A stretch of DNA of 64,000 nt from the NCBI RefSeq assembly GCF_006715175.1, contig NZ_VFMQ01000001.1:310001-374000 (forward strand). The letters are read 5' to 3'. Shown here in pieces: positions 1-64,000 of this stretch. The notes under the pieces were generated by a model. It was not told the DNA's origin and made no database searches. It worked only from the letters and a program-made list of their open reading frames with translations. The DNA is from Curtobacterium citreum (GTDB taxonomy: Bacteria > Actinomycetota > Actinomycetes > Actinomycetales > Microbacteriaceae). Numbering within the stretch: the stretch's first letter is position 1; each line of letters begins with the position of its first letter. The translations under genes were made by a program, and so were the position numbers.

Positions 1-744
1 GCGCTCGCACCGATCACCGAGGCCGTGCAGCGGACCGTGGCGGAGCTCGGCGAGAAGCCCCTCATCGGGTTCGCCGGGGCGCCCTTCACGCTCGCCGCCT
101 ACCTGGTCGAGGGCGGCCCGTCGAAGGACCACATCCGCGCCCGCACGATGATGCACGCCGAGCCCGAGACCTGGGCCCGCCTGCTCGACTGGGCAGCGGG
201 CGTCTCCGGGGCGTTCCTCCGGGCGCAGGTCACCGCCGGAGCGTCCGCCGCGCAGCTGTTCGACTCGTGGGTCGGTTCGCTCTCGCGTGCGGACTACGTC
301 GCCTCGGTCGCACCGCACTCCGCCACGGCCCTGGCACACGTGGCCGACCTCGGGGTCCCGCGGATCCACTTCGGCGTCGGCAGCGGCGAGGTCCTGCACG
401 AGATGACGACGATGGGCGACCCTGCGGACACGCTCGCGGTGGACGCGGTCGGCGTCGACTGGCGCGTGCCCCTGGACGAGGCCGTCCGCCGCGTCGGCCC
501 CGGTGTGACCGTGCAGGGCAACGTCGACCCCGCGATGCTGGCGGCCCCGTGGCCGGTGCTCGAGGCCCACGTGCGCGACGTCGTCCGCCGCGGCGGGGCG
601 GCCCGGTCGCACGTCGTGAACCTCGGGCACGGTGTCCCGCCGGAGACCGACCCGACCGTGCTGACCCGCGTCGTCGAGCTGGTCCACTCGCTCGGGAGCG
701 GCGCGGCCGACGGCGCTGGTGACGGCGAGGAGACCGCCGCGTGA
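1..744 (+). CDS. hemE: Uroporphyrinogen decarboxylase, 5'-truncated by window edge
   Basis: Converts uroporphyrinogen III to coproporphyrinogen III in the cytoplasm. The frame is open from base 1 ([10 protein letters not shown]...), so only about the C-terminal two thirds of a roughly 350-residue enzyme is visible; the N-terminal substrate-binding segment lies outside. Recognisable HemE stretches are [28 protein letters not shown] and the late [10 protein letters not shown] plus [11 protein letters not shown], which are typical of the family barrel. The stop overlaps the GTG of the next gene (GTGA), so translation is coupled to hemY. It heads a heme operon whose other members make this assignment secure. 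Confidence 0.95.
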
Positions 745-2069
745 CCGACGTCGTCGTGGTCGGCGGCGGGGTCGCCGGCCTGGTCGCCGCCCGGGACCTC
801 GCGAAGGGCGGCGCGCACGTGGTGCTCGTCGAGGCGGGGGACCGACTGGGCGGGATGCTCCGCAGGCACACGGTCGCGGGACTCGACCTCGACATGGGCG
901 CGGAGTCGTTCGCGACCCGGACCGACGCCGTCGCGCGGCTCGCGACCGAGCTCGGCCTGGGCAACGACGTCGTGACGCCCGACCCCCGCGGCGCCTGGCT
1001 GATGACCCGCGACGGCCGCACGGCCCCGATCCCGCAGACCGGGTTCCTCGGCATCCCCGGGACCCCGATGGCCGCCGACGTCACCGCGGTGATCGGCCAG
1101 GGCGGGGGCTTCCGCGCGCAGATGGACTCGCTGCTGCCGTCCCCGGTGGGTGCGAAGGCGACGTCGCTCGGCGCCCTGGTCCGGAAGCGCATGGGCGAGC
1201 GCGTGCTCGACGACCTGGTGGTGCCGGTCGCGGGCGGCGTGTACTCGACCCACCCGGACCAGCTCGACCCCGACCGCGTCGCCCCCGGGCTCCGCGCGGC
1301 CCTGCAGCGCGAGGGGTCCCTCGCCCGCGCCGTGCTGGCCCTGCGCTCCCGTGCCGCCGCCGGCTCCGCGGTCCAGGGCATCCGCGGCGGCATCGTCCGG
1401 CTCGTCGACGAACTCGTGGCGGACACCGAGACGTACGGCGTCGAGGTCCGGATGCGCACCCGGGCGACCACGGTCGAGCGGCACGCGGTCGAGGTCGTCA
1501 CCGCCAGCGGCACCCGCGAGCGGATCCCTGCGCAGGTCGTGCTGTCGTCCACCGCCGACCCGATGCGGACCGCCGCTCCCGACCGCACCGGCATCGAGCT
1601 CGTCACGCTCGTCGTCGACCAGCCCGAGCTCGACGCCGCGCCGCGCGGCACCGGGATGCTCGTGCACCCGGAGGCCGACGGCGTCAGCGCGAAGGCCCTG
1701 ACGCACGCGACCGCGAAGTGGCCGTGGCTCGCCGAGGCAGCCGGCGGGCGCCACGTCCTGCGCCTCAGCTACGCGACCGCACCGCACGACGACGCGACGG
1801 ACCCGGCGGGCGTGGCCACGAGCCTCCCGGTCGACCCGGACGACGCGGTCGGGACCCGCGCCACCCGCGACGCCACCGCCCTGCTCGGCGTGCCGGTGAC
1901 CCCGGACCGGGTGGCCGGCGCGGCCCGCGTCCGCTGGTACGGGCCGGACCTGACGGCGGCCGGTCTGGCCGAGGGCGTCGAGGGCATCGGCGAGGCCTCG
2001 AGCGGCCGCGGACTCGCGGGCATCGTGGCGGCGGCCCGGGCGTCCGCTGAGCGCGTCCTGGGATCCTGA
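741..2069 (+). CDS. hemY: Coproporphyrinogen III oxidase (HemY/CgoX type flavoprotein)
   Basis: FAD-dependent oxidase of 442 residues. In actinobacteria this family oxidises coproporphyrinogen III to coproporphyrin III in the coproporphyrin-dependent heme route. The N-terminus carries the Rossmann dinucleotide motif [11 protein letters not shown] (residues 4-14) followed about 20 residues later by VEAGDRLGG. The C-terminus ends in the usual second FAD contact region ([19 protein letters not shown]). GTG start overlapping the hemE stop. Presence of hemQ and hemH downstream supports coproporphyrinogen rather than protoporphyrinogen as substrate; that is inference from pathway context. Confidence 0.92.
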
Positions 2070-2167
2070 GCGGACCGGGGACCCCCCGAGGGCTACTGTG
2101 GTGGGATGCCGGACGTATTCCGTTCGGCGCATGACCACCGCACACCGAAACCACGGAGGATTCGCAC

Positions 2168-2422
2168 ATGCGAGGCAAGCTCCTGTTCGTCGCCGGCGCC
2201 GCACTCGGGTACGTCCTGGGATCGCGAGCCGGACGGGCGCGGTACGAGCAGATCAAGACCGTCAGCGGCAAGATCTGGAACAGCAACGGGGTCCAGAAGG
2301 GCGTGCACGTCGCCGAGGACTTCATCCAGGACAAGACCCCGGACGTCGCCGAGTTCGTCGGCGAGCAGACGAAGAAGGTCGTCCGCAAGGTCGGTCAGAA
2401 GAAGGACGCCCACACCTCATGA
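2168..2422 (+). CDS. Small YtxH-like membrane-associated protein
   Basis: 84 residues. An N-terminal hydrophobic segment (LLFVAGAALGYVLGSRAG) is followed by a basic and amphipathic helix (YEQIKTVSGKIWN...), the layout of YtxH-type envelope stress proteins. The ATG is preceded by GGAGG about 9 nt upstream. A TACTGT -10-like hexamer at 2093-2098 could give a promoter internal to the heme cluster. Its stop overlaps the start of the holin-like gene (ATGA), so the two are coupled. Function unknown; it sits in a three-gene envelope block inserted between hemY and hemQ, an arrangement common in actinobacteria. Confidence 0.75.
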   Translation: MRGKLLFVAGAALGYVLGSRAGRARYEQIKTVSGKIWNSNGVQKGVHVAEDFIQDKTPDVAEFVGEQTKKVVRKVGQKKDAHTS

Positions 2423-2850
2423 GCGACACCCGCTCCCGTGGGTCCCGCTCGCTGTTCGGTCTGGTCGGGGACGTCCCGAAGCTCGTCAAGAACCTGGTCA
2501 AGGGCGAGATCGACCTGCTCAAGGCCGAGCTCATCGGCAAGGCAAAGATCATCGGCCTCGCCGCCGGGCTGCTCATCGGGGCCCTGGTCGTCCTGCTCTA
2601 CGCGATCGGCGTCCTGCTGACCGCGGCAGTGATGGGCCTGGCCGTCGTGATGCCGGCGTGGCTCGCCGCGCTGATCGTCGCCGTCGTCATGCTGATCGTC
2701 GCCGCGATCCTCGGACTGATCGGGTGGAAGCGCTTCCAGAAGGCGTTGCCGCTCACCCCGAAGCGCACGATCGACAGCGTCAAGGACGACATCAACGCGG
2801 TGAAGGGCATGGGCAACAAGCCCTCGAGCCGACCCGGCATCCGGTCCTGA
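2419..2850 (+). CDS. Phage holin superfamily III (DUF1469) membrane protein
   Basis: 143 residues; two strong hydrophobic hairpin segments around residues 47-75 and 78-105 (GLAAGLLIGALVVLLYAIGV, then AVVMPAWLAALIVAVVMLIV) between charged ends. This is the Phage_holin_3_6/DUF1469 layout, where the name reflects fold only and not phage origin. The N-terminal amphipathic VKNLVKGEIDLLKAEL is typical. ATG chosen because it overlaps the preceding stop (ATGA). Probably works with the flanking YtxH-like and DUF3618 proteins at the membrane; the role is unknown. Confidence 0.8.
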   Translation: MSDTRSRGSRSLFGLVGDVPKLVKNLVKGEIDLLKAELIGKAKIIGLAAGLLIGALVVLLYAIGVLLTAAVMGLAVVMPAWLAALIVAVVMLIVAAILGLIGWKRFQKALPLTPKRTIDSVKDDINAVKGMGNKPSSRPGIRS

Positions 2851-2887
2851 CGAGCACGACCGCGACCAGCACCCCGACGGAGGAACC

Positions 2888-3118
2888 GTGACGGACCAGC
2901 ACGACGACCTGGCGAAGCGCGTCCAGGCGGACCGCGACCAGCTCTTCGAGACCCTCGACGCGATCGAGGACAAGCTCAACGTCCCGAAGCAGCTCGGCAT
3001 CGCCGCGTCGAAGGTCAAGCGGGGGATCGACGAGAAGCCCGTGCCCTACCTGGCGGGGCTCGCAGCCGGTGTGGCAGTGGTCGGGAGTATCGTCGTAGCG
3101 GTGCTCCGACGGCGGTAG
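2888..3118 (+). CDS. DUF3618 family small membrane protein
   Basis: 76 residues. N-terminal charged helix with the DUF3618 pattern (RDQLFETLDAIEDKLNVPKQ), a linker rich in Lys/Arg, and one C-terminal transmembrane segment (YLAGLAAGVAVVGSIVVAVL) ending in RRR. GTG start with GGAGG 4-5 nt upstream. It is the third member of the small envelope block YtxH / holin-like / DUF3618 lying between hemY and hemQ. No catalytic motif is visible; a scaffold or envelope-stress role is only a guess. Confidence 0.75.
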   Translation: MTDQHDDLAKRVQADRDQLFETLDAIEDKLNVPKQLGIAASKVKRGIDEKPVPYLAGLAAGVAVVGSIVVAVLRRR

Positions 3119-3188
3119 ACCGCCCCATCGGTGGTCCTCCGGACGCGGCGCGCAGCCACGACCCAGGCAACCGACAGGACAAGGACCC

Positions 3189-3914
3189 ATGAGCTCCGAC
3201 GTGCAGTCCCCCGCACACGAGACAGACCCTTCCTCGGGCATCGACCCGAACCTCTTGACGGCGTACGCCCTGTGGGCGGTCTTCCGCCGGCCGCTCGGCC
3301 CGGTCCACCGTCCGGGTGACGACGCCGTCGCCGAACTCGACGCAGTGGTGGCCGCTGCTGCCGAGCGCGGTGTCACGATCCGCGGGTTCTACGACGTGTC
3401 CGGTTTCCGCGCGGACGCCGACGTCATGATCTGGCTGCACGGTGACGACGCCCAGGCGATCCAGGCGGTCCTGCGCGAGGTCCGTCGCACGGGGCTGTTC
3501 CAGGACGCCGAGCCGGTCTGGCACGTCATGGCCATGCACCGCGAAGCCGAGTTCAACAAGCGCCACACCCCCGCGTTCCTGCGTGGCAAGGACCCCGAGG
3601 CCTGGATCACGGTGTACCCGTTCGTCCGGTCGTTCGAGTGGTACCTCCTGCCGGAGGAGGAGCGCTCGAAGATGCTCCGCGACCACGGCATCGCCGGCGC
3701 GAAGTACCGCCGGGTGCTCACCAACACCATCGCGACGTTCGCCCTGAGCGACTACGAGTGGATCCTGCCGCTCGAGAGCCCGGAGCTCGTCGACCTCGTG
3801 GACCTGATGCGCGACCTGCGCTACACCGAGGCGCGCCTGCACGTGCGCGAAGAGGTCCCCTTCTTCACCGGTCGTCGGGTGACGACCGCCGAACTGCCGG
3901 AGGTGCTGTCGTGA
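3189..3914 (+). CDS. hemQ: Coproheme decarboxylase HemQ (ChdC)
   Basis: 241 residues, chlorite-dismutase fold. Family knowledge: decarboxylates coproheme to heme b with peroxide, the last step of the coproporphyrin pathway. Diagnostic stretches are YALWAVFRRP near the N-terminus, DVMIWLHGDD, FLRGKDPEAWITVYPFVRSFEWY with the catalytic tyrosine region, MLRDHGIAG and the C-terminal LRYTEARLHVREEVPFFTGRRV. ATG with AAGGA upstream. The stop overlaps the hemH start (GTGA), matching the metabolic order hemH-hemQ. Confidence 0.93.
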   Translation: MSSDVQSPAHETDPSSGIDPNLLTAYALWAVFRRPLGPVHRPGDDAVAELDAVVAAAAERGVTIRGFYDVSGFRADADVMIWLHGDDAQAIQAVLREVRRTGLFQDAEPVWHVMAMHREAEFNKRHTPAFLRGKDPEAWITVYPFVRSFEWYLLPEEERSKMLRDHGIAGAKYRRVLTNTIATFALSDYEWILPLESPELVDLVDLMRDLRYTEARLHVREEVPFFTGRRVTTAELPEVLS

Positions 3915-5149
3915 CCGACACCAGTCAGATCTCGAACGGGCGGGGCACGGTCCTCGCCGCGACGCCCGCCGCGGCCGACGGCCCCGAGCACGTCGAGGTC
4001 CCGACCGCGTACGACGCGATCCTGCTGGCCGGCTTCGGTGGTCCCGAGGGCCAGGACGACGTCATCCCGTTCCTCCGCAACGTCACCCGCGGCCGCGGGA
4101 TCCCGGACGAGCGGCTGGAGGAGGTCGCGCACCACTACCGGCACTTCGGCGGTGTCAGCCCGATCAACGCGCAGAACCGTGCCCTCAAGGCGGCGCTCGA
4201 GGCCGAGCTCGCGCAGCGCGGCATCGACCTGCCCGTGCTGTGGGGCAACCGGAACTGGGCGCCCTACCTCGAAGAGGCCTTCACCGAGGCCGCCGACAAG
4301 GGCTTCACGAAGCTCATCGCGATCGCCACGAGCGCCTACTCGTCGTTCTCGAGCTGCCGCCAGTACCGCGAGGACTACGCCCGGGTGCTCACCGAGACCG
4401 GTCTGATCGACACGATCCAGGTCGACAAGGTCCGCCAGTTCTTCGACCACCCGGGCTTCGTCCGGCCGTTCGTCGACGGCGTCCGCGACGGCATGGCCCG
4501 CGCGATCGCCGAGAACGACGGACTCGACGTCGCCACCGAGCTGCACGTCCTGTTCTCGACGCACTCCATCCCGTCCTCGGACGCCGCGAAGTCCGGCCCG
4601 GACTTCCGCGGGTTCGACGACCACGGCGCGTACGAGGCGCAGCACCTCGCCGTGGCCGAGGTCGTCCTCGAGCAGGCGTGGAACGAACTGCTCGAGCAGC
4701 CCGAGCACGCTCACCTGCGTGGAACGTCGAAGCCGGCCTGGAAGCTCGTCTACCAGTCGCGCTCCGGCCCCCCGTCGCAGCCGTGGCTCGAGCCCGACAT
4801 CAACGACTACATGAACGACGAGCTCCAGGGCGGCCCGACCCGCGCCGTGCTCATCGTCCCGCTCGGCTTCGTGAGCGACCACATGGAGGTCATGTGGGAC
4901 CTCGACGAAGAGGCCACCGAGACCGCCGGTGAGCTCGGCTTCTGGTCGCTCCGCACGCAGACGCCCGGTGTGGACCCGGCGTACGTGTCCGGCCTGGTCG
5001 ACCTCGTGCTCGAGCGCGTCAACGGCACGCCGACGAGCGAGCGCCCGCACCTGACCGACATCGGCCCCTGGTACGACGTGTGCCGTCCGGGCTGCTGCGA
5101 GAACGTCCGCGCCGGGTTCAAGCCCGCGGCGGCCGGCGTCGCACCGTGA
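3911..5149 (+). CDS. hemH: Coproporphyrin ferrochelatase, [2Fe-2S] type
   Basis: 412 residues. Inserts Fe(II) into coproporphyrin III in this pathway. Contains YDAILLAGFGGPEG at the start of the ferrochelatase domain, YRHFGGVSPIN, and the metal-site histidine region LFSTHSIPSSD. The C-terminal CRPGCC cluster together with the internal Cys in SSFSSCRQYRE are the residues expected to bind the [2Fe-2S] cluster of actinobacterial ferrochelatases. An unconserved N-terminal tail of about 35 residues precedes the domain. GTG start overlaps hemQ; the stop overlaps the hemC GTG. Confidence 0.94.
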   Translation: MTDTSQISNGRGTVLAATPAAADGPEHVEVPTAYDAILLAGFGGPEGQDDVIPFLRNVTRGRGIPDERLEEVAHHYRHFGGVSPINAQNRALKAALEAELAQRGIDLPVLWGNRNWAPYLEEAFTEAADKGFTKLIAIATSAYSSFSSCRQYREDYARVLTETGLIDTIQVDKVRQFFDHPGFVRPFVDGVRDGMARAIAENDGLDVATELHVLFSTHSIPSSDAAKSGPDFRGFDDHGAYEAQHLAVAEVVLEQAWNELLEQPEHAHLRGTSKPAWKLVYQSRSGPPSQPWLEPDINDYMNDELQGGPTRAVLIVPLGFVSDHMEVMWDLDEEATETAGELGFWSLRTQTPGVDPAYVSGLVDLVLERVNGTPTSERPHLTDIGPWYDVCRPGCCENVRAGFKPAAAGVAP

Positions 5150-6225
5150 CGGACGCGGACAGCGCGCCGACGACGACCGACGGCTCGGCAGCGTCCGACG
5201 GCCCCGCCCCGATCCGGCTCGGCACCCGCGCCAGCCGGCTCGCGGTCGCGCAGTCGCAGGACGTCGCCGACCGGCTGGCGAAGGCCGCCGGTCGGCCCGT
5301 CGAGCTCGTCACGGTGACGAGCGAGGGCGACACGAACCGTGCGTCGCTCGCGAGCCTCGGCGGCACGGGCGTGTTCGCCAGCGCCCTGCGCGAGGCGCTC
5401 GTCGCGGGCGAGGTCGACGTGCTCGTGCACTCGCTCAAGGACCTCCCGACGGCGCCGTACGACGGCCTGACGATCGCGTCGGTGCCGAAGCGTGCAGACG
5501 CCCGTGACGTCCTGGTCGCCCGGAACGCCGCGACGATCGACACCCTGCCCGAGGGCGCGAAGGTCGGCACGGGCTCGCCCCGCCGGGTCGCGCAGCTCCG
5601 GGCGAAGCGGCCGGACCTGGACGTCGTGGACATCCGCGGGAACATCGACACCCGGCTCGGCCGGGTCGAGGACGACCTCGACGCGGTCGTGCTCGCCGCC
5701 GCCGGTCTCGGTCGGATCGACCGGCTGGACGCCGCGACGGAGCTCCTCGACCTCGGCTTCTGGCCGAGTGCGCCCGGACAGGGTGCGCTGGCGGTCGAGA
5801 TCCGGACGGAGGTGTTGACCAGCACGGCGAAGACGGACGAGAACCTGCTCGCCGCACTCCGGAAGCTCGACCACGCCCCGACGCGCCTGACGGTGACGGC
5901 GGAGCGCGAGGTCCTCGCGAAGCTCGAGGCCGGCTGCTCCGCCCCGATCGGTGCGACGGCGGTCGTGGACGCCGAGCTGCTGCTCGTCTCCGCGACGGTC
6001 TACCGCCCGGACGGGTCCGAGTACCGCACGGCGTCGCACGCCGCCCACCTCGACGGCTCGGCGCAGGACCGGCTCGACGAGGCCCTCGCGGTCGCCGGTC
6101 GTGTCGCCGCGGAGCTGCTCGAGAACGGTGCGGCCGAGCTGGCCGACCTCGCCTCGTCCGTGTCACGAGAGCCGGCCGACGGCGACCACTCGGCCGGGCC
6201 CGGCCTGGCCACCCCCGCGGAGTAG
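5146..6225 (+). CDS. hemC: Porphobilinogen deaminase (hydroxymethylbilane synthase)
   Basis: 359 residues. Polymerises four porphobilinogens into hydroxymethylbilane. Motifs: [45 protein letters not shown] and the dipyrromethane-cofactor cysteine in [14 protein letters not shown] start overlaps the hemH stop (GTGA). About 20 extra residues precede the conserved start. The TAG stop at 6223-6225 is immediately followed, in the same reading frame, by the hemD coding sequence; see the hemD entry for the consequence. Confidence 0.95.
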
Positions 6226-6228
6226 GCG

Positions 6229-7065
6229 GTCACCACGGACGACAGCACCCACGTCGCGGACGAGGCACGGCCCCCGGTCGTCCTCGTCCCGCGCGGGGGT
6301 GCGTGGGGCGACCAGGTCGCCGCAGCGGCCCGTGCACGCGGGCTCGAGCCCGTCGTCGTCCCGCTCATCACGGACGCACCGCCGGCGGACCCGGCAGCCC
6401 TCGACGCGGCCCTCGCCCGCCTCGGGGCGGATCCGGACAGGAGGCTCGGCGCGCGGCCCGCGGACCGCACCGGTCACGACGGGGTCGCGCCCGGTGCCCC
6501 GTGGCTCGTGGTGACCAGTGCGACGGCCGTCCGTGTGGTCGCCGGACGCACCATGCGCCTCCCGGCCGGGGTGGCCGTGGCCTGCGTCGGCGAGGCGACC
6601 GCCCGCGCCGCCCGCGAGGCCGGCTGGCCCGTCGACCTGGTGCCGGACGACGAGTCCGCCGCGGGGCTGGTGGCCGCACTGCCGGACACCGCCGGGCCGG
6701 TCCTGTTCCCGCGTTCCGAGATCGCCGCACCCACGGTCGTCGACGGACTGCGGGCCCGCGGCATCGACGTGTCGGACGTGGTCGCGTACCGTACCGTGGG
6801 GACGGGCGACGACCCGGTCGTGCTCGTCCCGCCACCCGACGCCGTGCTCGTGACGAGCGGGAGCGTCGCCCAGCAGGTCGTCCGCCGGATGACCCCCCTC
6901 GATCCCCGCACGCTCGTCGCGTGCATCGGACCCGCCACCGCAGACGCCGCCCGTGCAGCCGGGCTGCCCGTGCAGGTCGTCGCCCGCGGTCGGTCCGCAG
7001 CAGCCCTCCTCGACGCCGTCGTCGAGACCCTCCACCCGAACCCCAGAACAGGAAGGTCATCGTGA
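6229..7065 (+). CDS. hemD: Uroporphyrinogen-III synthase with no canonical start codon
   Basis: About 278 residues if begun at codon 6229. Cyclises hydroxymethylbilane to uroporphyrinogen III. The HemD sequence is continuous from [14 protein letters not shown] through [32 protein letters not shown] and TSGSVAQQV. No ATG, GTG, TTG or CTG occurs in this frame between the hemC TAG and 6508, where a start would delete about a third of the fold. The codon at 6229 is GTC; GGAG at 6219-6222 is spaced correctly for it, and a single change to GTG would give the usual start. Options are a GTC start, readthrough of the hemC stop giving a HemC-HemD fusion, or a sequence error. The stop overlaps the hemB GTG. 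Confidence 0.8.
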
Positions 7066-8117
7066 CCGGACGCTTCCCGCAGGTCCGCCCCCGTCGGCTG
7101 CGCGCCACCCCCGCCATGCGACGACTCGTCGCCGAGACCCGGCTCCACCCCGCCGAGCTCGTGCTGCCGATGTTCATCCGCGAGGGCACGACGTCGGCGA
7201 TCCCGATCTCGAGCATGCCGGGCGTGCAGCAGCACTCCCTCGACTCGTTCCGCCGCGCGCTGCACGAGGCCGCGGAGCAGGGCGTCGGCGGCGTGAACCT
7301 GTTCGGTGTGCCGACGACGAAGGACGCCGAGGGGTCCGGCGCGACCGACCCCGACGGCATCCTCAACGTCGCGATCCGCATCGCGAAGGAAGAGGTGGGC
7401 GACGCGCTCGTCGTGCAGTCCGACCTGTGCCTCGACGAGTTCACCGACCACGGCCACTGCGGTGTGCTCGCGGCCGACGGCTCCGTCGACAACGACGCGA
7501 CACTCCTGCGCTACCGCGACATGGCGGTGGCCCAGGCCGAGGCCGGCGCCGAGCTCGTCTGCATGAGCGGCATGATGGACGGCCAGATCGCCGCCGCCCG
7601 CGACGCCCTCGACACCGCCGGGCACAGCGGCACCGCGCTCCTGGCGTACTCGGCGAAGTACGCGAGCGCGTTCTACGGGCCCTTCCGCGAGGCCGTGGCG
7701 TCGACCCTGCAGGGCGACCGCCGGACCTACCAGATCGACGCCGCCGACGGTCGGCAGGGGCTCCGCGAGGTCCTGCTCGACATCGAGGAGGGCGCTGACG
7801 TCGTCATGGTGAAGCCCGCGATGAGCTACCTCGACGTGCTCGCCCGCACCGCCGACGTCTCCGAGGTCCCCGTGTGGGCGTACCAGATCTCCGGCGAGTA
7901 CGCGATGATCACGGCAGCCGCCCAGAACGGGTGGATCGACCGCGACGCCGCGGCGATGGAGGCCCTCGTCGGCATCAAGCGTGCCGGTGCCGACGCGATC
8001 CTCACCTACTTCGCGGTGGACGTCGCGCGCCAGCTCAACCAGGAGGCCGGCCTGCGCACGACCGGCAGCACCGCGGCGGTGTCCGGCGTCGCCTCGACCG
8101 GGAAGGCCCCCGAATGA
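7062..8117 (+). CDS. hemB: Delta-aminolevulinic acid dehydratase (porphobilinogen synthase)
   Basis: 351 residues. Condenses two 5-aminolevulinates to porphobilinogen. Visible motifs: [18 protein letters not shown], the metal/substrate loop [14 protein letters not shown], the two Schiff-base lysine regions [16 protein letters not shown] and [14 protein letters not shown] start overlapping the hemD stop, with AGGAAGG upstream. A longer upstream extension of this frame lies over hemD and is not used. The stop overlaps the hemL ATG (ATGA), so both are co-translated. Confidence 0.95.
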
Positions 8118-9484
8118 CCACCACGACGGCGACCACGGCAGCGCAGTCCGGAGCGAACGGCCAGCTCTTCGCTCGAGCGAAGAACAGCATCCCCGGCGGC
8201 GTGAACTCGCCCGTCCGCGCGTACGGCTCCGTCGGGGGCACCCCGCGCTTCCTGACCGCCGCGAAGGGCGCCTACGTCACCGACGCCGAGGGGCGCGAGT
8301 ACGTCGACCTCGTCGCGTCGTGGGGCCCGGCGATCCTCGGGCACGCGCACCCCGGCACGGTCGAGGCCGTGCAGCAGGCGGCGTCCCGCGGGCTGTCGTT
8401 CGGGGCGTCCACCCCGGGGGAGACCGAGCTCGCCGAGCTCGTCAAGCAGCGGGTGCAGGTCGACGGCGACGGGCCGATCGAGAAGCTCCGCATGGTGTCC
8501 ACGGGCACCGAGGCGACGATGACCGCCATCCGTCTGGCGCGCGGGTACACCGGCCGCGACCTCCTCGTGAAGTTCGCCGGGCACTACCACGGGCACTCGG
8601 ACTCCCTGCTCGCCGAGGCGGGCTCGGGCGTCGCGACGCTCGCGCTCCCCGGCAGCGCGGGCATCACCGCGGAGACCGCCGCGCAGACCCTCGTGCTGCC
8701 GTACAACGACCTGGACGCCGTGCGCCGTGCGTTCGACGAGCACTCCGAGCGCATCGCCGCCGTGATCGTCGAGGCCGCCGCCGCGAACATGGGCGTCCTC
8801 GCCCCGGAGCGGGGCTTCAACCGGGCGCTCGCGCAGATCACGAAGGCGAACGGCGCGCTGCTGATCGTCGACGAGGTCCTCACCGGCTTCCGGGTCGGCC
8901 CCGCCGGCTGGTGGGGGCTCGAGGCGTCCAACACCGTGCCGGACGGCATCGGGTGGAAGCCGGACCTCGTCACGTTCGGCAAGGTCATCGGCGGGGGCAT
9001 GCCCCTCGCGGCCCTCGGCGGCCGTCGGGAGGTCATGGACTTCCTCGCCCCGCTCGGCCCCGTGTACCAGGCGGGCACGCTGTCCGGGAACCCGCTCGCC
9101 GTCGCCGCCGGCACCGCGACGCTCCGGGCCGCGACGCCCGAGGTGTACGCGCACCTGGACCGGACCGCGGCGACGATCGCCGAGGCCACGAGCGCCGCGC
9201 TGTCCGCCGAGGGGGTGGCGCACACCGTGCAGCACGCGGGGAACCTGTTCTCGTTCGCGTTCCTGGACGAGGCGCCGCGGAACTACGACGACGTCCGGGC
9301 GCAGGAGGCCTTCCGGTACGCGCCGTTCTTCCACGCGATGCTCGACGCCGACGTGACCCTGCCGCCGAGCGTGTTCGAGGCGTGGTTCGTCACGGCCGCG
9401 CACGACGACCGTGCCGTCAGCCGCGTGCTCGAGGCGCTGCCGGCAGCGGCGAAGGCGGCCGCTGCCGCGACGGCTCCCGCGTAG
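8114..9484 (+). CDS. hemL: Glutamate-1-semialdehyde 2,1-aminomutase
   Basis: 456 residues, PLP-dependent class III aminotransferase family. Makes 5-aminolevulinate from glutamate-1-semialdehyde (C5 pathway). N-terminal [34 protein letters not shown], the DEV segment [12 protein letters not shown] and the PLP lysine in [19 protein letters not shown] are all present. Last gene of the operon; hemA is not in the window and presumably lies upstream. Followed by a large hairpin (9499-9560) and a convergent gene. Confidence 0.95.
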
Positions 9485-9498
9485 CCCCTCTCTCGCAG

Positions 9499-9560
9499 AA
9501 CGCAACGTCGGCGGTTCCTCGCAGCGCCGTACCGCTGCGCGACCTCGCCGACGTTGCGTT
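9499..9560. repeat. Two-tier palindromic element between convergent genes
   Basis: Outer arms of 15 bp match perfectly (AACGCAACGTCGGCG at 9499-9513 against its complement at 9546-9560). An inner 7-bp stem (CGCAGCG/CGCTGCG) has loop CCGTAC. No T-run flanks it. Lying between hemL (+) and an ABC ATPase gene (-), it can stop transcription from both sides. Its size and nested form are more like a REP-type mobile palindrome than a simple terminator. Confidence 0.7.
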
Positions 9561-9588
9561 TCGCGGGGCACCGGGGCGGGATCGGTGG

Positions 9589-10386
9589 TCAGGCCGCCCG
9601 GCGGGCGTGCCAGCGGCCCTCGGTCCGCACCACGGCGAGCGGGAAGTCGAAGGCGTGCGAGACCGCGGAGGACGTGATGACCCGATCGGCGGGACCCTGC
9701 GCCACGACGGCCCCGTCCCGGAGCAGCATCGCGTGCGAGGTCGACGTCGGCAGGTCCTCGAGGTGGTGGGTGACCATCACGCTGCCGAGGCCGGGACGCC
9801 GGAGTCGGAGCGCGTCGACGGTGTCGAGCAGGTGCTCCCGTGCGGCGACGTCGAGTCCCGTGGCCGGCTCGTCGAGGAGCAGCAGGCGTGGCTCGGACAT
9901 CAGCGCGCGGGCGATGAGTGCACGACCCCGCTCACCCTGGGACAGGACGGGCCAGGGTGCGTCGACCCGTGCCTCCAGGCCGACGTCCGCGACGTGACCC
10001 CGCGCGGTGGCGAGCTGCTGGGCGGTGGGTGACCACCGCATCATCAGGTCGGTCGTCCCGGTGACGCCGGTGAGCACGACCTCGAGCACGGTCAGCGGCG
10101 ACGTCACCCGGTGTCGGGGGTCGACGTGCCCGATGTGCTCGCGGAGCTCCCGGACGTCGACGCGTCCGAGCCGTCGGCCGAGCACGTCGACGGTGCCCGC
10201 GGAGGGGTGGCTCGTCGCACCGAGGACCGCGAGGAGCGTCGACTTGCCCGCGCCGTTCGGCCCGAGCAGCGCCCAGTGCTCGCCGCTCCGGACCGTCAGG
10301 TCGACGTCGCGGAGCAGGTCGCGGCCGGAGCGCGTGACGCGCAGACCGGTGGCGTGGAGGAGGGCGTCGGTCACGCCCCCCATCAT
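9589..10386 (-). CDS. ABC transporter ATP-binding protein without a partner permease
   Basis: 265 residues, one nucleotide-binding domain: Walker A GPNGAGKST (42-50), signature LSQGERGR (148-155), Walker B LLLLDEP (168-174) and switch histidine in MVTHH (207). No transmembrane segment. Sequence style resembles the soluble YlmA/ModF-like ATPases. No permease or binding protein is adjacent, so the transported substrate cannot be given. The ATG at 10386 overlaps the stop of the GntR gene (ATGA); starts at 10383 or GTG 10374 are also possible. Probably cotranscribed with the regulator. Confidence 0.85.
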   Translation of the reverse strand: MMGGVTDALLHATGLRVTRSGRDLLRDVDLTVRSGEHWALLGPNGAGKSTLLAVLGATSHPSAGTVDVLGRRLGRVDVRELREHIGHVDPRHRVTSPLTVLEVVLTGVTGTTDLMMRWSPTAQQLATARGHVADVGLEARVDAPWPVLSQGERGRALIARALMSEPRLLLLDEPATGLDVAAREHLLDTVDALRLRRPGLGSVMVTHHLEDLPTSTSHAMLLRDGAVVAQGPADRVITSSAVSHAFDFPLAVVRTEGRWHARRAA

Positions 10387-11048
10387 GCTGGGGTGCGGAC
10401 CTCGCGCAGGTGGGCGAACAGCGCCGTGCCGAGGGCACGGATGACCGCGCCGGCGGCGTCGCCGTCCTTCGAGCGGACCGCGGCGGCGAGGGTGTCGATG
10501 CCCGAGCCGGCGTCCCAGAACATGAACTGCGGCTCGGTGAGCATGACGAACTGGGTGCGGACGATGAGCGACTCGCCGAGCTGCCCCATGAGCGCGTTGC
10601 CGGTGTTCGCCACGAAGAAGCGCAGGAGCTCGTCGAGGGTCGCGAAGACCTTCGGGTCCTCGGCGGCGGCGCGGCGGGCCAGCTCGTCGAGGAGCTTCAG
10701 GGCCTTCTTCGACGCGGCGTCGTCGAGACGGGGGACCGCCCAGCGTGCGGCGAGCTCGGCGTAGCCGTAGTACAGCTGCAGCGCGTCGTCGAACTGCTCG
10801 CGGGTCGGCGAGGCGACGCGGGTGTAGCGGTTCGCCTCCATCTCCACCAGGCCGTAGTCGACGAGCTTCGCGATGGCCTCGCGGATGGGGGTGCGGCTGA
10901 CGCCGAGCCAGGAGACCAGCTCGTCGTCGTTCAGGCGCTCGCCGGCCTGCAGGGTGCCGTCCTGGATCGCGGCGAGCATCTTCTCGAGCACGACGTCCCG
11001 CAGGAGCTTGCGGGGCGAGTTGTCGACGGTCGACTTGGGGACGGGCAT
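10383..11048 (-). CDS. GntR-family regulator with FCD ligand domain
   Basis: 221 residues. N-terminal winged helix of the GntR type (LLRDVVLEKMLAAIQDGTLQ, then DDELVSWLGVSRTPIREAI as recognition helix), then an all-helical FCD ligand domain (about residues 85-215). FCD regulators commonly sense organic acids. ATG at 11048 chosen because GAGGAG lies 5 nt upstream; the in-frame GTG four codons earlier overlaps that ribosome site. Its target is probably its own operon with the ABC ATPase; no strong operator could be assigned. Confidence 0.85.
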   Translation of the reverse strand: MPVPKSTVDNSPRKLLRDVVLEKMLAAIQDGTLQAGERLNDDELVSWLGVSRTPIREAIAKLVDYGLVEMEANRYTRVASPTREQFDDALQLYYGYAELAARWAVPRLDDAASKKALKLLDELARRAAAEDPKVFATLDELLRFFVANTGNALMGQLGESLIVRTQFVMLTEPQFMFWDAGSGIDTLAAAVRSKDGDAAGAVIRALGTALFAHLREVRTPA

Positions 11049-11156
11049 GGTGCTCCTCACGGATCCGGTGTGTGCCGTGTACCAAACCTAGCGTGTCAGT
11101 GCGCAAGCGTTTGGCAAATCACCCGCGAGCCGAATCGACGCGCGCCCCGCCGCTGC

Positions 11157-12134
11157 TCAGGCGCGGAGGTCGACGACCGTCCGGCCGTGCACCCGCCCGG
11201 CGACGACGTCCGCACCGACGCCGATCGCGTGCTCGAGGTCGACCGTTCGTGTGACGTCCGCCAGGAGCGCCGGGTCGAGGTCGGTCGCGAGCCGGTCCCA
11301 CGCCCGCTGCCGCAGGGGCAGCGGGGCCTCGACGGAGTTGATGCCGAGGAGCGACACCGCGCGGAGGATGAAGGGCATCACGGTCGTCGGGAGCGCCGAG
11401 TCCTGCGCCAGACCGCACGCCGTGACCGCGCCGCCCCACCGGGTCGCGGCGAGGACGTTCGCCAGGGTCGCGCCGCCGACGCTGTCCACCGCGCCCGCCC
11501 ACGTCGCCCGCTGCAGGGGCTTGCCGAGCGCGGCGAACGTGCTCCGGTCGACGACCTCGGTCGCACCGAGCCTGCGGAGCGAGGCCTCGTTCGTCGTGCG
11601 CCCCGTCGAGGCGGTGACCCGGTACCCACGCGCCGCGAGCAGCGCGATCGCGACCGTGCCGACCCCGCCCGAGGCGCCGGTGACCAGGACCGGGCCGTCG
11701 TCCGGCGCGACCAGACGCTCGAGGGCGAGGACCGACAGCATCGCCGTGAAGCCCGCCGTGCCGATCGCGGCGGCGAAGGAGTCCTCGATGCCGTCCGGCA
11801 GCACGACGAGGGCCCCGCTCGGGACGACCGCGTGCTCGGCCCAGCCGCCGTGCCGCGTCTCGCCGAGGCCCGCGCCGTTGCACACGACCCGGTCCCCGAT
11901 CGCGACGTCGTGCACCCCGGGGCCGAGCGCGGACACCGTGCCGACGACGTCGATGCCCGGGACGAGCGGGTCGACCCGGGCGACGCCGGGGTTGCCGGCG
12001 AGGGCGAGGCCGTCCTTGTAGTTCACGCTCGAGTACGTGACGTCGACGAGGGCCTCGCCCTCGTCGGGTTCGGGCACGTCGACCTGCGTGACGGCGGGCG
12101 GGGTGGAACGGGAGACGAGGACTGCGCGCGTCAT
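11157..12134 (-). CDS. MDR oxidoreductase, acrylyl-CoA reductase (YhdH/AcuI) family
   Basis: 325 residues. NADPH-dependent medium-chain reductase lacking the zinc-binding cysteines of alcohol dehydrogenases. Family markers: YSSVNYKDGLALAG (35-48), PGIDVVGTV (59-67), the Rossmann motif VTGASGGVG (151-159) and late FILRAVSLLGINSVEAP. AcuI/YhdH proteins reduce acrylyl-CoA or similar enoyl compounds and protect against reactive acrylates; the real substrate here is not known. A monocistronic unit by position; the pfkA gene upstream is separated by about 200 bp with a strong hairpin. Confidence 0.88.
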   Translation of the reverse strand: MTRAVLVSRSTPPAVTQVDVPEPDEGEALVDVTYSSVNYKDGLALAGNPGVARVDPLVPGIDVVGTVSALGPGVHDVAIGDRVVCNGAGLGETRHGGWAEHAVVPSGALVVLPDGIEDSFAAAIGTAGFTAMLSVLALERLVAPDDGPVLVTGASGGVGTVAIALLAARGYRVTASTGRTTNEASLRRLGATEVVDRSTFAALGKPLQRATWAGAVDSVGGATLANVLAATRWGGAVTACGLAQDSALPTTVMPFILRAVSLLGINSVEAPLPLRQRAWDRLATDLDPALLADVTRTVDLEHAIGVGADVVAGRVHGRTVVDLRA

Positions 12135-12161
12135 GCGTCGGACGCTACCCCGATCCTCCAG

Positions 12162-12221
12162 TCCGTCGTCCCGGCCGATCGCCCGTCGTTCCGGCCCATC
12201 ACCCGTCGTTCCGGCCCATCG
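12162..12221. repeat. Three tandem 20-bp repeats
   Basis: Units at 12162-12181, 12182-12201 and 12202-12221 follow the form CCCGTCGTTCCGGCCCATCR; the second and third differ only in the last base, the first has four changes. They sit between the pfkA terminator hairpin and the MDR gene start, so they could be promoter-proximal operators or simple slippage repeats. Too few and without spacers, so not CRISPR. Confidence 0.8.
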
Positions 12222-12239
12222 CGTCCGCGATGGGAGGAC

Positions 12240-12286
12240 GATCCGCGCGTGGTGGGCCGGAAGGAACGCCCCACCATGCGCGGATC
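12240..12286 (-). terminator. 17-bp hairpin downstream of pfkA
   Basis: Arms 12240-12256 and 12270-12286 pair over 17 bp with one G-T mismatch, loop of 13 nt. It lies about 50 nt past the pfkA stop in the direction of pfkA transcription. There is no clear T-run, as is usual in high-GC actinobacteria, so intrinsic termination is inferred. Confidence 0.65.
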
Positions 12287-12336
12287 GGCCTCCGACGCGC
12301 GGAACGGCACCCCGCGCGCGGAACGGCACCCGCCGC

Positions 12337-13365
<1,029 letters not shown>

Positions 13366-13438
13366 GGAGACTCCCTTGTCGGGTGGTGCGGGGACGGTCC
13401 CATCATGTCCGACGGTGGTGTGGCATTACCATCCCCGT

Positions 13439-14398
13439 GTGTCCCTGCCGTCTCCCGTCGCCGCCGCCCCGTCGGCTGCGGCCGGTCGCGTGGACACGGT
13501 CTACCGGCCTGGAGGCGCGTTGGACGTCCGCGCGACCCTCCGGCCCCTGCAGCGCGGCTCCGGCGACCCCGCCTTCCAGGTGGTCGGCGCCGACACGTGG
13601 CTCGCCCTGCGCACGCCGACCGGCGCGGCCTCGGTGCTCGTCCGGCGGGCGGGCGCGGACGCCGTCGCGGTGTCGGCGTGGGGCGACGGCGCCGGGTGGG
13701 CGGTCGAGCACGCCCCGGACCTGCTCGGCCGCGGCGACGACTGGTCCGACCTGGACGTACGGGCGCACCCCTTCCTGGCCGAGGCGCGCCACCGCCAACC
13801 GGGGCTCCGCCTGCTCCGCACGAACACGGTCGTCGCGATGCTCGTGCCGGCGGTCATGGAGCAGAAGGTGACCTCGCGCCAGGCCTGGCGCGCCTGGCGG
13901 TACCTGCTGCGGCGATTCGGTGAACCCGCACCCGGGCCGGCGCCCGACGGCATGTTCGTGCAGCCGACCGCGGAGCAGTGGGCCCGGATCCCGAGCTGGG
14001 AGTGGCACCGGGCCGGCATCGAACCCGGTCGGTCGGCGACCGTGATGCGGGCGATGCGGGTCGCCCCGGCGCTCGAGCGGACCCTCGGGCTCGGCCGCGG
14101 GGGAGCGGTCGTGGCCGAGCGGCTGCAGTCGGTGCCCGGGATCGGCCGGTGGACGGCTGCCGAGACCGCGCAGCGTGCGCACGGTGACCCGGACTCGCCG
14201 AGCGTCGGGGACTTCCACGTGCCGGCGCTCGTCGGGTGGGCGCTCACCGGGGCGCCGGTGGACGACGACGGGATGCTCGAGCTCCTCGAACCCTGGCGTG
14301 GGCACCGGGAGCGGGTCGTGCGGCTGATCGGGGGCTCGGGCTTCCGGAAGCCGGCGTTCGGGCCGCGCATGACGATCCAGGACCACCGGTTCCACTGA
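13439..14398 (+). CDS. HhH-GPD DNA-3-methyladenine glycosylase 2-like
   Basis: 319 residues from GTG 13439. Base-excision repair glycosylase of the AlkA superfamily. The middle domain has LRTNTVVAMLVPAVMEQKVT, the helix-hairpin-helix region reads LQSVPGIGRWTAAETAQRA and the catalytic aspartate lies in DSPSVGDFHVPALVG. The start is uncertain because no good ribosome site is seen; GTG 13490 is an alternative nearer to conserved sequence (DTVYRPGGALDVRA). Divergent from pfkA. Confidence 0.85.
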   Translation: MSLPSPVAAAPSAAAGRVDTVYRPGGALDVRATLRPLQRGSGDPAFQVVGADTWLALRTPTGAASVLVRRAGADAVAVSAWGDGAGWAVEHAPDLLGRGDDWSDLDVRAHPFLAEARHRQPGLRLLRTNTVVAMLVPAVMEQKVTSRQAWRAWRYLLRRFGEPAPGPAPDGMFVQPTAEQWARIPSWEWHRAGIEPGRSATVMRAMRVAPALERTLGLGRGGAVVAERLQSVPGIGRWTAAETAQRAHGDPDSPSVGDFHVPALVGWALTGAPVDDDGMLELLEPWRGHRERVVRLIGGSGFRKPAFGPRMTIQDHRFH

Positions 14399-14515
14399 GA
14401 CCCGAGGCTGAGCGGGGGTACAGGTTCGTCCGTCGGACTGCCGACTTCTGCGAGCCAGGCCGCGCCGCTAGCGTCGGCTCCGGGGGCGAAGGGGTCGTCC
14501 CCGGAGAGGGGAACC

Positions 14516-15271
14516 GTGGACGACACGGAACTCGGTAGGGGGCCGACGCGGCGCCAGGTCCTTGCCTACGCGGGCGCAGCGGCGGGAGTCGCGGCGCTCG
14601 GTGGTGCGGTGACCGGAGGAGCCTCGGCACAGGCTGCTCCGTCGTGGCGGTACCCGTTCGATCAGGCGTACCCGATCTCGAGCGAGTTCGGTCCGAGGGT
14701 GCCGCCCGTGGAAGGTGGGAGCTCGTACCACCAGGGCATCGACTTCGCTGCGAGTGCGGGCACACCGATCCACGCGGTGGCGTCTGGCACCGTGGTGACC
14801 GCGGGGCCGCTCGCAGGATGGGCCTTCGGGAACCTCACCCGGATCCAGCACGACGGGTACATGAGTTGGTACGGCCACCAGAGCTCCATCGCTGTGAAGG
14901 TCGGGCAGCGGGTGACCGCGGGTCAGTACATCGGCAAGGTCGGGTCGACGGGCATCTCGAGCGGTGCGCACCTGCACCTGGGCCTGTCGACCGGGTCGAG
15001 CTCGACGTTCATCGATCCGGCACCGTACATCCTCGGCGCCCCGAAGTCGGACGGATCGACCGCGCCTGCCACACCGCGCGACGACGACTTCACGCTCATC
15101 AAGTCACCGGGCCGCGGCGCGGCCATCATCGGCGCCGGGTACTTCCGCGCCCTGCCGACGGCGGAGTTCGAGACGTGCGCCGTCTCGCTCGCCGGGCCCG
15201 CGGTCGAGGGCAACGACCGCCAGTTCGACGTCTGGAAGTCCATCGCGTTGAGCGGCACCGTCGCGGCCTGA
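14516..15271 (+). CDS. Tat-exported M23 peptidase with phage-lysin-like C-terminal domain
   Basis: 251 residues. Twin-arginine signal TRRQVLAYAGAAAG (11-24) with likely cleavage after AQA (40). The LytM/M23 zinc peptidase domain (about 42-170) has H72xxxD76 (HQGIDF) and HLH 152-154. A C-terminal domain (192-250; IKSPGRGAAIIGAGYFRAL ... GNDRQFDVWKSIALSG) resembles wall-binding ends I recall from endolysins of phages of this family, and is repeated as the next gene. Expected to cut peptidoglycan crosslinks outside the membrane. GAGGGGAACC-type ribosome site before GTG; TAGCGT at 14469-14474 is a plausible -10. Tat export of a peptidoglycan hydrolase is less usual than Sec. Confidence 0.85.
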   Translation: MDDTELGRGPTRRQVLAYAGAAAGVAALGGAVTGGASAQAAPSWRYPFDQAYPISSEFGPRVPPVEGGSSYHQGIDFAASAGTPIHAVASGTVVTAGPLAGWAFGNLTRIQHDGYMSWYGHQSSIAVKVGQRVTAGQYIGKVGSTGISSGAHLHLGLSTGSSSTFIDPAPYILGAPKSDGSTAPATPRDDDFTLIKSPGRGAAIIGAGYFRALPTAEFETCAVSLAGPAVEGNDRQFDVWKSIALSGTVAA

Positions 15272-15317
15272 GCCGCTCCACCGAGAAGCACGAAGCACCC
15301 ACCACGAGGAGAAGTCC

Positions 15318-15497
15318 ATGAAGCTCATCCAGTCCACCAACCGCGGCATCGCAGTCGTCGGCCCCGGGTACTTCCGGGGGCTCAAGAACCAGGAGGAACT
15401 CCAGGCCGCGACCATGGCCTGGGGTCAGCCGGTGATCGGCAACGACCGTCAGTTCGACGTGTGGAAGGCCATCGCGCTGCAGGGAACCACCGCCTGA
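15318..15497 (+). CDS. Free-standing 59-residue copy of the M23 C-terminal domain
   Basis: 59 residues. Aligns end to end with the last 59 residues of the upstream M23 protein: LIQSTNRG/LIKSPGRG, GPGYFRGL/GAGYFRAL and the near-identical GNDRQFDVWKAIALQGT. ATG with GAGGAGAAG upstream, so it is a genuine separately translated gene and not a frameshifted tail. It lacks a signal peptide. By analogy with endolysins that add extra binding-domain copies, it may associate with the peptidase; how it would leave the cell is unexplained unless it is carried by Tat export of a folded complex. Confidence 0.8.
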   Translation: MKLIQSTNRGIAVVGPGYFRGLKNQEELQAATMAWGQPVIGNDRQFDVWKAIALQGTTA

Positions 15498-15558
15498 TCC
15501 CGGACGGATGCCAGAGCACGGCGTAGCCTCCTGTTGAGAACCGATCTCAGGAGGAACC

Positions 15559-15747
15559 ATGACCGACCCGAACACCACCCCCGGAGCCGAGGGTGACGAG
15601 CACCGCGTCGCCGAGCACGACGTCGCGGCGCACGACCACGAGCAGGACGGCGGTGAGCACGAGACCGTCGAGCACGGCGACCACGTCGACTTCGTGCACG
15701 ACGGCCACCGCCACGCTCGCCACGGGGACCACTACGACGAGCACTGA
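15559..15747 (+). CDS. Small His/Asp-rich metal-binding-type protein
   Basis: 62 residues, with 13 histidines in alternation with Asp and Glu (EHETVEHGDHVDFVHDGHRH, then GDHYDEH at the end). AGGAGG lies just before the ATG. No membrane segment or signal. Similar short proteins are widespread in actinobacteria and are often labelled zinc transporter components, but nothing here supports transport. Binding or buffering of Zn or Ni is inferred from composition. Followed by a strong terminator. Confidence 0.75.
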   Translation: MTDPNTTPGAEGDEHRVAEHDVAAHDHEQDGGEHETVEHGDHVDFVHDGHRHARHGDHYDEH

Positions 15748-15768
15748 TCGCCGGAGCGCGACCTGACG

Positions 15769-15807
15769 GACGGGAGGCCCGTGGCGGAGTCGCCACGGCC
15801 TCCCGTC
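15769..15807 (+). terminator. Long hairpin terminator sharing a core with 32927-32976
   Basis: Arms GACGGGAGGC-C-CGTGGCG and CGCCACG-GCCTCCCGTC pair over 17 bp with one bulged C and loop GAGT. It follows the His-rich gene and precedes the convergent epimerase. The stem sequence GACGGGAGGC.CGTGGCGGA recurs almost exactly at 32930-32951, showing both belong to one repeat family. Confidence 0.75.
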
Positions 15808-15842
15808 GGTCGCGACGACCGACGCGCGTCGCTGCGGCGACG

Positions 15843-16706
15843 TCAGGGGTGCCGGACGCCCTCGCCCGCGAGCACCGCGCGGTACCCCTCGCGGAACGTC
15901 GGGTACCGCGGTTCCCAGCCCGTCGACCGCAGCAGCGCGTTCGACAGCCGCTTGTCGCCGCCCGCCTGCCGCCCGGACGCCTCGGCACGCGGCGGCTCCG
16001 GCACGCCGAGCTCGCCGGCCAGGAACACGAGGACGTCGTCGAGCCGGACCGGCTCGTCGTCGGTCCCCAGGTACGTCGGCGCCGGGTCCGGGACGGCCGC
16101 CAGGTGCACGAGCGCCGCGGCGGCGTCGTCCCGGTGGATCCGGTTCGTGTGCGGTGAGCCGCCCGCGACGGGGGCCAGTCGTGCGGAGCCGTCCCGCACC
16201 TGGTCGACCAACCGTTCCCGCCCGGGTCCGTAGATCCCGGAGAGCCGCACGAGCACGGCGTCCTGGCGTCGGGCGCGCAGCAACTCCTCGGCCTCGAGCA
16301 GTACGCCCGCGGTCGGTGTCCCCGCACGTGCCGGGGTCTCCTCGGACACCTCGCCGCCGTCGGACTCGTCGTACACCGCGGTCGAGGACACCACGACCAC
16401 CCGAGGCGAGGCCCCGGACGCCTCGACGCCGTCGAGCACGTTCCGCAGCCCGTCCACGTAGGTCGCGCGGTACTCGTCGACGTCACGGGAGCCTGCGGCG
16501 AACGCCACGACGACGACGGCCGTGTCCGCGTCGATGGTCGGCGCCTCCCGTCGCAGATCGACGCTCCGGCCGGTGATCGGCGCCGGGATCCGTTCGGCTC
16601 GGCGCCGGAGCCCGACCACCGTGTACCCCTGGTCGGCGAAGCGGAGTCCGGCCTCGGTCCCGAGGTCCCCGCACCCGGCGATGACGGCGGTCTTCGTGTG
16701 CTGCAC
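15843..16706 (-). CDS. NAD(P)-binding epimerase/SDR-like protein
   Basis: 287 residues. Extended SDR Rossmann fold: AVIAGCGDLGTEAGLRFADQ at the N-terminus (GxGxxG-type loop), VVVSSTAVYDES with the active-site Ser/Tyr region, LVRLSGIYGPGRERLV, and RIHRDDAAAALVHLA. The usual YxxxK is not clear, so it may bind substrate without classical epimerase chemistry. GTG 16706 chosen because AAGG lies 7 nt upstream and the glycine-rich motif follows at once. Specific substrate unknown. Its upstream region abuts the MtrA-like box of the divergent secreted-protein gene. Confidence 0.8.
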   Translation of the reverse strand: MQHTKTAVIAGCGDLGTEAGLRFADQGYTVVGLRRRAERIPAPITGRSVDLRREAPTIDADTAVVVVAFAAGSRDVDEYRATYVDGLRNVLDGVEASGASPRVVVVSSTAVYDESDGGEVSEETPARAGTPTAGVLLEAEELLRARRQDAVLVRLSGIYGPGRERLVDQVRDGSARLAPVAGGSPHTNRIHRDDAAAALVHLAAVPDPAPTYLGTDDEPVRLDDVLVFLAGELGVPEPPRAEASGRQAGGDKRLSNALLRSTGWEPRYPTFREGYRAVLAGEGVRHP

Positions 16707-16751
16707 CCCTCGACCTTGCCACGGCCGTCGAGCGCCTTCGTCCCCCGGTTT

Positions 16752-16769
16752 GGTAACAGAACGGTAACG
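16752..16769 (+). promoter_or_regulatory. Candidate MtrA binding site
   Basis: Direct repeat GGTAACA-GAAC-GGTAACG, start to start 11 bp. This matches the actinobacterial MtrA motif as I recall it (RGTAACG, four bases, RGTAACG) at all but one core position. It lies about 40 bp upstream of the predicted start of transcription of the secreted-protein gene, a position suited to activation, and about 45 bp before the divergent epimerase start. Confidence 0.6.
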
Positions 16770-16773
16770 TCGC

Positions 16774-16803
16774 TGAATTCGGCCAAACCGATGTCCGTAG
16801 GCT
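16774..16803 (+). promoter_or_regulatory. Predicted promoter of the secreted protein gene
   Basis: -10 hexamer TAGGCT at 16798-16803 with a weak -35 TGAATT at 16774-16779 (18-bp spacer). Start of transcription would fall near 16810, giving a leader of about 130 nt. The weak -35 fits a promoter that needs an activator bound at the MtrA-like box. Confidence 0.5.
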
Positions 16804-16809
16804 CCCGAA

Positions 16810-16942
16810 TTAGATGCAACAGCCGGGAAAACCCCGGAGCGCTCACCAGCCGCAGTCAGCTGGTTCTCCACCCCCATGTGGGGTGTGTTCGGCGCGCATA
16901 CAGGGAAATCGCGCCGAGCGCGACCACGAAAGGAACGAACTC
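16810..16942 (+). promoter_or_regulatory. Structured 5' leader with several hairpins
   Basis: The leader can form CCGGG/CCCGG (loop near 16829), CACCCC/GGGGTG (about 16869-16885) and a perfect 8-bp stem TCGGCGCG/CGCGCCGA just before the ribosome site GAAAGGA. Four potential stems in 130 nt is unusual for this genome, where many genes are leaderless. I could not match it to a known riboswitch class. Confidence 0.45.
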
Positions 16943-17620
16943 ATGCGTAAGAGCCTGAAGACCTCGATCACCCTCGCCACCACGGGCGCCCTGGTGCTCG
17001 GCGGCGCCGCGTTCGGTGTGTCCGCCGCGCAGGCCGACGGCACCGTCCACACCGTCTCCTCGTCCTCGTCGAAGATCCCCGGCCCGGTCGCGTCGGTGCC
17101 GGAGGTCAAGGGCGGCAACACCGCCGTCGCGCTGGACAAGGGCTTCACCGACGCGCTGACCTCGCTGGGCCTGACCCCGGGTGTGTCGGGCAACGCGAAG
17201 CTGGAGAACGGGTCGGTGTCGTTCCCGATCACGGCCGGTTCGGTGACGTACTGGTCGCCGGACGGCAACTACCGCCCGTACGTGCAGGGGCTGCTGGACC
17301 ACGACGACTCGGGCCTGACGCTCAAGGCCGGTGACACGACGGTGACGCTGGAGAACTTCGTGGTGAACCCGGGTTCGTCCAAGCTCTACGGTGACGTGCT
17401 GGTCAACGGGCAGGTCGCCGCGTCCAACGCGTACCTGTTCTCGCTGCACGGTGGCACGCTCAAGCCGCTGCAGCTCGAGGGTGACAACGCGATCCTGACC
17501 GGCACCACGGTCCACGTCTCCGACGACGCCGCGAAGCTGCTCAACAGCACCTTCAAGACCGACGCGGTCAAGGGTGGTCTCCTCGTCGGGACCGCGACCA
17601 TCACCGCACAGATCAAGTAA
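16943..17620 (+). CDS. Secreted protein of unknown function, HtaA-like features
   Basis: 225 residues. Clear Sec signal peptide (MRKSLKTSITLATTGALVLG ... AAQA, cleavage near residue 32). The mature part is beta-rich: VSFPITAGSVTYWSPDGNYR, TLENFVVNPGSSKLYGDVLVNG, LSGTTVHVSDDAAKLLN-like endings. The pattern of strands with LYGDVLVNG vaguely recalls HtaA-type domains, but heme-binding residues cannot be assigned, so this is a weak suggestion. No wall anchor or membrane segment at the C-terminus, so probably released. Controlled by an MtrA-like box and long leader, consistent with an envelope role. Confidence 0.75.
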   Translation: MRKSLKTSITLATTGALVLGGAAFGVSAAQADGTVHTVSSSSSKIPGPVASVPEVKGGNTAVALDKGFTDALTSLGLTPGVSGNAKLENGSVSFPITAGSVTYWSPDGNYRPYVQGLLDHDDSGLTLKAGDTTVTLENFVVNPGSSKLYGDVLVNGQVAASNAYLFSLHGGTLKPLQLEGDNAILTGTTVHVSDDAAKLLNSTFKTDAVKGGLLVGTATITAQIK

Positions 17621-17638
17621 CACTCCCGCACCACACGA

Positions 17639-17672
17639 ACGACGGCCGGCCCCGGAAGGGACCGGCCGTCGT
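17639..17672 (+). terminator. Hairpin terminator
   Basis: An 11-bp perfect stem (ACGACGGCCGG at 17639-17649 with CCGGCCGTCGT at 17662-17672) and 12-nt loop, 18 nt past the secreted-protein stop. No T-run. Confidence 0.7.
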
Positions 17673-17702
17673 CGCACGTCCCCAGTACGACCGGACGAGA
17701 TC

Positions 17703-17730
17703 TGAACGATCCGGCGCCCCGTCTCGTCGT
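17703..17730 (+). promoter_or_regulatory. ECF-type promoter of the YceI-sigma-antisigma operon
   Basis: TGAACG at 17703-17708, 16-bp spacer, CGTCGT at 17725-17730. This resembles the TGAAC / CGT promoter class used by sigma-K/L-type ECF factors of actinobacteria. The ATG of the YceI gene follows 6 nt later, so the transcript would be nearly leaderless. It suggests that the ECF factor encoded in this operon drives its own operon. Confidence 0.6.
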
Positions 17731-17736
17731 CGGGGT

Positions 17737-18435
17737 ATGGGACTCCGCACACGTACGAAGGTCATCATCGGCATCGCCTCGGGCGTCGTCGTCATCGGGG
17801 CCGCCGCCGCGATCGCCGGCCCGGTCATCTACGCGAACACGGTCAACGGCCAGGCCGCCGCCGCACCCTCCCTCAGCGCGAGCGCGTCCGGCGCCGCCGG
17901 GTCGCTCACCGCGAGCGAGGCGAACGGCACCTGGACGAGCAAGGGCACGTCGTACGCGGGCTACCGCGTGCACGAGGTCCTGCAGGGGAATGATGTGAAC
18001 GTGGTCGGTCGCACGAAGGACGTCGAGGGCACGGCGGAGGTCGCCGGCGGTTCCCTCACGAAGGCCGAGGTCACCGTGCAGGTCGGCAAGATCAGCACGC
18101 CGGAGGCCGCCCGCGACGCGTACTTCCGCGACAAGGCACTCGAGACCGCCAAGTTCCCCACCGCGACGTTCACGCTCACCCAGCCCGTCGACGTCTCGAA
18201 GGCGCTCGACGGCACCGCCCAGGACGTGACCCTCACCGGCACGATGGACCTGCACGGCGTCGAGAAGCCCGTCACCGCCGACGCACAGGTCGCCGTCGGC
18301 CAGGGCGGCACCGTCCAGGTCGTCGGCAGCGTGCCGATCACCTTCGCCGACTACGGCGTCCAGGCCCCGTCGCTCGGGTTCGTCACCGTCGACGACAAGG
18401 GTTCCGTCGAGTTCTCCCTCGACCTGGGGAAGTGA
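17737..18435 (+). CDS. YceI-family lipid-binding-like protein, membrane anchored
   Basis: 232 residues. Uncleaved N-terminal membrane segment (VIIGIASGVVVIGAAAAIAG, about 10-29), a Ser/Ala linker, then the YceI beta-barrel domain (55-232) with GTWTSKGTSYAGYRV, SLTKAEVTVQVGKISTP, RDKALETAKFPTATFTLT and GTMDLHGVEKPVTAD. YceI proteins bind isoprenoid or amphiphilic ligands in a barrel. First gene of an operon with an ECF sigma factor and its zinc anti-sigma factor; the stop is 2 bp before the sigma ATG. Probably part of the regulon output of that sigma factor. Confidence 0.88.
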   Translation: MGLRTRTKVIIGIASGVVVIGAAAAIAGPVIYANTVNGQAAAAPSLSASASGAAGSLTASEANGTWTSKGTSYAGYRVHEVLQGNDVNVVGRTKDVEGTAEVAGGSLTKAEVTVQVGKISTPEAARDAYFRDKALETAKFPTATFTLTQPVDVSKALDGTAQDVTLTGTMDLHGVEKPVTADAQVAVGQGGTVQVVGSVPITFADYGVQAPSLGFVTVDDKGSVEFSLDLGK

Positions 18436-18437
18436 CG

Positions 18438-18947
18438 ATGACGGGCCGTCCCGCCGACGAACTGCTGGCGACGCTGCACCGCGAGCACGGTGACGCACTC
18501 ACGCGGTACGTCCGGCACCTGACGCGGGACGGCTCGATCGTCGAGGACGTCGTCCAGGAGACCATGGTCCGCGCGTGGCAGCGCCCGGCCGTCCTCGAGC
18601 TCGCGCCGGACAGCGCACGCGCCTGGCTCTTCACGGTCGCCCGCAACCTGGTCGTCGACGACGCCCGCTCCGCCCGCAACCGACGCGAGCAGGGCTCCGA
18701 GCACCCGGTCGACCGTGCCGAGGCCGACCGCACCGACGCCGTCCTCGACCGCATCGTGGTCGCCGACGCACTGGCATCGCTGAGTGCCGAGCACCGCCGC
18801 GTGGTGGTCGACGCCTACTGGTTGGGGCACACGGTCCCCGAGATCGCCCGACGACACGACATCCCCGAGGGCACCGCGAAGTCGCGGCTGCACTACGGGC
18901 TGCGAGCCCTCCGGCTCGCCCTGCAGGAACGAGGAGTGACCCGATGA
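18438..18947 (+). CDS. ECF sigma factor (SigK/SigL-like)
   Basis: 169 residues. Region 2: LTRYVRHLTRDGSIVEDVVQ through RAWLFTVARNLVVDDARS; region 4: LSAEHRRVVVDAYWLG and helix-turn-helix PEIARRHDIPEGTAKSRL. ATG 18438 chosen over GTG 18432 since GGGGA is 7 nt upstream of the ATG. Coupled to the anti-sigma gene (ATGA-like overlap of 4 nt), a classical sigma / anti-sigma pair. Predicted to recognise the TGAACG-N16-CGTCGT promoter before the YceI gene. Confidence 0.92.
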   Translation: MTGRPADELLATLHREHGDALTRYVRHLTRDGSIVEDVVQETMVRAWQRPAVLELAPDSARAWLFTVARNLVVDDARSARNRREQGSEHPVDRAEADRTDAVLDRIVVADALASLSAEHRRVVVDAYWLGHTVPEIARRHDIPEGTAKSRLHYGLRALRLALQERGVTR

Positions 18948-19666
18948 GCGTGGACCCGACCGCGCACGACCGCTACGCCGAGTGGGACGCCGCCTACGTG
19001 CTGGGCTCCCTGCCCGCCGACGAGCGCCTGGAGTACGAGCGGCACCTGGAGTCGTGCCCCCGCTGCACCGCAGCGGTCGCCGAGTTGGTCGGTCTGCCCG
19101 GCCTGCTGGGCAAGCTGCCCGCCGACCAGGCGATCGAGATCGCCGAACCGGACGGGAGGCACGACACCGGTTCCGCGGGCACCCTCGCCTCCGTCGCGCA
19201 CCGCGTCCGGCGCCGTCGTCGTCGTCGCCGGGTCTGGGTCGCGGCCACCGCGGGGCTCGCGGTCGTCGCCGCCGTGCTCGGCGGGCTCGCCGTCGGGACA
19301 GCGGGGGAGCGCGGTACCGTCCAGGCCGGTGCGTCGCGGACCGCCGCCGGCCCGGGGGACCGATACACGATGACCGGCTCGCAGGGTCTCGACGTCGACC
19401 TCGCGGTCAGCGGGGAGCAGTGGGGCACGCGCTTCGACTGGGGGTGCTCGTACGGCGGCAAGCAGTGGTCGTCGGACGGCTCGGTGATGTACGACCTCGT
19501 GGTGGTCCGCACCGACGGCACCGTGCAGACCGTGGCGTCGTGGTCGGCCGCCGGCGCCGAGGCCCGCGGGCTCTCCGCCTCGACCGACATCCCCCGCGAC
19601 GAGATCGCGACCGTCGAGGTCCGGCTCCGCGGGGAGTCCGGCGTCCTGGCCGACGTGCACCTCTGA
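18944..19666 (+). CDS. Zinc-type membrane anti-sigma factor (RskA-like)
   Basis: 240 residues. N-terminal cytoplasmic ZAS motif H34-x3-C38-x2-C41 (HLESCPRC), Arg-rich stretch RRRRRRRRRV at 89-98, one transmembrane segment (97-119), then an extracytoplasmic domain of about 120 residues similar to RskA (YTMTGSQGLDVDLAVSGEQWG, ending VEVRLRGESGVLADVHL). It should hold the preceding ECF factor inactive until an envelope signal triggers regulated proteolysis. Followed directly by a 19-bp perfect terminator. Confidence 0.9.
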   Translation: MSVDPTAHDRYAEWDAAYVLGSLPADERLEYERHLESCPRCTAAVAELVGLPGLLGKLPADQAIEIAEPDGRHDTGSAGTLASVAHRVRRRRRRRRVWVAATAGLAVVAAVLGGLAVGTAGERGTVQAGASRTAAGPGDRYTMTGSQGLDVDLAVSGEQWGTRFDWGCSYGGKQWSSDGSVMYDLVVVRTDGTVQTVASWSAAGAEARGLSASTDIPRDEIATVEVRLRGESGVLADVHL

Positions 19667-19668
19667 CG

Positions 19669-19709
19669 GATCGCGGGCCTCCCCGGCTGCGCCGGGGAGG
19701 CCCGCGATC
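19669..19709 (+). terminator. 19-bp perfect hairpin terminator
   Basis: Arms 19669-19687 and 19691-19709 are perfectly complementary with a three-base loop TGC. It closes the sigma/anti-sigma operon and also separates it from the convergent small membrane protein gene. Confidence 0.85.
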
Positions 19710-19725
19710 GAGCGGGTCGTCGTTG

Positions 19726-19971
19726 CTAGCGGGCCCGATCTCCGTGTCGGCGCGCGTGACGCAGTCGCGCGACCGTGCCGACGGAGATCCCGCTCAGTCC
19801 GACGGCGACCCCGGAGGCGAGGACACCGAGTGGGCGGGCAGGGGTGTCGAGCGTGGCGGCGAACATCGCTGAGCTCGAGGCGAGGAGGAGGCCCGCGACC
19901 GTGATCGAGAACGTGAGATCGGTCAGGATCTTCACTGCTGCTCGGCCCTCACTCGCAGCGCGGAACGACAC
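19726..19971 (-). CDS. Small two-helix membrane protein
   Basis: 81 residues with two hydrophobic segments (TDLTFSITVAGLLLASSSAM and PLGVLASGVAVGLSGISVGT) and a basic tail RLRHARRHGDRAR. GTG 19971 is chosen because GAAGGAG lies exactly 6 nt upstream. No family recognised. It follows the MarR gene in the same direction with a 117-bp gap, so it may be in the same transcript or under MarR control. Confidence 0.55.
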   Translation of the reverse strand: MSFRAASEGRAAVKILTDLTFSITVAGLLLASSSAMFAATLDTPARPLGVLASGVAVGLSGISVGTVARLRHARRHGDRAR

Positions 19972-20088
19972 GGGCAACTCCTTCGCTGGTGAACCGGAGT
20001 GCGCTGGACTCCGCGATCACGACGGTAGTGGTTGACTCGTAGAACTGCAGTACTGATGTACAAACCGCCGGAGCGTTCGTCGTGCCGT

Positions 20089-20565
20089 TCAATCGGCGGC
20101 GGAGCCCTCGTGGTCGTCGGGGCCGACGGCCTCGTCCAGGCGCGCACTGACCGACCGCAGCGTGTCCGCGTCCGTCCCCACGGGCCTCCAGAACAGTTCC
20201 TCGAGCGCGCCCGTGTGCGCCCGGATCCCGGCGAGGACCGCGCGCCGCCCGTCCGGCGTCATCTCCACCCAGCTGCCGCGCCCGTCCTGCGGGCAGTCGG
20301 CGCGGACGACCAGACCGCGCGCGACCATGCGCGTCACCTGGTGGCTGACGCGCGACTTCTCCCAGCCGATGCCCGTCGAGATGTCACGGACCCGCAGGCG
20401 GTGCTCGGGGTCGCGGTGGAGGCCGATCAGGATCTCGAACTCGGGGACGGAGATCCCCGCCCCCTCCTGCACCGCCCGGTCGAGGGCCCGGTCGAGCCGT
20501 CGCCAGGCGTCGTGGTACGCGTCCCAGGTGGCCCAGTCGTGGTCACCGCTGCCCTCCGTCGACAT
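20089..20565 (-). CDS. MarR-family transcriptional regulator
   Basis: 158 residues. Winged helix with PEFEILIGLHRDPEHRLRV, recognition region DISTGIGWEKSRVSHQVTRM and the wing RADCPQDGRGSWVEMTPDGR, which includes the conserved D-x-R-G pattern of MarR proteins. ATG 20565 gives a normal length; a longer in-frame start at 20643 would add a non-conserved tail. Divergent from the PutA-like gene with 119 bp between starts. Ligand unknown. Confidence 0.88.
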   Translation of the reverse strand: MSTEGSGDHDWATWDAYHDAWRRLDRALDRAVQEGAGISVPEFEILIGLHRDPEHRLRVRDISTGIGWEKSRVSHQVTRMVARGLVVRADCPQDGRGSWVEMTPDGRRAVLAGIRAHTGALEELFWRPVGTDADTLRSVSARLDEAVGPDDHEGSAAD

Positions 20566-20684
20566 GCCGCTCAGCGTATCCACCGGCGCGTCGGCGTCCA
20601 CCAGGATCATCCGTCCGGACGACCTCCACGGCACGTCCAGCACGCTCCGAGGTGGCGTCGGCGGCTCGGCATACGATCAGGGGC

Positions 20685-23600
20685 ATGCCGAGCGCGCGAC
20701 TGCAGGACTGCACCGACGACGCCGTCGCCCTGGTGCGACGGTGGACGGCGGCGTCCGCGGGACGCAAGCCCGACGCCGGCGCAGCCCGACTGGCCCAGGT
20801 GCTCCGGGACGAGCAGGGCCTCGCCTTCACGCGCGGGTTCCTCGACCGGGTGGTCCGGCCGGAGGACCCGCGGGTCGCGGCACGGGTGCTCGAGCAGGTC
20901 AGCCAGGACGTGCCGGAGGACCTGGCCTGGTACCTCCGCGGCGCGGTGACCCTCGGTGGCGGCTTCGCGACCATGGCGCCGTGGGCCGTGGTGCCGACCG
21001 CGCGCCGGATCCTGCGTCGCGTCGCCGGACACCTCGTCGTCGACGCGACCCCCGCCAAGCTCGGGTCCGCCCTGGCGAAGGTCTGCGGCGCGGGCACCCT
21101 GGTCGAGGTCGACCTGCTCGGCGACGCCGTCCTCGGCAGCGCCGAGAGCGACCGACGGCTGCAGGCGACCGTGGAGCTGCTCGAACGACCGGACGTGGAC
21201 CGCGTGGCGGTCTCGCTGCGCAGCGTCGTGCCGCAGCTCGCGCCGTGGGCCCCCGACCGGACCGTCGAGCGCGCGGTCGACCGGCTCGTGCCGCTGTTCC
21301 GGGCGGCTGCCGCTCCGATGGCGCTCGGTCGGCCCGCCGGCGCGGTCACCCTGCAGGCCGGCCTGCACGCCGACCAGGCCCTGACGATCGCGGTGTTCCG
21401 GGCGCTGCTCGACCGCGACGAGTTCACCGGGCTGCAGGCCGGGATCACGCTCCAGGCCGCCCTGCCGGACACCGCGGCGGCCCTCGACGACCTGACGACG
21501 TGGGCGCAGGAGCGTCGGGCACGCGGTGGCGCGCCCGTCACGGTGCGGCTCGTCAAGGGCGCCGAACTCCCCACCGAACGGGTCGAGTCCGTCCTGCGCG
21601 GCTGGCCGCTCGCCACGTGGGGATCCAAGCGCGAGACCGACACCGCGTACCTCCGGCTGCTCGACGCCGCCCTGACGCCGGAGCGGATCGACGCCGTGCG
21701 GGTCGAGGTCGGCAGTCACAACCTGTTCGACCTCGCGACCGCGTGGGTGCTCGCCGGCCGGCGCGGGGTGGCCGACGGGGTCCGGGTCGCGATGCTGCTC
21801 GGGATGGGCACGGGCACGACCGACGCCGTGCGCCAGGACGTCGGGCCGATCGTGCTCGGCGTGCCGGTCGTGCAGCCGGACCACTTCGACGCGGCCATCG
21901 GGTACCTGGCCCGACGCCTGCAGGAGAACGCCGGTCCCGAGCACTTCGTCGCCGCGATCGGCGCCGGGCCGGTCGACCCCGACGCGCTGGAGCGGCAGAC
22001 CGCGCGGCACCGCGAGGCCCTCGACGCCCTCGACGAGCCGGTGCCCGCGACCCACCGCACCCAGGACCGCCGACAGCCCCTGGGCAGCCCGACGATCCGG
22101 ACGGCCTTCGAGAACGCTGCCGACACCGATCCCTCGACCCCGGGCAACCGCGCGTGGGCCGCCGACGTCCTGAGCCGGGTGCCGTCGTCGCGGCTCGGGG
22201 TGCAGACCCTGCGCGGCGCCCGGACCGCCGACCGGTCGAAGCTCGAGCGGATCGTCGCGCGCACCGCGCAGGCCGGCGTGAACTGGGGTCGCCAGGATCC
22301 AGGGGACCGCGCCGAACTCCTCGACCTGATCGGCCACGAGCTCGCGTCCCGTCGTGCGGACCTGGTCGAGGTGCTCGTCGCCGAGACCGGCAAGACCCTG
22401 ACCGAGGCGGACACCGAGGTCACCCGGGCGGTCGACCTCGCCCACCACGCGGCGGACCGGGCACGGCACCTCGCCGGGCTCGACGGTGACGGCGCCCGCT
22501 TCGTGCCCCCGCGCCTGACCGTCGTCGTCCCGAGCTGGACCGCGCCCGTCGCGATCGCCGCAGCAGGCATCACGGCCGCGCTGGCCGCGGGCAGCGGTGT
22601 CGTCCTCAAGCCCTCGCCGCGAGCCGGACGCTCCGGCGCGGTGCTCGCCGACGTGCTCTGGGACGCCGGGGTCCCGCACTCCCTGCTGCAGCTCGTCGAC
22701 CTCGACGTCGACCAGCTCGGCCGTGACCTCGTGGCGCACCCGACCGTCGACCGCGTGCTCCTGACGGGGACGACCGACACCGCGCGCTCGTTCCGCTGGT
22801 GGCGGGCGGGTCTGCCGCTCACCGCGGCGACGAGCAGCCGGAACACCGTCGTCGTGACGCCGAGCGCCGACCTCGACCAGGCGGCCCAGGACGTCGTGCA
22901 CTCCGCGTTCGGCCAGGCGGGCCAGGACCGCGCCACCGCGCCCCTCGTCGTGCTCGTCGGCTCCGTCGTCGAGAGCGAGCGGTTCCGCCGACAGCTCGTC
23001 GACGCCACCCGGACGCTCCGGGTCGCGTGGCCGCACGACCCCACCGCCCAGGTCGGTCCGCTCGTCTCGGAGCCGAGCGGTGCGGTGCTCCGCGCGCTCA
23101 CCGAGCTCGGACCGGGCGAGTCGTGGCTCGTGCAGCCCGCCCCGCTCGACGACACCGGGCGGCTCTGGTCGCCGGGCATCCGCGACGGGGTCCGTCCGGG
23201 CAGCGCCTTCCACCACGACGTGGCCGCGGCGCCCGTCCTGGGGATCCTGCACGTCGAGACCCTCGAGCAGGCGATCGCGGTGCAGAACGGCCCCGACTCC
23301 GGGCTCGTCGCCGGGCTCCACTCGCTGGACGTCGACGAGGTCGGCACCTGGGTGGCGTCGGTCCAGGCCGGCGAACTCGTCGTCAACCGTCGGACCACCG
23401 GTGCCGTCGTGGGTCGGCGTCCGACCGGCGGCTGGAAGGCCTCGTCGGTCGGTCCCGGCGCCCAGACCGGCGGTCCGCTCGACGTCGCGACGCTCGGCCG
23501 GTGGGAGTCCGTCCCGCGCAGCGTGCACAAGAGCATCCAGCTCACCGGGCTGCCGTCGCGCGTGACGGCCCTCATCGAGGCGGCCCGCAGCGGCCTGTCG

Positions 23601-24263
23601 TTCGAGGAGTTCGACCACGTCCGCGCCGGCGCCCTGAGCGACGTGCGCGCCCGTCAGTCGCTGTACGGCCGCTCGCAGGACCCGACCGGCCTCGGCGTCG
23701 AGCGGAACGTCCACCGCTGGCGTCCCCGGTCGGTCGTCGTCCGGCACGCCGAGGGTGCTCCGACGGGTGCCCTGGTCCGGACGCTCGTCGCCGCGACCTC
23801 GGCGCGCGCCCACGTCCTGCTGAGCACGGCACGTCCCCTGCCCGGCCCCCTCACCCAGCTGCTCGCCGGACCCCGGTCACCGCTCGACGTCGTCGACCAC
23901 CTCGTCGAGTCCGACGAGGACTTCCTGGGCCGTGCGGCGTCCGGCGCCGTCTTCCGCAGCGACTGGAGCACGGGCGACGAGCCGCAGGACGCGCTCGAGG
24001 CCGTGCTCGCCCAGACCGAGGGCCAGGACCGCCCGACGACCGCGGCGTTCGGCGGCCCGGGCGCCCGCATCCGGATCGTCGGGGGCGATCCCCTCGCGCT
24101 CGAGGAAGCCCTCGGCGCGAGCGTGGACGTCGACGTGGTGGACGCCCCGGTCGTCGAGTCCGGCGTCGTCGAGATGCTGCACTACCTGCGGGAGCAGTCG
24201 ATCGCGATCACCGCGCACCGCTTCGGCGACGTCGACCCGGCCTTCGCGGCGCTCCGTGTCTAA
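20685..24263 (+). CDS. putA: PutA-like proline dehydrogenase/P5C dehydrogenase with lost catalytic residues
   Basis: 1192 residues with the complete PutA layout: PRODH barrel (about 30-450), aldehyde dehydrogenase domain (about 500-990) and C-terminal region. In family members the ALDH nucleophile sits in GQKCSA; here the segment reads FGQAGQDRATAP, with Arg749 at the cysteine position. The general-base Glu of AETSGKN is Ala715 (TAATSSRN), and the oxyanion Asn of PWNFP is Thr619 (SWTAP). In PRODH the LDMEEY motif is LQAGLH (catalytic Asp becomes Gln224), although VRLVKGAEL and YLARRLQE persist. The frame is intact over 3.6 kb, so it is maintained as a protein. Motif comparisons are from memory. 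TACGAT at 20673-20678 lies 7 nt before ATG, suggesting a leaderless mRNA. Confidence 0.85.
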   Translation: MPSARLQDCTDDAVALVRRWTAASAGRKPDAGAARLAQVLRDEQGLAFTRGFLDRVVRPEDPRVAARVLEQVSQDVPEDLAWYLRGAVTLGGGFATMAPWAVVPTARRILRRVAGHLVVDATPAKLGSALAKVCGAGTLVEVDLLGDAVLGSAESDRRLQATVELLERPDVDRVAVSLRSVVPQLAPWAPDRTVERAVDRLVPLFRAAAAPMALGRPAGAVTLQAGLHADQALTIAVFRALLDRDEFTGLQAGITLQAALPDTAAALDDLTTWAQERRARGGAPVTVRLVKGAELPTERVESVLRGWPLATWGSKRETDTAYLRLLDAALTPERIDAVRVEVGSHNLFDLATAWVLAGRRGVADGVRVAMLLGMGTGTTDAVRQDVGPIVLGVPVVQPDHFDAAIGYLARRLQENAGPEHFVAAIGAGPVDPDALERQTARHREALDALDEPVPATHRTQDRRQPLGSPTIRTAFENAADTDPSTPGNRAWAADVLSRVPSSRLGVQTLRGARTADRSKLERIVARTAQAGVNWGRQDPGDRAELLDLIGHELASRRADLVEVLVAETGKTLTEADTEVTRAVDLAHHAADRARHLAGLDGDGARFVPPRLTVVVPSWTAPVAIAAAGITAALAAGSGVVLKPSPRAGRSGAVLADVLWDAGVPHSLLQLVDLDVDQLGRDLVAHPTVDRVLLTGTTDTARSFRWWRAGLPLTAATSSRNTVVVTPSADLDQAAQDVVHSAFGQAGQDRATAPLVVLVGSVVESERFRRQLVDATRTLRVAWPHDPTAQVGPLVSEPSGAVLRALTELGPGESWLVQPAPLDDTGRLWSPGIRDGVRPGSAFHHDVAAAPVLGILHVETLEQAIAVQNGPDSGLVAGLHSLDVDEVGTWVASVQAGELVVNRRTTGAVVGRRPTGGWKASSVGPGAQTGGPLDVATLGRWESVPRSVHKSIQLTGLPSRVTALIEAARSGLSFEEFDHVRAGALSDVRARQSLYGRSQDPTGLGVERNVHRWRPRSVVVRHAEGAPTGALVRTLVAATSARAHVLLSTARPLPGPLTQLLAGPRSPLDVVDHLVESDEDFLGRAASGAVFRSDWSTGDEPQDALEAVLAQTEGQDRPTTAAFGGPGARIRIVGGDPLALEEALGASVDVDVVDAPVVESGVVEMLHYLREQSIAITAHRFGDVDPAFAALRV

Positions 24264-25011
24264 CGCGTCCGGACCCGCCCGGCCCGGGAACCTGCGCCGG
24301 CTCGTCGCCGACGGTCTCGTGAACGCCCGCGACCTCGGCGGCCTGCCGCGACGGGACGGCACGACGACCCCGACCGGCCGCGTGTTCCGCTCCGAGAACG
24401 TCGACCGGCTGACGGCGGAGGGCTGGCGCGCGGTGCACGACGCCGGGATCCGGACGATCGTCGACCTCCGGGCGCCCGACGAGCGTGCACGGGACGAGCG
24501 CCCGCGGCCGTCCTGGGTCACGACGGTCGCGATCGACCACGACGGTCGCGACGACGCCCCGGCGTTCTGGGACCGCTACTGGGAGAACGGTCTCGTCGCG
24601 ACGCCGCTGTACTACGGCGCGCACCTCCGCGAGCTGCCCGAGCGCACCGGGGCCGCCCTCGCCGCGATCGCGGACGCGGGCCCGGGTGGCGTGCTGTTCC
24701 ACTGCGCCGCCGGCCGGGACCGCACGGGCGTGGTCGCGCTCGCCCTCCTGACGATCGCCGACGTCGAGCCCGAGGCGATCGTCGCCGACCACCTGGTCAG
24801 CGTCACGGACCTCGCCGCCCTGTGGGCGACGCTCGGGGTGCCGGACCAACAGGTGCGCATCGACGCGCTCTGCGCGGAGCACGGCACGACGTCCGCCGAC
24901 GCGTTCCGCGCGGCGCTGGCGGCGTTCGACGTCGACGGGTTCGTCGCGTCGTCAGGACTCGACGACGACCGACTGGAGGCCCTGCGCACGTTCCGCGCGC
25001 GCGTCACGTGA
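24256..25011 (+). CDS. Tyrosine/dual-specificity phosphatase (Y_phosphatase3 type)
   Basis: 251 residues. N-terminal LVNARDLGGLPRRDG and TPTGRVFRSENVDRLT are typical of the SIW14/Y_phosphatase3 group; active-site loop HCAAGRDRTG has nucleophile Cys150 and Arg156. Such enzymes act on phosphotyrosine, phosphoinositides or other phosphoesters; the substrate here is not known. GTG start overlaps the last 8 nt of the PutA-like gene, so the two are translated together, an unexplained pairing. Confidence 0.88.
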   Translation: MSNASGPARPGNLRRLVADGLVNARDLGGLPRRDGTTTPTGRVFRSENVDRLTAEGWRAVHDAGIRTIVDLRAPDERARDERPRPSWVTTVAIDHDGRDDAPAFWDRYWENGLVATPLYYGAHLRELPERTGAALAAIADAGPGGVLFHCAAGRDRTGVVALALLTIADVEPEAIVADHLVSVTDLAALWATLGVPDQQVRIDALCAEHGTTSADAFRAALAAFDVDGFVASSGLDDDRLEALRTFRARVT

Positions 25012-25062
25012 GCCGTGCCTCCAGTCCGGAACACGCGGCCGGAGCGCGACGGACGCGCGCCG

Positions 25063-25269
25063 TCAGTCTTCCGTGGCTGCGCCGTCCTCGTCCTCGACGC
25101 CGGTCTCGTCCATCCGGTCGCGGAGGTGGTCGGCCATCGCGCCGGCGCCCTCGCCGTGGTGGTCGTGGTCGACCTGCTCGATCAGCCCGCGCAGCTTCTC
25201 GTGGTTCGTGGCCTCGTTCGCGCCGTCCATCACCGGTTCGGTCTGGACGCCCTCGTCGTGGTTGCTCAT
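25063..25269 (-). CDS. Small acidic conserved-type protein
   Basis: 68 residues, strongly acidic with a His-containing helix (LRGLIEQVDHDHHGEGAGAM, then ADHLRDRMDETG). No signal peptide or membrane segment. Starts with ATG after CGGGGC, a weak ribosome site. No family recognised. Sits alone between the convergent phosphatase and the SDR operon. Confidence 0.5.
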   Translation of the reverse strand: MSNHDEGVQTEPVMDGANEATNHEKLRGLIEQVDHDHHGEGAGAMADHLRDRMDETGVEDEDGAATED

Positions 25270-25332
25270 GCCCCGGAGGCTACGCCGTGCCCTCGTGCGC
25301 GAGCGTGGCCCTGTGCGGAAGGCGCGCTGCCG

Positions 25333-25665
25333 TCAGCGGCGTCCGCGTCCGACCGACGCGACCTCCGCGACCGCGAGCAGCACCGCGAGCACGGCCTGAC
25401 CGAGGGCGAACCGGCGGAACCGGGGGAGCAGGAGCAGCGGGAGCATCGTCGCGCCGTGCAGGACGTCCACGACCGCACCGGCGGTGTGGGCGACGGCCGT
25501 ACCGACCCGTGCGGTGACCGCCGCCTGCCCGGTCTGTCGGACGGCGAGCACCCCGTGCAGGACCCGGTGCGGCGCACCGCGTCGTCCCGCGAGCACCAGG
25601 TGCGCGACGCCGACGCCTGCGCGCACGACCCCGACTCCCCGACCGTCCCGTGCCGACCGGCTCAT
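25333..25665 (-). CDS. Small membrane protein coupled to the SDR gene
   Basis: 110 residues. Mostly hydrophobic with Arg-rich loops: VRAGVGVAHLVLAG, RVGTAVAHTAGAVVDVLHGA, TMLPLLLLP and QAVLAVLLAVAEVASVGRGRR. ATG overlaps the SDR stop (ATGA), which fixes the start. No domain recognised; probably three to four short transmembrane helices. Coupled translation suggests a role next to the SDR enzyme, itself predicted to be membrane tethered. Confidence 0.65.
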   Translation of the reverse strand: MSRSARDGRGVGVVRAGVGVAHLVLAGRRGAPHRVLHGVLAVRQTGQAAVTARVGTAVAHTAGAVVDVLHGATMLPLLLLPRFRRFALGQAVLAVLLAVAEVASVGRGRR

Positions 25666-26657
25666 CGACGACGTCCGGCCGCGAGGGCGACCGCCCCGGC
25701 GATCCCGAGCGCGGCACCGAGCAGGCCGTTGCCGAGCCGGCGGTGCTCCACCCACCAGGTCTGCGGCGACCGCGCGTGCGCGGAGTCGTCGAACACCCCG
25801 TGCGCGCCGTGGTCACCCGGGACCGGCTCGTACAGGTTGACCCCGATCTGCTTCCCGTCCTTCTGCGGCGCCTGCTGCCCCGAGAGGAGGGTCTTCGCCG
25901 CGTACCAGTCGGCGAAGCGCCCGCTGATCCGGTTGCCGAGGATCGTGTAGACCGTCGACTCGCCCACCCAGGTCCGTCGGCGGGGCCGCTCGGCGACCGT
26001 GGCGATCGCGCGGGCGCCGACCTCGGGCTGGTAGATCGGTGCGACCGGCTGCGCCAGGTGCGGCAGCGTCGACTGCACCCACTGGAACTGGATCGTGTTG
26101 AGCGCAGGCATGTCCACGCGGGACACCGCCACCTTGCTGCCCTGCTGCTCGAGCTCGGACACCACCGACTCGGTGAACCCGACGATCGCGTGCTTCGCCC
26201 CGCAGTAGGCGGCCTGCAGCGGGATGCCGCGGAAGCCCAGCGCCGAGCCGACCTGCACGACGTGTCCGCGGTCGCGGGGCACCATGCGACGCAGCGCTGC
26301 GCGGGTGCCGTTCACGAACCCGAGGTAGGTGACGTGCAGGGCGCGCTCGAAGTCCTCGGCCGCGGTGTCCAGGAACTTCCCGAACACCCCGACCATGACG
26401 CCGTTCACCCACAGGTCGATCGGCCCGAGCTCCTGCTCGACCCGGTCCGCGGCGTCCTCGACGGCCTGCCGGTCGGACACGTCGGCGACGAGCGCCAGGC
26501 CCCGACGACCGGCGGCCTCGACCTCGGCGACCGCGGCCTCGACCCCGTCGCGTCCACGGGCCAGGACGGCGACGTCCCACCCGCGTGCCGCGAGTTCCCG
26601 GACGGTCGCCCGTCCCGGTCCCGCCGATCCTCCGGTCACCACAGCCACACGCGTCAT
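25662..26657 (-). CDS. Short-chain dehydrogenase with C-terminal membrane segment
   Basis: 331 residues. Classical SDR: VVTGGSAGPGRATV (TGxxxGxG, 7-20), active-site Ser138 with Y151-x3-K155 (AYCGAKHA). The C-terminal half extends about 80 residues past the SDR core and ends in a hydrophobic helix (LLGAALGIAGAVALAAGRRR), so the enzyme is probably membrane anchored. The NNAG motif is replaced by VNGV. SD-like AGGGGAG before ATG. Substrate unknown. Confidence 0.88.
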   Translation of the reverse strand: MTRVAVVTGGSAGPGRATVRELAARGWDVAVLARGRDGVEAAVAEVEAAGRRGLALVADVSDRQAVEDAADRVEQELGPIDLWVNGVMVGVFGKFLDTAAEDFERALHVTYLGFVNGTRAALRRMVPRDRGHVVQVGSALGFRGIPLQAAYCGAKHAIVGFTESVVSELEQQGSKVAVSRVDMPALNTIQFQWVQSTLPHLAQPVAPIYQPEVGARAIATVAERPRRRTWVGESTVYTILGNRISGRFADWYAAKTLLSGQQAPQKDGKQIGVNLYEPVPGDHGAHGVFDDSAHARSPQTWWVEHRRLGNGLLGAALGIAGAVALAAGRRR

Positions 26658-26760
26658 GCTCCCCTTGTACGCACCGCGCGACGGGGGACCACCCAGGGGC
26701 CGTACCCCGGTGGGGACCGGACCGGAGCGACTCTCCGTCCGCGCGGCGCCGGGCCGGGCG

Positions 26761-28053
26761 CTACTGCTCGTCCGTGCGCCGCGTGGCCGTCGCCAGGTGG
26801 GACCGCACGTGCAGCAGGGCGGGTTCCTCGTCGGGGGCCTGCGGGACCGCGCCGAGCGAGAACGACTCGACGACGCCGGGGCCGAAGAGCACGCAGACGC
26901 TCGACCCGCCGAACCGGAACCACCCGAGCTCGTCGCCCTTGCCGACGTGCGCGCCCTCCTCGACGCCCTCGCCGATCACGCACGAGGACACGTCGGACAT
27001 CCCGACGAACACCACCGCGACGGTCCCGATCGCCGCGTCGTCCGCCTCGACGAGCACGATCGCCCGGGTCGCCACGTGCGCGAGGTACCCCTGCGACCGC
27101 TGCGGCTCCTCGGCGTCGGTGCCCTGCGAGTCGGCCTCGGAGTAGTAGGTGCCCGGCTCGACCCAGGCGCGCACGATCGTCCCCGCCACCGGGCTGTGCC
27201 AGCGGTGGTACTCGAGCGCGCTGAGGAACGCCTGCCACACGGTGCCGTCGACGAACAGGTCGACGGACTCGTCGCCGGCGAGCAGCTCCTCGACGGAGTA
27301 CGGCTCGGCCTTGATCCAGAAGTCGTCACGGCGGTGGACACCGCTCGCGATCCGGTACGGCGTCGCCTCGCACGGGCTGACCACGACGGCGTCGTCGTCC
27401 GGTGCCGCGACGGGACGTGCACCCTCCTTGAACTCCCGCGTGAAGAACGCGTTCCACGACGGGAAGCCCCAGTGCTCGGCGTCGGGGTCGTGCACGAACT
27501 GGTCCATGCCGAGGGCCCGCCGTGCGGAGTCGTTCAACCACCCCGAGGGCTCGTCGACCAGGACGAGGAGCGAGTTCTCGCTGTCCAGGAACGTGCACCA
27601 GCCCTGCAGGATGCCGCGGATCGCCGCGTTGACCCGCGGGTCCCGGTAGAAGGCGAAGCCGGCCGGCGTGGCCTTCGTCCAGTCGAGCACGCCGTCGAGG
27701 GGCGTCATCACCATCTGCTCGTCGCTGTACTCCGGCGCCGTCGTCACGACGTCGTCGACGAGCATGAGCAACTCGTCGAAGCTGCGCAGGTGCCGTTCCC
27801 GGTACGCGCGGCCCTGCGGCACCTGCGCGATCATCTCGGACGCCTGCATGCGCAGCAGCGGGTCGCCCTCGACCAGGTCCCGCAGCGCGGCGACGGCCGG
27901 GTGCAGGACCCGGTCGGGGTCGCGTTCGTCCAGCCGCTCGCGGCGGCCGCGGAGCCACCCCTCGAGCCCGGACTGGTCCTGCGGGAGCCACCCCGCCCGG
28001 CGTCGGACGTCCTGCTGGTGCGCGCTGTCGTTCACCGGTCGGACGCTACTCAT
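26761..28053 (-). CDS. Phosphatidylserine decarboxylase family proenzyme
   Basis: 430 residues. The C-terminal PSD domain carries FRFGGSSVCVLF; cleavage before a serine of GGSS (384-385) would make the pyruvoyl group in this family. Upstream are WHSPVAGTIVRAW and WNAFFTREF, typical of PSD. The N-terminal 150 residues (SGLEGWLRGRRERLDERDPD, then SFDELLMLVDDVV) form the extra domain found in soluble group members from bacteria and fungi, so amino-acid or phospholipid decarboxylation are both possible. ATG 28053 chosen; GTG 28059 is two codons earlier. No phosphatidylserine synthase gene is adjacent. Confidence 0.85.
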   Translation of the reverse strand: MSSVRPVNDSAHQQDVRRRAGWLPQDQSGLEGWLRGRRERLDERDPDRVLHPAVAALRDLVEGDPLLRMQASEMIAQVPQGRAYRERHLRSFDELLMLVDDVVTTAPEYSDEQMVMTPLDGVLDWTKATPAGFAFYRDPRVNAAIRGILQGWCTFLDSENSLLVLVDEPSGWLNDSARRALGMDQFVHDPDAEHWGFPSWNAFFTREFKEGARPVAAPDDDAVVVSPCEATPYRIASGVHRRDDFWIKAEPYSVEELLAGDESVDLFVDGTVWQAFLSALEYHRWHSPVAGTIVRAWVEPGTYYSEADSQGTDAEEPQRSQGYLAHVATRAIVLVEADDAAIGTVAVVFVGMSDVSSCVIGEGVEEGAHVGKGDELGWFRFGGSSVCVLFGPGVVESFSLGAVPQAPDEEPALLHVRSHLATATRRTDEQ

Positions 28054-28120
28054 GCCCACCGGGCGGCCCGCTCAGCGCGCGGCACCCCGCTGCGCGGTCC
28101 GCTCGGTGCGGCGCGGCCCG

Positions 28121-28903
28121 TCAGCGGCCCCGGCCGAACCGGGTCGTCACGCCGGGGGAGTACAGCACCGAGTCCGGCTCGAGCCCGGTGAGCCCGAACG
28201 GCAGCCCCGCCGCGGCGACCAGGTCGTCCCGGAGCGTCCGGAGCGTCGCCCGGTGCAGCGGCCACGGCTCGTGCTCGTTCGGCCAGTACCGGGTCGCCCC
28301 CGCCCGACGCACGTGCATGCCCCAGCGCGCCGTCAGGAAGGTCTCGAGGGCGGTCGGCTCCGCCACGGCATCGCCGACCTCGACCTCGAACAGCGACCGC
28401 AGGTGCGTCCCGTGCCGCCGCATCGCGTAGCCGACGCGTCCGCCACCGGTCCGCACCTCGGCGCGCGCCCACCAGTACGGCAGCGCCGTCGCGACGCGCG
28501 CGCCGACCGTCGGCAGGAGCTTCCCCGCGTCGAGCGACAGGAACGCGACCCCGCGTCGGCCCTGGTCGTCGCGCGTGTAGACGCGGACGTTCACCTCGAC
28601 GAAGTCACCGACGCTGCCGGCCCGCCCGAGCGGTCCGAGCGGCGGGAAGCGGGTGTCGGTGAACCGGAAGCCGATCAGACCCACCCACGTGGTCGTGCCG
28701 TCGTCGGTGCCGTCGAGCGCCATCGTGTCCGGCCGCGCACCCGCCGGCAGCAGCGGTGCGACCGCCGACACGTCGACCCGCCAGTGCACGAACACGACGT
28801 CGAGCCAGTCCTGCGAGATCCACGGTCGCCCCCGCAGGGCCGGTGCGACCGAGGCGACGGCCTGGAGGCCCGGCTCCGCCCCGGCGGACCGGCCGGCGGT
28901 CAC
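28121..28903 (-). CDS. DUF2071 (YqjF-like) protein
   Basis: 260 residues. Matches the DUF2071 pattern: [57 protein letters not shown] and [12 protein letters not shown] near the C-terminus. No catalytic role is known for the family. GTG start overlaps the nitroreductase stop (GTGA), so both are cotranslated. Cytoplasmic, no signal or membrane segment. Confidence 0.85.
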
Positions 28904-29730
28904 GAGTCGCTCCCGTCCACGGCGGTGGTCGCCACGGGCACGTCGTCCCACCCCTGCTGCGGGGTGTCGCAGGTCCCGCGGAACACGTACTGCGAGGCGC
29001 GCTTCCGTTCGCTCGACGTCCAGTCGATGGCGGGGCGGCGGCGTTCAGGAGGCAGGTACCCGATCCGGTAGACGGCCATCAGCTCGAGCGAGTCCGGCAC
29101 GTGCAGGAGCCCCTCGATCTCCGCCCAGGCGCCGGGGGTCTCCATCGGGAACGACACGAACTGGATCCCGAGGCCGAGCTCCGTCGTCGCGAGCCAGACG
29201 TTCTCCATCGCCGCGCCCATGCTGAACACCGAGTAGAAGCCGGACAGCTCCTCCTTCCGGTACTCGTGCCGGTCGAGCAGCACGCCCAGCAGCAGCGGTG
29301 AGCCCGCGACGAGCCGGCGGTTCTCCTCACCCAGGGTGTGCGGCACCCGCAGCGTGTTCATGAGCAACTGGCCGCGCTTCGTGAACACCTGCTTCGTGAA
29401 GGGCTTCAGCGGTCCGGGGAGCTTGTCGAAGAGCATGCCGTCGCGGCGCTCGTCCATCTCGGCCTGCGAGAACCGGAAGTACGGCCGGTACCGCTCGAAG
29501 AACGTCCCCTCGGCCATCGTGCGGGTCATCGAGCGGCCGCTGATCTCGGCGATGCGCTCGATCGTCGGGCGCTCCTCGACCAGGACGAACCGCCACGGCT
29601 GACTGTTCAGCTGCGAGGGGGCCCGTCCGGCGAGCTCCATGAGCAGCCGCTGGTGCTCCTCGGACACCGGGTCGGGCAGGAACGCCCCGTTCGTCGTGCG
29701 CCGGCGGCGGATCGCCTCGAACAGCTCCAC
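28900..29730 (-). CDS. Nitroreductase-family flavoprotein
   Basis: 276 residues. FMN-binding pattern [35 protein letters not shown] (phosphate and ring contacts), then [19 protein letters not shown] and [17 protein letters not shown]. Probably an FMN-dependent NAD(P)H oxidoreductase of unknown substrate. GTG start only 3 bp after the preceding membrane-protein stop, with GGAGGGTGATCC overlapping that stop as ribosome site. Coupled to the DUF2071 gene downstream. Confidence 0.88.
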
Positions 29731-29733
29731 GGA

Positions 29734-30117
29734 TCACCCTCCTGGTCGCCCGCGTGCGAGCAGCGCCCCCAGGTAGGACGGTGCCGCGGCGACCGCGACT
29801 CTCCAGTGTGCTCGCGAGCGCGGGTTCGTGCGCGGGGCGACGGCGAGCGGGACGAGTGCCGAGAGCAGGAACAGCGCCGAGCGGTCCCGGGTCCACACCG
29901 GGGTCGTCGCGGCGACGCCGGTCAGGGTCGCCGTGACGACGAACAGGCCGTGGTGGACGACGCGGAGCTTCTTCGTCCGGATGACGCGGACGGCGACCGC
30001 CGTGCCCCACAGGCAGTTGGCGAGGTAGGCGACCGACGCAGCGGTGACCAGGTGGCGGGCCGCCGGTGACGTGCCGGACGCAGCCCCGTGCCTCCCGGCC
30101 GTCGTCCCGCGTCCCAC
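29734..30117 (-). CDS. Small multi-pass membrane protein
   Basis: 127 residues from GTG 30117. Four hydrophobic segments: AASVAYLANCLWGTAVAVRV, HHGLFVVTATLTGVAATTPV, SALFLLSALVPLAVAP and WRVAVAAAPSYLGALLA. No family recognised. A TAGGGT -10-like hexamer ends 8 nt before GTG, so transcription may be leaderless from here; a longer in-frame start at 30171 would overlap the Lrp gene. Forms a unit with nitroreductase and DUF2071. Confidence 0.6.
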   Translation of the reverse strand: MGRGTTAGRHGAASGTSPAARHLVTAASVAYLANCLWGTAVAVRVIRTKKLRVVHHGLFVVTATLTGVAATTPVWTRDRSALFLLSALVPLAVAPRTNPRSRAHWRVAVAAAPSYLGALLARGRPGG

Positions 30118-30127
30118 GGACGCGACC

Positions 30128-30565
30128 CTACGCGGACTCGCGGCTGACGAGCTTCGAGAGGACGATCGCACTGCGGGTGTGGTCGACCTGCGGTGCGAGG
30201 CGGACGCGGTCGAGCGCCAGCTCGAGGGCCGACAGGTCCCGCGACCGCATGTGCACCACGGCGTCGGCGCTGCCCGTGACGGTCCCGGCGTCGACGACCT
30301 CGGGCACGGTGTCGAGCAGCGTGCGGAGCTCGTCGGGGGAGACCGTGCCGCGGCAGTAGAGCTCGACCCAGGCCTCGGTCCCGCGGTCCTCCACCGCGGG
30401 GTCGACCTTGATCGTGAAGCCCTGGATCACCCCGTCCGCGACGAGCCGGTCCACCCGGCGCTTCACGGCGGAGGCCGAGAGTCCGACCACCGACCCGATG
30501 TCGCCGTACCCGGCGCGGGCGTTCTCCCGGAGCTGGTCCAGGATGCGGTGGTCGAGCGTATCCAT
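30128..30565 (-). CDS. Lrp/AsnC-family regulator
   Basis: 145 residues. AsnC-type helix-turn-helix (LDHRILDQLRENARAGYGD, VVGLSASAVKRRVDRLVADG) followed by the RAM ligand domain (WVELYCRGTVSPDEL, VTGSADAVVHMRSRD). ATG 30565; TACGAT 8 nt upstream makes a leaderless transcript likely. Divergent from the arginine hydrolase-rocD operon, which it probably controls in response to an amino acid such as arginine or ornithine. That target is inferred from position only. Confidence 0.9.
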   Translation of the reverse strand: MDTLDHRILDQLRENARAGYGDIGSVVGLSASAVKRRVDRLVADGVIQGFTIKVDPAVEDRGTEAWVELYCRGTVSPDELRTLLDTVPEVVDAGTVTGSADAVVHMRSRDLSALELALDRVRLAPQVDHTRSAIVLSKLVSRESA

Positions 30566-30626
30566 GTTCGTCAATCGTACGCGCGGTTCTTGCGAGTCCG
30601 GTGGGTCCGACGCAGGAATCGTGCGT

Positions 30627-30683
30627 CACCCGAACGGGTGCCAGGGCGTGATCGAACCGTTGCTGCACCGATCGGACGGTTCG
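30627..30683. promoter_or_regulatory. Palindromes in the lrp / arginine-operon divergent region
   Basis: A 14-bp perfect palindrome CACCCGAACGGGTG (30627-30640... read CACCCG-AA-CGGGTG with dyad at the centre) and an 8-bp inverted repeat CGAACCGT (30653-30660) / ACGGTTCG (30676-30683). TTGC...GTGCAA half-sites overlap the second. Both lie in the 235-bp gap between the regulator and its presumed target and are candidate operators. Confidence 0.45.
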
Positions 30684-30800
30684 TGCAAGGATCGAGCCGG
30701 CGTCGACCTGGTCCGCTGCGGTGAGTGAGCCTGCGTCTCGCCGGAGTGCTTCACCCGTGGTGGTTCCTGGCAGGCTCGGGCCCCGGTCCCAGGAGGACTG

Positions 30801-31691
30801 ATGTCGAACACCGCAACCGAACCGCAGGCAGCACCGGCCCGTGTCGCCACGAAGCGCACGATCCTGATGTGCAAGCCGACGCACTACACGGTCAGCTACC
30901 GGATCAACCCGTGGATGCACCCGGAGGAGCCGACCGACACGTCGAAGGCCGTCGAGCAGTGGCAGTCCCTCGTCGACGTCTACGAGCAGCTCGGCTTCGA
31001 CATCTCGTACATCGAGCCGATCGAGGGCCTGCCGGACATGGTCTACGCGGCGAACGGCGGCTTCGTGCTCGACGGTGTCGCGTACGGCGCGAAGTTCCAG
31101 TACCCCGAGCGCCAGCCCGAGGGCCCCGCGTACATGGACTGGTTCCGCGACGCCGGCCTGCGCGTCGCCGAGCCCGTCGAGACGAACGAAGGCGAGGGGG
31201 ACTTCCTGCTCATCGACGACGTCATCCTCGCCGGCACGGGCTTCCGTTCGGACAGCAGCTCGCACGAGGAGATCGCGAAGGTCTCCGGCCGACAGGTCAT
31301 CACGCTGAAGCTCGTGAACCCGAACTTCTACCACCTGGACACCGCGATCGCGATCCTCGACCCGGTGCCGGATGCCTCCGGCCGCTCGAACATCGCGTAC
31401 CTGGAGAGCGCGTTCGACGAGCCCTCGCTGGCGATCCTGCGCGAGCGCTTCCCCGACGCGATCATCGCGACCGAGGAGGACGCGGCGATCCTCGGCCTGA
31501 ACTCGTACTCGGACGGCTACAACGTCGTGATCGCGTCGCGCGCCACGACCTTCGCCGAGCAGCTCCGCGAGAAGGGCTACAACCCGATCGGCGTCGACCT
31601 GTCCGAGCTCCTGCTCGGGGGCGGCGGCGTGAAGTGCTGCACGCTCGACCTGCACCCCGTCGGTACCGACACCTCCGTCGCGCGGTCCTGA
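30801..31691 (+). CDS. GME-family arginine/dimethylarginine hydrolase
   Basis: 296 residues, amidinotransferase fold. Starts with ILMCKPTHYTVSYRINPWM, then GLPDMVYAANGG (77-87), NFYHLDTAI with catalytic His178, and C-terminal GGGGVKCCTLDLHP with nucleophile cysteine 279 or 280. Family members include dimethylargininase, arginine deiminase-like and arginine dihydrolase (ArgZ/AgrE) enzymes; the last would make ornithine directly. The next gene, overlapping by one base, is ornithine aminotransferase, which favours an ornithine- or citrulline-forming reaction. AGGAGG 5 nt before ATG. Confidence 0.88.
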   Translation: MSNTATEPQAAPARVATKRTILMCKPTHYTVSYRINPWMHPEEPTDTSKAVEQWQSLVDVYEQLGFDISYIEPIEGLPDMVYAANGGFVLDGVAYGAKFQYPERQPEGPAYMDWFRDAGLRVAEPVETNEGEGDFLLIDDVILAGTGFRSDSSSHEEIAKVSGRQVITLKLVNPNFYHLDTAIAILDPVPDASGRSNIAYLESAFDEPSLAILRERFPDAIIATEEDAAILGLNSYSDGYNVVIASRATTFAEQLREKGYNPIGVDLSELLLGGGGVKCCTLDLHPVGTDTSVARS

Positions 31692-32911
31692 TGCACACCG
31701 CGACGGGGACCAACACCTCGGCCGCACTCGCCGTCGAGGACCGCTCCCTCGCCCACAACTACAGCCCGCTCCCGGTCGTCATCGCGTCCGGCGACGGTGC
31801 GTGGGTGACGGACGTCGACGGCAAGCGCTACCTGGACGGGCTCGCCGCGTACTCCGCGGTGAACTTCGGCCACGGCAACCCGCGGCTGCTCGACGCCGCC
31901 CGGGCCCAGCTCGACCGGGTGACCCTGACGAGCCGTGCCTTCGTGAACGACCGGCTCGGCCCGTTCGCGTCGGCGCTCGCCGAACTGACCGGTACCGAGC
32001 TCGTGCTCCCGATGAACACCGGGGCCGAGGCCGTCGAGTCGGCGATCAAGGTCGCGCGCGCCTGGGGCTACCGCGTCAAGGGCGTCCCGGCCGGACAGGC
32101 CACGATCGTCGTCGCGTCCGGGAACTTCCACGGCCGCACCACGACGATCGTCTCGTTCTCGGACGACCCCGACGCCCGCAACGACTTCGGCCCGTACACG
32201 CCCGGCTTCCGCACGGTGCCGTACGGCGACGCGGCCGCCCTCCGTGCGGCGATGGACGAGACCGTCGTCGCCGTGCTGCTCGAGCCGATCCAGGGCGAGG
32301 GCGGGGTCGTCATCCCGCCCGCCGACTACCTGCCGGCCGTGCGCGCGGTCTGCGACGAGTTCGGCGCCCTGTTCGTCGCCGACGAGATCCAGTCCGGGCT
32401 CGGACGCACCGGGCACACCCTCGCCGTCGAGCGCGTCGGGGTGCGGCCGGACCTGGTCACCCTCGGCAAGGCGCTCGGCGGCGGCATCGTCCCGGTGTCC
32501 GCGGTCGTCGGCTCCCGGGACGTCCTGGGCGTCCTGCGTCCGGGCGAGCACGGCTCGACGTTCGGCGGCAACCCGCTCGCGGCGGCCGTCGGCACCGAGG
32601 TCGTGGCGATGCTCGGCGAGGGCACGTTCCAGGAGCGGGCGCTCGCCGGCGAACCGCTGCTGCGCGGTCTGCTCGACGACCTCGCCGGTCGCGGGGTCGT
32701 GGCGCACCGCGTGGCCGGGCTCTGGGCGGGGATCGACATCGACCCCGCGCTCGGCACCGGCAAGGAGATCGCGCACGACCTGGCCGACCGCGGTGTGCTC
32801 GTGAAGGACACCCACGGGTCGACCATCCGCTTCGCGCCGCCGCTCGTCGTCACCGACGACGAGGTCCGGCTCGCGATCGGGACCCTCGGCGAGGTGCTGG
32901 CCGCGCGCTGA
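31691..32911 (+). CDS. rocD: Ornithine aminotransferase
   Basis: 406 residues, class III PLP aminotransferase. RSLAHNYSPLPVVIASGDGA near the start, NTGAEAVESAIKVARAWGY, FHGRTTTIVSFSDD, LFVADEIQSGLGRTG and PLP lysine 260 in LVTLGKALGGG. Converts ornithine to glutamate-5-semialdehyde, which cyclises to P5C. ATG overlaps the TGA of the preceding hydrolase gene (TGATG), so the two enzymes are made together. A 50-bp perfect palindrome follows the stop. Confidence 0.93.
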   Translation: MHTATGTNTSAALAVEDRSLAHNYSPLPVVIASGDGAWVTDVDGKRYLDGLAAYSAVNFGHGNPRLLDAARAQLDRVTLTSRAFVNDRLGPFASALAELTGTELVLPMNTGAEAVESAIKVARAWGYRVKGVPAGQATIVVASGNFHGRTTTIVSFSDDPDARNDFGPYTPGFRTVPYGDAAALRAAMDETVVAVLLEPIQGEGGVVIPPADYLPAVRAVCDEFGALFVADEIQSGLGRTGHTLAVERVGVRPDLVTLGKALGGGIVPVSAVVGSRDVLGVLRPGEHGSTFGGNPLAAAVGTEVVAMLGEGTFQERALAGEPLLRGLLDDLAGRGVVAHRVAGLWAGIDIDPALGTGKEIAHDLADRGVLVKDTHGSTIRFAPPLVVTDDEVRLAIGTLGEVLAAR

Positions 32912-32926
32912 CGCGACGCGACCACC

Positions 32927-32976
32927 CGACGGACGGGAGGCACGTGGCGGATCCGCCACGTGCCTCCCGTCCGTCG
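32927..32976. terminator. 50-bp perfect palindrome, bidirectional terminator
   Basis: The whole 50 bp is its own reverse complement, with the centre between 32951 and 32952 (GGCGGA|TCCGCC). It lies between rocD (+) and the convergent epimerase (-). The inner sequence GACGGGAGGC.CGTGGCGGA is shared with the hairpin at 15769-15807. A perfect palindrome of this length is exceptional for a plain terminator. Confidence 0.8.
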
Positions 32977-32993
32977 TTCCGGGTGTCCCGGCG

Positions 32994-33989
32994 TCAGCGC
33001 ACCCGCCAGCGCTCCACCAGCTGATCCATCAGGCCGTCGAGCCGCTCGTCCGTCACCTGTCGCGACGGGTCCGCGTCGAACCACGCGACGATCTCGCGCG
33101 CACCCTGCCGGATCGACGTCGTCTGCGCGAACTCCGGCACCAGCGTCTGCACCTTCGTGTTGTCGAACACCGAGGTGTTCGCCTTGTCGCCGAGCAGGCT
33201 CGCACCCCAGTCCGCGTCGAGCGCGTCGATCGCATCGGACGGCACGTGCACGATCTCCAGGTCCTCGACCCCGGCAGCGGCCGCGAACTCGTGCGCGATC
33301 CGGTCCCAGGTCGGGGCCTCGTCGCCCGTGATGTGGAACGCCTCGCCGATCGCCTCGGCGCGGTCGAGCAGCCCGACGAACCCGACGGCGAAGTCCCGTG
33401 CGTGCGTGATCGTCCACAGCGAGCTGCCGTCGCCGCACACCACGACCGGCTTGCCCGCACGCATCCGCCCGAGGACCGTCCACCCGCCCGAGAACGGCAC
33501 GAGGGTCTCGTCGTAGGTGTGCGACGGGCGGATGATCGTCATCGGGAAGTCGTCCTCGCGGTACGCCTCGACGAGCAGGTCCTCGCACGCGATCTTGTCC
33601 CGCGAGTACTGCCAGAACGGGTTCTTCAGCGGCGTCGACTCGGTGATCGGCAGGTGCGTGGCGGGCGTCTGGTACGCCGAGGCCGACGAGATGAAGACGT
33701 ACTGCCGCGTCCGCCCGGTGAAGACCTCGACGTCGCGCTGCACCTGGTCCGGCGTGAACGCCACGAAGTCGACGACGACGTCCCACCGTCGGTCGCCGAT
33801 CGCGCCTTCCAGCGCGGTGCGGTCCGACACGTCGGCCTGGAGGCGCGTCACGGCCTCCGGGATCGGCCGCTTGTCCGTCTCGCCCCGGTTGAGCACGGTC
33901 ACGTCGAACCCCTGCTCGACGGCTTCGCGGACGCACGCGGCGCTGATGATGCCGCTGCCGCCGATGAACAGCACGCTCGGTCCCGACAT
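32994..33989 (-). CDS. NAD-dependent epimerase/dehydratase-like protein
   Basis: 331 residues, extended SDR. N-terminal VLFIGGSGIISAACVREA (glycine-rich loop), VVVDFVAFTPDQVQRDVEVF, FISSASAYQTP and TIIRPSHTYDETLVPF. A tyrosine-lysine pair may be in WQYSRDKIACEDLL, in the expected spacing YxxxK. Resembles the SDR_a5/NAD-epimerase group with CSP41-like features. AAGGAG 5-6 nt before ATG supports the start. Substrate unknown. Divergent from the aldo/keto reductase gene. Confidence 0.85.
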   Translation of the reverse strand: MSGPSVLFIGGSGIISAACVREAVEQGFDVTVLNRGETDKRPIPEAVTRLQADVSDRTALEGAIGDRRWDVVVDFVAFTPDQVQRDVEVFTGRTRQYVFISSASAYQTPATHLPITESTPLKNPFWQYSRDKIACEDLLVEAYREDDFPMTIIRPSHTYDETLVPFSGGWTVLGRMRAGKPVVVCGDGSSLWTITHARDFAVGFVGLLDRAEAIGEAFHITGDEAPTWDRIAHEFAAAAGVEDLEIVHVPSDAIDALDADWGASLLGDKANTSVFDNTKVQTLVPEFAQTTSIRQGAREIVAWFDADPSRQVTDERLDGLMDQLVERWRVR

Positions 33990-34113
33990 GGATGCTCCTT
34001 CGCTCCCGGCGGTGCCGCTGTGCACCGCGCTCCTGCGATCCTGCCCCTCGGCCGCCGCGTACCGTCACGGGTCGGGGCGCACCGACGCGCTCCACGACAG
34101 GAGTGACACGCAC

Positions 34114-35124
34114 ATGGAGTACCGCTACCTCGGCGACTCGGGCCTCAAGGTGTCCGAGATCACGTACGGCAACTGGCTCACCCACGCCTCTCAGGTCGAG
34201 AACGACGCGGCGATCGCCTGCGTCCGGGCCGCCCTGGACGTCGGCATCTCGACCTTCGACACCGCGGACGTCTACGCGAACACCGGCGCCGAGACCGTCC
34301 TCGGCGAGGCCCTGAAGGGGGAGCGCCGGCAGTCCCTGGAGATCGCCACGAAGGTCTTCGGGCCGACGGGTCCGAAGGGCCACAACGACACCGGCCTGAG
34401 CCGGAAGCACATCCTCGAGTCGATCGACGGCTCCCTCGAGCGGCTGCAGACCGACTACGTCGACCTGTACCAGGCGCACCGGTACGACCACGAGACCCCG
34501 CTCGAGGAGACCATGCAGGCCTTCGCGGACGTCGTCCGGCAGGGCAAGGTCCTGTACGTCGGCGTCTCGGAGTGGACCGCCGAGCAGCTGCGCGCCGGGC
34601 ACGCCCTCGCGAAGGACCTCGGCTTCCAGCTCATCTCGAACCAGCCGCAGTACTCGGCGCTCTGGCGGGTGATCGAGGGCGAGGTCGTCCCGACGTCCGA
34701 GGAGCTCGGCATCTCGCAGATCGTCTGGTCCCCGATCGCCCAGGGCGTCCTGACGGGCAAGTACCAGCCCGGGCAGCCGCTGCCGGAGGGCTCGCGCGCC
34801 ACGGACGACAAGGGCGGCGCGAAGATGATCGAGCGCTTCATGAACGACGAGGTCCTGACCGCGGTGCAGGAGCTCAAGCCGATCGCGGACGAGCTCAGCC
34901 TGTCGATGGCGCAGCTCGCGGTCGCCTGGGTGCTGCAGAACCAGAACGTCGCGTCGGCCATCATCGGCGCCTCGCGGCCGGAGCAGGTGCACGACAACGC
35001 GGGCGCTGCCGGGGTCACGATCCCCGCGGAGCTGATGTCCCGGATCGACGACGCCCTCGGTTCGGTCGTCGAACGCGACCCGGCGAAGACGAACGACAGC
35101 AGCCCGAAGACCCGCGAGGCCTAG
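34114..35124 (+). CDS. Aldo/keto reductase, Kv-beta-like
   Basis: 336 residues. AKR barrel with MEYRYLGDSGLKVSEITYGN, catalytic FDTADVYANTGAE (Asp, Tyr), IATKVFGP (Lys), LYQAHRYDHETPLEETM (His) and late QNQNVASAIIGASRPEQV for NADPH binding. Belongs to the voltage-gated potassium channel beta / YghZ-like subgroup. A TACCGT hexamer near 34060 could be the -10. AGGAG 10 nt before ATG. Substrate unknown, often methylglyoxal or other aldehydes. Confidence 0.92.
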   Translation: MEYRYLGDSGLKVSEITYGNWLTHASQVENDAAIACVRAALDVGISTFDTADVYANTGAETVLGEALKGERRQSLEIATKVFGPTGPKGHNDTGLSRKHILESIDGSLERLQTDYVDLYQAHRYDHETPLEETMQAFADVVRQGKVLYVGVSEWTAEQLRAGHALAKDLGFQLISNQPQYSALWRVIEGEVVPTSEELGISQIVWSPIAQGVLTGKYQPGQPLPEGSRATDDKGGAKMIERFMNDEVLTAVQELKPIADELSLSMAQLAVAWVLQNQNVASAIIGASRPEQVHDNAGAAGVTIPAELMSRIDDALGSVVERDPAKTNDSSPKTREA

Positions 35125-35150
35125 GCCAGCGGCGGGTCTCCGGCGCTCAG

Positions 35151-35208
35151 CACGACCGGAAGCACGCGACACCGCGGAACTGCGCGGCGCGGCGTGTTTC
35201 CGGTTGTG
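35151..35208. repeat. Imperfect long inverted repeat
   Basis: Arms 35151-35167 (CACGACCGGAAGCACGC) and 35192-35208 pair at 15 of 17 positions around a GC-rich 24-bp centre. It resembles the hairpin at 9499-9560 in size and in having a CGCGG-rich inner part. It lies between the aldo/keto reductase stop and the tRNA terminator. Confidence 0.6.
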
Positions 35209-35260
35209 CGGCGGCACGCCGAGCTGCGAGGCCGAGCCTCGAGCACGCCCCCGGGAACGC

Positions 35261-35292
35261 AAAAGAGCCCCTCACTCTCGTGAGGGGCTCTT
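35261..35292 (-). terminator. Intrinsic terminator of the tRNA operon
   Basis: A 13-bp perfect stem (AAGAGCCCCTCAC at 35263-35275 and its complement at 35280-35292) with a four-base loop; on the minus strand it is followed by TTTT. It sits directly after tRNA-Phe. One of the few terminators in the window with a T-run. Confidence 0.92.
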
Positions 35293-35297
35293 CACCG

Positions 35298-35370
35298 TGG
35301 CTGGACACGGCATCGATCCGTGGACCTTTCGATTTTCAGTCGAACGCTCTACCAACTGAGCTATCCAGCC
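35298..35370 (-). tRNA. tRNA-Phe (GAA)
   Basis: 73 nt. Acceptor GGCTGGA pairs with TCCAGCC, D arm GCTCAGTTGGTAGAGC, anticodon stem TTCGA/TCGAA around CTGAAAA giving anticodon GAA, T arm ending GGATCGATGCC... with the TTCGA-class loop altered to ATCGATG. Discriminator A; CCA not encoded. Third gene of a Glu-Asp-Phe transcript. Confidence 0.95.
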
Positions 35371-35374
35371 GTGG

Positions 35375-35448
35375 CGACCCTGACGGGACTTGAACCCGCG
35401 ACCTCCGCCGTGACAGGGCGGCACGCTAACCAACTGCGCTACAGGGCC
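35375..35448 (-). tRNA. tRNA-Asp (GTC)
   Basis: 74 nt without CCA. Acceptor GGCCCTG/CAGGGTC, D arm GCGCAGTTGGTTAGCGT, anticodon stem CCGCC/GGCGG around CTGTCAC giving GTC, T arm GCGGGTTCAAGTCCCGT. Discriminator G. The three bases at 35372-35374 read CCA on the minus strand, so CCA may be encoded. Only 4 bp from tRNA-Phe. Confidence 0.96.
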
Positions 35449-35505
35449 ATGTGTACTTGTGGGTACTTCTCGGTGTTGCTCGGTTGCTTGCTCACTCACG
35501 TGGAG

Positions 35506-35578
35506 TGACCCCAACGGGATTCGAACCCGTGCTGCCGCCGTGAAAGGGCGGTGTCCTAGGCCACTAAACGATAGGGCC
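35506..35578 (-). tRNA. tRNA-Glu (TTC)
   Basis: 73 nt. Acceptor GGCCCTA pairs with TGGGGTC (two G-T pairs), anticodon stem CCGCC/GGCGG around CTTTCAC giving TTC, T arm CACGGGTTCGAATCCCGTT... of standard form. Discriminator A, CCA not encoded. First gene of the operon, about 30 bp after the promoter -10. Confidence 0.96.
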
Positions 35579-35608
35579 GCAAGCTGCGCCGTGCGCTACC
35601 GATGGACA

Positions 35609-35637
35609 AGCATACGGATGCCCCGGGCGATGCACAA
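35609..35637 (-). promoter_or_regulatory. tRNA operon promoter
   Basis: Read on the minus strand: -35 TTGTGC (35637-35632), 17-bp spacer, -10 TATGCT (35614-35609). Good match to a housekeeping sigma promoter; transcription would begin about 25 bp before tRNA-Glu. Confidence 0.8.
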
Positions 35638-35834
35638 ATCGAGTGCCCCGGAACGTGCATCCCCGGCGTGTCGCGCTGTGGAGACGGGTCCGACCAACGG
35701 GGGAGTGCGAGCATCGTCGACGGCCAGGCACCCTCGCACGGGGGTGTCCCTGCTGCGACCCCTGTTGTTACTGTTGCGTCTGTTGACAGTGTTACGTGCG
35801 TGAGCCATGCCGCGCTGTTACGAAATCGAGACTC

Positions 35835-37139
35835 ATGACGACTGCACCCCTGTTCTCCCGCCCGCCCCGCCGCCGCGTCCTCGCCGCCGCGGTCGCCGTC
35901 GCGCTCGCAGCCGGCGCGCTCGGCGCCCTGGCGCCCGCGAGCTCGGCGTCCGCGACGAGCTACCCCAGCTGGGACGACGTCCAGGCCGCGAAGGCATCGC
36001 AGGCCGCCCAGCAGGCGAAGGTCACCGAGATCAAGGGACTCCTCGCCGACCTCACCACCAAAGCGTCCGCCGCCCAGAAGGAAGCCGAGGCCGCCGGCAC
36101 CGCCTACCAGACGGCGCAGACGAAGTTCGACGAGGCGACCCTCACCCACCAGACGCTGCAGTCCCAGGCGGACGAGGCCGAGCGCACCGCGAAGCAGTCC
36201 GAGGCGCAGGCCGGCCAGCTCGCCGCCCAGCTCGGTCGGGCGAGCGGCGACGACGTGACGACGGACATCTTCACGCACCCGTCCTCGTCGAGCGACCTGC
36301 TCTACGAGCTCGGCGCGATGTCGAAGCTCACCGAGCAGGCCGACGGCATCTACGCACAGGCGACCCAGGACCGCGGCGTCGCCCAGGGCCTGGCGGACAA
36401 GGCGCAGTCGGCGAAGCAGGCCCTCGGCGCCCTGGCCGAGGAAGCACAGGCGAAGGCGAAGCAGGCGCAGCAGGCCTCGGACGACGCACAGACCGCGGTC
36501 GACGCCCAGAACGACAACAAGACGCGGCTCGAGGCGCAGCTGACGCTCCTGACGACGAACGAGCAGAACGTCGAGGCGGACTACCAGAAGGGCGTCGCGG
36601 CCGAGAAGGCCCGGCTCGCGGCGATCGCAGCCGAGCAGGCCCGGCAGGCGGCAGCCGCGCAGGCCGCGGCGAACCAGGGCGGCAGCTCGGGCAACGGGTC
36701 CGGCGGCTCCGGCGGCGGTGCGCCGACCTCGTCCGGCTGGGTCCGGCCCGCCGGCGGCTACCAGACCAGCCCGTTCGGCTGGCGCGTCGACCCCTACACG
36801 CACGCCCACGCCCTGCACGCCGGGGTCGACCTGGCGCCCGGCTGCTACTCGCCGATCTACGCCGCACACGACGGCACGGTGACGTTCGCGGCCAACGGCG
36901 GCGGCTACGGCAACGAGGTCGTGCTCGACAACGGCGGCGGGATCTCCACCGCGTACGGGCACATCGTCGACGGCGGCATCCTGGTGTCCGTCGGGCAGCA
37001 CGTCTCCGCCGGCCAGCAGATCGCGAAGATCGGCTCCACCGGTTGGTCGACCGGGTGCCACCTGCACTTCGAGACCCGGGTGAACGGCTCCGCCGTCGAC
37101 CCGGTCCCCTTCATGGCCGCGCGGGGGATCTCGGTATGA
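35835..37139 (+). CDS. Secreted coiled-coil M23 endopeptidase
   Basis: 434 residues. Signal peptide RRRVLAAAVAVALAAGAL to about residue 41, a long Ala/Gln/Glu coiled coil (45-285), a Gly/Ser linker and a LytM/M23 domain (about 310-430) with YQTSPFGWRVDPYTH, HAGVDLAPG and GCHLHFETRVNG. The layout equals EnvC/RipA-type wall hydrolases where the coiled coil controls activity. The mature N-terminus SYPSWDDVQAAKASQA is copied in the next gene, so the pair probably act together in division or daughter-cell separation. Upstream: several TGTTAC words and TTGACA at 35783-35788 without a good -10 partner. Confidence 0.92.
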   Translation: MTTAPLFSRPPRRRVLAAAVAVALAAGALGALAPASSASATSYPSWDDVQAAKASQAAQQAKVTEIKGLLADLTTKASAAQKEAEAAGTAYQTAQTKFDEATLTHQTLQSQADEAERTAKQSEAQAGQLAAQLGRASGDDVTTDIFTHPSSSSDLLYELGAMSKLTEQADGIYAQATQDRGVAQGLADKAQSAKQALGALAEEAQAKAKQAQQASDDAQTAVDAQNDNKTRLEAQLTLLTTNEQNVEADYQKGVAAEKARLAAIAAEQARQAAAAQAAANQGGSSGNGSGGSGGGAPTSSGWVRPAGGYQTSPFGWRVDPYTHAHALHAGVDLAPGCYSPIYAAHDGTVTFAANGGGYGNEVVLDNGGGISTAYGHIVDGGILVSVGQHVSAGQQIAKIGSTGWSTGCHLHFETRVNGSAVDPVPFMAARGISV

Positions 37140-37167
37140 ACGAGCGCGCCGTCGAGAGGCACTGACC

Positions 37168-38625
37168 ATGAAGTCCGCCACCCGCACCGGCTGCACCGCG
37201 ATGGTCGCAGCACTCGGCATCGGCCTGTCGATCGTCGTGGTCGGTCCCGCGCACGCGGCGCCGTCCACGCCGAGCTGGGACGACGTCCGTGCGGCGAAGG
37301 CGGACGCGGCCGACGCGCAGCAGACCGTCGACGAGCTGTCGAGTCGGCTGCAGTCGCTGCAGGACACGGCGGACGCGGCACAGGTGGTCGAGATGCAAGC
37401 CGGGCAGGCGTACGCCGTGGCAGCGTCCGAGCAGCAGCAGGCGAAGGACACCCTCGACGACCTGACGGCGCAGTCGAAGCGCGCGGCGCAGCGGGCGAAG
37501 GAGTCCGCGGGCCAGGTCGCCGGGCTGATGGTCGAGCTGTCGCGCACGGGTGGCGGCAACATCTCGACCTCGATGCTCGTCGACTCGTCGGACTCGAAGG
37601 ACCTGCTGTACCGCGTCGGCACCATGTCGCAGCTGTCCGAGCGGTCGGCGACGGCGCTCGCGCAGGCCCAGGCCGACCAGAACACGGTCGACGCCCTCGC
37701 CGCGCAGCAGTCCTCGGCCACGACCGCGCTCGCGAAGGCGACGGCGGCGTCCGAGCGGGCCCTCGACGCGGCGAACTCCGCGGCGAGCTCCGCCCAGACC
37801 CGCGTGCAGCAGGAGCAGTCGAAGCAGGCCGAGGTGCTCGCACAGCTCGCGTTCCTGAAGGGCACGAGCGTCGACGTCGAGACGGCGTACTGGAACGCGC
37901 AGCAGGCGCAGCGCTCCGAGACGCAGCTCGCGGCGGAGACCACCGGTGGCCGGTCGAGCGGCTCGAACACGTCGAACAGCCCGTCGTCGAACACCCCGTC
38001 CGGCGGCACGAGCCCCAGCGCGAACCAGCCGAGCGCGAACCAGCCGAGCAGCAACCAGCCCAGCGCGAACCAGCCCAGCAGCAACCAGCCCAGCAGCAAC
38101 CAGCCCAGCTCGAACCAGCCGAGCACGAGCCAGCCGAGCAACCCCGCTCCGGCACCGGCCCCCAAGCCCGCTCCCGCGCCGAAGCCCGCCCCGGCTCCCG
38201 CTCCCGCGCCGACCCCGGTGCAGAGCAGCCCGTCCAAGGCCGCCGGCGCCATCGCCTACGCTCGCGCGCAGATCGGCGACGCCTACGTCTTCGGCGGCGC
38301 GGGCCCGAACGTCTGGGACTGCTCCGGCCTGGTGATGATGGCCTACGGCTCCCAGGGCGTCGCGACCGGCGGCCACAACGTCGTCTGGCAGTACAACCAC
38401 TTCCAGTCGATCGGTCGGCTCGTCCCGCTGTCGCAGCGGCAGCCCGGCGACATCCTGTTCTACTCGAGCAACGGCTCGGTGAGCGGCGCCTACCACGACT
38501 CGATCTACACCGGCGGCGGGATGATGGTCGAGGCCGCGAACCCGCAGCGCGGCGTGCTCGAGCGGGCGATCTGGACCCCGAGCCAGCTCCTGCCGTACGT
38601 CGCCCGTCCGACCGGCTCGCTCTGA
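37168..38625 (+). CDS. Secreted coiled-coil NlpC/P60 peptidase (RipA-like)
   Basis: 485 residues. Signal peptide with cleavage after AHA (30), PSWDDVRAAKADAADAQQ start like its neighbour, coiled coil (40-255), low-complexity linker of SNQPS repeats and PAPAPKP stretches (284-350), then the NlpC/P60 domain (360-480) with nucleophile Cys385 (WDCSGLV) and His443 (YHDSIYTGGG). Cleaves D-Glu/meso-Dap or similar bonds in family members. 28 bp after the M23 gene with GAGAGG as ribosome site, so cotranscribed. Confidence 0.92.
   Translation: MKSATRTGCTAMVAALGIGLSIVVVGPAHAAPSTPSWDDVRAAKADAADAQQTVDELSSRLQSLQDTADAAQVVEMQAGQAYAVAASEQQQAKDTLDDLTAQSKRAAQRAKESAGQVAGLMVELSRTGGGNISTSMLVDSSDSKDLLYRVGTMSQLSERSATALAQAQADQNTVDALAAQQSSATTALAKATAASERALDAANSAASSAQTRVQQEQSKQAEVLAQLAFLKGTSVDVETAYWNAQQAQRSETQLAAETTGGRSSGSNTSNSPSSNTPSGGTSPSANQPSANQPSSNQPSANQPSSNQPSSNQPSSNQPSTSQPSNPAPAPAPKPAPAPKPAPAPAPAPTPVQSSPSKAAGAIAYARAQIGDAYVFGGAGPNVWDCSGLVMMAYGSQGVATGGHNVVWQYNHFQSIGRLVPLSQRQPGDILFYSSNGSVSGAYHDSIYTGGGMMVEAANPQRGVLERAIWTPSQLLPYVARPTGSL
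38017..38136 (+). repeat. Eight tandem 15-bp units coding SxNQPS-type repeats
   Basis: Eight consecutive 15-bp units of the form AGC-NNN-AAC-CAG-CCN encode five-residue repeats (SANQP, SSNQP, STSQP). Within the NlpC/P60 linker. Units differ mostly at codon 2 and at the wobble base of Pro, so copy number could change by slippage without loss of frame. Confidence 0.9.
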
Positions 38626-38639
38626 GCCCGAGCGCAGAC

Positions 38640-38700
38640 CCCGACACGAACGACGACGCCCGCCCTCCTGATCGGAGAGCGGGCGTCGTCGTCGGTGTCG
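38640..38700. terminator. Bidirectional hairpin between convergent genes
   Basis: A perfect 14-bp stem (ACGACGACGCCCGC at 38650-38663, complement at 38679-38692) with a 15-nt loop and flanking CCGACAC/GTGTCGG that can extend the stem. Lies between the NlpC/P60 gene and ppa. Confidence 0.8.
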
Positions 38701-38705
38701 GGCGG

Positions 38706-39197
38706 TCAGTGACCGGCGGGCACGTACGCGGCCTGGCCGGCCTGCACGATCGCCTCGGCCTCGGCGGCGTCGCCCCAGCCCTCGGCCTTGACCCACTTGT
38801 TCGGCTCGAGGTCCTTGTAGCGCTCGAAGAAGTGCGCGATCTCGGCCTTGGTCTGCTCCGGGACGTCCGCGATGTCCTGGACGTGGGCCCAGCGCGGGTC
38901 CTTCGCCGGGACGACCAGCACCTTCGCGTCGTTGCCGGCCTCGTCGCTCATCTTGAAGACGCCGACGGGGCGGACCTTGACGCCGACACCCGGGAAGGTC
39001 GGGTACTCGAGCAGGAGGAGCGCGTCCACCGGGTCGCCGTCGTCGGCCAGGGTCTTCTCGAAGAAGCCGTAGTCGGTCGGGTAGACGAACGACGTGAAGA
39101 GCACGCGGTCGAGGTACACGCGACCGGTCTCGTGGTCGACCTCGTACTTGTTGCGGCTGCCCTTGGGGATCTCGACGACGACGTCGTACGCGGCCAT
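38706..39197 (-). CDS. ppa: Inorganic pyrophosphatase (family I)
   Basis: 163 residues. [20 protein letters not shown] at the N-terminus, [19 protein letters not shown] and the metal-binding signature [11 protein letters not shown] (Asp triad), then [16 protein letters not shown]. Hydrolyses PPi to drive biosynthetic reactions. ATG with AGGAGTG upstream. Divergent from tilS with 64 bp between. Confidence 0.96.
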
Positions 39198-39261
39198 GTC
39201 TGCACTCCTGGTTTGTCGATCGGGCTGTCGGTGGTTCCGAAAGCGCGGCTAACGTTACCGG

Positions 39262-40284
39262 GTGAACGCTCCGCGCCCCCGGCTCGACCCCGCCGTCGCC
39301 GAGACCCGTCGCGCCGTCCGCGGGCTGCTCGCGCAGGCCCGACAGGACGGGATCGTGCGCGACGGTGACCTCGTGACCGTCGCGCTGAGCGGCGGTGCGG
39401 ACTCCCTCGCCCTCGCGGCCGCGACCGCGTTCGAGGCGCCGAAGCAGGCCCTGCGGGCCGGCGCCGTGGTGGTCGACCACGCGCTCCAGGCGGGCAGCGA
39501 GGCGGTGGCGACCCGTGCCTCCCGGCAGGCGTCGTCGCTGGGACTCGAGCCGGTGACCGTCCGTCGGGTCGCGGTCGGGTCCGACGGTGGTCCGGAAGCG
39601 GCCGCACGGGAGGCGCGCCACGCGGCCGTCGCGCTCGTCGCGACCGCCACCGGGTCGCCCCTGGTGCTGTTCGGGCACACGCTCGACGACCAGGCCGAGA
39701 CCGTGCTGCTCGGCCTGCTGCGCGGCAGCGGGCCGGACGCCCTGTCCGGCATGGCCCCGCTGGTGCGGCGGGCGGAGGGACCGGCCTACGGCCGGCCGCT
39801 CCTCGCGGTGCGTCGGCACACCACCCGCCAGGCCTGCGTCGCCGCCGGACTGGCCCCGTGGGACGACCCGCAGAACGACGACCCCGCGTTCACCCGGGTG
39901 CGGGTGCGGAACACGCTCCTGCCGGCCCTCGAGCGGGAGCTCGGCGCGGGGGTGCCCGAGGCGCTCGCCCGAACGGCCGACCAGCTCCGCGAGGACGCGG
40001 CAGCGCTCGACCACTTCGCCGAGGAGCTCGCGGAGGACCTCGCCGAGCACGCCGAGGCGGGCATCTCGCTGTCGGTGTCGGGGCTCCTCGCGAACCCGCC
40101 CGCGCTCCGGCAGCGACTCGTCCGGCTGGCGGTCGAGGGGGAGTTCGGCGTCACGCTGTCGCGCACCCAGACGCTCGAGGTCTGCCGGCTCGTCACCGAC
40201 TGGCGTGGACAGGGACCGATCGACCTGCCCGGGGTGCAGGCCGCTCGGGAGGGCGACCGGCTGGCGTTCAGCGCCGCGCCGTGA
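39262..40284 (+). CDS. tilS: tRNA(Ile)-lysidine synthase
   Basis: 340 residues. PP-loop VALSGGADSLALAA (43-48 SGGADS), VVVDHALQAGS, LFGHTLDDQAETVLLGLLRG, RPLLAVRRHTT and DDPQNDDPAFTRVRVRNTLLP. Modifies C34 of the AUA-decoding tRNA-Ile. A short C-terminal domain, as in actinobacteria. TAACGT at 39250-39255 ends 7 nt before the GTG, so the mRNA is probably leaderless. Followed by hpt and ftsH, the common order. Confidence 0.95.
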   Translation: MNAPRPRLDPAVAETRRAVRGLLAQARQDGIVRDGDLVTVALSGGADSLALAAATAFEAPKQALRAGAVVVDHALQAGSEAVATRASRQASSLGLEPVTVRRVAVGSDGGPEAAAREARHAAVALVATATGSPLVLFGHTLDDQAETVLLGLLRGSGPDALSGMAPLVRRAEGPAYGRPLLAVRRHTTRQACVAAGLAPWDDPQNDDPAFTRVRVRNTLLPALERELGAGVPEALARTADQLREDAAALDHFAEELAEDLAEHAEAGISLSVSGLLANPPALRQRLVRLAVEGEFGVTLSRTQTLEVCRLVTDWRGQGPIDLPGVQAAREGDRLAFSAAP

Positions 40285-40300
40285 CGGTTACCCTGGACCG

Positions 40301-40852
40301 GTGGAACTCTCCGACGTCCAGGCAGACCTGTCCGAAGTGCTCTTCACCCCCGAGCAGATCGACGCGAAGCTCGCCGACCTCGCCGCGGCGGTCGACCGTG
40401 ACTACGCGGGCAAGGACCCGCTGCTCGTCGGCGTGCTGAAGGGCGCCGTCATGGTGATGGCCGACTTCTCCCGGCACCTCAAGATGCAGGCGCGCATGGA
40501 CTGGATGGCGGTGTCGTCGTACGGCTCCGGCACGAAGTCGTCCGGTGTGGTGCGGATCCTCAAGGACCTCGACACCGACCTGCACGGCCGCGACGTCATC
40601 ATCGTCGAGGACATCATCGACTCCGGCCTGACGCTCTCGTGGCTCAAGCAGAACCTGGAGTCCCGCGGGGCCGCGAGCGTCGAGATCGTCGCACTGCTGC
40701 GCAAGCCCGAGGCCGCCAAGGTCGAGGTCGACGTGAAGTACGCCGGCTTCGAGATCCCGGACGCCTTCGTGGTCGGGTACGGCCTGGACTTCGACGAGCG
40801 CTACCGCAACCTGCGCGGCATCGGCGTGCTCGCGCCGCACGTCTACTCCTGA
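40301..40852 (+). CDS. hpt: Hypoxanthine phosphoribosyltransferase
   Basis: 183 residues. Type I PRTase: LLVGVLKGAVMVMADFSRHL, MAVSSYGSGTKSSG and the PRPP-binding VIIVEDIIDSGLTLSWL, C-terminal YGLDFDERYRNLRGIGVL. Salvages hypoxanthine and guanine. GTG 17 bp after the tilS stop; TTACCC at 40288-40293 is a possible extra -10 for a short leader. Usual tilS-hpt-ftsH block. Confidence 0.95.
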   Translation: MELSDVQADLSEVLFTPEQIDAKLADLAAAVDRDYAGKDPLLVGVLKGAVMVMADFSRHLKMQARMDWMAVSSYGSGTKSSGVVRILKDLDTDLHGRDVIIVEDIIDSGLTLSWLKQNLESRGAASVEIVALLRKPEAAKVEVDVKYAGFEIPDAFVVGYGLDFDERYRNLRGIGVLAPHVYS

Positions 40853-40999
40853 CGGTCCGGTCGGCCCGCTCGGCCGACTCGTCGAGCGTGTGGAGTTCGC
40901 CCGCAGAGGACACCCATCCCCGCCACAGAGTCGCGGCCGTATGCTGACGACCACGCAACTCCGGCAGAGAAAGGTGTCGGGCCTCCGTGCCCGGATCAC

Positions 41000-42988
<1,989 letters not shown>

Positions 42989-42994
42989 GCCGGC

Positions 42995-43996
42995 ATGACC
43001 GACCTGCCGACGAGGCGCGCGCGCCGACTCGCCGAGGCGAGCTCGGCGCGCGACGTCGAGCTCGCCGCCCGCGCGGCCGCCGCCGAGCCCCCGACGGTCG
43101 CGATCGACCTCCGGGCGCCGGCTCCGGTGCCCGAGATCGTCACCGCGTCGACGCGCGCCGACCGGACCGCGGCCGGACGGACGGTCGCCGACGGCACGCG
43201 CGTGATGGGCATCCTCAACGTCACGCCCGACTCGTTCAGCGACGGCGGGCTGCACCAGGCGTACGACGCCGCCGTGGCCCACGCCCGGCAGCTCGTCGCG
43301 GACGGTGCCGACCTGGTCGACGTCGGCGGGGAGTCGACCCGACCGGGCGCCGAGCGGGTCCCCGTGGACGTCGAGCAGCAGCGCGTGCTGCCCGTCGTCC
43401 GCCAGCTCGTGTCCGAGGGCATCGCGGTGAGCGTCGACACGATGAACGCCGCGACCGCCGAGCGCGCGGTCGAGGCCGGCGCCGTGATCGTCAACGACGT
43501 CTCGGGCGGGCTCGCCGACGACGACATGGTGCGGGTCGTGCGGGACACCGGCGTCGGCTTCGTCGTGATGCACTGGCGCGGCCACAGCGACCGCATGTAC
43601 CGGAACGCCGAGTACGCGCACGCCGTCGACGAGGTCCGCCGCGAGGTCGAGCTGCGCGTCGCCGAGCTCATCGTGCTCGGGGTCCGGCAGGAGCAGGTCG
43701 TGATCGACCCCGGCCTCGGCTTCGCCAAGCAGGGCGTCCAGAACTGGGAGATCCTGGCCGGCTACGAACGCTTCGCCTCGATCGGGTTGCCGGTGCTCGT
43801 CGCCGCCTCCCGCAAGCGGTTCCTGGACGGGGTCGGCAGCGCTGCCGGTGCCCCGCCGCGGGACCGCGACCTCGCCACCGCCGCGATCAGCCTCCTCGCC
43901 GCCGAACGCGGCGCGTGGGGGGTCCGCGTGCACGACCCGGCACCGACGCGTGCCGTGCTCGACGTCTGGGATGCCTGGAGGGCAGCACGTACATGA
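42995..43996 (+). CDS. folP: Dihydropteroate synthase with N-terminal extension
   Basis: 333 residues. Core begins at RVMGILNVTPDSFSDGG (about residue 70), with DVGGESTRPGAERV, VSVDTMNAATAERAVEAG, IDPGLGFAK and VAASRKRFLDG. Condenses pABA with the pterin. The first 65 residues (TRRARRLAEASSARDVELAA and after) have no DHPS counterpart; an internal start near 43202 would remove them. Only 6 bp separate it from ftsH; folE, which I expect between these genes in related bacteria, is absent. The stop overlaps folB. Confidence 0.92.
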   Translation: MTDLPTRRARRLAEASSARDVELAARAAAAEPPTVAIDLRAPAPVPEIVTASTRADRTAAGRTVADGTRVMGILNVTPDSFSDGGLHQAYDAAVAHARQLVADGADLVDVGGESTRPGAERVPVDVEQQRVLPVVRQLVSEGIAVSVDTMNAATAERAVEAGAVIVNDVSGGLADDDMVRVVRDTGVGFVVMHWRGHSDRMYRNAEYAHAVDEVRREVELRVAELIVLGVRQEQVVIDPGLGFAKQGVQNWEILAGYERFASIGLPVLVAASRKRFLDGVGSAAGAPPRDRDLATAAISLLAAERGAWGVRVHDPAPTRAVLDVWDAWRAART

Positions 43997-44382
43997 GGGA
44001 CACCATCCGACTGACCGGGGTCCGCGCCCGGGGCCACCACGGCGTCTTCGACCACGAGCGCCAGGACGGCCAGGACTTCGTCGTCGACGTCGCGGTCGAG
44101 GTCGACGCGAGCACGGCCTCCGGCAGCGACGACCTCGCCGACACCGTGCACTACGGCGTGCTCGCCGAGCAGGTCGTCGCCGAGATCGAACGCGACCCGG
44201 TGGACCTGATCGAGACGGTCGCCGAGCGCATCGCCGCCGCGGTCCTGACGCACCGCGCGGCCCTGGCGACCGAGGTCACCGTGCACAAGCCGCAGGCGCC
44301 GATCACGGTGCCGTTCAGCGACGTGTCGATCACGATCCGGCGGACCCGCGGCGGTGCCGTCCCGTCCGAGGAAGAAGAGTGA
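43993..44382 (+). CDS. folB: Dihydroneopterin aldolase
   Basis: 129 residues. RDTIRLTGVRARGHHGVFDH start with the conserved GxHGV segment, DFVVDVAVEVD, DLADTVHYGVLA and PVDLIETVAERIAAAVL, ending in VTVHKPQAPI. Splits dihydroneopterin to the hydroxymethyl-pterin and glycolaldehyde. ATG overlaps folP (ATGA) and the stop overlaps the folK GTG. Confidence 0.93.
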   Translation: MRDTIRLTGVRARGHHGVFDHERQDGQDFVVDVAVEVDASTASGSDDLADTVHYGVLAEQVVAEIERDPVDLIETVAERIAAAVLTHRAALATEVTVHKPQAPITVPFSDVSITIRRTRGGAVPSEEEE

Positions 44383-44954
44383 GCCGGGCGGTCATCGCCC
44401 TCGGCGCGAACCTCGGCGACCGCGGGAGCACCCTGCGCGCCGCCGCCCGGGCCATCGCCGACCTGCCCGGCGTCCGCCCGGTCGCGTCGAGCCGCGAGGT
44501 CGAGTCGGTCGCGCTGACCCTGGACGGCCTCGACACGACGAAGCCGCGGTACCGGAACGGCGTCGTCGTGGTCGACACGGACCTCGGCCCGCAGGAGCTC
44601 CTCGACGCGCTGCACGGGATCGAGGACGAGCACGGCCGCACCCGCGAGGTGCGCTGGGGCGACCGGACGCTCGACCTCGACGTCGTGGCGATCGACGACC
44701 TCGTGCTCGACACGACCACCCTGACGGTGCCGCACCCGCGCGCCGGGGAACGGGCGTTCGTGCTCGCGCCGTGGCTCGACGCCGACCCGGACGCCGTGCT
44801 GCCGGGTGTCGGACCGGTGGCCGACCTGCTCGCAGCGGTCGGCGACGACACCGAGCGCGTCGACGAGCCGCGCCTGTTCGACGAGCCGACCCGCGCCTCC
44901 CGTCCGACCCGCGCCTCCCGGTCGGAGCCGCTCGCACCGGAGCCGACCGCGTGA
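44379..44954 (+). CDS. folK: HPPK, hydroxymethyldihydropterin pyrophosphokinase
   Basis: 191 residues. AVIALGANLGDRGSTLRAA, PRYRNGVVVVDTDLGPQELL, EVRWGDRTLDLDVVAIDDLV and VPHPRAGERAFVLAPW are the standard motifs. Adds diphosphate to the pterin. The C-terminal tail contains two PTRASR units coded by a repeated GACCCGCGCCTCC word; the next gene begins with a third (KPTRAS). GTGA overlaps on both sides. Confidence 0.94.
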   Translation: MSRAVIALGANLGDRGSTLRAAARAIADLPGVRPVASSREVESVALTLDGLDTTKPRYRNGVVVVDTDLGPQELLDALHGIEDEHGRTREVRWGDRTLDLDVVAIDDLVLDTTTLTVPHPRAGERAFVLAPWLDADPDAVLPGVGPVADLLAAVGDDTERVDEPRLFDEPTRASRPTRASRSEPLAPEPTA

Positions 44955-45439
44955 AGCCGACCCGCGCCTCCACCCTCGTCAGCGTCGCGCTCGTGGCGGC
45001 CGTCGCCGGGTTCGCGCTCGACGCGGTCCTGGCCTCGCGCCAGGCGCCGACGCTGTTCCTGTCCACCCCGCTCGGTGCGACCCTCGCCCTGATCGGCGTC
45101 GCCGTCGTGCTGATGGCCCGCCCGGTGCGGCGGCACGCACGCGACGGGGCGTCCCGGCAGCGCAACGTCGACCCGCTCTACGCGACGCGCGTCGTGGTCC
45201 TCGCGAAGGCGTCGAGCATCGCGGGCGCGCTGTTCGGCGGCTTCGGTGCGGGGCTCCTGGTGTACGTCCTGACCCGTTCCGCGCTGCCGCCGCTAGGCTC
45301 GGTCCTGCCGAACGCCGTGGCGGTCGGGGGCGGTGCCGTGCTCGTGGTGTGCGCGATCGTCGCCGAGCGCATGTGCATCGCGCCACCCCCGGGTGACGAC
45401 GACGACGACCTGCCGAGGGGCGGCACGACGGCGAACTGA
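44951..45439 (+). CDS. DUF3180 membrane protein
   Basis: 162 residues, four hydrophobic segments (STLVSVALVAAVAGFALDAV, LGATLALIGVAVVLMA, SIAGALFGGFGAGLLVYVL, NAVAVGGGAVLVVCAIVA) and a C-terminal DDDDD tail. Typical DUF3180 protein following folK in actinobacteria. GTG overlaps the folK stop. Function unknown. Confidence 0.85.
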   Translation: MKPTRASTLVSVALVAAVAGFALDAVLASRQAPTLFLSTPLGATLALIGVAVVLMARPVRRHARDGASRQRNVDPLYATRVVVLAKASSIAGALFGGFGAGLLVYVLTRSALPPLGSVLPNAVAVGGGAVLVVCAIVAERMCIAPPPGDDDDDLPRGGTTAN

Positions 45440-45461
45440 CCGACGACCGCAGGAGGCCGTG

Positions 45462-45983
45462 ATGCCGCTGGAACGACTCGACGAGCCGGGCCTCGGCCTG
45501 ACCGGGACCACGTGGACGCGGGTGTCGCCGAAGCTCGTCTGGACCGAACTCGTCAGCACGGTGCTCGTCGGGCTCGTGCTCACCGCCGGCTGCGTGCTGT
45601 TCGCGGTGCTGAACGACGGCTTCGGGCAGACCGCCGGCACGGTGTGGAGCCTCATCGCGATCGTCGTGGCCGTGGTCGCCCTCGTGACGGCGGTCCTCAC
45701 GCCCCGTCGGGTCCGTGCGATCGGGTACGCCCTGCGCGACGACGACCTGGTGCTCCGACGCGGCCTGATGTGGCAGCGCTTCACCGCGGTACCGTACGGC
45801 CGGATGCAGCTCGTCGACGTGAACCGCGGCCCGCTCGACCGCGTGCTCGGCCTGAGCGAGCTGAAGTTCGTGACGGCGGCCGCCTCGACGAACGTCCGCA
45901 TCCCGGGCATCCCCGCTGCCGACGCCGACGCGCTGCGCGACCGGCTCGTCGAGCTCGCCGAGACCCGTCGCGCCGGGCTGTAG
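45462..45983 (+). CDS. PH-domain (bPH2/YdbS-like) membrane protein
   Basis: 173 residues. Two transmembrane segments (VSTVLVGLVLTAGCVLFAV and TVWSLIAIVVAVVALVTAVL) then a bacterial PH domain (ALRDDDLVLRRGLMWQRFTA, VPYGRMQLVDVNRGPLDRVLGL). AGGAGG 5 nt before ATG. Paired with the next PH protein as in the YdbS-YdbT pair of Bacillus, which protects against certain bacteriocins; that role is not shown here. Confidence 0.85.
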   Translation: MPLERLDEPGLGLTGTTWTRVSPKLVWTELVSTVLVGLVLTAGCVLFAVLNDGFGQTAGTVWSLIAIVVAVVALVTAVLTPRRVRAIGYALRDDDLVLRRGLMWQRFTAVPYGRMQLVDVNRGPLDRVLGLSELKFVTAAASTNVRIPGIPAADADALRDRLVELAETRRAGL

Positions 45984-45991
45984 GGGGCACC

Positions 45992-47722
45992 GTGACCTTC
46001 CGACCCGGACCACCGCCACCGGCACCGCCCACGAAGGGCGACGCCGCCGCCGCAGCGCCCCTGACCGACGGCGAGTGGCACCGCCTGCACCCGCTGACAC
46101 CGCTCCTCAAGGGCGGCATCGTGCTCATCGTCGTGCTCGGGTACGTGCTGAACAACCTCCGCGACCAGCTGCTCGAGTTCGTCATCCCCGGCGCAGGTCC
46201 CCAGGACGACGGCGACCCGGTCCGCTACGTGTGGGAGCACGGCGCCGTCGGGTGGGTGCTGCTCGGGATCGTGGTGCTGCTGATCGTGCTGATCGGGCTC
46301 TTCTACCTGTCGTGGCGGATGCACGAGTTCCGTGTCACGGGCGAGATCGTCGAGGTGCGGTCGGGCGTCCTGTTCCGCACGAACCGCCGGGCCCGGCTCG
46401 ACCGGATCCAGGGCATCAACATCTCGCGGCCGATCATCCCGCGGATCGTCGGCACGGCGAAGCTCGAGATCGCCCAGGCCGGCAACGACGCGAACGTGCA
46501 GCTCGCGTACCTCGGGGCCCGGGCCGCGGACGACCTGCGCTCCCGCATCCTCGTGCTCGCCTCCGGCGCGAAGGACGACGACCCTGCGGTGGAGCGCACG
46601 TCGTACGGCCCGCTGCAGGACCGCGTCGAGGAGCTGTTCTCGCCCGAGCTCGACCCGGGCGCCGTGCACGCAACCCGCGTCGTGAAGGTGCACCCCGGTC
46701 GGCTGATCGCCTCGATGCTGCTGTCCGGCACGACGGTGTTCATCCTGCTGGCGGTCGCCGCGATGATCGTCAGCGTCGCGCTCACCGGCGAGTACGGGAT
46801 CCTGTTCGGCCTGTTGCCCGCCGTCATCGGTGCGGGCGGGTACTACGTCCGGAAGTTCTCCCGGTCGCTGCAGTACACGATCGCGGACACCCGAGACGGC
46901 ATCCGGATCGGCTTCGGGCTCGTCTCCACGTCGAACGAGACGCTCCCGCCGGGACGCATCCACGCCGTCAGCGTGGCGCAGCCCCTGCTGTGGCGGCCGT
47001 TCGGGTGGTGGGACGTGCGCATCAACCGGGCGACGAACGCCGGGAACGGTGCGTCGAACAACCAGCAGGCATCGTCGATCGTGCTGCCGGTGGGCCGGGC
47101 CGAGGACGTCCGTCAGGTCCTCGACATCATCCTGCCCGGGCTCGTCGGCACGGCAGTGGCCGGACCGTCGGCGTCCCGCGCGGCACTCCGCGAGGGCGCG
47201 TCCGAGGCCGTGGACGTCGTCGACGAGAGCCTCACGACGACCGGCGACCGCGGCGGCTTCGTGCACTCGCCCCGACGGGGCGCGTGGCTCCGCCCGCTGT
47301 CCTTCCGCCGCAACGGCTACCGGTTCGTGCCGGGCGCGGTGCTGCTCCGGCTCGGTGCGGTGTGGCGGTCGCTCGTGATCGTGCCGCTGCCCCGCGTGCA
47401 GAGCGTCAAGGTCGAGCAGGGGCCCCTCGAGCGCTGGCTGCGGCTCGCCTCGGCACACGTGCACACCGTGCACGGGCCGGTCTCGGCGCGCGTCGGCGCG
47501 CTCGACGCGCGCGACGCGCAGCGCCTGTGGTCGGAGACCGCGCACCGCGCGGTCGAGGCGGCCGCGGCGGACACCTCACACCGCTGGCGCGAACGGGAGG
47601 CACGGCGCGGCCCCGCCACGTCGGGCACCAGCGCGACCACCCCGTCCGGCGACGCGTTCCCGGGGAGCCGCACCGCGCCTCCCGGCTGGGACGACGTCCC
47701 GACACCGGGAGCCGCACGGTGA
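45992..47722 (+). CDS. Large PH-domain (YdbT-like) membrane protein
   Basis: 576 residues. Repeated unit of two membrane helices plus bPH2 domain: first GLFYLSWRMHEFRVTGEIVE with VRSGVLFRTNRRARLDRIQG, second SRSLQYTIADTRDGIRIGF with LPPGRIHAVSVAQPLLWRPF, and a third near YRFVPGAVLLRLGAVWRSL. GTG with GGGGG upstream, 8 bp after the smaller PH gene. The stop overlaps the DUF2520 gene. Probably forms a complex with its neighbour. Confidence 0.85.
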   Translation: MTFRPGPPPPAPPTKGDAAAAAPLTDGEWHRLHPLTPLLKGGIVLIVVLGYVLNNLRDQLLEFVIPGAGPQDDGDPVRYVWEHGAVGWVLLGIVVLLIVLIGLFYLSWRMHEFRVTGEIVEVRSGVLFRTNRRARLDRIQGINISRPIIPRIVGTAKLEIAQAGNDANVQLAYLGARAADDLRSRILVLASGAKDDDPAVERTSYGPLQDRVEELFSPELDPGAVHATRVVKVHPGRLIASMLLSGTTVFILLAVAAMIVSVALTGEYGILFGLLPAVIGAGGYYVRKFSRSLQYTIADTRDGIRIGFGLVSTSNETLPPGRIHAVSVAQPLLWRPFGWWDVRINRATNAGNGASNNQQASSIVLPVGRAEDVRQVLDIILPGLVGTAVAGPSASRAALREGASEAVDVVDESLTTTGDRGGFVHSPRRGAWLRPLSFRRNGYRFVPGAVLLRLGAVWRSLVIVPLPRVQSVKVEQGPLERWLRLASAHVHTVHGPVSARVGALDARDAQRLWSETAHRAVEAAAADTSHRWREREARRGPATSGTSATTPSGDAFPGSRTAPPGWDDVPTPGAAR

Positions 47723-48411
47723 GGGCGGGACGACTCGGGGTCGGCGTCGTCGGCGCGGGGAAGGTGGGACCGGTCCTCGGCGCAGCGCTCGCGAACGCGG
47801 AGCACGCGGTCGTCGGGGTGACGGCCGTGTCGGACGCGGGACGCGACCGCGCCGAGGCGATGCTCCCGGGCGCCCCGGTCCTGGCGACCCCGGACCTGGT
47901 CGAGCGGAGCGAACTCGTCCTGCTCGCGGTCCCCGACGACCAGCTGGCGGAACTCGTGCGGGGGCTCGCCGACGCGGGGATCTGGCAGCCCGGGCAGCTC
48001 GTCGTGCACACCAGCCCGGACCACGGCGTCGGTGTGCTCGCACCGGCGCTCGCGGCCGGCGCGATCCCCCTCGCGATCCACCCGGCGATGGCGTTCACGG
48101 GCACGAGCGTCGACCTGACGCGCCTCCGCGACGCGTACTGCGCCGTCACCGCGCCGGCGCCCGTGCTCCCGATCGCGCAGGCCCTGGTCGTCGAGATGGG
48201 AGCGGAGCCCTTCGTCGTCGCGGAGCAGGACCGGCCCGCGTACGCCGACGCCGTGCGTGCGGCGGTGTCGTTCTCGACCGCGATCGTCGACCAGTCCGCC
48301 GGCACGCTCTCCGGGATCGGCGTCGAGCAGCCGGGCCGGGTACTCGGTGCGTTGGTGCGGTCAGCGGTCGACAACGCGCTCGCGGCGGCCGACGGACAGG
48401 CCGCCCTGTAG
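47719..48411 (+). CDS. Rossmann/DUF2520 protein
   Basis: 230 residues. N-terminal LGVGVVGAGKVGPVLGAALA (NAD-type glycine motif), LVLLAVPDDQLAELV, HTSPDHGVGVLAPA, IPLAIHPAMAFTG, then the helical DUF2520 domain (YADAVRAAVSFSTAIVDQSA). Resembles ketopantoate/pyrroline-type reductases but of unknown substrate. In relatives, panC usually follows; here an accessory island follows instead. GTGA overlap with the PH gene. Confidence 0.88.
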   Translation: MRAGRLGVGVVGAGKVGPVLGAALANAEHAVVGVTAVSDAGRDRAEAMLPGAPVLATPDLVERSELVLLAVPDDQLAELVRGLADAGIWQPGQLVVHTSPDHGVGVLAPALAAGAIPLAIHPAMAFTGTSVDLTRLRDAYCAVTAPAPVLPIAQALVVEMGAEPFVVAEQDRPAYADAVRAAVSFSTAIVDQSAGTLSGIGVEQPGRVLGALVRSAVDNALAAADGQAAL

Positions 48412-48424
48412 CGGACCCGACCGT

Positions 48425-48457
48425 CGACCCCCGAAGAGGGGCACGGACCGGGGGTCG
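48425..48457 (+). terminator. Hairpin after the fol/PH/DUF2520 operon
   Basis: A 9-bp stem CGACCCCCG (48425-48433) / CGGGGGTCG (48449-48457) 14 nt past the DUF2520 stop. Marks the end of the housekeeping block and start of the surface island. Confidence 0.65.
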
Positions 48458-48478
48458 TGCTCTCCCTGTGCATCCTGC

Positions 48479-48590
48479 TAGCGTCGAGATCGGCTCAGCT
48501 CCGTCTCACCAGCGGAAGCGGGTCGGGACCCGTCCTCACCAGGCGGATCCGCACGGCTCGCTCTCACCAGGCGGGTCCTCACCCAGAGAT
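48479..48590 (+). promoter_or_regulatory. Promoter and direct repeats before the anchor-G gene
   Basis: TAGCGT at 48479-48484 is a probable -10. Downstream in the leader, CTCACCAG occurs at 48505, 48535 and 48563 (spacing 30 and 28 bp, about three helical turns) and in part at 48579. These could be operator half-sites or leader RNA elements. The start codon has GGAG 9 nt upstream. Confidence 0.45.
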
Positions 48591-48607
48591 CAGATGGAGT
48601 TTCCCCC

Positions 48608-49801
48608 ATGACGCGGCACACCCTTGCCGCGACCTCCGCAGGGGTCGCCTCGGCGACCGCTCTCGGAGTCGCGCTCACCCTCCTCATCCCCACCGCGGCG
48701 CAGGCAGCGCCCGTGGTCTCCCAGGCGAACGGCCGGCTCGTGTCGACCACGCTGCTCACCACCGGCACCCTCGACTCGATCGCGTCGCTCCGCGGTGCAT
48801 CGGCCGTCAACGCGGACGGTTCGGCGGACGTCGTCGCGAACACCCCGCTCGACGCCACGGCCCTGCAGTCCGTGGGGCTGCAGAGCGGTGGCGTGAACCT
48901 GTTCGGCAACAACGGCATCATCCAGCTCGGTGCGGTCGGGCAGTACGCGGTCGCGAACGCGGACGGGTCCTCCGCGGCGTTCTCCGGCGCGGTCAGTCAG
49001 GCACCCAGCCTGCTCGGTGCCGGTGTGACGGTCACGCCGTCCACGCTCGGCGCTCCGGCCGCGAACAGCAACGCGCAGCTCCGCGTCGGTTCGGCCACGG
49101 CGCCGGTCAGCCTCGACGCCCGCATCGGCGCGCTCGCCGCGTCGGCCACGCAGGACGTCAGTGGCAACCAGAGCGGGCAGTACACCCTGTCGACGCTGGA
49201 CCTGACGGTCGGCGGGACGGTGCTCTCGCCGACGCTCGCGTCCCTGCGGACCGCCCTCGCGCCGCTGTTCGTCCTGGGCGGGACGAACCCGATCAACGCG
49301 GACGGCACGGTGCAGGTCACGCTGGCCGACATCCTCGCCGCGGCGGGGGTGAGCGACCTCAACCAGCTGCCGGCCGGGACCAACCTGCTGCAGTACGTGC
49401 CGGCCGCGGTCGTCGCCAAGGTGACGAGCACCGTCAACGCACTCCCCGGCATCGGGAACCTGTCGTTGGTCCCCGGCCTCCTCGCCACGCTCACGAACAC
49501 CGTGCAGCCGGCACTCGGCACCGCGATCGACGCCCTGGCGCAGCTCAACGTCAACGTCAAGACGAACGGCGCCGACGGTGCCTTCACCGAGACGGCACTC
49601 CGCGTCGGCTTGCTGAACGCCGGAGCGCTCACCACGGTCGACATCGCCTCGGCGACCGTCGGTCCGAACGCCGGCCGTGCCGCCGTCCCGATCGTGAACC
49701 CCGCCTCGGCCGGGATCGCGGGCGGTGTCGGTCTGCTCGTCGCCGCGGCGTTCGCCCTCACGGTGGTCCGTCGTCGTCAGGCCCTCGCGGTCGCGCGCTG
49801 A
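48608..49801 (+). CDS. Choice-of-anchor G type surface protein
   Basis: 397 residues. Sec signal (GVALTLLIPTAAQAAP, cleavage near 33), a long Ala/Asn/Thr/Leu-rich extracellular region with RLVSTTLLTTGTLDSIASL, NNGIIQLGAVGQYAVANADG and PLDARIG-like motifs of the choice-of-anchor G family. The C-terminus has VPIVNPASAG, one membrane helix and a basic tail VVRRRQALAVAR, a three-part sorting signal without LPxTG. An exosortase and a sortase lie in the same island; which one handles it is not known. Confidence 0.75.
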   Translation: MTRHTLAATSAGVASATALGVALTLLIPTAAQAAPVVSQANGRLVSTTLLTTGTLDSIASLRGASAVNADGSADVVANTPLDATALQSVGLQSGGVNLFGNNGIIQLGAVGQYAVANADGSSAAFSGAVSQAPSLLGAGVTVTPSTLGAPAANSNAQLRVGSATAPVSLDARIGALAASATQDVSGNQSGQYTLSTLDLTVGGTVLSPTLASLRTALAPLFVLGGTNPINADGTVQVTLADILAAAGVSDLNQLPAGTNLLQYVPAAVVAKVTSTVNALPGIGNLSLVPGLLATLTNTVQPALGTAIDALAQLNVNVKTNGADGAFTETALRVGLLNAGALTTVDIASATVGPNAGRAAVPIVNPASAGIAGGVGLLVAAAFALTVVRRRQALAVAR

Positions 49802-49986
49802 TGTACACCGGCAGCGGCAGCGGGATCGTCGGCCCCGCGGTGCTGACCGGCGGCGCGGTCGTCGCCGGGTCGCAGACCACCTTCGGCCCGTTCCTCCTGC
49901 TGGCGGTGGGCATCGCGATCGTGGCCTTCATCGGCATCCGGACGCTCTACCGACGACGCCAGCAGCGTTCGGGCCCGCTCGGGTAG
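49801..49986 (+). CDS. 61-residue single-pass membrane protein coupled to anchor-G gene
   Basis: 61 residues. Gly/Ser-rich N-terminus (MYTGSGSGIVGPAVLTGGAV), one membrane helix (29-47) and a basic tail YRRRQQRSGPLG. ATG shares one base with the preceding stop (TGATG), so translation is coupled. Its helix-plus-RRRQ end mirrors the C-terminus of the anchor-G protein. No family recognised; it could be a second sorting substrate, or a helper of the sorting reaction. Confidence 0.65.
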   Translation: MYTGSGSGIVGPAVLTGGAVVAGSQTTFGPFLLLAVGIAIVAFIGIRTLYRRRQQRSGPLG

Positions 49987-50013
49987 CGCGCCGGGACCAC
50001 CGCCGCACCGCTC

Positions 50014-50047
50014 GGGTGCGACACCGTGTCGGGACGGTGCCGCACCC
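50014..50047 (+). terminator. Hairpin after the anchor-G pair
   Basis: Stem GGGTGCG-A-CACCGT / ACGGTG-C-CGCACCC (13 bp plus one mismatch), loop GTCGGG. Located 28 nt after the 61-residue gene and before the glycosyltransferase operon, in a gap of 266 bp that holds no other feature I can support. Confidence 0.6.
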
Positions 50048-50252
50048 CTCGGGGGAACCGTCGCACGACAGCGTGCCCTGCGGTCCCCACCGGTGGTCGC
50101 CCTCCCTCGGGCGGCCACCGGCCCTCGCCGACGGGCCCCTGACCCGTCCGGCACCTGCGGTCGACCCCTCACCACGGTCGACCCCTCCCGTGGCACCGCG
50201 TCGGCAGCACGACGCGGTGCCACGGGACTCGAACCCCCTGGAGCCGTCCACC

Positions 50253-51611
50253 GTGACCGCAACCGAGTCCGCGCAGATCCTCGCCTTCGTCCTGCTCGTG
50301 GTCTTCCTGGCCTACGTCCTCGCCATCCTCGTGCCGTTCCTCCGGCGCCGCCCGGACCGCGAGGGCAACGCCGACGCGTTCACCTGGCACGCGTTCGTGC
50401 CCTGCCGCGACGAGGAGGTCGTGATCGGCGCGACCATCGAACGGATGCGCTCTCGGTTCCCGGCGATGCACGTCTGGGTCATCGACGACGACAGCGACGA
50501 CCGGTCCGCGGCGATCATCGCCGAGCGGGCGGCGGTCGACCCGCACGTGCACCTCGTGCAGCGCCGCCGTCCGACCGCGCGCACCGGCAAGGGCGACGCG
50601 CTGAACGCCGCCTACGCCCAGCTCGACGCGTGGCTGCCGGCCGGGACGGACCGTTCTGCGGTCGTCGTCGTGGTCGTCGACGCGGACGGGATCCTCGCCG
50701 AGAACGCCCTCCGGCAGGCCGCCGGCCGCCACGCGTTCGGCAACCCCGCGACCGGCGCGTGCCAGGCAGCGGTGTGGATGTCGAACCGCGACGACCGCGA
50801 CCCCGCCGGCGCGGCCCCGGGGCGGCTCGGCCGCTGGTGGTCCCGGTACCTGATCCGCATGCAGGACATCGAGTTCCGCACGACCATCGCCGCGATGCAG
50901 TGCCTGCGCGGCCGGACGCTCTCCGTCGGGCTCGGCGGCAACGGGCAGTTCACCCGGCTCAGCGCCCTCGATGCCATCGCGCAGGGCGAGCGGACGCCGT
51001 GGCACGGATCGCTGCTCGAGGACTACGAGCTCGGCGTGCACGTGATGCTCGCCGGGTTCCGGAACGTGTACCTCCACGACACGCACGTCGAACAAGAGGC
51101 CCTCCCCGGCACCCGACGCCTGCTCACGCAGCGCACGCGGTGGTGCCAGGGCGGCATGCAGTGCGCGCGGTACCTCCTGCGGATCTTCACCTCGCCGCAC
51201 GTCACCAACGCCGGGGCGCTCGAGGCGAGCTACTTCCTGGTCCAGCCCTACCTGCAGATGGCCGGTGTCCTGCTCTGGCCGACCGTGTTCGTCGCGATGG
51301 TCGCGCAGGGGTCGGTCTCCGAGGGCTCGTTCTGGGCCTGGTTCGCCGAGGCCTGGTGGCTCCTGCCGCTCGTCGTCATCACCGGCATCGCGCCGTTCGC
51401 ACTGTGGCCGCTCATCTACCGCCGGCACATCGGGGAGCGGACGGGGATCGGCACCACGCTCGGGTGGGCGCTCGGCTACTGGATCTACATGTACCAGAGC
51501 TACGTCTGCGTGCCGCGGGCCTTCACCCGCATCCTGACCTCCCGCAACGGCTGGGCGAAGACCCGTCGCAACGCGGAGACCGACCACCTGTTCGTCGCCA
51601 AGGAGGCCTGA
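50253..51611 (+). CDS. Processive family-2 glycosyltransferase
   Basis: 452 residues. N-terminal membrane helix (LAFVLLVVFLAYVLAILVPF), cytoplasmic GT2 domain with VIDDDSDDRSA, VVVDADGILAEN (DxD), LLEDYELGV and QRTRWCQGG (QxxRW), then three or four C-terminal helices. ED and QxxRW are typical of processive enzymes such as cellulose, hyaluronan or poly-GlcNAc synthases. GTG 50253 chosen since conserved sequence begins there. With the UDP-GlcNAc 2-epimerase downstream, a GlcNAc/ManNAc polymer is a plausible product. Confidence 0.88.
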   Translation: MTATESAQILAFVLLVVFLAYVLAILVPFLRRRPDREGNADAFTWHAFVPCRDEEVVIGATIERMRSRFPAMHVWVIDDDSDDRSAAIIAERAAVDPHVHLVQRRRPTARTGKGDALNAAYAQLDAWLPAGTDRSAVVVVVVDADGILAENALRQAAGRHAFGNPATGACQAAVWMSNRDDRDPAGAAPGRLGRWWSRYLIRMQDIEFRTTIAAMQCLRGRTLSVGLGGNGQFTRLSALDAIAQGERTPWHGSLLEDYELGVHVMLAGFRNVYLHDTHVEQEALPGTRRLLTQRTRWCQGGMQCARYLLRIFTSPHVTNAGALEASYFLVQPYLQMAGVLLWPTVFVAMVAQGSVSEGSFWAWFAEAWWLLPLVVITGIAPFALWPLIYRRHIGERTGIGTTLGWALGYWIYMYQSYVCVPRAFTRILTSRNGWAKTRRNAETDHLFVAKEA

Positions 51612-51612
51612 C

Positions 51613-52296
51613 GTGTCGCACGCCGTCACCGCCCCCGTCGTCTCGTCCGCGGGCCCCCGCCGCGCCGTCGGACTGCTGCTCCTCGCGCTCGCCGCGGCGC
51701 TCCTCGTCGTCCAGCCGACCTTCCGCGTGGTCGAGGCCGAGGTCACGGCCTGGGTCGTCGGACAGTTCACGGACGGACGGTCCAACGCGGCCGTCGACGT
51801 CATCTACTTCGGCATCGGCACGCAGGACGTGCACGGCATCCAGATCACGCCGATGTGCTCGACCGTGGTGCTGCTCGTGCCGCTGCTCGCGCTCGGCGGC
51901 GTGCTCATGCTGCTCGGCTCGGTGCCGTTCCGCCGAGCCGCCGTCGCGCTCCTCGGGGCGCTGGCGATCGCCGTGGCCTGCAACGTCATCCGGTACGTCG
52001 GGTCGTCGGTGGCGCTGCAGCGCTGGGGCACGGCGGGCTTCGACGTCGTGCACGAGTACGTCGGGTCGCTGTTCGTGATCTTCGGGTTCGCCGGGGCGGT
52101 GCTGCTGCAGGTCGTCGTGTCGGTCCGGGGTCGGCGCCGGGGGACCGCGCCGGACCGGACGCGCGGTCCCGGGGCCCGTCGTGCCGACGGCCGGGCACGG
52201 CGTGCCGACGGTGGGCCCCGTCGCGCGGGCACGGAACACGCGGCGGGCGCGGGCGCCGGCGTCGGGGTGCGTCGCGCCGGGCGGCGGCGGGCCTGA
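51613..52296 (+). CDS. Exosortase/archaeosortase family protein
   Basis: 227 residues. Multi-pass membrane protein with the three exosortase catalytic positions: Cys82 in ITPMCSTVVLL, Arg127 in CNVIRYVG and His147 in DVVHEYVGSLFVIFG. A hydrophilic Arg/Gly/Ala tail (about 167-227) is unusual and may be unstructured. Exosortases are transpeptidase-like enzymes that process C-terminal sorting signals, usually next to polysaccharide genes, as here. GTG one base after the glycosyltransferase stop; its own stop overlaps the lipoprotein ATG. Confidence 0.85.
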   Translation: MSHAVTAPVVSSAGPRRAVGLLLLALAAALLVVQPTFRVVEAEVTAWVVGQFTDGRSNAAVDVIYFGIGTQDVHGIQITPMCSTVVLLVPLLALGGVLMLLGSVPFRRAAVALLGALAIAVACNVIRYVGSSVALQRWGTAGFDVVHEYVGSLFVIFGFAGAVLLQVVVSVRGRRRGTAPDRTRGPGARRADGRARRADGGPRRAGTEHAAGAGAGVGVRRAGRRRA

Positions 52297-53144
52297 TGCG
52301 CCGGGTGCTCGGAGCGTCGACGGTCCGCACCTTCGGTCGTGCCGTCGGGGCGGTCACCGCCGTCGTGGTCGTCGCCGCCACCGCGGGGTGCGGGGTGCTC
52401 GACCGTCAGCCGCCGGCCGCCTCGACCCCGGCGCCTGTCGGCACCTGCTTCGACCTCCGCTACCTCGCCGAGGTCACCGCGGTCAGCCTGGGCGCCCCCG
52501 CGGTCGACTGCGACGACGAGCACACGCTGCAGGTGTCCGCGACCACCGAGCTGACCGGATCCCCGGCCGACCAGCGGGAGCGTCCGACGCAGCAGGTCCT
52601 GCAGCGGCTGACGAGCCGGCTGTGCGGGTACGAGCAGGCGCGGGCGTTCGTCGGGGCCGCGGAACGCGACGGAGTCGTCCCGCTCGCCACCTGGGCGTAC
52701 TGGCCGACCGCTGCCGAGTGGGCGGACGGCGACCGCGCGGTCACATGCGCCGTGGGACTCGTCGGCACCGGTGGCGGACCGCGCACCGTGACCCGCTCGC
52801 TCGAGGGCGTGCTCCCCACCCGCTCGTCCGCCGACGTCCGGCAGTGCTACCGGCAGCAGGCGCGTCCGGACGGCACGTGGGAGCCGTTCGGGACGGCCGT
52901 GCCCTGCTCGGCACCGCACAGCAGCCAGGACGTGAACGCCTGGCTCGACGTCACGACCGGGGACCCGACGCAGCAGGACGTCGAGCGGATGTGCTCCCCC
53001 TTCGTCGGGGACTACCCGACCACGTTCGTCACCGGCGTGGCCGTGCAGCAGACCAACGGGACCCACTCACTGCACTGCGCCGTCGGAGGAGACAGTCGTG
53101 CCGGACTCACCACGGGAGCGTTCCTCCCGACCAGCCGTGGTTGA
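52296..53144 (+). CDS. Septum-formation-domain lipoprotein
   Basis: 282 residues. N-terminal lipoprotein signal (AVVVVAATAGC, lipobox TAGC with lipidated Cys near 33), then two Septum_form-like units each with cysteines: PVGTCFDLRYLAEV...VDCDDEHTLQV and RQCYRQQ...VPCSAPHSSQDV. Outside the membrane. ATG shares a base with the exosortase stop. The C-terminal 47 nt overlap the next gene, which begins at GTG 53098 with GGAGGAG upstream. Confidence 0.8.
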   Translation: MRRVLGASTVRTFGRAVGAVTAVVVVAATAGCGVLDRQPPAASTPAPVGTCFDLRYLAEVTAVSLGAPAVDCDDEHTLQVSATTELTGSPADQRERPTQQVLQRLTSRLCGYEQARAFVGAAERDGVVPLATWAYWPTAAEWADGDRAVTCAVGLVGTGGGPRTVTRSLEGVLPTRSSADVRQCYRQQARPDGTWEPFGTAVPCSAPHSSQDVNAWLDVTTGDPTQQDVERMCSPFVGDYPTTFVTGVAVQQTNGTHSLHCAVGGDSRAGLTTGAFLPTSRG

Positions 53145-54894
53145 CACGGCCCCCGCCCCGGTCGCCACCCCGTCGGCACCGGCGACCCGGGGCTCGCGGC
53201 GGGCCGCGAGTGCCTGGCTGCTCCTCGTCTGGCGGTGGATCGCCCCGGGTGGGCCGGCCGAGGACCCGCGGGGCCGATGGGCCACGGCCGTCGTCGCGGG
53301 GTGCCTCGCCGTCGCGGTGCTGCTCCTGCACCTGTTCGTCCCGACCGTCGTCGGGATGGGGGACCAGGGGGACGGCCAGCGGCTGATGTGCGCGTTCGGG
53401 GTCGCGAACACCGCCCCGTACGACTACGCCGCGAGCACGCAGTACGTCTTCACGCAGTGGGTACCGCACCGCTGGGCGGGCGAGGCGTGCGGTGCAGGCG
53501 GGTCCGGCGAACCCTACGTGTCGTCCCAGATGCTGCTCGTGTGGCCGGCCGTCGTGCTGACGCCGCTGTTCGGCTGGGGCGCCGGCATCGACACCCGCGC
53601 CGTCGGCATCGTCTGCGTGCTCGTGTTCGGGGTGCTCGTCGCGCTCTTCGTGGCGTTCCTGCCCGGACGTGCGCTCTTCCGGCTGATCGCCGCGGCCCTC
53701 GTCGTCGCGGTCGTCGGCGACGGCGTCTTCGCGCGGTTCTTCGTGTCCCCGTACTCCGAGGCAGCCTGCTTCCTCGGGGTCCTGGCCATGGTCGTCTGCC
53801 TGCTGGCGATGTGGCGGCGGGGCGACCCGACGTGGCTGGGGATGCTGCTCTTCTCGCTCGCGACGGTGTTCACGATCACCGCGAAGACCCAGATGGTCGC
53901 CCTCCTGCCCGCCGCGGCACTCGCGCTGCTCTGGCGTCCGCTGCCGGCGCGCCGGGGACGGGGCAACCCGGTCGCGCAGGCGCGCCGCCGGCGGGGCGAC
54001 CCGGACCCGCGCGCCGGGCGCCCGCGTCCCCGCGGCCGCGTCGTCCCCCGTCTCCTCGGGGCCTCGCTCGTGGTCGCCCTCGCCGGGGTCGCCGTCGGGT
54101 ACGCGGCGATCCAGCCGCGGCACTTCACGCTGCTCAACACCTACAACGCGGTCTTCGTCGAGATGCTCCCGCACAGCCCGGACCCCGAGGGCGACCTCCG
54201 CTGGTTCGGCCTGCCCGCCGACTGGGCGTCGAGCAGCGGCACGACGGTGGCGTCGGAGAACGCGGCCGTCCACCGGCCGGACTTCCCGCGGTTCACCGAG
54301 GAGGTCTCCCAGGGCCGGATCGCCCTGTTCTACGTGACGCACCCGGCCCGACTGGTCGGGATGGCCGACCGCGGGCTCGAGGCGATGACGCAGCCGGTGC
54401 TCGGCTACGTCGGTGCGTACCCGCCGGACGTCGGTGCCGAGCCGTGGCAACAGGAGCACCGGTTCCCCGTCGTCGTGGTCGTGTCGGCGCTCCTCGGGAC
54501 CGTGCCGTCCGCGATCGTCCTGCTGCAGATCGTCGCCCTCGCGCTCGGCCTCGGCCTCGCGTTCCGGCGGCGGCAGCTCGGCGACCGTGCCGCGGCCTTC
54601 GGGGCGACGGTCGTCGTGACCGCGGTCGCGACCTGGGCGCAGTTCTGGGCCGTGATGCTCTCCGAGGGGGCGTCGGAGATCTACAAGCACCTGCTGGTCA
54701 CCGACCTGCTGAACATGCTCCTGCTCGTCAGCATCCCGCTGTCCGCCGCGCTCCTCGCCCGGCGGATCGCCACCCCGCGCAGTGGGTCAGCCCGCGGCGC
54801 ACGGCGTCGGACCGGCCCGGTCCGGCGCACCACCCACCAGGAGCCCCGGCACGTCTCGTCGCTCCGACCGACCGGACCGGGAGGTCACCGGTGA
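53098..54894 (+). CDS. Polytopic membrane protein, GT-C glycosyltransferase-like
   Basis: 598 residues, about ten membrane helices. First external loop GMGDQGDGQRLMCAFG holds acidic residues at the place where GT-C enzymes have their catalytic acid. A long cytoplasmic Arg-rich loop (PARRGRGNPVAQARRRRGD) lies mid-way. A large external loop PRHFTLLNTYNAVFVEMLPH follows. Looks like the WsfD-type glycan hexose transferases, but this is a weak match from memory. Lies between the lipoprotein and the epimerase with overlaps on both sides. Confidence 0.7.
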   Translation: MPDSPRERSSRPAVVDTAPAPVATPSAPATRGSRRAASAWLLLVWRWIAPGGPAEDPRGRWATAVVAGCLAVAVLLLHLFVPTVVGMGDQGDGQRLMCAFGVANTAPYDYAASTQYVFTQWVPHRWAGEACGAGGSGEPYVSSQMLLVWPAVVLTPLFGWGAGIDTRAVGIVCVLVFGVLVALFVAFLPGRALFRLIAAALVVAVVGDGVFARFFVSPYSEAACFLGVLAMVVCLLAMWRRGDPTWLGMLLFSLATVFTITAKTQMVALLPAAALALLWRPLPARRGRGNPVAQARRRRGDPDPRAGRPRPRGRVVPRLLGASLVVALAGVAVGYAAIQPRHFTLLNTYNAVFVEMLPHSPDPEGDLRWFGLPADWASSSGTTVASENAAVHRPDFPRFTEEVSQGRIALFYVTHPARLVGMADRGLEAMTQPVLGYVGAYPPDVGAEPWQQEHRFPVVVVVSALLGTVPSAIVLLQIVALALGLGLAFRRRQLGDRAAAFGATVVVTAVATWAQFWAVMLSEGASEIYKHLLVTDLLNMLLLVSIPLSAALLARRIATPRSGSARGARRRTGPVRRTTHQEPRHVSSLRPTGPGGHR

Positions 54895-56018
54895 ACCCGC
54901 ACGTCATGGTCGTCTTCGGGACGCGTCCGGAGGCCATCAAGGTCGCCCCCGTCGTGCGACGACTTCGCGCCGACCGCTCGATCGACACGACGGTCGTCGA
55001 CACCGGCCAGCACGCCGGACTCCTCGAGCCCGTGTACGCGACCTTCGGCTTCGACCCGGACGAGCGGCTCGACGTCGCGGTGCTCGGGCAGGACCTCACC
55101 GCCCTCGCCACCCGGACGATGACGGCGGTCGGCGCGGTCATCGCCCGACGTCGCCCGGACCTGGTGCTCGTGCACGGGGACACCTCGGCCGCCGCGGTGA
55201 CGGCGCTCGCCGCCCACTACGCGCACGTCGAGGTCGCACACCTCGAGGCCGGGCTGCGGTCGGCGGACCTGTGGTCGCCCTGGCCGGAGGAGGCGAACCG
55301 CCGGGTCATCGGGCAACTCGCCTCGGTCCACTTCGCCCCGACGCAGCGTGCCGCCGATCGCCTGCTCGCCGAGGGCGCCGACGCCGCGGCCGTGCACGTG
55401 ACGGGCAACACCGTGATCGACGCGCTCCTGCACACCCTCGACGCGACGCCTCCGGCGCTCCCGGCGCCCGTGCAGGCCGCGCTCGACGCCGGACGCCGTC
55501 TGGTGCTCGTCACGGGTCACCGCCGCGAGTCGTGGGAGAGCGGACTCACCGACACGGCCGCGGGCATCGCCGACACCGTCCGCGACCGCGACGACGTGTT
55601 CGTCTGGGCGCCGCTGCACCCGAACCCGATCGTCCGCGCGGCGATCGAGCCCGCGTTCGCCGGTCTCGACCACGTCCTCGTCGACGCGCCCCTCGACTAC
55701 CCGACGTTCTGCCGGGCGATGCAGGTCGCGCACTGCATCGTGACCGACTCCGGCGGCGTGCAGGAAGAGGCACCCACGCTCGGCACCCCCGTCCTCGTGA
55801 CGCGGGACACCACCGAGCGCCCCGAGGCGCTGGAGGCCGGCGCCTCGCGGCTGATCGGCACCGACCGCGCGGTCGTCCGGGCCGAACTGGCCGCGCTCCT
55901 CGACGACGACGACCGGTACCGAGCGATGGGCCGCGCGGTGAACCCCTACGGCGACGGACGCGCCGCGGAACGGGTGCACGAGGTGGTGCGCGCCGTGCTC
56001 GGGGACCGCGCCGCATGA
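54891..56018 (+). CDS. wecB: UDP-N-acetylglucosamine 2-epimerase (non-hydrolysing)
   Basis: 375 residues. VVFGTRPEAIKVAPVVRRL, VDTGQHAGLLEPV, LVLVHGDTSAAAVTALAAH, HLEAGLRSADLWSPWPEEAN, VTGHRRESW and TDSGGVQEEAPTLGTPVLV cover all signature regions. Interconverts UDP-GlcNAc and UDP-ManNAc for surface glycan. GTG overlaps the preceding stop with GGGAGG upstream; its stop overlaps the sortase ATG, so glycan and sortase genes are coupled. Confidence 0.94.
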   Translation: MNPHVMVVFGTRPEAIKVAPVVRRLRADRSIDTTVVDTGQHAGLLEPVYATFGFDPDERLDVAVLGQDLTALATRTMTAVGAVIARRRPDLVLVHGDTSAAAVTALAAHYAHVEVAHLEAGLRSADLWSPWPEEANRRVIGQLASVHFAPTQRAADRLLAEGADAAAVHVTGNTVIDALLHTLDATPPALPAPVQAALDAGRRLVLVTGHRRESWESGLTDTAAGIADTVRDRDDVFVWAPLHPNPIVRAAIEPAFAGLDHVLVDAPLDYPTFCRAMQVAHCIVTDSGGVQEEAPTLGTPVLVTRDTTERPEALEAGASRLIGTDRAVVRAELAALLDDDDRYRAMGRAVNPYGDGRAAERVHEVVRAVLGDRAA

Positions 56019-56689
56019 CCCGCCCCGGCGGCCCGGGCGGACCGGGACGTGGTCGGCGGCTCGCGACGACGGCTGCACTCCTGGTCGCCGGCGTGCTCGT
56101 CGTGGTCGGCGTCGTCGGGATCGTCCAGCAGGGGGAGCGTCCGCCGGCGACCCCGTCGCTCCCCGACCTCCGGGGCAACCGCGTCGACGCCGCCCCCGGA
56201 CTCGCACCGTCCCCGGCCGCCGTGCGCCGGATGGCCGTCCGGGCCGCGGACGGCGACGCGTTCCGGGTGCCGGCCGTGGGGCTCGACGTCCCGCTGCGGT
56301 CACTCGTCACGGTCGACCACGAGGTCCAGCCGCCGACCTTCACGGACGCGTTCTGGATCCGGGACCTCGGCACCGGCGTCCGGACACCGGAGCGCGGCAC
56401 GGTCTTCGTCGCGATGCACTCCCTGCGCGGCGGCGGGGTCGGTCCGGGCAACGCGCTGTACGACACGGCGTCGGGCACGTCCCGGGTGGGGGTCGGCGAC
56501 GCCGTCGAGGTCGCGGGGGCACGGTACGTCGTGACCGGGACCAGGACGGTGCCGAAGCCGTCGATCAGCGGCGACGCCACGGTGTGGGCGGACGTCCCGG
56601 GGCGGCTCGTGGTCATCACCTGCCTGGAACGACCGGACGGCGGCCCGTCCCGCGACAACTTCGTGGTCGAGGCGCGCCTGGCCCCCTGA
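56015..56689 (+). CDS. Sortase (class E/F-like)
   Basis: 224 residues. Cytoplasmic Arg-rich start, one membrane helix (16-37), proline-rich linker, then the sortase barrel with triad His135 (FVAMHSLRG), Cys203 (VVITCLE) and Arg213 (SRDNFVV). The TC motif reads VITC. Covalently anchors proteins with a sorting signal. I see no LPxTG-type substrate in the window, so its target is either the anchor-G protein or a gene elsewhere. Last gene of the surface operon. Confidence 0.85.
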   Translation: MTRPGGPGGPGRGRRLATTAALLVAGVLVVVGVVGIVQQGERPPATPSLPDLRGNRVDAAPGLAPSPAAVRRMAVRAADGDAFRVPAVGLDVPLRSLVTVDHEVQPPTFTDAFWIRDLGTGVRTPERGTVFVAMHSLRGGGVGPGNALYDTASGTSRVGVGDAVEVAGARYVVTGTRTVPKPSISGDATVWADVPGRLVVITCLERPDGGPSRDNFVVEARLAP

Positions 56690-56707
56690 CGAGGGCGAGC
56701 GCCCGCG

Positions 56708-56747
56708 CCCCGCCGTGCGGCCGCCCGCCCCGCCGTGCGGCCGCCCG
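56708..56747. repeat. Two tandem identical 20-bp units
   Basis: The 20-bp unit CCCCGCCGTGCGGCCGCCCG occurs twice head to tail (56708-56727, 56728-56747) in the gap between the sortase and lysS. Contains GCGGCCGC. No role assigned; a trace of slippage or of the right border of the island. Confidence 0.75.
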
Positions 56748-56828
56748 CGCCGACGGGCGCCCGTCCGAGCGCGAAGCGCCGGGTACCATCGGAGCGTCCC
56801 CCACGACCCCATCGGAGCCGCACCAGCA

Positions 56829-58331
56829 ATGAGCGAAGAGACCGCCGCAGAAGCCCTGTCCGCCGAGGAGACCAGCGAGCAGCGACAGGTCCGGCTCGAC
56901 AAGCGGACGAAGCTCCTCGACGCCGGGATCGACGCCTACCCCGCCGAGCTCCCGATCACGACGACGATCCCCGCGGTCCGTGAGCAGTACGCCCACCTGG
57001 AGACCGGCGAGGAGACCCAGGACGTCGTCGGCATCGCCGGCCGCATCGTGTTCTCCCGCAACACCGGCAAGCTCTGCTTCGCGTCCCTGCAGTCCGGCGA
57101 CGGCTCCCGCATCCAGGCCATGGTCTCGCTGGCCGAGGTCGGCGACGAGTCCCTGGCCCGCTGGAAGGAGTTCGTCGACCTCGGCGACCACGTCTTCGTG
57201 CACGGCCGCGTGATCTCCTCGCGCCGCGGCGAGCTGTCGATCATGGTCGACGACTGGGCGATGGCGGCCAAGGCGATCTTGCCCCTGCCGAACCTGCACA
57301 ACGAGCTCAACGAGGAGACCCGGGTCCGTCAGCGGTACCTCGACCTCATCGTCCGCGACCAGGCCCGCGCGACCGTCCGTGCCCGTGCCGCGGTGATGGC
57401 GTCCCTGCGCAGCACCTTCACCGGCCACGAGTACCTCGAGGTCGAGACCCCGATGCTCCAGACGCAGCACGGTGGCGCCTCCGCACGCCCGTTCGTCACG
57501 CACTCGAACGCGTTCGACACCGAGCTGTACCTGCGCATCGCGCCCGAGCTGTTCCTCAAGCGGGCGGTCGTCGGCGGCATCGACCGCGTCTTCGAGATCA
57601 ACCGCAACTTCCGGAACGAGGGCGCCGACTCGTCGCACTCGCCCGAGTTCGCGATGGTCGAGGCCTACCAGGCGTACGGCAACTACGAGCAGATGGCCGA
57701 CCTGACGCAGGAGCTCGTCCAGAACGCCGCGAAGGCCGTCACGGGCGGCTCGCTCGTCGTCACGCTGCCGGACGGTTCCGACTACGACCTCGGTGGCGAC
57801 TGGGCGCGCATGGACATGTACGAGTCCCTGTCCGAGGCGTCGGGTCACGAGATCACTCCGGAGACCCCGCTGTCGGAGCTGCAGGCGCTCGCCGACGCCG
57901 AGGGCGTCGAAGTCGCGCACGCCACGCACGGCAAGTACGTCGAGGAGCTGTGGGAGCACTTCAACGGGGACGAGCTGTACGCCCCGACGTTCGTGATGAA
58001 CTTCCCGGTCGACACCTCGCCCCTCACGCGGCAGCACCGCACCCGTCCCGGCGTGGTCGAGAAGTGGGACCTGTACGTCCGCGGCTTCGAGCTCGCGACG
58101 GCCTACTCGGAGCTCGTCGACCCGGTCGTGCAGCGTGAGCGCTTCGTCGAGCAGGCGAAGCTCGCCGCGGGCGGCGACCCCGAGGCGATGCGCGTCGACG
58201 AGGAGTTCCTCCGTGCCCTCGAGCACGCCATGCCCCCGTCGGGCGGCATGGGTATGGGCATCGACCGCCTCCTGATGGCGATCACCGGGCTCGGCATCCG
58301 CGAGACGATCCTGTTCCCGCTGGTCAAGTAG
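56829..58331 (+). CDS. lysS: Lysyl-tRNA synthetase (class II)
   Basis: 500 residues. OB-fold domain (about 60-150; VVGIAGRIVFSRNTGKLCF), class II motifs 1-3: RARAAVMASLRSTFTGHEYL, FEINRNFRNEG and GMGIDRLLMAITG. QLYLRIAPELFLKRAVVGG-like core present. ATG 56829; TACCAT at 56784-56789 is a probable -10, giving a 33-nt leader. Returns to the conserved chromosomal order after the surface island. Confidence 0.95.
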   Translation: MSEETAAEALSAEETSEQRQVRLDKRTKLLDAGIDAYPAELPITTTIPAVREQYAHLETGEETQDVVGIAGRIVFSRNTGKLCFASLQSGDGSRIQAMVSLAEVGDESLARWKEFVDLGDHVFVHGRVISSRRGELSIMVDDWAMAAKAILPLPNLHNELNEETRVRQRYLDLIVRDQARATVRARAAVMASLRSTFTGHEYLEVETPMLQTQHGGASARPFVTHSNAFDTELYLRIAPELFLKRAVVGGIDRVFEINRNFRNEGADSSHSPEFAMVEAYQAYGNYEQMADLTQELVQNAAKAVTGGSLVVTLPDGSDYDLGGDWARMDMYESLSEASGHEITPETPLSELQALADAEGVEVAHATHGKYVEELWEHFNGDELYAPTFVMNFPVDTSPLTRQHRTRPGVVEKWDLYVRGFELATAYSELVDPVVQRERFVEQAKLAAGGDPEAMRVDEEFLRALEHAMPPSGGMGMGIDRLLMAITGLGIRETILFPLVK

Positions 58332-58358
58332 GCGGACCGGTCACGTCCCACCCGGCCT

Positions 58359-58395
58359 GGAGGCGCGGTGCGGGTCCGCCCCGCACGGCGCCTCC
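58359..58395 (+). terminator. Hairpin after lysS containing a dispersed repeat word
   Basis: Stems GGAGGCGC/GCGCCTCC and GTGCGGG/CCCGCAC separated by a G-G mismatch; loop of five bases. The left arm continues a 15-mer CGGCCTGGAGGCGCG (58353-58367) that is found twice more in the window. Confidence 0.75.
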
Positions 58396-58422
58396 CACGG
58401 TCGGCCGGGTTATGATCGCCGG

Positions 58423-58626
58423 GTGCCGCAGGGAGTCGTGACCGGGATCATCTTCGCCGTGACGCCGACGATCGTCGTCGGCCTCATCTTCTGGTTCGTC
58501 ATGCGCGCGATCATGCGGGCCGACCGGACGGAGCGCGCGGCCTACGCGAAGGTCGAGGCCGAGGAGCGCGCCCGCTTCGAGCGCGAGCACGGCCGTCCCG
58601 CCCCGGCACCGACCTCGGCCGAGTAG
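58423..58626 (+). CDS. Small single-pass membrane protein
   Basis: 67 residues. One membrane helix (VTGIIFAVTPTIVVGLIFWF, 6-26), then a charged helix RADRTERAAYAKVEAEERAR and an AP-rich tail. TATGAT at 58411-58416 is a perfect-looking -10 ending 7 nt before the GTG, so this is a strong case of a leaderless mRNA. No family recognised; common as a conserved small protein after lysS in this family by my recollection. Confidence 0.7.
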   Translation: MPQGVVTGIIFAVTPTIVVGLIFWFVMRAIMRADRTERAAYAKVEAEERARFEREHGRPAPAPTSAE

Positions 58627-58668
58627 CCGCTTCACCCCGCGTTCACCCGTCGGTGGTGCACTGACGCG

Positions 58669-58800
58669 GTGGATCCCGCAGAGCTCGACGCCGAGGACGC
58701 CTTCGGACACTCGGTGCTGCCCGACGCGGTCCGCGACGCGTCCTGGCTGGAGGACGAGGACGACCTCGACGACCTCGACGAGGACGACGTGGACGTCTGA
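58669..58800 (+). CDS. 43-residue acidic microprotein (1)
   Basis: 43 residues ending in an almost pure Asp/Glu/Leu stretch (WLEDEDDLDDLDEDDVDV). GTG start, no clear ribosome site. TTCACC occurs 27 nt upstream, as it does before the second microprotein. Codon positions show strong third-base GC. Could be a spurious frame, but the pair with 58864-58995 makes it worth listing. Confidence 0.4.
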   Translation: MDPAELDAEDAFGHSVLPDAVRDASWLEDEDDLDDLDEDDVDV

Positions 58801-58863
58801 CCGTCCGCTCCCGGCCACCGGCCGTTCACCGCGCCGTCGCCCGGCGGCGTGAGCATCGTCGGC

Positions 58864-58995
58864 ATGTCCACCACGCACGTCTTCACCGGTCGCAGCCTCG
58901 TCGGCGACATCGAGAGCGAGTACGACGAGTTCGACCGCGACGCCGACCTCGAGGTCTCGAAGCGACGGGACGGGTGGCTCGAGCCCTCCTGGTGA
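58864..58995 (+). CDS. 43-residue acidic microprotein (2)
   Basis: 43 residues (MSTTHVFTGRSLVGDIESEY, then DEFDRDADLEVSKRRDGWLE, ending PSW). ATG; an in-frame GTG 5 codons earlier is possible. No membrane segment. The mixed, non-repetitive composition is more gene-like than microprotein 1. Followed 20 nt later by an intrinsic terminator with a T-run, which supports that the preceding DNA is transcribed. Function unknown. Confidence 0.55.
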   Translation: MSTTHVFTGRSLVGDIESEYDEFDRDADLEVSKRRDGWLEPSW

Positions 58996-59014
58996 GCCCC
59001 AGATCGTCCTCCTT

Positions 59015-59065
59015 CGGGGTACGTCACGCCGGATCGAACCGATCCCGGCCGACGTACCCCGTTTT
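59015..59065 (+). terminator. Intrinsic terminator with T-run
   Basis: CGGGGTACGTC (59015-59025) pairs perfectly with GACGTACCCCG (59051-59061), an inner GGATCG/CGATCC stem tops it, and TTTT follows at 59062-59065. It ends the lysS-side small-gene transcript. Confidence 0.88.
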
Positions 59066-59341
59066 CGTGTCCACGGGACGCGGTCGGCCGGGGTACACCC
59101 TCGGCAACGTCGATGAAACACCCCTGCAACAGCGGAAACACGGCGACATCCCCTTGCGCCCGGGCATCGAGGCGGACCATGCTGTCGACCAGGACGTACC
59201 CCGTGGGGGACAGTTCCGGCGGTGAAGCACGAGGTTCCCTGGGAATCGATCCGATCGGTTTGTGGGGTACACCTCGGGACCGCTTTACTCGTCAACACCC
59301 CCCACCGAGGCCATCACCGTCGAACCGCAGGGAGAGTCACC
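59066..59341 (+). promoter_or_regulatory. Upstream region of the sigma gene with repeated GGGGTAC words
   Basis: No gene seen in this stretch. GGGGTAC occurs at 59090-59096 and 59264-59270 (both as GGGGTACACC), inverted at 59196-59202, and in both arms of the terminator just upstream (59016-59022, 59054-59060). A perfect palindrome TTCCCTGGGAA is at 59235-59245. GGGAGAG precedes the sigma start codon. These may be binding sites for a regulator of the sigma gene; no clear -35/-10 pair could be fixed. Confidence 0.5.
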
Positions 59342-60412
59342 ATGACGATCGCGACCGCAACACCGAAGACGACGACCACTGGCACCACCGCGCGCCGCAC
59401 CAAGAAGGCTGCAGCAGCGAAGACCGCGGACGCTGCGGTGGAGACCACCACGCTCGACACCGAGGTCGAAGCCGACGAGCAGCTCGCGGGTGTCCGCGGC
59501 GCCTCGGTCGACCAGGTCGGTGACTACCTGCGCCACATCGGCCGCCTCTCGCTCCTCACCGCCGAGGAAGAGGCGGACATCGCCCGCCGCATCGAGGTCG
59601 GCCTGTTCGCCGAGGAGAAGCTCGCCAAGGAGCCGGGCATCGACAAGTCCCTGCAGCGCGAGCTGCGCTGGCTCGTCCGCGACGGTGAGCGCGCCAAGGA
59701 GCGCATGATCACCTCGAACCTCCGCCTCGTCGTGAGCATCGCGAAGCGGTACTCGCAGCGCGGCCTGCCGTTCATGGACGTCATCCAGGAGGGCAACCTC
59801 GGCCTCGTGCGTGCCGTCGAGAAGTTCGACTTCACGCAGGGCTACAAGTTCTCGACGTACGCCACCTGGTGGATCCGCCAGGCCATCTCGCGTGGTCTCG
59901 CCGACAAGGCCCGGACGATCCGCATCCCGGTGCACACCGTCGAGCTCATCAACAAGATCTCGCGCACCGAGCGCGACCTGACCGTCGACCTCGGCCGTGC
60001 GCCGATGCCCGACGAGGTCGCCGCGGAGCTCAGCATGAGCACCGAGGAGCTCCTCGACCTGAAGGGCCGCTCGCACGAGCCGGTCTCGATCCACACCGTG
60101 GTCGGCGACTCGGACGACAGCGAGCTCGGCGACTTCATCGAGGACGAGGACGCCGCGAGCCCGAACGAGCTCACCGAGACGACGCTCCTGCACCGCGACA
60201 TCCGTTCGATCGTCGCGGAGCTGCCGAGCGACGAGGCGAACGTCATCCGGATGCGCTACGGCCTGGACGACGACAAGCCGATGACGCTCGACGAGATCTC
60301 GAAGATCGTGCACACGACCCGACAGGCGGTCAGCCGCGTCGAGTCCCGTGCGAAGCTGCGCCTGTTCGCGAAGGCCGTGAGCCAGGACATGCAGCTGTAC
60401 CTGACCGACTGA
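59342..60412 (+). CDS. Sigma-70 factor, primary-like (group 1/2)
   Basis: 356 residues. Region 1.2 (VGDYLRHIGRLSLLTAEEEA), region 2 with NLRLVVSIAKRYSQRGLPFM, DVIQEGNLGLVRAVEKFDF, YATWWIRQAISR; region 3 ; region 4 with MRYGLDDDKPMTLDEISKIV and HTTRQAVSRVESRAKLRL. A Thr/Ala/Lys-rich N-terminus of only about 55 residues is shorter than in RpoD proteins of this family, and the C-terminal end lacks the usual RQIEAKALRKLRHP form, so a group 2 (SigB-like) factor is likelier than the principal one. Confidence 0.9.
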   Translation: MTIATATPKTTTTGTTARRTKKAAAAKTADAAVETTTLDTEVEADEQLAGVRGASVDQVGDYLRHIGRLSLLTAEEEADIARRIEVGLFAEEKLAKEPGIDKSLQRELRWLVRDGERAKERMITSNLRLVVSIAKRYSQRGLPFMDVIQEGNLGLVRAVEKFDFTQGYKFSTYATWWIRQAISRGLADKARTIRIPVHTVELINKISRTERDLTVDLGRAPMPDEVAAELSMSTEELLDLKGRSHEPVSIHTVVGDSDDSELGDFIEDEDAASPNELTETTLLHRDIRSIVAELPSDEANVIRMRYGLDDDKPMTLDEISKIVHTTRQAVSRVESRAKLRLFAKAVSQDMQLYLTD

Positions 60413-60498
60413 GGTCAGCAGGCTTCGGCCGGCGCGTCAGTGCCGGCACGGGGAACCGGGCCGTCCTGTGGGAAGGCGGTCCGGTGGGGTGATGGGAC

Positions 60499-60527
60499 GG
60501 CCCGTCCAGGCATTGCCTGGGCGGGCC
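60499..60527 (+). terminator. Hairpin after the sigma gene
   Basis: GGCCCGTCCAGGCA (60499-60512) pairs with TGCCTGGGCGGGCC (60514-60527) with one G-T pair. Lies between the sigma gene and the convergent NAD kinase. Confidence 0.75.
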
Positions 60528-60568
60528 ACTCGTCTGTCTGCCGACGGGTCCTGGCCGCCGTCCGGTCG

Positions 60569-61504
60569 TCAGCCGTCCTCGAGGTCGCGGTTCAGCCGCT
60601 GCCGCAGGTCCTGGGGGATGAGCTCGATGAGCTGGTCCGGGCGGACGGGCAGGTCGAGCAGGCTGAGCTTCACCCGACCGGTGCGTCCGTGCCGCTCGGC
60701 GTCCAGGCGGACCACGCTCGCGGCGTCCTTCCGCAGCCGGACGTCGATCTGCGCCCCGGTCGCGACCTCGCCGACGACGAGTCCGTCGACCTCGAGTGCG
60801 GCGCTCCTCGTGCCCTCGGCGATGTCGAGTCGGTAGCGCTCCCGCGCGGCGAGCACCACGGCGCGGTCGATCCCGGCCATCGGCGCCACCGGGGTCACGA
60901 CGGAGCCGGAGAGCGCGGGGGAGAGCACGGGACCGCCGGCCGCGTAGTTGTACGCGGTGGACCCCGCCGGGGTGGCGGCGACGATGGCGTCCGCGCGGTA
61001 GTAGCCGTAGCCGAGCCCGCCGACGCTCAGGTCGGCGGAGACCTGGCCGGCGCCGGGGCGTCGCACCACGGTGAGGTCGTTGAACGCCAGGTAGTCGGTC
61101 CGTGCACCGCTCCAGGACAGCCGGGCCTCGAGCGCGTGGTGCGGCTCGAGCTGGTACTCGCCGGCGGACAGCCGGTCGAGCGCCGCCTCGAGCTCCGGCG
61201 GCTCGATCTCGACGAGGAACCCGACGTTGCCGTAGTTGACGCCGAGCACCGGCACCGGGCGCTTGGCCACGAGGCGCATCGCCCCGAGCATCGTGCCGTC
61301 CCCGCCGAGCGCCACGACGAGGTCGATCTGCTCGGTGAAGTCGTCCTCGTCGACCACGTCCACCCCGCCGCCCAGGCGCTGCGCGTCCGAGCGGCGTGCG
61401 ACGAGCCGCCCCTGTCCGGAGGCGTTCCACCGCTGCAGGGTCGCGACGGACTCCTGCACGTTCTTGGTGGGGTGGACGACGAGGCCGACGACGGGCTGCT
61501 CCAT
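60569..61504 (-). CDS. nadK: NAD kinase
   Basis: 311 residues. VVALGGDGTMLGAMRLV (GGDGT 67-71), VLGVNYGNVGFLVEIEP, AFNDLTVVRRP (NE/D-type motif), ADAIVAATPAGSTAYNYAAGGP and LSPALSGSVVTPVAP. Phosphorylates NAD to NADP. On the minus strand TACCCT ends 6 nt before the ATG, so transcription is probably leaderless. The recN/tlyA neighbours often seen with nadK are absent, so this may be a second copy. Divergent from clpC. Confidence 0.92.
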   Translation of the reverse strand: MEQPVVGLVVHPTKNVQESVATLQRWNASGQGRLVARRSDAQRLGGGVDVVDEDDFTEQIDLVVALGGDGTMLGAMRLVAKRPVPVLGVNYGNVGFLVEIEPPELEAALDRLSAGEYQLEPHHALEARLSWSGARTDYLAFNDLTVVRRPGAGQVSADLSVGGLGYGYYRADAIVAATPAGSTAYNYAAGGPVLSPALSGSVVTPVAPMAGIDRAVVLAARERYRLDIAEGTRSAALEVDGLVVGEVATGAQIDVRLRKDAASVVRLDAERHGRTGRVKLSLLDLPVRPDQLIELIPQDLRQRLNRDLEDG

Positions 61505-61552
61505 GCCCCGAGGGTACCCACCACACCCCGCCTGCCCACTGGGCGAAGCGAG

Positions 61553-61570
61553 GTCACGCCCACGGCGAAC
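61553..61570 (+). promoter_or_regulatory. Candidate ClgR operator before clpC
   Basis: GTCACGCCCACGGCGAAC matches the actinobacterial ClgR motif as I recall it (WNNWCGCYNANRGCGWWS) at every defined position but the first. Located about 30 bp before a -10-like TAGTCT at 61599-61604 of clpC, a place for an activator. Confidence 0.6.
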
Positions 61571-61649
61571 AGGGGCAGCCCTCCGGGGGTCCGCTGGTTA
61601 GTCTCGATGTACGTCACCGAGCTCCCACGAGCCCGGCAAGGGAGAGCAC

Positions 61650-64000
61650 ATGTTCGAGAGATTCACCGACCGAGCCCGTCGTGTTGTCGTCCTCGCTCAA
61701 GAAGAAGCGAAGATGCTCAACCACAACTACATCGGCACCGAGCACATCCTCCTCGGCCTCATCCACGAGGGCGAGGGCGTCGCCGCCAAGGCGCTGGAGT
61801 CGCTCGGCATCTCGCTCGATGCCGTCCGCGAGCAGGTCCAGGACATCATCGGGCAGGGGCAGCAGCAGCCGACCGGGCACATCCCGTTCACGCCGCGCGC
61901 CAAGAAGGTGCTCGAGCTGTCCCTGCGCGAGGCGCTGCAGCTCGGCCACAACTACATCGGCACCGAGCACATCCTGCTCGGCCTCATCCGCGAGGGCGAG
62001 GGCGTCGCAGCACAGGTGCTCGTCAAGCTCGGCGCGGACCTCAACCGCGTCCGCCAGCAGGTCATCCAGCTCCTGTCCGGCTACCAGGGCAAGGAAGCGG
62101 TCGCCGTCGGCGGCGAGACGCAGCAGAACGCCCAGCAGGGGTCGCAGGTCCTCGACCAGTTCGGTCGGAACCTGACCCAGGCCGCGCGCGACGGCAAGCT
62201 CGACCCGGTCATCGGGCGCGAGAAGGAGATGGAGCGGGTCATGCAGATCCTCTCCCGCCGCTCCAAGAACAACCCCGTCCTGATCGGTGAGCCGGGCGTC
62301 GGCAAGACCGCGGTCGTCGAGGGCCTCGCCCAGGCGATCGTCAAGGGCGACGTTCCGGAGACGCTGAAGGACAAGCAGCTCTACTCGCTCGACCTCGGGT
62401 CGCTCATCGCCGGGTCCCGCTACCGCGGTGACTTCGAGGAGCGCCTGAAGAAGGTCACGAAGGAGATCCGCACCCGCGGCGACATCATCGTCTTCATCGA
62501 CGAGATCCACACGCTCGTCGGTGCCGGCGCTGCCGAGGGCGCGATCGACGCCGCGTCGATCCTCAAGCCGCTCCTCGCCCGCGGTGAGCTGCAGACGGTC
62601 GGTGCGACCACGCTCGACGAGTACCGCAAGCACTTCGAGAAGGACGCCGCACTCGAGCGTCGCTTCCAGCCGGTGCAGGTGAACGAGCCGTCGCTGCCGC
62701 ACGCGATCAACATCCTCAAGGGCCTCCGCGACAAGTACGAGGCGTTCCACAAGGTGTCCATCACCGACGGTGCGATCGTCGCCGCGGCGAACCTGGCGGA
62801 CCGCTACGTGCAGGACCGCTTCCTGCCGGACAAGGCCATCGACCTGATCGACGAGGCCGGTGCACGTCTCCGCCTGTCGATCCTGTCGGCGCCGCCGGAG
62901 CTCCGCGAGTTCGACGAGAAGATCTCGACGGTCCGCGGGTCGAAGGAAGCCGCGATCGAGGAGCAGGACTTCGAGAAGGCCGCGAGCCTGCGCGACGAGG
63001 AGAAGAAGCTCCTCGGCGAGCGTCTCCGCCTCGAGAAGCAGTGGCGTGCGGGTGACGTCGCCGCGTCCGGCACCGTCGACGAGGGCATCATCGCCGAGGT
63101 CCTGGCGCAGGCCACGGGCATCCCGGTCTTCAAGCTCACGGAAGAGGAGACCTCGCGTCTCGTCTTCATGGAGAAGGCCCTGCACGAGCGCGTCATCGGC
63201 CAGGAAGAGGCCATCTCGGCCCTCTCCAAGACGATCCGCCGCACCCGTGCCGGCCTGAAGGACCCGAACCGTCCCTCCGGCTCGTTCATCTTCGCCGGCC
63301 CCACGGGCGTCGGGAAGACCGAGCTCGCCAAGGCCCTCGCGGAGTTCCTGTTCGACGACGAGGGCGCACTGATCTCGCTCGACATGTCGGAGTTCGGCGA
63401 GAAGCACACCGTCTCGCGGCTGTTCGGTGCCCCTCCCGGGTTCGTCGGCTTCGAGGAGGGCGGCCAGCTGACCGAGAAGGTGCGTCGCAAGCCGTTCTCC
63501 GTGGTCCTGTTCGACGAGATCGAGAAGGCCCACCCGGACATCTTCAACTCGCTGCTGCAGGTCCTCGAAGAGGGTCGCCTGACCGATGGTCAGGGCCGCG
63601 TGGTCGACTTCAAGAACACCGTCATCATCATGACCACGAACCTCGGTTCGCAGGGCATCGCCGGTGGCCCGGTGGGCTTCCAGGTCGAGGGTGACTCGGC
63701 CGTCGGCTACGACCGCATGCGCTCGAAGGTGAACGAGGAGCTCAAGAAGCACTTCAAGCCCGAGTTCCTGAACCGCGTCGACGACACGATCGTGTTCCCG
63801 CAGCTCTCGCAGTCCGAGCTGCTGCAGATCGTGGACCTGTTCGTGAAGCGCCTGGCGGACCGCCTGCTCGACCGCGACATGACGGTGGAGCTCACGCTCG
63901 CCGCCAAGGAGCAGCTCATCAAGGTCGGCTTCGACCCGGCACTCGGTGCCCGGCCGCTCCGTCGCGCGATGCAGCACGAGGTCGAGGACCAGCTGTCCGA
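61650..64000 (+). CDS. clpC: ATP-dependent Clp protease ATP-binding subunit ClpC, 3'-truncated
   Basis: First 783 residues; the stop lies beyond the window. Two Clp-N repeats (1-140; both contain [13 protein letters not shown]), AAA-1 with [11 protein letters not shown]-2 with GPTGVGKT and [18 protein letters not shown], and between them a UVR-like coiled coil ([20 protein letters not shown]), which identifies ClpC rather than ClpB or ClpA. Unfolds proteins for ClpP. AAGGGAGAG before ATG. Predicted under ClgR control from the site at 61553-61570. Confidence 0.96.

Follow-up and report, generated by a model that had tools for sequence, protein, structure and literature searches.

The 64,000-nucleotide stretch of Curtobacterium citreum DNA analysed here, which we call the window, carries a gene, putA1, whose frame runs for 1192 codons without a stop and whose product has the make-up of a PutA (Table 1). 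Pfam places a Pro_dh domain at residues 136-423 and an Aldedh domain at residues 512-923, and the best sequence match in the PDB is 5ux5 (E 5.5e-215), which we take to be the class 3B PutA of Corynebacterium freiburgense. The predicted structure retains an intact fold and aligns to 5ux5 from residue 3 onward, and Pfam, model and fold match agree on a chain that passes from a PRODH barrel through an ALDH domain to a C-terminal domain, in keeping with the full-length, in-frame PutA of the initial annotation. No ribbon-helix-helix (RHH) DNA-binding domain, the N-terminal mark of trifunctional PutA proteins that are enzyme and transcription repressor in one, was returned by a Pfam scan to E 10, which gave only Aldedh and Pro_dh and in which HMMER filters can drop weak matches. 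Taken by itself the intact frame is weak evidence, because DNA this GC-rich also holds an open reading frame of 1068 amino acids antisense to putA1 over the same stretch. For the divergent MarR-family gene, a start at 20565 appears preferable to one at 20643, and the TACGAT box upstream of putA1 is presumably a promoter element of that gene.

Table 1. Features of the putA1 locus, in window coordinates
Feature	Position	Strand	Basis or remark
putA1	20685..24263	+	1192-aa class 3B-like PutA, catalytic residues replaced in both active sites; translation, Pfam, PDB match, model and fold match
MarR-family regulator gene, divergent from putA1	20089..20565	-	Pfam MarR_2, 6.9e-12
TACGAT, -10-like box, 7 bases before putA1 ATG	20672..20677	+	leaderless-type spacing
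S177 for PRODH Lys	21213..21215	+	alignment
Q224 for PRODH Asp	21354..21356	+	alignment
Y407-x-x-R410-R411, retained substrate-binding motif, PRODH helix alpha-8	21903..21917	+	alignment and PMC6017737 (in part)
T619-A620 for ALDH Asn-Phe	22539..22544	+	alignment
A715 for ALDH Glu	22827..22829	+	alignment
D748-R749-A750 for Lys-Cys-Ser (catalytic Cys and neighbours)	22926..22934	+	alignment
C-terminal domain of PutA1, residues 936-1192	23490..24260	+	boundary set by us
Tyrosine phosphatase gene (Y_phosphatase3), directly downstream of putA1	24250..25011	+	Pfam 2.6e-42; start codon provisional

Active-site residues were assigned by aligning PutA1 with 120 homologues and with the genome's own canonical PutA, the five core residues followed throughout (Lys and Asp of PRODH; Asn, Glu and Cys of ALDH) and 18 tabulated positions having been picked by recall. 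The initial annotation had read four replacements, of Cys by R749, Glu by A715, Asn by T619 and Asp by Q224; the alignment bears out all four and adds S177 in place of the PRODH Lys. Neither the catalytic Lys and Asp expected in the PRODH half of a PutA nor the catalytic Cys, Glu and Asn expected in its ALDH half are found here, and in this PutA1 differs from 5ux5, its closest structure. We take S177 to stand at the position of K329 in E. coli PutA and Q224 at that of D370; R431, Y437, Y552, R555 and R556 of the E. coli protein are likewise assumed positions. In the ALDH domain Glu acts as the general base, and Asn too has a catalytic role. The stretch around the Cys reads AGQDRATAP in PutA1 as opposed to AGQKCSAAS, with the flanking residues also altered, and a search of the alignment at these motifs for a Cys or Glu at an alternative position, which might substitute for those lost, found none. 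Two Phe positions are altered as well (F>A620 and F>T914), and these we take, from the sequence, to belong to the ALDH aromatic box. The PRODH site is partly retained, with Y407, R410 and R411 among the kept residues (P0001 retains H345, N346, Y407 and R410). Going by the alignment, both active sites appear to be destroyed.

The passages of PMC6017737 consulted describe the Tyr-x-x-Arg-Arg motif of PRODH and report that Lys99 of the Thermus thermophilus enzyme, which we take to be the homologue of the Lys whose position S177 holds, binds the proline carboxylate. For BjPutA, excerpts of PMC5786444 report that the carboxylate of the ligand or substrate is bound by residues on either side of the catalytic Cys, and that the C792A variant loses GSALDH activity while retaining PRODH activity.

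A search of the genome for a second, canonical putA found one. PutA2 (G000:C1:1530859-1534245) belongs to the same family, is 49% identical to PutA1 over residues 10-1087 and has all examined catalytic residues in place; a LysR-type gene is divergent from putA2, whereas at putA1 it is the MarR gene. Throughout Curtobacterium this division is clean: MarR is divergent at 61/65 putA1 loci (a contig end truncates G049, one of the remaining four) but never at putA2, and LysR at 66/66 putA2 loci but never at putA1. It is clean only within that genus. Elsewhere in the family several single-copy PutAs nearest to PutA1 have a divergent LysR gene (L172, L174 and L175, for example), and L186 has both. 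All 16 Frigoribacterium genomes likewise have MarR divergent from PutA1, but in genus g49 no MarR gene was found in the 1-1.5 kb flanking PutA1-type copies. Because these g49 copies show losses too, MarR probably does not account fully for PutA1; it adjoins canonical PutA1 genes, moreover, as often as degenerate ones. The phosphatase gene is found in the flanks of only 26 of the 65 Curtobacterium putA1 loci, some of these flanks being short, and a conserved putA1-phosphatase unit was rejected on that count. Of the sensing unit earlier proposed for the locus, then, the phosphatase part is not supported in general, and the MarR gene has its divergent place in Curtobacterium and Frigoribacterium but was not found beside the g49 copies. 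The TACGAT box is kept at 61/65 putA1 starts, comprising 44/48 of those with losses or fragments and 17/17 of the canonical ones.

Each of the 66 Curtobacterium genomes searched has both PutA loci. In 65 of them PutA2 has retained K, D, N, E and C; the 66th copy is cut short, with its three readable residues kept. PutA1 is full length in 63 genomes, the copies of G009, G021 and G049, split or cut (the last by a contig end), being excluded; all five core residues are kept in 17 of these 63 and at least one is lost in the remaining 46. Cys is missing from 34 Curtobacterium PutA1 copies, 33 of which have also lost Lys or Asp of PRODH. When losses are treated as irreversible on a tree from which the catalytic columns were omitted, loss of any of the five residues needs no fewer than 11 independent events, with minima of five for Cys, six for Lys and four for Cys combined with Lys or Asp. 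The Cys position is variously R, A, S, T, P, V or G, and no consistent replacement residue appears at the lost positions in the Curtobacterium copies and homologues aligned. Some PutA1 copies have a single core change, such as N>S in G013, G030 and G031, and copies of this kind may still work. The PutA1 and PutA2 trees, compared by eye, agree in many groups, not in all.

The window's PutA1 is accordingly an orthologue of canonical enzymes that stands at one end of a graded series. Loss across the whole lineage is not what is found, some orthologues being fully canonical, and the initial annotation lacked this series, which runs through the genus and the family. Split putA1 loci occur in G009 (65% complete), G021 (790 contigs) and G265, and given these three the gene may not be indispensable everywhere.

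The wider sample comprised 199 genomes of the Microbacteriaceae, with copies read in part, and three further genera searched more fully. PutA1-type copies are inactivated in 16/16 Frigoribacterium genomes, P0126, a Frigoribacterium protein outside the inactivated clade, being canonical; losses occur in 9 of the 23 g49 genomes with a copy fully read and in 2/10 g76 genomes. Judged by eye from a quick tree, these represent one further event in Frigoribacterium, five in g49 and two in g76, which with those of Curtobacterium brings the count to about 19. Among genomes whose copies were read, losses are seen in 0/37 with a single copy and 73/110 with two, a contrast whose significance a Fisher test overstates, since the genomes are related. 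Copy number was here taken from match counts at E 1e-120, two-copy genomes other than those read were left out, and some of the single-copy genomes are incomplete (G296, G300 and G301 at 64 to 81%; G087, G103, G165, G232 and G245 at 83 to 88%). In the 73 two-copy genomes with a loss, it never falls on the PutA2-clade copy, and a canonical second copy is present in each (that of G045 only partly readable). Outside these genera, the homologue P0203 keeps only D of the five core residues, and in one of the proteins P0067-P0121 Lys has become Gln; a canonical second copy may not accompany these two.

Selection on the two genes was compared in pairs that we chose from the tree. By the NG86 method, pooled omega for 12 pairs within inactivated PutA1 lineages is 0.153 (bootstrap 0.126-0.175), and for seven canonical PutA1 pairs it is 0.082. 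Within the inactivated copies it varies by region, from 0.114 (N-terminal), 0.241 (PRODH) and 0.256 (linker) to 0.113 (ALDH) and 0.100 (C-terminal). The C-terminal domain thus has the lowest value of the five, although the N-terminal region and the ALDH half have intervals that overlap with its own; in PutA2 the same domain stands at 0.192 and 0.245. In RcPutA the C-terminal domain is reported, in the passages of PMC5293562 consulted, to serve ALDH activity and channelling.

Because NG86 dS saturates in this GC-rich genus, omega was estimated again with a maximum-likelihood (ML) codon model (F3x4) for the inactivated pairs other than G026/G027 and G042/G043 (10 of 12; G000/G026 counted apart). 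Here the median is 0.043 for PutA1 and 0.025 for the PutA2 of the same pairs, while canonical pairs give 0.021 for PutA1 and 0.040 for PutA2. PutA1 exceeds PutA2 in 9/10 inactivated pairs and falls below it in 7/7 canonical pairs (Mann-Whitney on the PutA1/PutA2 omega ratios, p 1e-4); by NG86, with the PutA2 of G042 left out (its C-terminal blocks are out of register), PutA1 is the higher in 11/11 inactivated and 1/7 canonical pairs. In this swap the tighter constraint falls on whichever copy is expected to do the catalysis, yet selection on the degenerate copy remains strong. Constraint is weaker on the window's own branch: the nearest pair with DNA to compare, G000-G026, is a distant one and gives an ML omega of 0.084 (likelihood ratio 585 against omega = 1), and NG86 comparison of the window's PutA1 with seven other genomes gives 0.33-0.53, at dS near saturation. 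P0001 and its 98% relative differ at 22/1192 residues, none of them a named catalytic or motif residue. A dN/dS near 1, which the initial annotation had said would indicate a pseudogene, was looked for, and omega is below 1 in every pair computed; neither this mark of a pseudogene nor a broken frame is seen in putA1. What is seen is the loss of catalytic residues beside canonical homologues and retention under purifying selection, the latter visible in the window's own lineage only through distant pairs.

What the degenerate copies retain was examined in a set of 34 PutA1 sequences that have lost three to five core residues. Of the 422 columns invariant in 79 canonical sequences (which leave out the PutA2 of G042, G009, G045 and G065), 177 show no change in any of the 34 and 60 survive in fewer than half; by our count, 30 of the 48 invariant columns kept in under 40% fall in tabulated motif stretches. 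Invariant arginines are retained at 96% on average, and R1169, E1170, Q1171, R1179 and G1181, near the C-terminus, in 34/34. In nine within-clade pairs pN/pS is 0.36 at mostly-lost invariant sites and 0.09 at other invariant sites. Along nine recent-loss branches it is 0.67 at core sites, the branches having been chosen for a loss, and again 0.09 at other invariant sites, and the 13 remaining active-site positions that were examined do not outpace variable sites. With core pN/pS only 0.67 even on branches so chosen, positive selection for destroying the active sites was rejected, and release to near-neutral change is enough. The pattern looks like one in which catalysis is released and the scaffold held.

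We consider it fairly probable that PutA1 is a folded PutA pseudoenzyme, redundant beside PutA2 and kept for an older, non-catalytic scaffold role, likely one of regulatory or structural binding. The Curtobacterium ancestor, and probably forebears further back, would have had two PutA genes, a MarR-linked putA1 and a LysR-linked putA2. As PutA2 could sustain proline catabolism, the active sites of PutA1 would have been freed from selection and repeatedly lost, and putA1 would have been retained for a non-catalytic role that requires its scaffold to be folded, most of all in the N-terminal region, ALDH half and C-terminal domain. The replaced residues suggest that PutA1 is catalytically inactive, and it probably does a job other than catalysis. 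That 66/66 genomes keep the gene despite many losses suggests, further, that the defended function is non-catalytic and predates them. This role would most likely be regulatory or structural binding, for example as an inactive subunit paired with PutA2. That every degenerate copy read is accompanied by a canonical PutA2, and that the ALDH half and C-terminal domain are constrained, fits a role as partner of PutA2; such pairing is only a guess, however, between proteins that are only 49% identical and have different regulator genes. Extended to the Microbacteriaceae, the proposal of an ancient non-catalytic function of PutA1, most plausibly as a PutA2 partner, with some 19 parallel conversions to pseudoenzyme, is a tentative one that we hold with less than even confidence.

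The main rival, which we judge unlikely, makes PutA1 a ligand sensor that works with the divergent MarR regulator, binding FAD or proline and reporting it without turnover. The placement of MarR in Curtobacterium and in every Frigoribacterium genome speaks for it, as do R288, R411 and G292, kept in 34/34 strongly degenerate copies, and the PRODH residues retained by P0001; the PutA of Ralstonia solanacearum, too, is reported in the passages of PMC9132996 consulted to be a proline- and cofactor-responsive regulator. On the other hand, the PRODH barrel and linker are the least constrained regions of the inactivated copies, N346 survives in just 29% of the 34, the Pfam scan gave no RHH domain, and MarR, not found within 1-1.5 kb of the g49 copies, is equally common beside canonical PutA1.

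More doubtful still is an enzyme with another reaction or with weak residual activity, as purifying selection on PutA1 might be taken to indicate. Many copies keep D370 or Cys, and among the 34 strongly degenerate ones G695 is kept throughout and K642 in 79%. Against this, the variety at the Cys position led us to reject a new catalytic residue, none having been fixed, and core sites within inactivated clades, with 7 changes among 45 codons, have a pN/pS of 0.32, higher than in any other class.

Relaxed decay of a redundant putA1, its frame surviving by chance in GC-rich DNA where stops are rare, as the antisense frame attests, would suit the three split loci and the faster evolution of PutA1 than PutA2 after loss, but is very improbable given an omega far below 1 in ten PutA1 pairs that share a loss state or nearly so (likelihood ratio 112 to 873 against omega = 1), the 63 full-length copies in 66 genomes (one of the three exceptions being truncated at a contig end) and the 177 invariant columns left untouched. 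The earlier view of PutA1 as a pseudoenzyme and not a product of decay is therefore strengthened by the second putA, the predicted fold and a dN/dS below 1, and the recurrence and gradation of the losses are new to it.

Pseudoenzymes, repeated ones included, are already known, and our literature search, made among open-licence papers, found no published PutA pseudoenzyme. The argument that the non-catalytic role of PutA1 came first is the same as that made for the fungal Dis3L2/Ssd1 pseudonucleases, which, in the passages of PMC8097288 consulted, lost their active site at least four times and retained a second function, in a model with a bifunctional intermediate. The enzyme there is a eukaryotic nuclease, whereas here it is a two-headed metabolic enzyme of bacteria in which losses occurred about 19 times and every inactivated copy read has a canonical paralogue alongside. 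In trypanosomes, too, an inactive paralogue accompanies an active one, prozyme being the dead relative that activates AdoMetDC; for that pair excerpts of PMC5201418 report a physical complex, which is only conjectured for PutA1 and PutA2.

Accounts of how pseudoenzymes arise mostly draw on a single event or a handful. Curtobacterium alone supplies at least 11 in parallel, with one to five core residues changed and each with a canonical paralogue in the genome, and a series of this kind allows a direct test of whether the non-catalytic function came first, and of what that function is. If the scaffold reading of PutA1 is true, the family would hold a natural series in which the intermediate stages are still alive and the hand-over of selective load to a paralogue can be measured.

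In the PRODH (proline dehydrogenase) half, the position homologous to residue 294 of putA1, the PutA homologue in which the catalytic residues of both halves are replaced, is occupied by Asn in the canonical PutAs compared here. The same position is Tyr in E. coli PutA, and an Asn-to-Tyr exchange is seen there in the copies of three Curtobacterium genomes (G030, G033 and G051).

Opposite putA1 runs a long open frame, which in all likelihood merely reflects the high GC content; an open frame alone thus proves little in this DNA.

Open frame antisense to putA1
Feature	Window position	Strand	Length
Open frame opposite putA1	20607-23813	-	1068 aa

For the PutA1 of a Frigoribacterium genome assembled as a single contig (G265, locus L311), similarity ends after ~720 residues and further similarity is present in another frame, an interruption that is possibly a true gene break or a sequencing error. 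In the canonical second copy, PutA2, of Curtobacterium genome G042 (L135), two blocks near the C-terminal end are out of register with that of its close relative G043; these look as if they arose by local frameshifts or an assembly error.

Two PutA copies are common across the Microbacteriaceae, some of the genomes listed having two or three PutA matches.
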